DNA from: a virus
Reading direction: 5' to 3' (one strand)
DNA: 25,144 bases
Virus record (IMG/VR): IMGVR_UViG_3300017598_000680
Span: 1-25,144 of that record
Under the pieces are notes generated by a model. That model did no database searches. It had not been told where the DNA came from and saw only the letters and a list, made by a program, of their open reading frames with translations. Numbering within the stretch: position 1 is the first letter of the stretch; each line of letters opens with the position of its first letter. This document shows positions 1 through 25,144 of this stretch, piece by piece. The position numbers and the translations under genes were made by a program.

Positions 1-2055
1 ACTATAGACTATGAAAATGTTCCTACAGAGTTATTGGTGGGGACTTTCGATCTACCACATTCAGTTACGTCTGATGGCACTATTGCTCTTGATTACAAAA
101 TTCAAGATGGACGAATTTATATTCTGTATGTGACCAATGTAGGATCTACTGGTAGTGAAGTTATATTTTGTTATGTGGATATAACAGCTCCTACTGTGGT
201 GGCCGATAGCATGATAGTTGTTTGGCGACCTCTTAACAGAAGAATAGACTCTGAGATAAGCCTGGTTTCAACCTCTGCTGGGTTTGTTGGTTTCATAGTG
301 TCTCATAGCTCCGGGGAGCATCTTGAATCTTATCCTGTCAGTACCGGGGTTTGGTCAGGTTCTGCTTACCCAACAGAAAATCAAGTATGGGAGTATCAAA
401 GTTATCGTGATTTGTATAATTATTCTCTGACAGCCTTTAGAGCAGAGGCTGGAACTTTTATTGTACATGGAGTGCAAAAATCCGGAAATAGCGTCGCAGT
501 TTATAGGTTTGATACAGAATTTGGGACAGTAGATAAAACTAGATTTATTAACCCCAATCCTGCGACTCTTGGAAGTAACCCGGTATTTGTTGATTTTCTT
601 TCCGGTGAAACTTTTATAAGGGTTCTGGCTTCCCATTATACTGCCGGGGTTGGTGCCGAAGTGCTTAGCCTTGCAGTTGACAGAAACAATCTGGATCTTG
701 TGCGGAAACAAGTAATCCCGTACACCAAGCAGATAGCCGATGGCGATCCTCAACCGTATATATGCAACCTTACTGGTATAGGCGGCGGAAGAGCCATTAT
801 GGCCAGGACAACTGTAAACGAGGACTACATGGAGATAGAGGTTTTCGATTATTTATCCGGATCAACTGGGGAACTGGTGGCAGTAGAAGACTGCGAGAGA
901 ACCTTGATCCGGTTTCAACCTGGGGCTACCCCTGTCGCTGCTGTTGCTGATCTTAGTCTAGCAGCCAACCTCGATTTGCAGTTTTATTCGGGCAGAAAGT
1001 TGTTTCTCCCTGTGGTGGAAGACCCTACTGGCGGGGATTATCATTTAGACGGGGACTATGTAAAAGGCAGTATTTTAGATTTTGAGCTGGCTTTGGCCAC
1101 GCTGACGCACAGAGAATATGGAGCTGAGATAGGGTCTGCGAGCGATACTGGCCTTGAGAGTTACGGCCTGAAGGGCAATGCGTCTAATGACACCCTTGAA
1201 ATGAGTATAACAGAGGCGACAACCCTGGCGGGTTTGAAGGTATCTGCGACATTTGACAGAGCAAACTCAAACATCTGGGCCTCCAGTGCCTGGATCTATA
1301 TCCAAGAACTGGATTATTCGTTTCCATTGGTGTTGGGAGATGAGACGGGCTCTTGGCCCATTACTATAACTGATGAAGGGGTCAGTATCGGGGAGGAATA
1401 CGGGGCGGCTTTAAGTGCTAGTAGCACACTGACGTTTGAAGTATTTCAAATAACTGATTTTGTTGGGGGCGCAGTAGATATTACTTATAGCGATCTGTCT
1501 ATAACTGCCTATGAACAAACAGATCCGACAGTAGAAAGTTGTACAGAATCGGGTGGTGCTATAGATATGTTTACCACAGTGCAATTCGCTGAGGGCGTAC
1601 ATAACGAGTACAGTTCACCAGTTAGTTTGGGTGCAAATGAATCCGTATTCAAAACAAGAAGACTATATGAGCCGGGTGATCCGGGCATCTCTGTTTCTGG
1701 TGGCAGCTTCATAGGCCAAGATTGGATGGGTTTTGGAGGCATGGGAATACTGGTAGAGACAGATGTTGATTTAGATTTTTCATACGCGAATACTGTGGAA
1801 ATACTAGTTATTTCCAATACTAGTAGGCAAGGGAATGACGCATCTGGTGCTTATTATTTTATGGACTCTGTTGGTGACTATTATGGTGGCTCTGGTATGG
1901 TTATTCCTGAGTCTGGAACCATTATTCTAGACATTAGTGGGATGCGTAACTCAGAACACATCGATGCAACAACCGTTAGAAAATTTGAGTTTGATTTAAT
2001 GTATGGCGGCATGGGTGGCGGAGAAATTGAACTTGGCCCTATTATTTATACTTGA
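1..2055 (+). CDS. Large beta-rich virion/tail protein (5' partial)
   Basis: The frame is open from base 1, so the true start lies upstream; an in-frame TTG at 34 is not a convincing start because coding-like sequence continues before it. At least 684 residues are visible, ending at TGA 2053-2055. The protein has many alternating hydrophobic/polar beta-strand stretches, is rich in Ser, Thr and Gly, has no transmembrane segment, and has a Gly/Met-rich C-terminus (around MYGGMGGGEIELG). That composition is typical of phage tail-tip or receptor-interacting proteins. The next genes are a distal-tail-like and a fibre-like protein, which supports a tail-tip or side-appendage role. No enzymatic motif is seen. 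The assignment as virion protein rests on composition and context; the specific function is unknown. Confidence 0.7.
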   Translation, partial: TIDYENVPTELLVGTFDLPHSVTSDGTIALDYKIQDGRIYILYVTNVGSTGSEVIFCYVDITAPTVVADSMIVVWRPLNRRIDSEISLVSTSAGFVGFIVSHSSGEHLESYPVSTGVWSGSAYPTENQVWEYQSYRDLYNYSLTAFRAEAGTFIVHGVQKSGNSVAVYRFDTEFGTVDKTRFINPNPATLGSNPVFVDFLSGETFIRVLASHYTAGVGAEVLSLAVDRNNLDLVRKQVIPYTKQIADGDPQPYICNLTGIGGGRAIMARTTVNEDYMEIEVFDYLSGSTGELVAVEDCERTLIRFQPGATPVAAVADLSLAANLDLQFYSGRKLFLPVVEDPTGGDYHLDGDYVKGSILDFELALATLTHREYGAEIGSASDTGLESYGLKGNASNDTLEMSITEATTLAGLKVSATFDRANSNIWASSAWIYIQELDYSFPLVLGDETGSWPITITDEGVSIGEEYGAALSASSTLTFEVFQITDFVGGAVDITYSDLSITAYEQTDPTVESCTESGGAIDMFTTVQFAEGVHNEYSSPVSLGANESVFKTRRLYEPGDPGISVSGGSFIGQDWMGFGGMGILVETDVDLDFSYANTVEILVISNTSRQGNDASGAYYFMDSVGDYYGGSGMVIPESGTIILDISGMRNSEHIDATTVRKFEFDLMYGGMGGGEIELGPIIYT

Positions 2056-2066
2056 CAGGCGGGATA

Positions 2067-2855
2067 ATGGGAAAAGCAATCATAGCACACAACGATCTCG
2101 GGTTGACTGCGGTTTATGCAGGAGGTACCTGGCAAGGCACCTTGACCCCTGCCAATCAGCTCAACAACAGGCTGATAACGGCTAAGGCCAGGACCGCTGA
2201 CACCAGTGAACTGGTGCTTGATCTGGATCTGGCAGCCGGAACGGTATCTTATGATCTGATCAGCTTGATCAATCACAATCTGTCCAGCTTAGCCACCCTG
2301 AGAGTCCAAATCTATGCAGAGACTGCCAGGACGACAGAGGAGTATGATAGCGGCACCCTGTCCATAACAGCGACTGCCGACACTGTTGTGACTCCTGTTT
2401 ATATTCACTTGCTGACAACCCCTACGACAACACAATACATCCGTCTGACAATCAATGATGCAACCAATCTGGACGGCTATTTTGAGTTTGGCAGGATTAC
2501 AGTCCACTCAACCTGGCAGCCTGAGTTCAATGTGGCTTACGGTACTACCTTAGGGTGGGATGATCTGTCCACGGTGATAGAATCCACCACAGGGATCGAG
2601 TTTTATGACAACAGAGTAAAACGTCGCAGAGCCACTCTGCCCTACCAAGCTTTGTCTGATATAGAACGTAAACAGGCTGAAGCTATCATAGGCCGGGAAG
2701 GCACCACAGGGGAACTTATGTTCTGCTTTGATGACGCTGTCTTGACCACTGACTACTCACGAACCTTTCTAGCAAGGATGACAAAGGCTAAGGATGTTCG
2801 TATGATTGAATACAATCTGAATACTGTGTCTCTCAGCCTACAGGAGATTTTGTAA
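2067..2855 (+). CDS. Distal-tail-like structural protein
   Basis: This 262-residue product probably starts at ATG 2067, preceded by AGGCGGG; an earlier in-frame TTG at 2052 overlaps the upstream stop and lacks a ribosome site. The first ~150 residues look like a beta-sandwich (strands with conserved YDLISLINHNL, then WQPEF near the middle). The last ~100 residues contain the pattern W-D-D-L-S, then a basic RVKRRR patch, then a helix resembling DIERKQAEAIIG and a region ending in a beta-strand. That two-part layout is common in phage distal-tail and minor-tail proteins. The stop overlaps the next ATG by one base (TAATG), so the two genes are likely translationally coupled. The tail role is an inference; the structural nature is reasonably sure. 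Confidence 0.6.
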   Translation: MGKAIIAHNDLGLTAVYAGGTWQGTLTPANQLNNRLITAKARTADTSELVLDLDLAAGTVSYDLISLINHNLSSLATLRVQIYAETARTTEEYDSGTLSITATADTVVTPVYIHLLTTPTTTQYIRLTINDATNLDGYFEFGRITVHSTWQPEFNVAYGTTLGWDDLSTVIESTTGIEFYDNRVKRRRATLPYQALSDIERKQAEAIIGREGTTGELMFCFDDAVLTTDYSRTFLARMTKAKDVRMIEYNLNTVSLSLQEIL

Positions 2856-4219
2856 TGACTCAGCAGCTTCTGGACCTTGGCACCACCCCCAATGATGGTA
2901 CAGGGGACACGCTACGGGCAGCTGGAGATAAAATAAACGACAATTTTACTGAGTTATACAATGAGGGCATAGCTGGCTCAGATCCTTTGCTGCTCAGCGG
3001 ATTGAACTGGTCAACGTTGACTCATTCTGGAACTTCCCAGAATTACTCAGCTACGGGAGACATAGCTTTTATCCCGGATGGGGGGAGCATAGCCATTCAA
3101 ACTTCCACATCTGTGGCTGACGGGGATGTTGTTGGGTATGGGTTTTACCCAGAGTTGTTGAAAGGAGCTTACCCAGGGGAGGTGTTATCTGGAACCCTTA
3201 CAGTAGGGGCAACTGAATATAGCTTCTCTCTGACTGTGAATAAAACACCGAACGGGGATGCTTTTGCGTTTACTTCTGAAACAGATAACCGAATTAGCAC
3301 CACAATCAGTAGCAATGCGTATACCCCCGAAGGGTATAATTCCCATGTTGCTGTGTATGTCAGCTCCACTTCCAGCTCTCAAGTAGAAGTGCGAGTTAAC
3401 GATGGGTCTTGGGTGGACATCACTGCCATTACTGATCTTGAGAGTGCTAAAGACGAGGATTTGTATGTCAACGTGAGTGAGACTCTGGAAATCAGACACC
3501 TATCCTCAGCGACTCCTGGGGCCACTACTGATACAACTATTGCGGTAGGCAACCCGGCAGGAACTTACCAATTTCTGTCCACTGCAGCGGTTACCGGCAT
3601 TCTACAGCCAACTCTCACAAACCCGCTTAACGGATCTATAGAAGTCTCTACTGGGGTTTCTATAACCTCTGACGCTTACGCTGTAAACAATCATGCCGAG
3701 GCCCATGCCTCTACTGACTGGCAAGTTTCTGAGTACTCAAACTTTTCTGTCATTCACGAAGAGTCTTTGGCAGACGCGGTCAATCTACTGTCCTGGTCCC
3801 CTGCAACATTAGCTACAGGCACAATTTACTATGCCAGAGTGCGATATAACTCAGTCAGTTATACGTCAAATTGGGCTACATACATAAAATTCACCACTGC
3901 CATAACTAAGGTAATCAGGCCAGACTGTACAACCCCTGCGAACAGTGCTTTGTCTGTATCCACCAGCCCTGCCATGGCTTCCTCCGCGTTTGCTTATTCT
4001 GGGGCAGTCCAGACTCATACACAAAGCCAGTGGCAGATTACAGTAGAAGACAATGATTGGAACGCTTCACCAGTTGACCATACTTCTGCTGTCAATCTGG
4101 TCACCTACTCTGCCGCAGGTCTTGCTGGCTCTACGGTATATAAGTGGCGGATTCGTCATGAAGGGGCCACCACTGGCTGGTCAGAGTGGTCTCAACCTTT
4201 CATCTTTGAAACGGTGTAA
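2855..4219 (+). CDS. Tail fibre/appendage protein with two fibronectin-like modules
   Basis: This is a 454-residue protein with start ATG 2855 behind CAGGAG. Residues ~11-35 carry the motif NDGTGDTLRAAGDKINDNF, a short N-terminal segment known from many phage fibre and appendage proteins, where it is thought to help attach or trimerise. The middle (~50-245) is beta-rich without a recognised family. Residues ~250-350 and ~355-454 are two related ~100-residue modules ending in W-x-x-Y/F-x-x-F-x-T/E-T-type strands, with the hallmark Trp of the B strand (STDWQVSEYS and QSQWQITVED) and a Y-x-x-R-x-R-Y/H strand, resembling fibronectin type III or Ig-like surface modules. A third copy lies at the end of the tail tube protein at 6217-7539. 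Exposure on the virion and weak carbohydrate binding are inferences. Confidence 0.7.
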   Translation: MTQQLLDLGTTPNDGTGDTLRAAGDKINDNFTELYNEGIAGSDPLLLSGLNWSTLTHSGTSQNYSATGDIAFIPDGGSIAIQTSTSVADGDVVGYGFYPELLKGAYPGEVLSGTLTVGATEYSFSLTVNKTPNGDAFAFTSETDNRISTTISSNAYTPEGYNSHVAVYVSSTSSSQVEVRVNDGSWVDITAITDLESAKDEDLYVNVSETLEIRHLSSATPGATTDTTIAVGNPAGTYQFLSTAAVTGILQPTLTNPLNGSIEVSTGVSITSDAYAVNNHAEAHASTDWQVSEYSNFSVIHEESLADAVNLLSWSPATLATGTIYYARVRYNSVSYTSNWATYIKFTTAITKVIRPDCTTPANSALSVSTSPAMASSAFAYSGAVQTHTQSQWQITVEDNDWNASPVDHTSAVNLVTYSAAGLAGSTVYKWRIRHEGATTGWSEWSQPFIFETV

Positions 4220-4221
4220 CC

Positions 4222-5154
4222 ATGTCAACACTATCTAGCCTTTCTCTGGCTGCCGGGTATTTTCATGGAGAGGAATTTGAAGAGTGGTACAAATCCACTG
4301 ACACCTGGGGTTACGGGTTTAGTGGCCGTATCTATGTGTTTGATCGGTTCAAAACGATTTATCACAGACCTACTCGCAGGGAAACACTGGGCATAGTTCC
4401 TGAAATCCTCCTACCTTCTGATCTGGTGATACGACACAAAGCTACAGGGGCTGTGTACATAATCAGTGCAACAGACAGAACTGATGTAGATCAAATCAAT
4501 ATCTATGACAGGGCCAGGGCGCTGCACCGAAGTCATGTCAAAGGGGATCTGATTAGGTACGAAACCCAAGGTGCCGGGGACGATCTTGGTGCCTTGGTTG
4601 CAACCGACCAAGGGAAGGTTTATTACGACTTGGAGCTAAGATCAGAATCGGCTGACCAGATGGACTACTCCCTGCAACAGGGTGACATGGTTGGTAGGTA
4701 TTTTGCCACTCTTTCTTATACCTCAGGGGTTCAGGAAGGTGACTATATTCAGGCTCCCACCGGGGAGTATCATAGGGTTGATGTACTTTATGAAGATAGT
4801 GGGTTCTCTTTAGCTAGAACTACTGGGTTGGCACCTAACCATGAAAGTATGGTTTATGAGCTGCGCACAGGAGCTGGAGGATCATACGACCCAAATACTG
4901 GAGAAGTTACTTCGGCTACAAGAGCAGATAGGGTATTTTCTGGGTATACGGGGTCAATAGAGAAAGCAGATCAAGATGTACAAGGAGAATTAGAATACGA
5001 TATCGAAATCTGGGTGGATGTGGCTCACATAGGGTTTACTCCTGTTCCTGGAGACTTTATCAGAGCCGGTGGTTTGCGCTATCATATTGACAAAGTTACC
5101 AAGAGCCATAGTGGAATAAAGTACCAATTCCTCTGTAGGCGAGCGACTCAATAA
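4222..5154 (+). CDS. Head-tail connector/stopper-like protein
   Basis: This is a 310-residue protein; ATG 4222 follows the previous stop by two bases. It has no hydrophobic segment. Three places repeat the pattern G/S-D-hydrophobic-I followed by a short turn and Y-x-I/V-x-x-V: LPSDLVIRHKATGAVYII (~64), QEGDYIQAPTGEYHRVDV (~171) and PGDFIRAGGLRYHIDKV (~276). The last one, followed by a basic strand ending in LCRRA, resembles the beta-barrel of head-tail stopper proteins of the SPP1 gp16/HK97 joining type. The next two genes are gp10-like and tail-terminator-like, the order expected for neck components. Against this, the family is usually only ~110 residues, so this would be an enlarged form. 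It could equally be a tail-tip protein. Confidence 0.5.
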   Translation: MSTLSSLSLAAGYFHGEEFEEWYKSTDTWGYGFSGRIYVFDRFKTIYHRPTRRETLGIVPEILLPSDLVIRHKATGAVYIISATDRTDVDQINIYDRARALHRSHVKGDLIRYETQGAGDDLGALVATDQGKVYYDLELRSESADQMDYSLQQGDMVGRYFATLSYTSGVQEGDYIQAPTGEYHRVDVLYEDSGFSLARTTGLAPNHESMVYELRTGAGGSYDPNTGEVTSATRADRVFSGYTGSIEKADQDVQGELEYDIEIWVDVAHIGFTPVPGDFIRAGGLRYHIDKVTKSHSGIKYQFLCRRATQ

Positions 5155-5170
5155 TCGGATTGATAGCAGC

Positions 5171-5719
5171 ATGGCCAGACTGACTGAAGCTCAGGTCAAG
5201 AAACACAACCAGAAAACCACCCGGTTTCTGGTGCAGAAGCTCAGAAAGCTGCCGCCTGTGATAATGGCTCGCCTTACCAACGCTACTGTCAGAGCCGTAG
5301 TCAACCACACTTACCAGGATTCCGGTCGGTTCAACTGGAACTGGAACGTTCAATGGAACAGCAAAAACCCGATGGGTGGCAGCGGTACTGAATATGGAGT
5401 CTCCCCTGTAGGCGAGAAGGGCGAGGCCAGAGGCATGGGCCATTCCGTGGTTATCAAAAGCTTGAAGGATGCCATAGGGTTCAACAGATCAAATTTTTCT
5501 CAGGGTAGGCTGTATGAGAATATCAGGGCCGATGAACCCACTCTGGTCAGGATATACAATCCCTTGTATAGCGGAAAATACGGAGAGTACGCAATGGATG
5601 GGGTGTCTGGCGTATCTACCCAAAAAGCAAAAGTCAATGTATCCGACAAGGTTGGTGAAGCAGTAGCCAGAGAGGCCACAAGAATACAGCGGGATATAAA
5701 GTTTACGGGGATCAGGTGA
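5171..5719 (+). CDS. HK97-gp10-like neck/tail-completion protein
   Basis: This 182-residue basic protein starts at ATG 5171, 16 bases after the previous stop; the ribosome site is weak. The N-terminal helix (~1-45) is Lys/Arg-rich, followed by a segment with DSGRFNWNWN, a Gly-rich middle, and NPLYSGKYGEYAMDG (~127-141). The pattern of an amphipathic N-terminal helix, a D-S/T-G-R-x-x-x-x-W turn, a Y-x-x-Y-x-E-Y/G-type strand near residue 135 and a C-terminal helix is the layout of the HK97 gp10-like tail-component family. Those proteins sit immediately before the tail terminator gene, exactly as here. Its stop overlaps the next start (GTGA). The family match is by pattern and position and was not verified by search. 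Confidence 0.6.
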   Translation: MARLTEAQVKKHNQKTTRFLVQKLRKLPPVIMARLTNATVRAVVNHTYQDSGRFNWNWNVQWNSKNPMGGSGTEYGVSPVGEKGEARGMGHSVVIKSLKDAIGFNRSNFSQGRLYENIRADEPTLVRIYNPLYSGKYGEYAMDGVSGVSTQKAKVNVSDKVGEAVAREATRIQRDIKFTGIR

Positions 5720-6156
5720 GTATCGCAGCCATAACAGAGCTTTTGGAGAGTACGCTTCAGTCAAACTGGGACACTACTCCCATTGCCTGGAACAACGTAG
5801 AAGCCAGGGACCACGACATCTCCGAAGCGCCTTTGTTGTCTGCCGGTGACAAGGATTATATAAACTTTGTAGTTGACATAACAAAGACACAGGCTATAGA
5901 AATACCTCTTGGGTTTATTCGCTATCATGGATACATAGCGATAGAAATTTATGTCAAAGAGGGGGTGGGGACCAGGGGGATAGTGACCCTGATAGACTCT
6001 TTAAACGAACTTTTTCAATATCAGATGATAGACGATGGTGTTACCTGTATAAGGACTCACGAATACATGGATTCTGGTACATTCAATATTCAAGAAGGGT
6101 GGCTAATGCATACTGCCCAATGGCCTTTCTCTGTAGAATTTAGGAGAGTGGCATGA
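5716..6156 (+). CDS. Tail-terminator-like protein
   Basis: This is a 146-residue protein with a GTG start overlapping the upstream stop by four bases, with GGGG just upstream. An N-terminal helix (ITELLESTLQSNW) is followed by a strand-rich core: a V-E-A-R-D-type segment, a Y-I-N-F-V-V-D-I strand, a G-Y-I-A-I-E-I-Y strand, a helix with LIDSLNELFQY and a C-terminal strand WPFSVEFRR. This is the fold pattern of small phage tail-terminator proteins (lambda gpU-like; families such as DUF4128). These proteins cap the growing tail tube at its head-proximal end. Length fits the family, and it lies between the gp10-like gene and the tail tube gene, the canonical position. The function is inferred from pattern and synteny. 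Confidence 0.6.
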   Translation: MSIAAITELLESTLQSNWDTTPIAWNNVEARDHDISEAPLLSAGDKDYINFVVDITKTQAIEIPLGFIRYHGYIAIEIYVKEGVGTRGIVTLIDSLNELFQYQMIDDGVTCIRTHEYMDSGTFNIQEGWLMHTAQWPFSVEFRRVA

Positions 6157-6169
6157 GAAGTTCCGGCCT

Positions 6170-6195
6170 GAGGGGCGGCTCCCCCTCTATTTTGT
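6170..6195 (+). terminator. Hairpin before tail tube gene
   Basis: GAGGGG (6170-6175) pairs with CCCCTC (6182-6187) over a six-base loop, followed by TATTTTGTTC. It resembles an intrinsic terminator. With only 21 bases left before the tail tube start there is no room for a separate promoter downstream, so partial termination or protection of the mRNA end is more plausible than complete stop. Confidence 0.5.
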
Positions 6196-6216
6196 TCAAT
6201 ACGAGAGGGTTAAATT

Positions 6217-7539
6217 ATGACATGCCCAGCATTTGGATCAACCTCTGAAGTTTCTGTATATTACGCAATCGATGAAGATCCTACGTCTGCTATCCCGTCT
6301 GCCCAGCACTGGAAGCAGGTGCGAATCACGGGTGAATCTCTGGATCTGAACCTCAGCTCCACCGTTTCTGACGAAATTACCCCCCAGCGGTCTTATTCCG
6401 ACTCCATCCTGACTCAGGGCGAGGTATCCGGCGGCTTCAACTTCGAGGCCACTGCCGAGAATATTGACGACTTCCTGATCGCTGTTCTGCAGGCGGATAA
6501 GGACCTTTTAGTCGATCTTAAAGGTACTGATAATCCTTGGCTCAAGACTGAGACCATTCAGAATGGTAGCACCAAAAAGTGTTTAATGTTCCTGAAGAAC
6601 ATCGTTGTAGGCACGGCTACCCACTCCTTTACCTACCGTGGCTGTCAGATTGATTCACTCAGCCTGAATCTGGAATCCGGTGCCATCATCAATGGCGAAG
6701 TCACTCTCATGGGTTCCGGTGGTAGCGTGTCTCTGGTAGTTGGTACCTGGACATTTGAAGCAGCCACGGATACTCCGCTTCTGTCTGCTGTCAATAGCCT
6801 GACTACTTTTGTTCTGACTGACTCTGCCGATAGCGCCATTACCTCAACTTTCCAATCGTTCAACCTTACCTTCAGCAATCAGCTGCGTCAGCAGTTCGCT
6901 GTTGGAACCGGCTCCCTGTATGCTGCTGGTGTGGCATCCGGTCGATTTCAGGCCTCTGCTTCCACTACTCAGTATTATTCCAGCTACGACATGTACACTC
7001 AGTATGTGGCGGACAGCGTTCTCAAACTGGAGTTCTCGCTGGACGATGCCGATAGCAATGGCTGGACCTTTGACATGGACAAACTCAAGGCCCAGGGTGG
7101 CGTTATCCCGCTGGCCGGTGGCCCCGATGCGGATCTGCTAATCAGCCCGGACATGCAGGCATTCGAGGATGCTTCCGGTGGCACTATTCAGATCACCAAG
7201 GATGTGTCCAGGCATATAGATAAACCAATAAATTCAGATCCAGCAATCGATGACACTGATGTAGAGATTCTGGTGGAGATGGCTGGCTCTGCCGTGGCTT
7301 GGACTGGTACTGCTCAGACTCATGCTGCTTCTCAATGGCAGGTGTTTGCGGATGACACTGGAGTTGATTACACGGATCTCATCTACGACTCCGGAGAAGA
7401 AACTGATTTGGTGGCGCACACAGCCGGTTCAGCATTGACCAATAGTACTGAATATTGGTGGCGTTGTCGGTATCGAGCCTCTGCTACTGGTTGGGGTCCT
7501 TGGTCTGATGTCACCCATTTCACCACTGTTGCTGCGTAA
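6217..7539 (+). CDS. Tail tube (major tail) protein with C-terminal fibronectin-like module
   Basis: This is a 440-residue protein; ATG 6217 follows GAGAGGG at good spacing. Residues ~1-325 resemble the phage tail tube family: an early strand with R-I-T-G-E-S-L-D-L-N, then DEITPQRSYSDS, then an S-G-G-F-N-F-E strand before an ENIDDFLIAVL helix, and a later strand with the S-L-S-L-N-L-E pattern. These subunits stack as hexamers to form the tail tube. Residues ~338-440 form a separate module with QTHAASQWQVFADD and YWWRCRYRASATGWGPW, clearly related to the two modules at the end of the 2855-4219 protein. Extra Ig-like domains on tail tube proteins are known in other siphoviruses (for example lambda gpV). 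The gene is bracketed by hairpins on both sides, consistent with an abundant product. Confidence 0.8.
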   Translation: MTCPAFGSTSEVSVYYAIDEDPTSAIPSAQHWKQVRITGESLDLNLSSTVSDEITPQRSYSDSILTQGEVSGGFNFEATAENIDDFLIAVLQADKDLLVDLKGTDNPWLKTETIQNGSTKKCLMFLKNIVVGTATHSFTYRGCQIDSLSLNLESGAIINGEVTLMGSGGSVSLVVGTWTFEAATDTPLLSAVNSLTTFVLTDSADSAITSTFQSFNLTFSNQLRQQFAVGTGSLYAAGVASGRFQASASTTQYYSSYDMYTQYVADSVLKLEFSLDDADSNGWTFDMDKLKAQGGVIPLAGGPDADLLISPDMQAFEDASGGTIQITKDVSRHIDKPINSDPAIDDTDVEILVEMAGSAVAWTGTAQTHAASQWQVFADDTGVDYTDLIYDSGEETDLVAHTAGSALTNSTEYWWRCRYRASATGWGPWSDVTHFTTVAA

Positions 7540-7548
7540 CAGTAGCTC

Positions 7549-7574
7549 AACCCCGGCCTAATCGCCGGGGTTTG
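7549..7574 (+). terminator. Intrinsic terminator after tail tube gene
   Basis: CCCCGGC (7551-7557) pairs with GCCGGGG (7564-7570) around a six-base loop, preceded by AA and followed by TTTGT. The U-tract is short, so read-through into the next gene (start 7598) is likely. Confidence 0.6.
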
Positions 7575-7597
7575 TCCCCCTTGCTGGAGCATTACAA

Positions 7598-8701
7598 ATG
7601 TATACTGATATTTCAGAACTTAGATTGGCAATCGTGACACAGGGGGATACCGGTACTCCTTCTGTAGTCAGCATAAAGCCTTACAGAAACAACATCCTTT
7701 ATGAGACCGAGTTTGCTGTGAGAGTTCGTGTATGCGATAACCTTACCGGTACCTTCGCAACGAACGCAACCATTGCTGGCACTGCTGGGTACAGCAACCT
7801 CATTACGACCAATGAGGCGACTAAAGATCTGGAGTTGAAGACTCAACCTGTTGTGGCAGCGACAGAGACTTTGACCATTTCCGGTGTCGTTATCGATGGT
7901 GAAACGGTAACTATTGGGTCCAGGGTCTATGAGTTCGATACCGATGGCAATGTCACTGCCGGAAATGTTTCTGCCGATATTTCCGGAGGAGCTACTGCTT
8001 CTCAGGGTACTTTGACTATTGATACTCAAGTCACTGCCACCAACACCATGACAATCGGTACCCGAACTTGGGTGTTTGTGCCGGACGGGGACGAAGGTAG
8101 CGATGGGGAAATTTCTGTCGGAACAAATTTAGCCACCAGTCAGGCCAATATCGTTGCTGCTGTGAACGGCTCAGACGGCTTCAACACAGCTGCTGTTGGT
8201 GTGACTATGGGAGATTTTGATACCAACGTTGCGATTATAACTGCCAATGTCCCAGGAACTGCCGGGGATGCCATTGCCACAACCGAGAACTTCAGTGCTG
8301 GTGGCAACGTCTTTGATGCCGCTACTCTAGGAACCGAAGAGGCAGGCGTGGATTGTGTTCAGGCCACCGCAGTTACCGCTTTGGCCCTGGCTATCACCAA
8401 CGATACTTCTGCTGTTGTATCTGGTGTTGACGGTGCTGGAGATACAGTCGATATTACGGCTCTTACTGCTGGAGTTGCTGCCAATTCTTATGCCTCGACA
8501 GAGACCATGGCCAACGGTGCCTTCGGGGCCACTACCATGAGTGGCGGGATTGAAGAGCTGTTGGGAGAGGTCAGGGTCAGTGTGACTGATGCTACCGCTG
8601 AGACAGTAATGGTCAGGCTTGGTTGCCCCGCCTGTATGTGTCTGGTCATACAGACCAATGTAGACGTTTCCAATCTAAGCCTTACCCACGAAGCGGCCTA
8701 A
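7598..8701 (+). CDS. Virion protein with nested repeat domain
   Basis: This is a 367-residue protein; ATG 7598 follows TGGAGC by eight bases. Residues ~1-90 are a strand-rich head domain (contains RVRVCDNLTGTF). Residues ~91-325 consist of a domain type seen repeatedly in phage structural proteins, with an opening strand pair T-V-T-I-G-x-R-x-Y/W-x-F followed by D-G, a helix with A-x-x-x-A-A-I/V-N, and an ending T-A-G-x-A-x-x-x-A-T-x-E-x. Two copies are seen, and one appears inserted inside the other (see findings). The final ~40 residues (EVRVSVTDATAETVMVRLG onward) return to strands. It lies directly after the tail tube and before the closing terminator. Being a virion surface or decoration protein is an inference; no enzymatic motif is seen. 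Confidence 0.6.
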   Translation: MYTDISELRLAIVTQGDTGTPSVVSIKPYRNNILYETEFAVRVRVCDNLTGTFATNATIAGTAGYSNLITTNEATKDLELKTQPVVAATETLTISGVVIDGETVTIGSRVYEFDTDGNVTAGNVSADISGGATASQGTLTIDTQVTATNTMTIGTRTWVFVPDGDEGSDGEISVGTNLATSQANIVAAVNGSDGFNTAAVGVTMGDFDTNVAIITANVPGTAGDAIATTENFSAGGNVFDAATLGTEEAGVDCVQATAVTALALAITNDTSAVVSGVDGAGDTVDITALTAGVAANSYASTETMANGAFGATTMSGGIEELLGEVRVSVTDATAETVMVRLGCPACMCLVIQTNVDVSNLSLTHEAA

Positions 8702-8706
8702 TAGTC

Positions 8707-8720
8707 GTTCCATGTGGAAC
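8707..8720. repeat. Short inverted repeat GTTCC-ATGT-GGAAC
   Basis: Perfect five-base arms with a four-base loop sit immediately before the main terminator hairpin, six bases after the last structural stop codon. It may be an accessory stem or a protein-binding palindrome; nothing else supports a role. Confidence 0.4.
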
Positions 8721-8722
8721 AG

Positions 8723-8746
8723 AGCCCCGCTCAGGCGGGGCTTTTT
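8723..8746 (+). terminator. Strong intrinsic terminator between convergent blocks
   Basis: AGCCCCGC (8723-8730) and GCGGGGCT (8735-8742) form an eight-base-pair stem with loop TCAG, followed by a T run ending at 8746. It ends the structural transcript. The minus strand reading of the same hairpin is followed by CTGTTCC rather than a T run, so it would terminate the opposite operon only weakly. Confidence 0.9.
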
Positions 8747-8750
8747 ACAT

Positions 8751-8888
8751 CTATTTAGCTCCATTGGCTCTAGCAGCCCTGCCTTGTTTTACTGCCTTCT
8801 GTCGCGAACCTTTGCCGGTGTAACACTTTCCTGAGTTACCCCACTTGTGCCCGGATTTACCATTTTTAACACAACCTTTGACAGGCAT
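8751..8888 (-). CDS. Small basic Cys-containing phage protein (45 aa)
   Basis: This short gene reads from ATG 8888 to TAG 8751-8753 on the minus strand, behind a strong AGGGGGG ribosome site. The 45-residue product begins MPVKGCVKNGKSGHKWGNSG, continues KCYTGKG, and ends in a Lys/Arg/Ala-rich helix (KAVKQGRAARANGAK). From memory, small phage proteins with the arrangement C-x3-G-K-x-G-x-K-W-G-x-S-G-K-C-Y-T occur in several unrelated phages, often as a lone small gene; I could not verify this by search. Two Cys and a His could bind a metal, and the C-terminus could bind nucleic acid; both are inferences. It is the last gene of the minus-strand block, downstream of dCMP deaminase. Confidence 0.75.
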   Translation of the reverse strand: MPVKGCVKNGKSGHKWGNSGKCYTGKGSRQKAVKQGRAARANGAK

Positions 8889-8924
8889 GATCAACCCCCC
8901 TGTTTTCCGAAGTATAGCAGAAAC

Positions 8925-9536
8925 TCAAAGCGCCCAATCAGTCTGCAGCTTGAGAAGTTTCTCAGCTCGTTGTTGTAACTGTCTATGGTGGATTGTATCC
9001 CCCTTTTTGGCTAAGGATCTAAAAGCTCTTTCGGCTTCTGCTAGTTTATCATAGGCCAGCAACAGTTCTGTTGTTGGCTGTTTTGTCTGTATCCTGGGAG
9101 CCAGATCAAGTACAACTCCACTCTCTTGGTACATTTCTAGAGAAAGTGCATAATCTCTCTGCCATCGTTTATGTGTAGGGGGTAACTCAGGGGCAACCAC
9201 CCTCTTGACACCTACTTGTATCAAGGCTCCAGCGCAGGGGGCGCAGGGCGGGATAGGCCAAACATAGGCAGTACTCCCATCAAGAGTCTTGGTAGAAAAC
9301 GCTATGGCATTCCGCTCAGCGTGTTGAGTTAGAGAAAGTTTCGTTTCTCTGTCGTTGAGCCGCTGTTCAGTATCCAGCACCCCTGCCGGAAAGCCATTGT
9401 AGCCAGTGCCAAGTGTCCTATGCCTGTTATCTATGAGTACACAACCCACAGCAGTAGAAGGGTCTTTCGATTTGGTGGAGATGAATCTGGCGTAGCTTAC
9501 AAGCCAGATATCCCAATCGTCTAAGTTGGTTTGCAT
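8925..9536 (-). CDS. dCMP deaminase
   Basis: This is a 203-residue cytidine/deoxycytidylate deaminase-family enzyme that converts dCMP to dUMP, the substrate for thymidylate synthesis or for modified pyrimidines. The zinc site is complete: H72-A-E74 in the stretch LTQHAERNAI, and C98/C101 in PPCAPC. The upstream segment VGCVLI followed by GTGYNGFPAG (~44-52) is the usual substrate-binding part of the dCMP deaminase (ComEB-like) branch. Residues ~140-203 are a charged helical extension beyond the core. ATG 9536 follows AAAGGAAAAGTA. The gene lies at the end of the replication operon, 10 bases after the small zinc-knuckle gene. No thymidylate synthase or kinase is present in this window, so the rest of the pathway must be elsewhere or host-supplied. 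Confidence 0.9.
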   Translation of the reverse strand: MQTNLDDWDIWLVSYARFISTKSKDPSTAVGCVLIDNRHRTLGTGYNGFPAGVLDTEQRLNDRETKLSLTQHAERNAIAFSTKTLDGSTAYVWPIPPCAPCAGALIQVGVKRVVAPELPPTHKRWQRDYALSLEMYQESGVVLDLAPRIQTKQPTTELLLAYDKLAEAERAFRSLAKKGDTIHHRQLQQRAEKLLKLQTDWAL

Positions 9537-9546
9537 TACTTTTCCT

Positions 9547-9756
9547 TTATTGTCTGGGGGAGTAACAATACACCCACCTAGTCATACCGCACCAACAACG
9601 CTGTTCTTTTTCTACGGGAGCGTTATCTGGAGGTTTCTCTCCCGTGGAGTGGCTTGTCCAGCTCTGTCGGGTGTTTCCAGTATCAACCCATTGATGTGGA
9701 TTCCCGCATGCGCAAGAAAAACCAGATGCTGAATAAGGGTGGGGTTGCATAGTCAT
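9547..9756 (-). CDS. Small zinc-knuckle-like protein (69 aa)
   Basis: This is a 69-residue protein whose ATG (9754-9756) overlaps the stop of the SbcC gene as TAATG. It has two C-x-C pairs, SCACG (Cys 15 and 17) and RCWCG (Cys 54 and 56), separated by ~37 polar residues, which together could hold one zinc ion. It is rich in Trp, Ser and Pro and has no membrane segment. The tight coupling to SbcC and the preserved Cys pairs suggest a real gene. The family is not recognised. A second Met at residue 3 is an equally good start. Confidence 0.6.
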   Translation of the reverse strand: MTMQPHPYSASGFSCACGNPHQWVDTGNTRQSWTSHSTGEKPPDNAPVEKEQRCWCGMTRWVYCYSPRQ

Positions 9757-11894
9757 TAAAGCTGGATAACCCGGTCTGCTACCGCTGCATCAGCCTGCCG
9801 ATGGGATATTATTACCACTTGCTGACCTGCCTGAGACAGGGCCTGAGCCATCGCCATGCTGTTTTCATCGGTAGCCCCTGCCGTGACCTCATCCAGAAGC
9901 GAAACGCCCACAGGGGAGCGGATGGCCTCTGCCAGGGCCAATCTTACACCGACTCCCATGCAGGCTCTTTGAAACCCGCTGGCTGAAGCTATAGGAAGTT
10001 TTTTCCCGTCCTCCTCATAAAAGAATTTGGAGCCTTCAACCACGCTCAATTTTGAGATGGTTCCTCCTGTGCACCTGGAAACGAACTCGGAAGTGTAGGT
10101 AAGAATATTGGACCAAGTTCTGTCAATAAAGTCTTTGTGTGCCTTGGACAGATAAATACCAAGGTTGGCCAGGTTATTGGTTTTCCTTTGTTCGCGCCAT
10201 CTGTCTTTGTTGGCTCTCTCGGCAAGGTCAAAATCAGCTTTTTGTCTGGTATAGTCTTGGTATGCTGCAGCATAAGCAGCAGCCAAACTGGTTACCAAGC
10301 CGGTTGTTTCACGATGTGTATTAGTTAGTGCATGAACCTGCTCATTAGCAATGCCTAGTTCCCGCCTGGTAGGGCAGCCTGGTAAAGAGATTTTAGCCAG
10401 TTTTTCTTTTTCTTGCTTGAGCTGTGGACGTAACTGGTTAGCTTTCTCTACTGCTTGCAAATACTTGGACTCAGCAAGTCTAGCCGAGGATAGAGCGGCA
10501 TGGGCATCAGCAGCTTGCTTCTCAAGCTCGGGCAATGATCCATCTAGATGCAATTTTTGTACAGCGTTCTCAGATGCATGAATCCTTGTCTCCAGTTCTG
10601 TCATAGATTGCTCGGATCGCTCTGTACGATCTAAAATCTGCCCGTGCTTTTTCTTTTTTTCCGATAGTGACTCCAAAAGTTGTTCCTCTTCGTATACCGC
10701 AGCAGAATAACTGTCATAGTTTTCTTTAGCCTCTTCCGCCGATTTAATGGCTGCTTCCATAACGTCCGAGCTTTCAAAAGGGCGCATGCAAGTAGGACAG
10801 ATCGAACTTTCTGCCGCCGCATGGCAGACCTTGGCTCGCTCTTTCAGCTCTCCAGCCACACCCCGCATTTTTATAAGCTTGGTCATCTGGGCAGCCACTG
10901 ACTTAGCTGTAGGCAATTTACCCATAGCTTGTAATTCTGTACGCAACTGGCTCAGGTGATTGGTTTCCAATTCTTTATCAGTTTTAAGCTGCCGTAACAT
11001 AGCTTCATGGGTGTTTTTCTCTGTTATGGAGTTACTTAATTGTTGTACTGCCTGGCTTATACTCAACCAAGTCTTTTGTAACTCAGCAGTATTTTGGACA
11101 GGGGTTTCCATTCCCGTTTCAGCCTCGCCAAGGCGATCAGTCAGAGACTGTATGTGGGCTTTCGTTTCTGACTGAAGGGCCTGGGCAACGTAATGTTCTT
11201 TTACCTTGTCATTCAGCTCGGCAAGAAAAGTGGAGGCGGTTTGTATGTCCTCGTGATTGGCTGCCAATTCGATTTTGGCTTGCTCAAGCTCTACATATTG
11301 GTTATTCAGCTTGTCGGTAGCCTTGGTAATGTCTGCACGTAATGAAGGCAAATCATACTCTGGAAGAACTCCCAACTGTGCCACGATTTGTTGCTGACGG
11401 GCTCTTAACAGCTTCTGAATTGTCTCTATCAGCTCAGCCTTAGTTATTTGACCGATGATTTGATTCAGCCTTCCTACGCCAATGGTTAATATTGCACTGA
11501 CTTCGTCTTGAGGGGAGGTTCTGAGTTCCCCGAACAATTTGGCTGGCATTCCCAGCAGATCTTCCATGGCCGAAGTCACATTCGCTGGCCCGGTGGCTAC
11601 CAGTTTGCTCCCCTTCAGTAATTTGGCAGTAGTCAGTTTCCTGATAACAGTGTAGTTATCACTGCCTACAGAGAAAGACAAAGTAACAGCGGGTTTTGTC
11701 TTTGTACCTCTGCGCTGAATGACTTTTGCTCCCCCCGGCACAGAAGCAGAACCGAAAAAGGCATACAGAATAGCCTTGAATACTGTGGTTTTCCCTGCCC
11801 AGTTGTCCCCTACTATAAGGGTTTCTTGAGGAGAGAATGACAGCTCCAGTTCTTCATGGCGCATGAAATTGATCAAATGAAGAGTATTTAACAT
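9756..11894 (-). CDS. sbcC: SbcC/Rad50-like ATPase subunit of recombination nuclease
   Basis: This is a 712-residue SMC-like ATPase. The P-loop is G29-D-N-W-A-G-K35-T-T near the N-terminus. Residues ~180-360 and ~385-590 are long heptad-like coiled-coil arms around a zinc hook, C366-P-T-C369. The C-terminal lobe has the signature segment ASGFQR (638-643), Walker B SLLDE (D668, E669) and the H-loop His at 698 (IISHRQ). The ABC signature differs from cellular LSGGE/Q, but A/S-S-G-F-E/Q-K/R forms are, as I recall, usual in phage Rad50 homologues. With the SbcD/Mre11 subunit encoded at 12839-13885 it should form the end-processing nuclease complex, as T4 gp46 does with gp47. It is shorter than E. 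coli SbcC (~1050), mainly in the arms. Confidence 0.92.
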   Translation of the reverse strand: MLNTLHLINFMRHEELELSFSPQETLIVGDNWAGKTTVFKAILYAFFGSASVPGGAKVIQRRGTKTKPAVTLSFSVGSDNYTVIRKLTTAKLLKGSKLVATGPANVTSAMEDLLGMPAKLFGELRTSPQDEVSAILTIGVGRLNQIIGQITKAELIETIQKLLRARQQQIVAQLGVLPEYDLPSLRADITKATDKLNNQYVELEQAKIELAANHEDIQTASTFLAELNDKVKEHYVAQALQSETKAHIQSLTDRLGEAETGMETPVQNTAELQKTWLSISQAVQQLSNSITEKNTHEAMLRQLKTDKELETNHLSQLRTELQAMGKLPTAKSVAAQMTKLIKMRGVAGELKERAKVCHAAAESSICPTCMRPFESSDVMEAAIKSAEEAKENYDSYSAAVYEEEQLLESLSEKKKKHGQILDRTERSEQSMTELETRIHASENAVQKLHLDGSLPELEKQAADAHAALSSARLAESKYLQAVEKANQLRPQLKQEKEKLAKISLPGCPTRRELGIANEQVHALTNTHRETTGLVTSLAAAYAAAYQDYTRQKADFDLAERANKDRWREQRKTNNLANLGIYLSKAHKDFIDRTWSNILTYTSEFVSRCTGGTISKLSVVEGSKFFYEEDGKKLPIASASGFQRACMGVGVRLALAEAIRSPVGVSLLDEVTAGATDENSMAMAQALSQAGQQVVIISHRQADAAVADRVIQL

Positions 11895-11957
11895 TGCGTA
11901 TGTCCACAGTTTCGTAATTGTTGGGCCGGTGTTTCTTGAATGGTATTATGAAGGCGC

Positions 11958-12230
11958 TTAATATAGCTTGAGATTCTTTTTTTCTCTTCTTTTTTCTTTT
12001 CTATATTCTTTGATTAGAAGCCAGAAGATAATTAGAAGCCAGAAGATAATTAGCAATGCTAAACCACCCCAGAACGGGGCTGTTACCCACCACCAGGACC
12101 AGTCGATATGTCCGGTGAGTTTGAGTGTCACAAAAGCTACGCCAAGAAGCCCTAGCACACCAACGCCGCTGTTACTAGACCTGAATTTGTTGCCTACGCC
12201 GCTGTTACTGGAACTGGATTTGTTGGTCAT
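11958..12230 (-). CDS. Small membrane protein (90 aa) with internal repeats
   Basis: This is a 90-residue protein. The N-terminus carries two copies of S-S-N-S-G-V-G in a ~24-residue flexible head. Two hydrophobic segments follow, ~25-38 (VLGLLGVAFVTLKLTG) and ~47-72, separated by the loop HIDWSWWWVTAPFWGG, and the tail is very basic (KEYRKEKRREKKNLK). The WSWWW-V-x-x-P-x-W loop between two helices is, as I recall, typical of small phage/bacterial membrane proteins related to the TMEM185-type family. The positive tail predicts a cytoplasmic C-terminus. DNA repeats underlie both the head and the second helix. The ribosome site is weak (ACGAGA). The gene sits between the two subunits of the SbcCD complex. 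Function unknown. Confidence 0.65.
   Translation of the reverse strand: MTNKSSSSNSGVGNKFRSSNSGVGVLGLLGVAFVTLKLTGHIDWSWWWVTAPFWGGLALLIIFWLLIIFWLLIKEYRKEKRREKKNLKLY
12013..12048. repeat. Perfect 18-bp tandem duplication
   Basis: The unit ATTAGAAGCCAGAAGATA occurs twice back to back (12013-12030 and 12031-12048) inside the small membrane-protein gene. The unit length is a multiple of three, so it duplicates six residues (LIIFWL on the minus strand) in the second hydrophobic segment without breaking the frame. Confidence 0.95.
12163..12228. repeat. Imperfect 33-bp tandem repeat
   Basis: ACGCCGCTGTTACT at 12163-12176 recurs at 12196-12209, and the following bases also match closely (CTGAATTTGTTG versus CTGGATTTGTTG). 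The period of 33 bases duplicates 11 residues (around SSNSGVG) at the N-terminus of the same membrane protein. Confidence 0.9.
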
Positions 12231-12249
12231 AGTGTTGTCTCGTTTTCAA

Positions 12250-12453
12250 TTAGAAATACGGTTGATCCATTATTTCTGAAATGGCATTTTCTTTTACAGT
12301 CAAGGCTTTCCACCTAATACCGGCATCTTCCGAGTCTGTTGGGGTTGTGGTTCTCCAGACTTTTACAACTGTGTCAGTTGCATCAGAATCAACTACTGAT
12401 CTAAGGCTGGTGCTCGTCCAATTGGCAGCAAATTTTGCCGTTCTTGTAGCCAT
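12250..12453 (-). CDS. Hypothetical small protein (67 aa)
   Basis: I do not recognise this protein. I chose ATG 12453 because it lies five bases after the preceding stop; TTG (12465) or GTG (12462) starts in the same frame would overlap that gene. The product begins MATRTAKFAANWTSTSLRSV, is polar, has a central V-V-K-V-W-R strand, and shows no cysteines or membrane segment. It is the middle one of the three small genes lying between the sbcD and sbcC genes. The gene is supported only by position in a gap-free operon. Confidence 0.5.
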   Translation of the reverse strand: MATRTAKFAANWTSTSLRSVVDSDATDTVVKVWRTTTPTDSEDAGIRWKALTVKENAISEIMDQPYF

Positions 12454-12458
12454 GCTAT

Positions 12459-12842
12459 TCACCAAACTCTACGGCAGCGCAGACTGAGAGATGGCACTGC
12501 TTTATTGAATAACCAATTCGCCCATTCAGCTGAGTATTTTTCCGGTGCCTTAGCTCGTTTGGCTCTATTGGCTGCTCTCTTTGTACATTTAGATACAGGT
12601 CTGTCTTTAGCCCGCGTTTCTGCTGCTTGCCCGTTTCGGCAAGAAACACATTTTCCAGAATGGCCGCGAGTTTCATATCTGGTAAGTGTGTCGTGTGTTA
12701 TTACAGACGTATGACCACACGTCAGGTTGAGTACCTCATATTTTGTTTCTCTGAGCTTATTCCCAACCTGCATTATCTTCAGTACCTTATTCTTACTGAC
12801 TACAGCATTGAGATAAAAAGGCCCACCTTTTTTATGTTTCAT
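12459..12842 (-). CDS. Zinc-ribbon-like protein (127 aa)
   Basis: The start ATG 12842 overlaps the SbcD stop as ATGA and follows CCGGAG at good spacing, which decides against the longer in-frame alternative at 12881. The 127-residue product has a strand-rich N-terminus, then a putative metal site TCGH (C42, H44) paired with KCVSC (C65, C68), and a long Lys/Arg/Ala-rich helix (~75-105), giving a basic, nucleic-acid-binding look. It could be a treble-clef or zinc-ribbon DNA-binding protein; HNH catalytic residues are not evident. Cotranslation with sbcD suggests a link to DNA processing, but no specific function can be given. Confidence 0.65.
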   Translation of the reverse strand: MKHKKGGPFYLNAVVSKNKVLKIMQVGNKLRETKYEVLNLTCGHTSVITHDTLTRYETRGHSGKCVSCRNGQAAETRAKDRPVSKCTKRAANRAKRAKAPEKYSAEWANWLFNKAVPSLSLRCRRVW

Positions 12843-13885
12843 TGAATTTCTCCGGTTGCCTCGATTAACAATTCTTCCCACAGATTGACCAGTTCAGGTC
12901 TGTTCTGCTTCAAATCCTCGCCTACTATTTTTGGGAGAGTCTCCATATTTTCTATGGTGGCCACTGTTTTGATTTCTTCTGCTTCTTTACGCCGCAGTCT
13001 AATGGCAAAAACTTCTGACGCCTTGTACAACTTACTGGCTGTCTTGAATCCTTGCCCCCTGGGAAGATCGTCATCAATATCCAGAAATTTTTCTTCAGGT
13101 TCTTCCGGCAGGCGGGATAACGGACCTTCCCATAGAAGTGCGGTTTTCGATAGCGTGTGCTTACTCTCATACTCCCCTGTCTCCGTGTCATAGATAATGA
13201 CACGCTTATCAGATATATCGTCAAACCCGGTGGGATGCACGTTACCAATAGTCACAACCCTGCCATTGTGTCTCTTCGTCGGGTTGTGTTCATGGCCCAT
13301 GAAGATCCGATGGAACACGCCCAGTAGTATGTCTGTTGCCGGTGCTGTCAGATTGAGAGACGTGTCTTGCAGTGCCTCAAAGTTCAGGTTGTAGTTACAA
13401 TGGAGACAAAGTACATTCCATTTGTTCGAGTTTTTGGCAATGGCTTGGGCCTCTAGCAACGCCGTCTCGAATAGACTTTGGTCTGCTACATGCGGTACAA
13501 ACACAAAGAAAGTATTACCTACTTCAAGCTGAAATGTAGAAGCCTCACCCCACCTACCTATAAGAATCCTGTCTCCGTACATCTTGTGAAGCAGTTCAAG
13601 AGAAGAAACTCTATCGGCTCTGTTACTTATGTCATGATTGCCTGCCAATACAATATCAGTGTGCTGAATCAGCTCCATGGCTTGTTTAATAAAGGCTTCT
13701 GTATTAGAGTATTGATCAAACAAATCACCCAGACAGAATGCCAGCATATCTTTTTGTTTTACTGTAGTCAGCAGGTAATGCAAATGGTTTAAACTGGCTT
13801 CTCTCAACCTTTCTGCAGAAGCATGAGTAGTGTTGGCTAAGCGATTCAAGCCTATATGTGGGTCGGAATAGATAAGAATTTTCAT
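12839..13885 (-). CDS. sbcD: SbcD/Mre11-like nuclease subunit
   Basis: This is a 348-residue calcineurin-like metallophosphoesterase with every core motif in order: D8-x-H10 (SDPHIG), G-D54 (LGDLFD), G-N83-H84-D85, H162 (LHCNY) and G-H198-E-H200. This two-metal nuclease works with the Rad50-like subunit at 9756-11894 to trim and open DNA ends; T4 gp47 and bacterial SbcD are the comparators. Residues ~240-348 form the capping and Rad50-interacting region, Glu- and Lys-rich. ATG 13885 overlaps the stop of the resolvase gene (ATGA). The size is close to Mre11 cores and T4 gp47. Unusually, three small genes separate it from its partner subunit. Confidence 0.93.
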   Translation of the reverse strand: MKILIYSDPHIGLNRLANTTHASAERLREASLNHLHYLLTTVKQKDMLAFCLGDLFDQYSNTEAFIKQAMELIQHTDIVLAGNHDISNRADRVSSLELLHKMYGDRILIGRWGEASTFQLEVGNTFFVFVPHVADQSLFETALLEAQAIAKNSNKWNVLCLHCNYNLNFEALQDTSLNLTAPATDILLGVFHRIFMGHEHNPTKRHNGRVVTIGNVHPTGFDDISDKRVIIYDTETGEYESKHTLSKTALLWEGPLSRLPEEPEEKFLDIDDDLPRGQGFKTASKLYKASEVFAIRLRRKEAEEIKTVATIENMETLPKIVGEDLKQNRPELVNLWEELLIEATGEIQ

Positions 13886-14355
13886 ATCAGTCCTATTAGC
13901 GCCTGTTCTATAGTCGGGGCCAGTTTTATAGCTTCCAGTCTATTGAGCCTCTTTTCTGCCAGTTTCTTTTCATACAATAAATCTCCAGACCATACTTCAT
14001 ACCCTGAAACACCTTGAAACACCACCCAATAACCTGCCCCAGCCCTGGCCCACAATCTGGCGAAAGTCAACTGAGCGGAATTATTGAATACCGCAGAGAA
14101 ACAAGACACCAAGGAGATATGAGTTGAGGAATATTTCGTTTCTATGACTGTGGCATGTCCGTTCTTCACAATGAGATGGTCACCTGGCTGAGCAGGTAAA
14201 AATGTATTGGCTGCGTGTGTGTCATAGAACCGATGGTAAACCAAGGGCTCGGTGGCCATTCTGGCATTGAAATAATCAGCCACATCTGTTTCCAGTTTCT
14301 TCCACCCAGGCACAGCAGCCTTGAATCCTCGACGGGGCTTCTTTTTCTTTGCCAT
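13882..14355 (-). CDS. RecU-like Holliday junction resolvase (PD-(D/E)XK nuclease)
   Basis: This is a 157-residue basic protein beginning MAKKKKPRRG. The nuclease core is D59 in QPGDHLIV, then E72-T-K74 in VIETKYS, with an early acidic residue E22 on the first helix: the PD-(D/E)XK layout. The preceding segment YHRFYDT, the following conserved S and the later helix AQLTFARLWARAGAGYWVVF match the arrangement of RecU-type resolvases and related phage nucleases (helix followed by an A/G-G-Y-W-V strand). It would cleave four-way junctions or branched replicating DNA, paralleling T4 gp49. It lies directly upstream of sbcD with an ATGA overlap, and its own start overlaps the MerR-like gene. A general restriction-like nuclease role is the alternative. 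Confidence 0.75.
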   Translation of the reverse strand: MAKKKKPRRGFKAAVPGWKKLETDVADYFNARMATEPLVYHRFYDTHAANTFLPAQPGDHLIVKNGHATVIETKYSSTHISLVSCFSAVFNNSAQLTFARLWARAGAGYWVVFQGVSGYEVWSGDLLYEKKLAEKRLNRLEAIKLAPTIEQALIGLI

Positions 14356-14615
14356 TACTCTTCGCCTTCTTCAAGTGGCCGGTATTCCAAAAACCCATCC
14401 CGCCTTTTGACCACATAAGTAGCTCTCATGAACACCTCTATCTGTGTTCTGGTGTAGTACCTATGACCTCGTGGAGTTCGCATGGCTATAAGAAAGCCAT
14501 TCTCGTCCCATCTGGTGAGTGTGCGATGGCTTACCCTGAGAATCTTTCTCACACACCCGGCAGGAAAGCGGTCTATTTCCGGAGTGCCTTGACTGTTATC
14601 GTATCCGTTAGTCAT
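14355..14615 (-). CDS. MerR-like helix-turn-helix protein (86 aa)
   Basis: The start ATG 14615 overlaps the exonuclease stop (ATGA) and follows TGGGGGAAG, so I chose it over an in-frame start at 14633. Of 86 residues, ~17-63 form a winged helix-turn-helix of MerR type: FPAGCVRKIL (first helix), VSHRTLTRWDENGFL (recognition turn) and RTPRGHRYYTRTQIEVF (wing and last helix), matching the family pattern V-S-x-R-T-L-R-x-W-E-x-x-G then T-P-x-G-H-R-x-Y. There is no ligand-binding or coiled-coil effector domain, so it resembles excisionase-like or minimal DNA-binding forms. Its position among recombination enzymes does not reveal its target; regulation of this operon is possible. Confidence 0.75.
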   Translation of the reverse strand: MTNGYDNSQGTPEIDRFPAGCVRKILRVSHRTLTRWDENGFLIAMRTPRGHRYYTRTQIEVFMRATYVVKRRDGFLEYRPLEEGEE

Positions 14616-15313
14616 TCTTCCCCCAGAATCCAATCAACAGTAAGCTGCAAGTCAGGCCGCATTCTATCTGCGTTGTTTTTCATCCACCGAGCCCAGCTTA
14701 ATGGCACTCTTTCTATAGGAAGTCCAGTGTATTTACCAATAGGCATGATCTCATAAACTTGCGGAGTCTTGAGTTCTTCGGCAAATTCTTTTGGGGATTT
14801 TTTGTGCCTGAGACACAGAGGAAGTAGCAAATCTACTGTACCTATGCAGTCAGCTACAGCCCCGTGAGCACCTGTGAGAGTTTTGCCATTGAGCGATTTA
14901 TACGCATCACCTAGTTTTTTAGACTCTAGTTCAGGCTCGTATCTGTATAATATGTCCAACACATCAAGATGCTCATACCTACCAAGCAGTTTTAAATTCA
15001 TATTCTGAAGACAAGCATCCACCATGACAGAGTCATAGGTTGAGTGATTAAACCCACAAAGTGTTACTTGGTCCGGGGGTGGTAAGAGTCTGTGAAAAGT
15101 CCACAGAGCATACATATAGTCAGGGTGGCCTTGAACAGTCTCGTTGGTTATACCGTGTACGTTTGATGCCTCTTCAGGGATTGGCATACATGGATCACAC
15201 AAGCTGTTCATCAGTACCCTGTCGGTGTCTATTAAACCTATCTGTACGGGCCTATCTTTGAGAGGATCAGTCCCAGTAGTTTCAAGGTCGTAACAATAAA
15301 GTTGTTTAGTCAT
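14612..15313 (-). CDS. DnaQ-like 3'-5' exonuclease
   Basis: This is a 233-residue DEDD-family exonuclease. Motif ExoI is D9-L-E11-T-T-G, ExoII is N-H-S-T-Y-D94, and ExoIII is H150-G-A-V-A-D155 in the DEDDh form, as in DnaQ and RNase T. Residues ~189-212 (MPIGKYTGLPIERVPLSWAR) are a short C-terminal module of the DUF3820 type often found appended to or near such exonucleases. It may proofread, degrade displaced strands, or recycle host DNA. It overlaps the N4 gp49-like gene by eight bases with GGGGAAAG as ribosome site, so it belongs to the same transcript as the polymerase. The polymerase has its own exonuclease domain, so this enzyme is extra. Confidence 0.9.
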   Translation of the reverse strand: MTKQLYCYDLETTGTDPLKDRPVQIGLIDTDRVLMNSLCDPCMPIPEEASNVHGITNETVQGHPDYMYALWTFHRLLPPPDQVTLCGFNHSTYDSVMVDACLQNMNLKLLGRYEHLDVLDILYRYEPELESKKLGDAYKSLNGKTLTGAHGAVADCIGTVDLLLPLCLRHKKSPKEFAEELKTPQVYEIMPIGKYTGLPIERVPLSWARWMKNNADRMRPDLQLTVDWILGEE

Positions 15314-15650
15314 CGACTTTCCCCACTACTGGTTCCCCTTCAACCTCTAATTTTTTCTCGTATAATTGCTGAGTTAATAAATAACCTTCAAGCATCCAAA
15401 TCTTGTCTTTAGCTTTGGTATATGAGATTTCCCTGCCTAGTTTCTCGTTGAAATTTTCTGGGCTGGCGCAGGCGCTTTCACCTGTAACAGTGAAGCCATT
15501 CTCAAGGGTAAGGCAGCACACAGTCAGAGAACTGCGCGGAAATACGTAGAAATCAACATCCACTATCACGCCTTCAATTCGATCTAAAGTGACTCTTGGT
15601 GCAGTAAGCTTAAGATCCTGTATCGCTTTCTCTATGTCTTTGTTGTTCAT
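15306..15650 (-). CDS. N4 gp49/Sf6 gene 66-family protein
   Basis: This 114-residue protein has the family's hallmark C-terminal block: GFTVTGESACASPENFNEK (~52-70), then LGREISYTKAKDKIWMLEGY (~71-90) and LL. The pattern G-E-S-A-C-x-x-P-x-N-F followed by W-x-L/P-E-G-Y-L-L is characteristic of the phage N4 gp49/Sf6 gp66 family (PF13876), widely present in phages, whose biochemical function is unsettled. ATG 15650 follows AGGAGA. It sits between the polymerase and the DnaQ-like exonuclease, consistent with a replication-associated role. The N-terminal ~35 residues are a variable helix-strand segment. Confidence 0.88.
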   Translation of the reverse strand: MNNKDIEKAIQDLKLTAPRVTLDRIEGVIVDVDFYVFPRSSLTVCCLTLENGFTVTGESACASPENFNEKLGREISYTKAKDKIWMLEGYLLTQQLYEKKLEVEGEPVVGKVDD

Positions 15651-15661
15651 GTCATTTTCTC

Positions 15662-18600
15662 CTATTTTGCGGTAGTCAAGAATTCTGTAATAGCCCCATG
15701 ATCAAGAGCCACTTCTTGTTTAGTTCCCCAAGATGCCACCCCTATCTCAAGCTCTGCTTCCATTGGTATGGCATGCCCTGGTGGGGTAATTGCCATGATC
15801 TCTGCCATTTCCATGGCATAGTCAGCTGCAGCTGCCTTAGGAACACAGCTTGCAAGTTCATCATAAATGGGCATGGTAGATCGCAGTTTGTACTTCTCTG
15901 CCAGGTTTTTTCTGGCCACCATGGAAAGCACAATCTTGAGAATATCCGCTGCACACCCCTGAGCGGGCATGTTGCAAGCTTGTCGTTCAGCCCGGCTTCT
16001 CAGCTTGAGATCTTCCGAGTAGATGTTGTCAGACACATGCCGACGATTCCCGTAAGCTGTCTTAACGTAACCGTGAATCCTGGCATACTCAGCTACTTCT
16101 CTCTGCCAGGGCTCTATTCGGGCATACAGACTCATGATACTGCTCATAATCTGCTCTGCCAGGGGTAGTTCGATTATCAGATTCTCAGCAAGAGTCGATG
16201 GGCCTCCCCCGTAGGTAACCGTAAAATTTGTAGCCTTGCCGTACTTGTTGCGGATTTCTTTCAAAGCCGCCGCCAGTTTCTTATCTTCCCCTGTAGACCA
16301 TGCCTTGTATTCTTCGTAAGTAATAGACCTGTTCAGCTCCGGGTACCCCATTCTGGGCAAAAGAAGTTCAGCTATGCGCCCGGCAGTGACAGTGTGCGGC
16401 CCTTTGTGATCAGCCCCCAGGTAGGCATCCGTCATGACCGGATCTTTGCTTTCAGAGGCAATCAGGCGCAGTTCCTGGCCATTGAAATCCAGGCATACCC
16501 AGACATATTCTTCCTGCCAAGGTAAGAACGCTCTGCGTATTTTTGCGTCGTCTTTACTGGATACCTGTAATACGTTAGGGGAGGTTCCTGAAGGTCTGCG
16601 GGTGACTGTCCCACAATTTTTTAACTGCGGGTGAATCAGACCATCTTTAGGGCTGACCCATAATGGATAACTTTTGTAGTACAGACTGTTGTTCTGCTGT
16701 GCCTTGTTAATGGACAGATAGCTGTTTAGTACCGGGAATCTCCAATCACCTTCTTGTACATCGTGCACTAAAGCAGGAAGAATCGCTTTGTTGCCTGTAA
16801 CTGCCGCGCCAGGCAGGTTATAAGTATCTCTGAATGAGCCTGTAGTTACCTTACCACGCCGTCTGACAGGTAAGCTCAGCTTGCCATAGAGCAGTTGTTG
16901 CATTTGATCCGGGCTGCCAAAGTTCAGGGCATCTCCATAAGTGGCAACCTTTACGTCACCAACTGAAGCTAAAGCCTCTAAGCAGACAGCCTCCAATGCT
17001 TCATACTCTGCGCCAGAGCGTTTTTTAGGGGTAAGCCTATGGGAGGCTTCACAAAGAAGAGAGAAAAATTTCTTTACTTTGGGGTCCTTGTCAACCTCAG
17101 CCTCGTGATCGAATCTGTAATCACTAATCCACTTTTTGCCCTCTTTCTCTATAGTCAGACTTGAGCCAAGTGCTCTTAATACCTTGGTCAAATTATTTGC
17201 CGAAGGCACAAACTTGGTTTGTTCAACCTCTTCAGAATAAGGAACATAATAGGAACCCCGCCAAGCTTTATTCCACAGCTTGGTACGTTCCTCATTCAGC
17301 ATAAATTTACGAATCTCTTTTGTAGTAGAAAATATTGGGACAGTGGGCTCTTTTATCGGCCCACCTATTTCTCCCGCCTTAGCAAATACATCTACTTTTT
17401 TCAAAGCCTCGTACTGTTTAAGGATTTTTTCATCAGGCAGCTGTTTATGTTTTAATTCCGCTGTCTCCCAATATAGGTCCAATAATCTGGTAGCACCGGG
17501 AGTAATTGAGGCAACGTCTCTTTGCATAACGTGGTCTTGTAGAGACCTCCTTATCTTAGCAGTGAGGTTGTCCACCAACTCCGCATCTTCTTTCTGTGCT
17601 GCCTCAAGAAAGGGCAAGTCAATTTTAGTGCCGTGAATAAAGGTGTTTACATTGTCTCTGACATGTTGTGTCTCGTTATCTTGGTAAAACTCCCAGGTGT
17701 CCTCCAGCTGCATGATGATTTTGAACAGATCAAACAGATGTGCGGTAACTAATGAATCATCACAACCATAACTCAGTACATGGGCTGCACTAAGCTCGTT
17801 CATCGGGCTACCTTGCGTTACTTCCTGATAGGTTTGCTGAGAATAGTTAAACCACTCTTTGGCCAACCCCTTGAGATGGGGGTCCATATTCTCATCCACA
17901 TAACTGGACATGATAGCGGTATCAAACGGCAATGGCAGTTCTTGATCTAGATCAAGTTTTGCTACCGTCAGCTCAAAATTAGCGTTCTGAACTACCTGTG
18001 TTTTCGAGTGGCCTAAGCATTGCAGAACGTAAGTTGACCAGCCACCTATCAGATTCTCAGTATCAGCATGACCGAATGATGCATAACCCACCTTTTGGTA
18101 ATTATCCCCATGGCACCAAGAGATACCTGTAATTTTCTGGGACAAGACATCCACAAACTCCCGATTCTTGGCAGCTATCTTATAAGGCTGGTGCTTCAGA
18201 GTGTCATATGATTCAAAGTCATATGAAACAAAAGAGCCGACCGCAACCCCATTCATTTCAGTAACCAGTTTCTCATGATCCTCCATGGTATACAGTGTCT
18301 GGACAGGCAGATGCTTATCAAAATCTGCTAACAAATCCATAGCTCCAATCTCTTGCAGAAGCCAAGAGATCTTTTCACGGGATGGTATTCTTACTTTCCA
18401 TTTCGGCTTGAGTATTTCACCGGCTCTCCCGCCGTAACAAACTTCAGGGTGTAGTTTGGCCAGTCTGTAAGACAAAGCAAACTCTTCACGTTTGTTCAGC
18501 AGAGTCTCCAGGTTTTTATCCTGTGTGGCTTTGTAGGCCACTTCCAGATCCTCCCAGCTCCCGGTCTGTACACACTCCTCTATTTGCTGCATGCCGTCTA

Positions 18601-19276
18601 TACCGTACTCGGTAAACATTTTCTCCCATGCTTTTGGGCCTAGTCCGTATACTCCTCTGTAACCGTCTGAAGAGTCTCCTACCACAGCCTTATACAGCCC
18701 CACCAACTTAACGGGGACATTGTTGACTAGCGTATTAATCTTGAATAGGTATGAGCCAGACTCCCCATACATCTGATCACGGCACATGACATGGATGTTT
18801 TTATCAGCTAACTGTACAAGATCAGCATCTATGGTCTTAATAAGCAACTGTCGTGTAGGGGAAAGCTTTTCACACAGCAAGGCAATGACATCATCGGCTT
18901 CTTGGCCGGGAACCCAGACATTCTTTACTCCGAGATATGCCATGAATCGTTTAGCTTCTTCCTGAAGAGCAAAGCGTTCTTTCTTTAGCTCTGAGGGTTC
19001 ACTGGCAGATCTTGCTTTACGCAGAGCCTTGTATTCAGGATAGAATCCGAATCGATACTCATTTCCAGCATCCCAGACAGCAATGACACGCCTTGGGGAA
19101 ACGCGCTCGAACAAGGGAACAAGTTCTTTATGCAAAAACTCTGTTAGACCTGCTTTCCAGGTGGCATGAAGCTTCCCTTTACTATCAGCTATGCCATTCT
19201 CAGTATTGGCTGTGCTGGCTCTCCTTATTAATAAGCCACGCACATCAAGAATGTATAATGCTTCGTCTTTATTCAT
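15662..19276 (-). CDS. polA: Family A DNA polymerase with fused 5' nuclease and 3'-5' exonuclease
   Basis: This is a 1204-residue Pol I-type polymerase with three domains. Residues ~5-300 are a 5' nuclease: ILDVRG, EYKALR, PGQEADDVI, TIDADLVQL, then the H3TH region AVVGDSSDGYRGVYGLGP. Residues ~345-510 are the 3'-5' exonuclease: YDFES, QNANFE435 and Y503-G-C-D-D507. The polymerase has motif A D930-F-N-G-Q-E-L-R, motif B around KATNFTVTYGG, and motif C I-Y1138-D1139-E1140. E. coli Pol I is 928 residues. Its Exo III Asp (501) nearly matches D507 here, but motif A is ~225 residues later, so ~210 extra residues lie between ~515 and ~780. Most phage family A polymerases lack the 5' nuclease, so one protein can synthesise, proofread and remove primers. 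Odd catalytic residues are listed in findings. ATG 19276 lies eight bases inside the preceding gene. Confidence 0.95.
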   Translation of the reverse strand: MNKDEALYILDVRGLLIRRASTANTENGIADSKGKLHATWKAGLTEFLHKELVPLFERVSPRRVIAVWDAGNEYRFGFYPEYKALRKARSASEPSELKKERFALQEEAKRFMAYLGVKNVWVPGQEADDVIALLCEKLSPTRQLLIKTIDADLVQLADKNIHVMCRDQMYGESGSYLFKINTLVNNVPVKLVGLYKAVVGDSSDGYRGVYGLGPKAWEKMFTEYGIDGMQQIEECVQTGSWEDLEVAYKATQDKNLETLLNKREEFALSYRLAKLHPEVCYGGRAGEILKPKWKVRIPSREKISWLLQEIGAMDLLADFDKHLPVQTLYTMEDHEKLVTEMNGVAVGSFVSYDFESYDTLKHQPYKIAAKNREFVDVLSQKITGISWCHGDNYQKVGYASFGHADTENLIGGWSTYVLQCLGHSKTQVVQNANFELTVAKLDLDQELPLPFDTAIMSSYVDENMDPHLKGLAKEWFNYSQQTYQEVTQGSPMNELSAAHVLSYGCDDSLVTAHLFDLFKIIMQLEDTWEFYQDNETQHVRDNVNTFIHGTKIDLPFLEAAQKEDAELVDNLTAKIRRSLQDHVMQRDVASITPGATRLLDLYWETAELKHKQLPDEKILKQYEALKKVDVFAKAGEIGGPIKEPTVPIFSTTKEIRKFMLNEERTKLWNKAWRGSYYVPYSEEVEQTKFVPSANNLTKVLRALGSSLTIEKEGKKWISDYRFDHEAEVDKDPKVKKFFSLLCEASHRLTPKKRSGAEYEALEAVCLEALASVGDVKVATYGDALNFGSPDQMQQLLYGKLSLPVRRRGKVTTGSFRDTYNLPGAAVTGNKAILPALVHDVQEGDWRFPVLNSYLSINKAQQNNSLYYKSYPLWVSPKDGLIHPQLKNCGTVTRRPSGTSPNVLQVSSKDDAKIRRAFLPWQEEYVWVCLDFNGQELRLIASESKDPVMTDAYLGADHKGPHTVTAGRIAELLLPRMGYPELNRSITYEEYKAWSTGEDKKLAAALKEIRNKYGKATNFTVTYGGGPSTLAENLIIELPLAEQIMSSIMSLYARIEPWQREVAEYARIHGYVKTAYGNRRHVSDNIYSEDLKLRSRAERQACNMPAQGCAADILKIVLSMVARKNLAEKYKLRSTMPIYDELASCVPKAAAADYAMEMAEIMAITPPGHAIPMEAELEIGVASWGTKQEVALDHGAITEFLTTAK

Positions 19277-19484
19277 GATCAGTATTGTTTCCTTCTTCTT
19301 GGGCTGCTGACAATATCACAGTGATTGTCTCAAGAAGGTCTAATAGATCGTAACTGATTATAGAGGCTTTTCTAAGAATGTCTTTACGCGCTATTTCTCT
19401 TGCCGTCTCTTTGATCTTATTGGTCTCATCAATCGCGGCATACAAATATTCTGCCAGTTTTTCCAGTTTTTCTTTATCGCTCAT
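19269..19484 (-). CDS. Small helical hypothetical protein (71 aa)
   Basis: This 71-residue protein has an excellent ribosome site, AAGGAGGGGTT before ATG 19484. It is almost entirely amphipathic helix (MSDKEKLEKLAEYLYAAIDE onward), highly charged, with a Leu/Ile-rich second half (around YDLLDLLETITVIL) and no cysteines. It could be a coiled-coil adaptor or dimeric small protein. It overlaps the upstream gene by 11 bases and the polymerase gene by eight, so it is translated together with them. No family is recognised. Confidence 0.65.
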   Translation of the reverse strand: MSDKEKLEKLAEYLYAAIDETNKIKETAREIARKDILRKASIISYDLLDLLETITVILSAAQEEGNNTDHE

Positions 19485-19740
19485 AACCCCTCCTTGATCC
19501 CCCGTTTATAACCTGTTGTACTTCGGCTTTCGCCCAGGTTGCAAAAGATGCACAAGTAGAGTTTCTTTCTGCCCCTACTGGATGTTGGCCAAGTTTTTTA
19601 GCAATAACTCGATACCGTAAGTTATCAGTTTCTGCTTGCCCGGAATAACTTAGATATTCAGGCCCTTTCGCGAGTACCTCTCGAACATTGTCTTTGTTAT
19701 CTGTGTATCTCTTTCCAATTTTGATATGCGCTTTTTTCAT
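19474..19740 (-). CDS. Hypothetical phage protein (88 aa)
   Basis: ATG 19740 lies nine bases after GAGGAG, so I prefer it to the in-frame upstream start at 19755, which falls in a hairpin. The 88-residue product shows alternating strands: KIGKRYTDNKDNVREVL, PEYLSYSGQAETDNLRYRVI, then a block G-A-E-R-N-S-T-C-A-S-F-A-T-W-A-K. The layout of a small beta domain with a final R-N-x-T-x-x-S-F-A-x-W-A segment looks like a conserved small phage protein, but I cannot name the family. It is led by a strong intercistronic stem-loop (19755-19776). Confidence 0.65.
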   Translation of the reverse strand: MKKAHIKIGKRYTDNKDNVREVLAKGPEYLSYSGQAETDNLRYRVIAKKLGQHPVGAERNSTCASFATWAKAEVQQVINGGSRRGYER

Positions 19741-19754
19741 GCCAGATCTCCTCA

Positions 19755-19776
19755 ACCCCTCCCTTACGGGAGGGGT
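19755..19776 (-). other. Strong intercistronic RNA stem-loop
   Basis: On the minus-strand transcript, ACCCCTCCC pairs with GGGAGGGGT (nine base pairs) over a four-base loop GTAA. It starts eight bases beyond the stop of the 19785-20495 gene and ends a few bases before the GAGGAG ribosome site of the next gene. No T run follows, so it is a weak terminator at best; attenuation, mRNA processing or end protection are alternatives. Confidence 0.7.
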
Positions 19777-19784
19777 CTCCTTGT

Positions 19785-20495
19785 TTAACCAGTGTACTTA
19801 CTGAACTCCATTGGCGTGAATGCGGTGGCTCCGCTGCCAACCTCACCAGCAATGCTAAACCGAGTGACAACGGCACTCGGCAATTGGTCATCCATTATGA
19901 TGCTGCCGATGTGTACCGACAGTCTTGGTCTGGAGCTTTTTGGGACAGACAGAATAATCATAGTCCCATCGTGCTCCCCTCCATGAACTTTGATCATCGT
20001 GTCCAGATACGGACTGATCTGTGGAGTCCAGCCCCTTGCCCTCCAAGTATCAAGAATTTGAGAGACCGGCTCGCCCTTCACGGTGGTCACCTGATCGTAG
20101 GTGTAGAAGTAATCTCTACCAGGATCTCTATCAGGCAACCCGTTGTTGTAGACAAACTTCTGTTTGGTTCCCCCATCCTGAATAAAGCCGTAGAAAGTAG
20201 TCCCAAGGTTAAGCCCATCTCGCGTGTTGTAAGACCCACGGTGCAGACGGACTATGGGAAATGCCCCAAATCCAGACAGATCCAAGCCTTCAAATCCAAG
20301 TTCCTGGGCTTTCTGCATAGCCCCAACCATTCCAGATGCCGCTACAGGCGGTTCAGCCGGTGCCACTGCAGTCTGTTGTGACACAGCTGGTACTGCGGGA
20401 GCTGCGGGAGCTATACTTACAGAGGGCACAGTGACAGCAGCCTCAACCGGGGGAGGCGGAGCAATAGGGGTTACATCACCAGTAGGAAGTGCCAT
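19785..20495 (-). CDS. Pro/Ala-rich-headed phage protein, possible DNA-binding replication accessory
   Basis: This 236-residue protein starts at ATG 20495 after GAAGGAAAAACT. Residues ~8-55 are a low-complexity Pro/Ala/Val linker; the folded part (~56-236) has FGAFPIVRLHRGSYN, then DRDPGRDYFYTYDQVTT, a helix QILDTWRARGW, and strands ending in RLSVHIGSIIM. The mostly beta structure with interspersed aromatics could be an OB-like single-strand-binding protein, and it lies between primase and polymerase with its own promoter, as an abundant binding protein would. That is speculation: there is no diagnostic motif, and typical SSB proteins have an acidic tail, which is absent here. Confidence 0.6.
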   Translation of the reverse strand: MALPTGDVTPIAPPPPVEAAVTVPSVSIAPAAPAVPAVSQQTAVAPAEPPVAASGMVGAMQKAQELGFEGLDLSGFGAFPIVRLHRGSYNTRDGLNLGTTFYGFIQDGGTKQKFVYNNGLPDRDPGRDYFYTYDQVTTVKGEPVSQILDTWRARGWTPQISPYLDTMIKVHGGEHDGTMIILSVPKSSRPRLSVHIGSIIMDDQLPSAVVTRFSIAGEVGSGATAFTPMEFSKYTG

Positions 20496-20539
20496 AGTTT
20501 TTCCTTCGCTTTCGCGATTGTGTTTACGTTAAGGGTTTC

Positions 20540-20558
20540 CAGGCCAGCACATGGCCTG
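20540..20558 (-). promoter_or_regulatory. Stem-loop at predicted 5' end of transcript
   Basis: CAGGCCA and TGGCCTG form a seven-base-pair stem with a five-base loop (TGTGC on the minus strand). It begins about seven bases after the predicted -10 box, so the transcript would start at or within the stem. Such 5'-terminal stems are known to stabilise phage mRNAs; the role here is inferred. Confidence 0.55.
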
Positions 20559-20564
20559 AATATT

Positions 20565-20593
20565 AGAGTAGGGCTAAAAGGCCCTAATGTCAA
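20565..20593 (-). promoter_or_regulatory. Predicted sigma70 promoter with inverted repeat in spacer
   Basis: On the minus strand a perfect -35 TTGACA (20593-20588) is followed by 17 bases and a moderate -10 TACTCT (20570-20565). The spacer holds TAGGGC-CTTTTA-GCCCTA, an inverted repeat with six-base arms (parts overlap the -10 edge). It lies in the only sizeable gap of the minus block (20496-20609) and would drive the 236-residue protein, two small genes and the polymerase. Confidence 0.65.
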
Positions 20594-20609
20594 GCTATTT
20601 ACAGACTTT

Positions 20610-20792
20610 TTATAGTTTATTACGGAATTTCAAAGTGTGTTTACAGTTCAGACAATCAACCTTTTCTCTGTCGTTTGTCCAGTGTTTGACATAATAGGGC
20701 AAACCGCAAGCAGCCTTCCTTCCGTAGTGGGTTGCCATCCCAGGAAATCTCCATATTACCTGTCGCTTCTTTGATTTAGTTTCTTTTCTCAT
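20610..20792 (-). CDS. Small zinc-knuckle-like protein (60 aa)
   Basis: ATG 20792 is eight bases after TTTTAGGT and seven bases after the primase stop; an in-frame start at 20819 would overlap the primase, so the shorter form is preferred. The 60-residue basic product has ATHYGRKAACGLP then VDCLNCKHTLKF, giving a possible metal site of His, Cys, and a C-x-x-C pair. Small phage proteins with T/A-x-C-G, ~15 residues, V-x-C-x-x-C are common near replication genes; their role is mostly unknown. The basic N-terminus (MRKETKSKKR) suggests nucleic-acid contact. Confidence 0.65.
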   Translation of the reverse strand: MRKETKSKKRQVIWRFPGMATHYGRKAACGLPYYVKHWTNDREKVDCLNCKHTLKFRNKL

Positions 20793-20799
20793 AGAGTAC

Positions 20800-23589
20800 C
20801 TAAAATGCAGAAATATCAATGCCTTTCTTTGCCATCTCAGGCAAAGAGAGCTTGATTACAGAACGTGACAGCGTCATTTCCTTGTCTATTACCGTGCCAC
20901 AATAGTACGGTTCACTCCGCAGCAGCAGCAACCATTGTTTTGCTGAGGCTACAGGTTTTCTTTCTCTGATAGAAGTTATATAGTTTTGCAGATGGGCGAA
21001 CACGGGGGGCACATCCAGATACAGAAACCCATCTACTTTCTTGAGATGTCTGCCATTGATACTGCTCAGTACAGAGCCGTCCCTTATCAGCATCACCAAC
21101 TCCCCAAGCCGATCAAAAAACATATCTATTTCAGTGCTGTATCCAGAGATTTCCACCTCAGCTTGAACATCTGCGATTCGATTCATAAAAGCTTGACGCA
21201 TGTTGGCAATCTCTGGCTGCAGATTGAGCTTCAGTTCATTGGTAAGTACAAGATCCAAATAATCTAGCCCGGTGCCTATAACCTGTCTCACGTAGTTCTG
21301 CCGTATGGAATATGTTTTCGGCACCACTTTTTTCCAACTGTCCATGCGGCCTTTTACCCACTCTTCCCTAATCCCCATTGCCCCAATCATCAGGACTTTT
21401 GCCAGTTTAATTAAATCCTCAGGATGCTCCTGCAGGTACTCCATGTGGTCAGCCCTTGTCTGGATAGAAGGTTCTGCCATCATGACCTTGTACGCTCTGT
21501 CAACAAGTGCTGGAAGCTCCATAGCATGTTCTGACAAGACACATACAGGAGAAGTCAGGTAATAATAATCCACCACAGCTCCGAACTTGTGAATCTTGGA
21601 CCCCTCTCCGCTACCTGCAAGCCTACCTCGGGCCTCTGGAGAGTTGTTGAAAGACTTCTTCAACATTTCCCCGATCTGCCCATAACGATTGCGCCTGGCC
21701 ATACTGGCTTTGTTATACTCATCCAATACCCTTGGGACTGTCGTGGTGGAGCATAGCGTTTGAATCAGGGCGAAATCAGTAATGGAGGTTAAAGTTGGAG
21801 GAGCATAAGTCTCATAGTCAACACCGTTCAGAAGACAAAATACACTGGCTGTTCGTGTCTTGCCTGACCCACGCCCTCCCCATAAACTCAGCAAAGGAAA
21901 CTGAGAATAGAGCCCCATCAGGTGGGATTTCAGGTGGCAAGCTACTACCCAACCCAGTATGGGGGCTATTACTTCCGGGAGGTTAAGTTCAAACAGGTGC
22001 CTAAGCGCAGTCTCTACTGATTTATCAGCAACCTCTGGAGCATAGACAGTCTTGAATTCCGGCATGGCCGCATGTTTTGCATTGACCGATGATTCCAGAA
22101 TATGGGTATCCCGAACAAGAAACTTATTCATGCTCATGTTTTGTTCTACCCAGGTATAGCGCGGCTTATTATTTATCACATCTCTATGTAGCCCCAGTGA
22201 ACCTACCACCTCCTGTTGATCCAACTTATCCAGGTCCCTAAGTACAAAATGCTTTATGTTCTGTATGTCGTTGTCTGTTGCTGTAACTTTAAGGTTCCCC
22301 ATCCCTTCAACAGCTTTAACCAGATTGCCTCTGGAAGACCAACAAGCCTCGCCTAATCTGATAACTCCCAGGAATTCGTGGTTGACTTCTACTCTGGCAA
22401 TTATCAGGGCACGTTTCGTTTCTTTTTTCTCTGCGTCGGTAACAAGCACAGAACCTGTAGGGTTTATCAAAAACGATGTCAGTCGTCTTTCCTCTCGCTC
22501 ATTCTGAGCGTAATATCCATCAGGTTTTTCTACTACATCGTACTCGTCTTTAATAGTGGACGTATGTTCAAGCTGGCAGCCTTGGCACGGTGAATTTGAT
22601 AGGATAGACCGCATAGCTGGGCAGGCAAACTGCATGTCAGCTCTGGTCTGATGGTATGCAAGCTGTGCTCTAAGGTGGTTTCTGCGGGAAGAGAAGTTTG
22701 GGTAAGCTGAGCTGTTAAGGTTTGTTGCTGCGCGGTCTATATAAGTAGTCTGGATATTTACCGGGGTGCCACTCCTGGCTAAATAAATGCTGAGTTGCAT
22801 AGCAGCCTGATTGAAAGTGGAGGCTTGTTTGACAGACCCGGATACTATGTCCTCCACACACTGCGGGGCTTGCAATTGAAACTGGGCCAGGTGCACATCG
22901 GCTATGCAAGAGTCTCTACGCTTCCTGTTCTCATGCTTCACAAACTCTTGCGCCCAGCTAAAATGCCCAGCTATCGTGGGATTGAGATTAGGCGGGGGCT
23001 GCATACTGGCAAAAAGCACCCCAGTCCTGGGCTGCCCGGCCAGCTGTTTGTAAACCTCCTTGGTCATGGCTCGCACTTCGTCAGCAAACACTCTGACTTT
23101 GTACTTACCGTCATCCCGCTTTACATCAGCTAAGCGACATAAGTTTCCCTTGCCGCCGCTGTACGGCTGAAAGTCCAAGCCTGGGACATACAGACGCATA
23201 GCCATGGCCCGGAGCAGCCTGGGTAGCTGCTTCTGGGGCCTGCCATTACTGTATAGTTTGTTATGTAGGTAAAAATGAAAGCCTTTAGCCCCTGAAATAT
23301 ACACTTCGTAGGCTGAGGGCGGCACCCCAGCTGCATCCAAATGGGCAAGAAAGAGTCTGGCAGACTCTATGGATTCTGTCAGATCGCTAGAATCTATGTC
23401 TGCGTAAAAATGTCCTCGATAGGCAACTGAATCGGGGTCCGTATCATCGTCTATGACCTTATCCAAGGCCAGAAAGCTGACGCGAACAGCCCCCTTCTTC
23501 TTCAGCTCTTTGTGCACATTGTCAGTATCTTCCGCCAGTTCCCATTTAGACCTCTCAGAGGTTTGGTAATATCTGTAGAACTGGCGCAT
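20800..23589 (-). CDS. Primase-ATPase (helicase) fusion, AEP type
   Basis: This is a 929-residue replication protein; ATG 23589 follows GAGGAG by seven bases, which decides against the upstream TTG at 23604. The N-terminal part is an archaeo-eukaryotic primase: Y-A-D64-I-D66 (metal-binding D-x-D), S99-G-A-K-G-F-H105 (nucleotide-binding S-G-x-K-G-x-H), and a later LCRLADVKRDD segment. Cys 323, 335, 338 and His 342 form a likely zinc site. The C-terminal half has a P-loop G571-G-R-G-S-G-K577-T578 and a Walker B-like V-L-D623-E624-Y, with LPALVDRAYKVM beyond. This is the common phage/plasmid layout of a primase joined to an AAA+-like helicase or helicase loader. It should initiate DNA synthesis with the polymerase; whether it unwinds DNA itself or the SNF2-like protein assists is not decidable here. 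Confidence 0.88.
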   Translation of the reverse strand: MRQFYRYYQTSERSKWELAEDTDNVHKELKKKGAVRVSFLALDKVIDDDTDPDSVAYRGHFYADIDSSDLTESIESARLFLAHLDAAGVPPSAYEVYISGAKGFHFYLHNKLYSNGRPQKQLPRLLRAMAMRLYVPGLDFQPYSGGKGNLCRLADVKRDDGKYKVRVFADEVRAMTKEVYKQLAGQPRTGVLFASMQPPPNLNPTIAGHFSWAQEFVKHENRKRRDSCIADVHLAQFQLQAPQCVEDIVSGSVKQASTFNQAAMQLSIYLARSGTPVNIQTTYIDRAATNLNSSAYPNFSSRRNHLRAQLAYHQTRADMQFACPAMRSILSNSPCQGCQLEHTSTIKDEYDVVEKPDGYYAQNEREERRLTSFLINPTGSVLVTDAEKKETKRALIIARVEVNHEFLGVIRLGEACWSSRGNLVKAVEGMGNLKVTATDNDIQNIKHFVLRDLDKLDQQEVVGSLGLHRDVINNKPRYTWVEQNMSMNKFLVRDTHILESSVNAKHAAMPEFKTVYAPEVADKSVETALRHLFELNLPEVIAPILGWVVACHLKSHLMGLYSQFPLLSLWGGRGSGKTRTASVFCLLNGVDYETYAPPTLTSITDFALIQTLCSTTTVPRVLDEYNKASMARRNRYGQIGEMLKKSFNNSPEARGRLAGSGEGSKIHKFGAVVDYYYLTSPVCVLSEHAMELPALVDRAYKVMMAEPSIQTRADHMEYLQEHPEDLIKLAKVLMIGAMGIREEWVKGRMDSWKKVVPKTYSIRQNYVRQVIGTGLDYLDLVLTNELKLNLQPEIANMRQAFMNRIADVQAEVEISGYSTEIDMFFDRLGELVMLIRDGSVLSSINGRHLKKVDGFLYLDVPPVFAHLQNYITSIRERKPVASAKQWLLLLRSEPYYCGTVIDKEMTLSRSVIKLSLPEMAKKGIDISAF

Positions 23590-23590
23590 T

Positions 23591-24055
23591 TCATTGCTCC
23601 TCAATTGTCGTTATAAAGAGGGCATACGCCTCTTCCGGAGTCAGTCCCTGTGAAAGACACAAAGTAGTGATATCAAGAAATTTCCCCTCTTTCCAGAAGC
23701 CAGCCTTACCGCCGGGGAGAATTCTCAGTGGGTTGCCGGTAAACCTTATCAGCCCCTCTGTAAGAGGGAGACCCACTCGTGTTTTCGTGTCTAGCAAAAG
23801 GAATTTGTAACCCGCATAGACCATAAGGTTACCTGCTGCGGCCTGTCTAGTGCAAGGAGGATATCCATCCAGTGCCCAACCTCCTAAGTCTGGCCCAAGT
23901 CTGCGAAGATGAAAGGTGTGCAGCCAGTGTACTTGAAACAGGTTCCAAAAGAACAAGTCTGTGGACAACCTGTGCAAAGCCTCTTTAGAGTAGGTGTATA
24001 ACTCTTTTGATTTTTCGGTAGGCAGCAGCCTTTCTCCTGAAGCCAGTGTAAGCAT
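23591..24055 (-). CDS. Hypothetical protein (154 aa)
   Basis: I do not recognise this family. The 154-residue product starts at ATG 24055, with AGGGGAAAA ~12 bases upstream, and ends just before the primase ATG, so the two are probably cotranslated. It is rich in Leu, Trp, Tyr and Gly, with FFWNLFQVHWLHTFHLRRLG (~35-54), GGWALDGYPPCTRQAAAGN (~58-76), a strand block YKFLLLDTKT and a helical end with LTPEEAYALFITTIEEQ. No catalytic motif, signal peptide or clear transmembrane segment is seen. Tight coupling to the primase suggests a replication accessory. Confidence 0.65.
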   Translation of the reverse strand: MLTLASGERLLPTEKSKELYTYSKEALHRLSTDLFFWNLFQVHWLHTFHLRRLGPDLGGWALDGYPPCTRQAAAGNLMVYAGYKFLLLDTKTRVGLPLTEGLIRFTGNPLRILPGGKAGFWKEGKFLDITTLCLSQGLTPEEAYALFITTIEEQ

Positions 24056-24108
24056 CAGTCAAGTTTTCCCCTGCTAAATTAACTGGTATAGAGTCACTTA
24101 AAATATAC

Positions 24109-24201
24109 TTACATATCTCCGGGTTTAATAATGTTGCCGTTTTTATCCTTAAATTGTTTAGGGTGCCCACCACTTCCTTTTACCGCTGCCTTATTTAACA
24201 T
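24109..24201 (-). CDS. Possible tiny protein (30 aa)
   Basis: A 30-codon frame from ATG 24201 to TAA 24109-24111 follows a good GAGGATTAAAGC ribosome site and fills most of the gap between two genes. The product MLNKAAVKGSGGHPKQFKDK continues NGNIIKPGDM. The K-D-K-N-G-N-x-I-x-x-G-D pattern resembles the opening of YopX-like phage domains, but the frame stops straight after. It may be a real microprotein or the remnant of a truncated gene. Confidence 0.4.
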   Translation of the reverse strand: MLNKAAVKGSGGHPKQFKDKNGNIIKPGDM

Positions 24202-24204
24202 GCT

Positions 24205-24618
24205 TTAATCCTCTTGCCGACATTTTTCAATGGCTTGCTTTCTGAACTCTTCTTCCTCATCTGCATACCAACTGCCAGGAGCATGACCGTTATCAGAGAG
24301 AAACTGTATTACGCTGTACCGAGTCTCAGAATCAAATGTTTCTCTGAACATCTCCAAGGACAGTTTTTCAGCCTTCTTTCCTCCAACCCCACTGAACATG
24401 AAGCAGCTCTCTATGGCCTCTGTATATTCATGTCTCATAGCATTGCGCATTAACTGCAGCCCGTCAAAAAAGTCTTTTTTGCCTACGTATTCATGACACA
24501 TACGGTTCCCAAAATTTGCTAGTGCAGTGCAGATGCTCATAGCATCGCTCCATTGCCTGGCTACTGCTACTACACGTTCCTCAGCCTCTTTTATATAGTC
24601 ATGTTCTTTTGTTTTCAC
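24205..24618 (-). CDS. Hypothetical helical protein (137 aa)
   Basis: The start is GTG 24618 behind TTAGGAG, two bases after the helicase stop. The 137-residue acidic protein is predicted mostly helical: VVAVARQWSDAMSICTALA, a central block MCHEYVGKKDFFDG, NAMRHEYTEAIESCF, and an acidic C-terminus (ADEEEEFRKQAIEKC). It has four scattered Cys but no clear metal site. No family is recognised. Position between helicase and primase suggests a replication or early-phase role. Confidence 0.65.
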   Translation of the reverse strand: MKTKEHDYIKEAEERVVAVARQWSDAMSICTALANFGNRMCHEYVGKKDFFDGLQLMRNAMRHEYTEAIESCFMFSGVGGKKAEKLSLEMFRETFDSETRYSVIQFLSDNGHAPGSWYADEEEEFRKQAIEKCRQED

Positions 24619-24620
24619 TG

Positions 24621-25144
24621 TTATCTCCTAATCATGAGTTCATCAAGCAGAGTAGACTTATCCATATTGGCCTGCTGTATCTGTTTTGTTCTGTTGAGTA
24701 GACTGGGTATCCGCTTCTCCCACAGGGTCCCCATAGCCTGTAGCAGGTAAGCATCCACCTGCTTCTCTTTACCTACCATAGCCACTCTGCTCATGGCTTG
24801 ATCCAGATGCCCGTAGGTTTCTGGTGTCTCTGCGAAGATTGTCACAGAAGAAACGTGACCCAGAGTCAATCCCACTCCCCCGGCTAACGTCGAACAAACA
24901 AGAATTCTGTAAGAACCGTCAACCCCACTGGTGAACTTGTCTACAGCGGCTTGATTCTGAGTCTTGGTGTTTTGGCCATAAAGCAAAACAGCCCCGTACT
25001 TGTCCTTGAGGGCGGCATAGAGAGTTTTACAGCTCTGGTTGTAGTGACTGAAAACTACAATCCTCTCATCATCTGGATACTCAGCTATCAGCTCCCGTAC
25101 CATGTTGATCACGGAATTCTCTTTAACCGAGCCCCCGTACTCCT
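24621..25144 (-). CDS. SNF2-type helicase/ATPase, C-terminal lobe (5' partial)
   Basis: The frame is open to the right edge of the window, so only the C-terminal ~174 residues are seen; the start and the DEAH-type ATP-binding lobe lie outside. Visible helicase-C motifs are IVVFSHYN (motif IV region), YGQNTK, ILVCSTLAGGVGLTLGHVSS (motif V), and a motif VI-like QAMSRVAMVGKEKQVDAY. These place it in the SNF2/RapA-like superfamily 2 group common in phage replication modules, where such proteins remodel or unwind branched DNA. The second Arg of motif VI (R-x-G-Q) is replaced by Met. The gene heads the visible part of the minus block and is followed after two bases by the 24205-24618 gene. Confidence 0.8.
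   Translation of the reverse strand, partial: EYGGSVKENSVINMVRELIAEYPDDERIVVFSHYNQSCKTLYAALKDKYGAVLLYGQNTKTQNQAAVDKFTSGVDGSYRILVCSTLAGGVGLTLGHVSSVTIFAETPETYGHLDQAMSRVAMVGKEKQVDAYLLQAMGTLWEKRIPSLLNRTKQIQQANMDKSTLLDELMIRR

Follow-up and report, generated by a model that had tools for sequence, protein, structure and literature searches.

The polymerase gene and its domains

The window, a stretch of 25,144 nucleotides of viral DNA that was analyzed as a whole, carries a family A DNA polymerase gene with boundaries at exactly 15662..19276; this gene and all other features described below lie on the minus strand. The reading frame starts with ATG and encodes 1204 residues, in which Pfam profiles and alignments identify a fused 5′ nuclease, a 3′–5′ exonuclease and a polymerase domain with an insert in its thumb. 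In all likelihood this Pol I-type enzyme, with all three of these domains, serves as the phage's replicative polymerase.

The 5′ nuclease domain covers approximately residues 1–290 (18407..19276). The 5_3_exonuc_N profile matches residues 29–165 above the Pfam cut-off (PF02739, E = 5.4e-16) and 5_3_exonuc matches residues 195–280 below it. Nine acidic residues are present, as in a three-domain bacterial-type Pol I (D11, D69, E126, D128, D129, D150, D152, D201 and D204), with D69 replaced by Glu in 3 of 37 aligned rows; they bear out the proposal of the initial annotation that the fused nuclease has intact motifs. The exonuclease domain (approximately residues 350–530, 17687..18229) is matched by DNA_pol_A_exo1 at residues 421–518, below the cut-off, and contains D353, E355, E435, Y503 and D507. 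Salmonella Pol I has Asp at the position of E435, where all 36 phage rows have Glu. The rest of the polymerase domain spans residues 781–1204 (15665..16936), as delimited by Pfam, structural alignment and a residue check. Membership in family A (Pol I) is indicated by the DNA_pol_A profile (PF00476, E = 2.4e-52), which matches in two stretches, the better at residues 1006–1184, and by D930, E935, D1139 and E1140, which are identical in 37 of 37 aligned rows. The nuclease, exonuclease and polymerase residues listed here are those with functional roles in Pol I-type enzymes.

The order of the three domains and the catalytic residues are shared with bacterial DNA polymerase I (E. coli, Taq), from which the window protein differs by ∼200 extra thumb residues, ∼30 residues between D930 and R1009, and the replacement of one Asp of the exonuclease by Glu. 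The predicted core superimposes on the Klenow fragment (1kfd) with a Z of 31.5 and an rmsd of 2.5 over 537 residues. The best VIA-align row for the core is the DNA polymerase I of Thermus phage G20c (7r0k; Z 32.2, rmsd 4.7, 590 residues aligned), with which Klenow is tied within 1 Z; the G20c enzyme is smaller (target length 676). The expectation that phage family A polymerases usually lack the 5′ nuclease agrees with PMC9069017, which describes the domain as commonly absent, but fused relatives are known in named phages, and those of Lana, PMBT3 and UAntarctica are already annotated 'DNA polymerase I'.

Position, distribution and predicted structure of the thumb insert

The insert comprises residues 576–780 (16937..17551), as placed by alignments and by folding of residues 562–786. 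Relative to Salmonella chromosomal Pol I, the stretch from G549 to N785 of the window polymerase is longer by 200 residues (12 + 188), nearly all of them in one block, 576–780, within the thumb; in the MAFFT alignment, a single stray match of 12 residues interrupts the block (runs 564–691 and 704–779). The initial annotation had estimated an insert of ∼210 residues, and this claim is upheld. The opposite outcome, with the extra length scattered as small loops, did not occur in the Salmonella Pol I alignment because nearly all of that length lies in one block. The location given at the time, between the exonuclease and the thumb motif, is also correct, but the insert begins only beyond the first helix of the thumb (∼576) and not straight at the exonuclease end. 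Beyond it, NFGSPDQMQQLLY (residues 785–797, 16886..16924) is the counterpart of the bacterial FNxxSPxQL thumb motif (alignment; hhalign E = 5e-9).

Other gains relative to Salmonella Pol I amount to 30 residues between D930 and R1009, where the same alignment places a second, smaller insertion (residues 972–999, 16280..16363), and 20 residues between 785 and 882. Each remaining segment between residues 69 and 1179 has at most 11 extra residues; at exonuclease motif I the Salmonella row is out of register, which makes its two neighboring segment lengths unreliable and leaves the thumb segment unaffected. The Salmonella ORF as annotated begins ∼50 residues later, and the window C-terminus is 17 residues longer.

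The long insert is a clade trait. The segment corresponding to 576–785 measures 161–233 residues in the 31 long rows of the main alignment (in which SHOU24 appears twice, as the identical rows L003 and L018), 73–116 in nine distant phage rows and 20 in Salmonella. A tree built without the insert groups the long insert into one clade of 30 rows (SH-aLRT 98). The main alignment omits near-copies and intein-like or cut-off rows (L015, L019, L026, L028, L029, L043), split-gene rows (L041, L042, L049, L056, L010), and L004 and L005, which are the same phages as L031 and L030; L041, L042, L049 and L010 were restored for the tree. Insert lengths are 188–194 in L015, L019, L026, L028 and L029, and 92, 92, 73 and 90 in L041, L042, L049 and L010, respectively; L056 has a broken frame and gives no usable length. 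Full-length relatives that are 30–33% identical, with the same insert and the 236-residue upstream family described below, occur in Vibrio phages SHOU24/K450 and Pseudomonas phages Lana, PMBT3 and UAntarctica. The Vibrio phage versions are longer, with a 576–785 segment of 231–233 residues, and the records of the named phages of the long-insert clade are ∼78–88 kb. The term 'DNA polymerase' occurs 0 times in the main text of the PMBT3 and Lana papers.

The insert diverges rapidly. The inserts of the long rows are only 16–36% identical to that of the window, and a tblastn search of 50,697 phage records with the insert alone matched only 6 at E ≤ 10, the best of them at E 0.9. Positions such as Y677, F689 and G781 are invariant across 26 of 26 long rows. 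The N-terminal part of the insert (approximately residues 585–675, 17252..17524) is mostly missing from five short-insert rows, and the C-terminal part (approximately residues 676–780, 16937..17251) aligns roughly with the shorter insert of distant relatives.

When folded alone with AlphaFold2, as had been suggested for this region, residues 562–786 are predicted to form an ordered, mostly helical module of their own within the thumb (mean pLDDT 90.4, pTM 0.67), with pLDDT below 50 at residues 631–640. Foldseek found no match to this fold at E ≤ 0.001 in either the PDB (64 matches, best E 1.4) or BFVD (89 matches, best E 0.53), and VIA-align of the insert on Foldseek's 330 chains, of which 329 were aligned, gave a best Z of 4.1. 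T7 polymerase and polymerase gamma are not among the matches listed for the core or insert, which indicates neither difference nor novelty. Over residues 562–786 the window protein carries a net charge of +1; all 30 relatives examined (25 with long and 5 with short inserts) are negative, at −5 to −15, and this favors protein over DNA contacts.

Neighboring genes and searches for processivity factors

Upstream of the polymerase gene lie a 71-residue ORF (19269..19484), an ORF of 93 residues from TTG or 88 from ATG (19474..19755), a 236-residue orphan protein (19785..20495) and a primase-like protein of 934 residues identified by its PHROG match (PHROG 16345; 20800..23604). A separate DnaQ-like 3′–5′ exonuclease of 233 residues, recognized in profile searches, is encoded at 14612..15313. 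The 71- and 88-residue products had been put forward as partners of the insert, and this idea found no support: blastp at E 1e-2 gave no match to either ORF in 40 of 40 loci.

The 236-residue protein, in contrast to these two, belongs to a family that is linked to the long insert, with relatives in 33 of 33 long-insert records, near-copies included, versus 2 of 10 others. Because the family profile draws on L043, the window and 21 of these 33 records, absence in distant phages may reflect failed detection. The protein has no PHROG or PDB sequence match, the window's copy has no NCBIfam match, and the family yields only stray single-member matches in Pfam. We compared evolutionary distances in 22 loci, retained from 27 after removal of near-copies and two loci without SbcD. 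The correlation between the insert and the 236-residue protein beyond the polymerase core was not significant (partial r 0.13, a value reached in 165 of 2000 permutations). The protein shows a stronger correlation with SbcD (0.38; 0 of 2000 permutations) and with the 5′ nuclease (0.22; 46 of 2000) than with the insert.

A search of 25 long-insert records out of the 33, some of which are possibly fragments, gave neither a beta clamp (PF00712) nor a phage thioredoxin (PF00085). The same 25 together with four short-insert records gave 0 of 29 for the SSB/clamp profiles PF00436 and PF10991, the latter without a positive control, and PF02916, also without a positive control, gave 1 of 25, below the cut-off in a 1426-residue frame. 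Since no beta clamp or phage thioredoxin is recognizable in these records, some other processivity device, encoded by the phage or the host, would be needed. A host clamp or host thioredoxin could serve the phage.

Possible roles of the insert

The T7 gp5 insert, the thioredoxin-binding domain (residues 258–333), lies at the same point of the thumb, between the same helix and the FNPSS motif (the T7 sequence was read by eye against the alignments). The window insert therefore has the position of a T7-type thioredoxin-binding domain, between the first thumb helix and an FNPSS-like motif, but not its size and basic character: the T7 domain has ∼76 residues and a net charge of +6, compared with ∼205 and +1 in the window and negative values in the relatives. 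T7 gp5 lacks a 5′ nuclease and is 704 residues long, versus 1204 for the window polymerase. The interpretation of the initial annotation is partly supported: a single large insert at the shared position, its predicted order and its clade-wide occurrence agree with it, the two small neighbors do not bear it out as partners, and the 236-residue protein stays a candidate. According to the available part of PMC7699545, thumb insertions of the T7 and human polymerases bind processivity factors and the tail of the T7 SSB binds the thioredoxin-binding domain; the large thumb insertion of mitochondrial DNA polymerase gamma, which serves its processivity factor, is likened to the present insert by description only (same source).

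We see about an even chance that the insert is a partner-binding, processivity-type module in the thumb of a phage replicative polymerase. Such a module, bounded by the first helix of the thumb and the SPxQM helix, would have arisen in the phage lineage and probably grown from ∼70–115 to ∼160–230 residues. It would give a replisome protein a place to dock on the thumb, and docking could raise processivity or couple the polymerase to its partners at the fork, in the manner of the T7 and polymerase gamma thumb inserts. Among the candidates for such a partner, the orphan 236-residue protein encoded just upstream is the best available. In favor of this reading are the thumb position shared with T7, the contiguous gain, the single clade, the confident predicted fold, the negative charge of the relatives, the lack of a recognizable beta clamp or phage thioredoxin in the 25 records and the linkage to the 236-residue family; the fast divergence of the insert, the nonsignificant distance correlation and the possible use of a host clamp or thioredoxin count against it. 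More speculatively, and with the odds clearly against it, the insert might adopt a fold without a solved counterpart and, with the 236-residue protein as an unrecognized SSB or clamp-like protein, make up a processivity system of the phage's own that has no relation to thioredoxin, sliding clamps or the accessory subunit of polymerase gamma. No description of the thumb insert was found in the available parts of the open-license papers PMC7699545, PMC9324360, PMC9069017, PMC6302109, PMC11348598, PMC8421299 and PMC7368026.

The insert may point to another phage route for holding the polymerase on DNA. A larger, acidic type of thumb insertion, together with a linked orphan gene and with neither a clamp nor a thioredoxin recognizable among the genes of the searched records, raises the testable question of whether this clade has its own processivity partner. 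For DNA amplification, a single chain that unites a 5′ nuclease and proofreading with possibly high processivity would have practical appeal as well.

A module that docks a partner has to be weighed against other roles for the insert. We consider it unlikely that the insert raises processivity alone, as a built-in clamp that closes over the duplex product and needs no partner. The lack of a beta clamp in the 25 long-insert records is consistent with this idea, and the position in the thumb resembles that of insertion 1 of the plant organellar polymerases, described in the part of the source available as lysine-rich and thought to face DNA. The negative charge of the 30 relatives, however, is unfavorable for wrapping DNA, although these are net values and not surface distributions.

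All 31 long-insert rows of the main alignment are fused to a 5′ nuclease. The tree has nine short-insert rows, and four of them (L041, L042, L049 and L010) encode the polymerase and nuclease in separate reading frames or genes. This pattern would fit an internal brace that sets the fused nuclease against the polymerase and couples flap removal to synthesis, but the remaining five short-insert rows are fused as well, and the predicted model lacks residues 1–299, with the nuclease interface outside it. We regard a brace as improbable.

It is similarly doubtful that the insert holds a tandem copy of the thumb FNxxSPxQL helix unit, which would give it an origin in internal duplication and make it mainly an enlarged thumb. 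The bacterial thumb profile was built from 23 of 31 proteins (22 bacterial, 1 Salmonella; one of the eight dropped had no suitable ORF and seven lacked the motif). It matches insert residues 672–760 over 25–26 columns with a score of 22.8–23.0 (P 0.0016–0.0018). None of 200 column shuffles reaches this score (maximum 16.4), the reversed control gives 11.8, and when 38 windows were slid along the polymerase, none outside the thumb exceeded 17.7. However, windows with the genuine first thumb helix score equally (20.4–22.5), the true motif scores 50.4, and the two phage copies compared directly give a nonsignificant P of 0.11–0.19. The short-insert relatives have no significant match (13.3; 23 of 200 shuffles as high) in the six rows used, L042 having been dropped for lack of the cutting motif. 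A match of 25 columns could come from a generic helix-cap motif.

A tolerated expansion without a specific role is very improbable: the variable length and low identity of the long-row inserts would suit it, but the insert is predicted to be ordered and is kept in all rows of the long clade, with invariant positions such as Y677, F689 and G781.

Domain organization and placement of the insert

The 1204-residue family A polymerase is encoded on the minus strand at 15662-19276 of the 25,144-base virus record. The initial annotation held that all three Pol I domains are present in one chain, and this is borne out by Pfam matches to 5_3_exonuc_N (residues 29-165) and DNA_pol_A (two stretches, the better one at residues 1006-1184), together with 5_3_exonuc (195-280) and DNA_pol_A_exo1 (421-518), both of which score below the cut-off. 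The chain retains the acidic residues expected of the 5' nuclease, those of the exonuclease motifs of Pol I, and the carboxylates of the polymerase site. In A9, an alignment of this polymerase with phage relatives and Salmonella chromosomal Pol I, 36/36 phage rows have Glu where Pol I has one of its exonuclease Asp residues. By type, this is an ordinary family A enzyme.

In the alignment with phage relatives and Salmonella Pol I, the stretch from G549 to N785 is 200 residues longer than in the Salmonella enzyme; after it come gains of 30 residues (D930 to R1009) and 20 residues (785 to 882). Nearly all of the extra length is one insert, as had been claimed. The best stretch of the NCBIfam Pol I model PRK05755 covers residues 7-578, and because its break point coincides with that of the alignment, we place the insert after the first thumb helix and ahead of NFGSPDQMQQLLY, which corresponds to FNxxSPxQL in bacteria (hhalign E 5e-9). 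The insert does end just short of this thumb motif, as first proposed, but it starts past the first thumb helix and not at the end of the exonuclease. Comparison with the T7 sequence indicates that gp5 carries its own insert between the same two landmarks. The alternative that the insert holds a repeat of the thumb motif, and thus reflects an internal duplication, is a weak one: the insert stretch FxPTxKQL outscores 200/200 column shuffles against the bacterial thumb-motif profile, but a direct comparison of the two phage copies gives no significant match, and neither does that of the short inserts with this profile.

Distribution of the insert among relatives

A tblastn search of 50,697 phage records with the polymerase gave matches in 833, of which 31 cover at least 80% of the query; these include Vibrio phages of the SHOU24 and K450 type and Pseudomonas phages Lana, PMBT3 and UAntarctica. 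In IMG/VR, the single polymerase protein returned no match and an alignment query returned 31 loci. Among the best 80 of 452 matches to another alignment, the 5' nuclease region alone was matched in 69, and the closest relative was locus L044 (49%). When bacterial and archaeal genomes were scanned, the only match was L043, a polymerase copy at the end of a Desulfobacteraceae MAG contig, with a relative of the 236-residue protein discussed below lying upstream; the contig may be of phage origin and have been binned into the MAG.

A9 has 31 long rows, two of them from SHOU24, in which the segment corresponding to residues 576-785 spans 161-233 residues. The segment is shorter, at 87-116 residues, in five distant relatives that are also fused (L039, L040, L047, L048, L050), and measures 73-92 in four relatives with a separate nuclease (L041, L042, L049, L010) and 20 in Salmonella. 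We also built a 48-row tree from the polymerase core, leaving the insert out and rooting on nine bacterial Pol I rows. In it, 30 long-insert rows form one clade (SH-aLRT 98), nine short-insert rows fall outside it, and the three insert labels require 2 changes, the minimum possible. Because this was a quick search with long branches flagged by the program and a sample whose phage polymerases all carry an insert, we only infer that the insert may have grown stepwise.

In L041, L042, L049 (from the match range only) and L010 the 5' nuclease and the polymerase have an ORF each, so that Pol I has been split, or fused, in nature; in Pseudoalteromonas phage KB12-38 the two are adjacent genes. Measured against their relatives, the polymerases of L045 and L007 have about 150 and 42 extra residues, respectively, in the exonuclease region, between E435 and D507. 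The 1524-residue L026 polymerase, otherwise close to that of L034, is interrupted in its O-helix motif, where 318 extra residues separate KG from NFG (L026 positions 8986-9939, residues about 996-1313); this block ends in VHNC, as an intein might, and has no intein match in Pfam or NCBIfam.

Predicted structure and possible role of the insert

The predicted fold of residues 300-1204 (mean pLDDT 85.9, pTM 0.77) has a core that aligns at Z above 30 with both Klenow and the polymerase of phage G20c. Folded alone, the insert and its borders (562-786; mean pLDDT 90.4, pTM 0.67) are predicted to be mostly helical, with nine helices and only two strands, both short (681-685, 776-780); pLDDT is below 50 at residues 631-640. 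The insert has no match at E 0.001 in PDB or BFVD, an absence that is not proof of a new fold, and its best Z in VIA-align is only 4.1. The net charge of residues 562-786 is +1 here and -5 to -15 in 30 relatives (25 long, 5 short), in contrast to +6 for T7 residues 258-333. Judged by net charge only, the insert is less likely to be a basic clamp on DNA than to contact a protein.

Searches for PF00436 SSB (0/29 records), a beta clamp (0/25) and thioredoxin (0/25) were negative; positive controls were found in 10/14, 10/14 and 13/14 genomes, respectively. Because of its position, predicted order and acidity, and with no clamp recognized, we propose that the insert would serve to dock a replisome partner and might thereby affect processivity. 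According to PMC7699545, processivity factors of the T7 and human polymerases are bound via thumb insertions, and the T7 thioredoxin-binding domain is the binding site of the T7 SSB tail. The variation lies in the thumb insert, which is large, helical and acidic, and in the orphan gene linked to it. No account of such an insert was found in the parts of the literature searched, and the words 'DNA polymerase' occur 0 times in the main text of PMC8421299 (PMBT3) and PMC7368026 (Lana).

Neighboring genes

Neighbors were counted by blastp against the ORFs of 40 loci (Lana, PMBT3 and SHOU24 each present twice). The 71- and 93-residue ORFs (the latter 88 residues from its ATG) just upstream of the polymerase have relatives in 0/40, which argues against the earlier suggestion that they encode partners. 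The orphan 236-residue ORF (19785..20495, minus strand) has relatives in 29/40, every one upstream of the polymerase and on the same strand; the DnaQ-like protein has relatives in 26/40 and the SbcD-like protein in 35/40. A profile of the 236-residue family detects it in 33/33 long-insert records and 2/10 others (L042, L047). This contrast is partly circular, since 21 of the 33 records went into the profile together with the window and L043, and the records are not independent, since some are near-copies, such as L017 and L029, whose polymerases are identical. Distances for the insert and the 236-residue protein show no significant link beyond the polymerase core, and this protein follows SbcD more closely than it follows the insert. 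Searches of PHROG and of PDB sequences gave no match to the family, and Pfam gave none that is meaningful. That it is the phage's SSB is a guess based on its position and the absence of a PF00436 SSB.

The SbcC- and SbcD-like pair (9756-11894 and 12839-13885) shares the strand of the polymerase gene. A 92-residue protein with a MerR-type helix-turn-helix (14355-14633), whose gene overlaps the DnaQ-like gene, has a relative in 1/40 loci (L012). Between the 236-residue gene and the 88-residue ORF, positions 19756-19775 hold an inverted repeat with 8-base arms and no T run, which reads CCCCTCCC-GTAA-GGGAGGGG on the minus strand.
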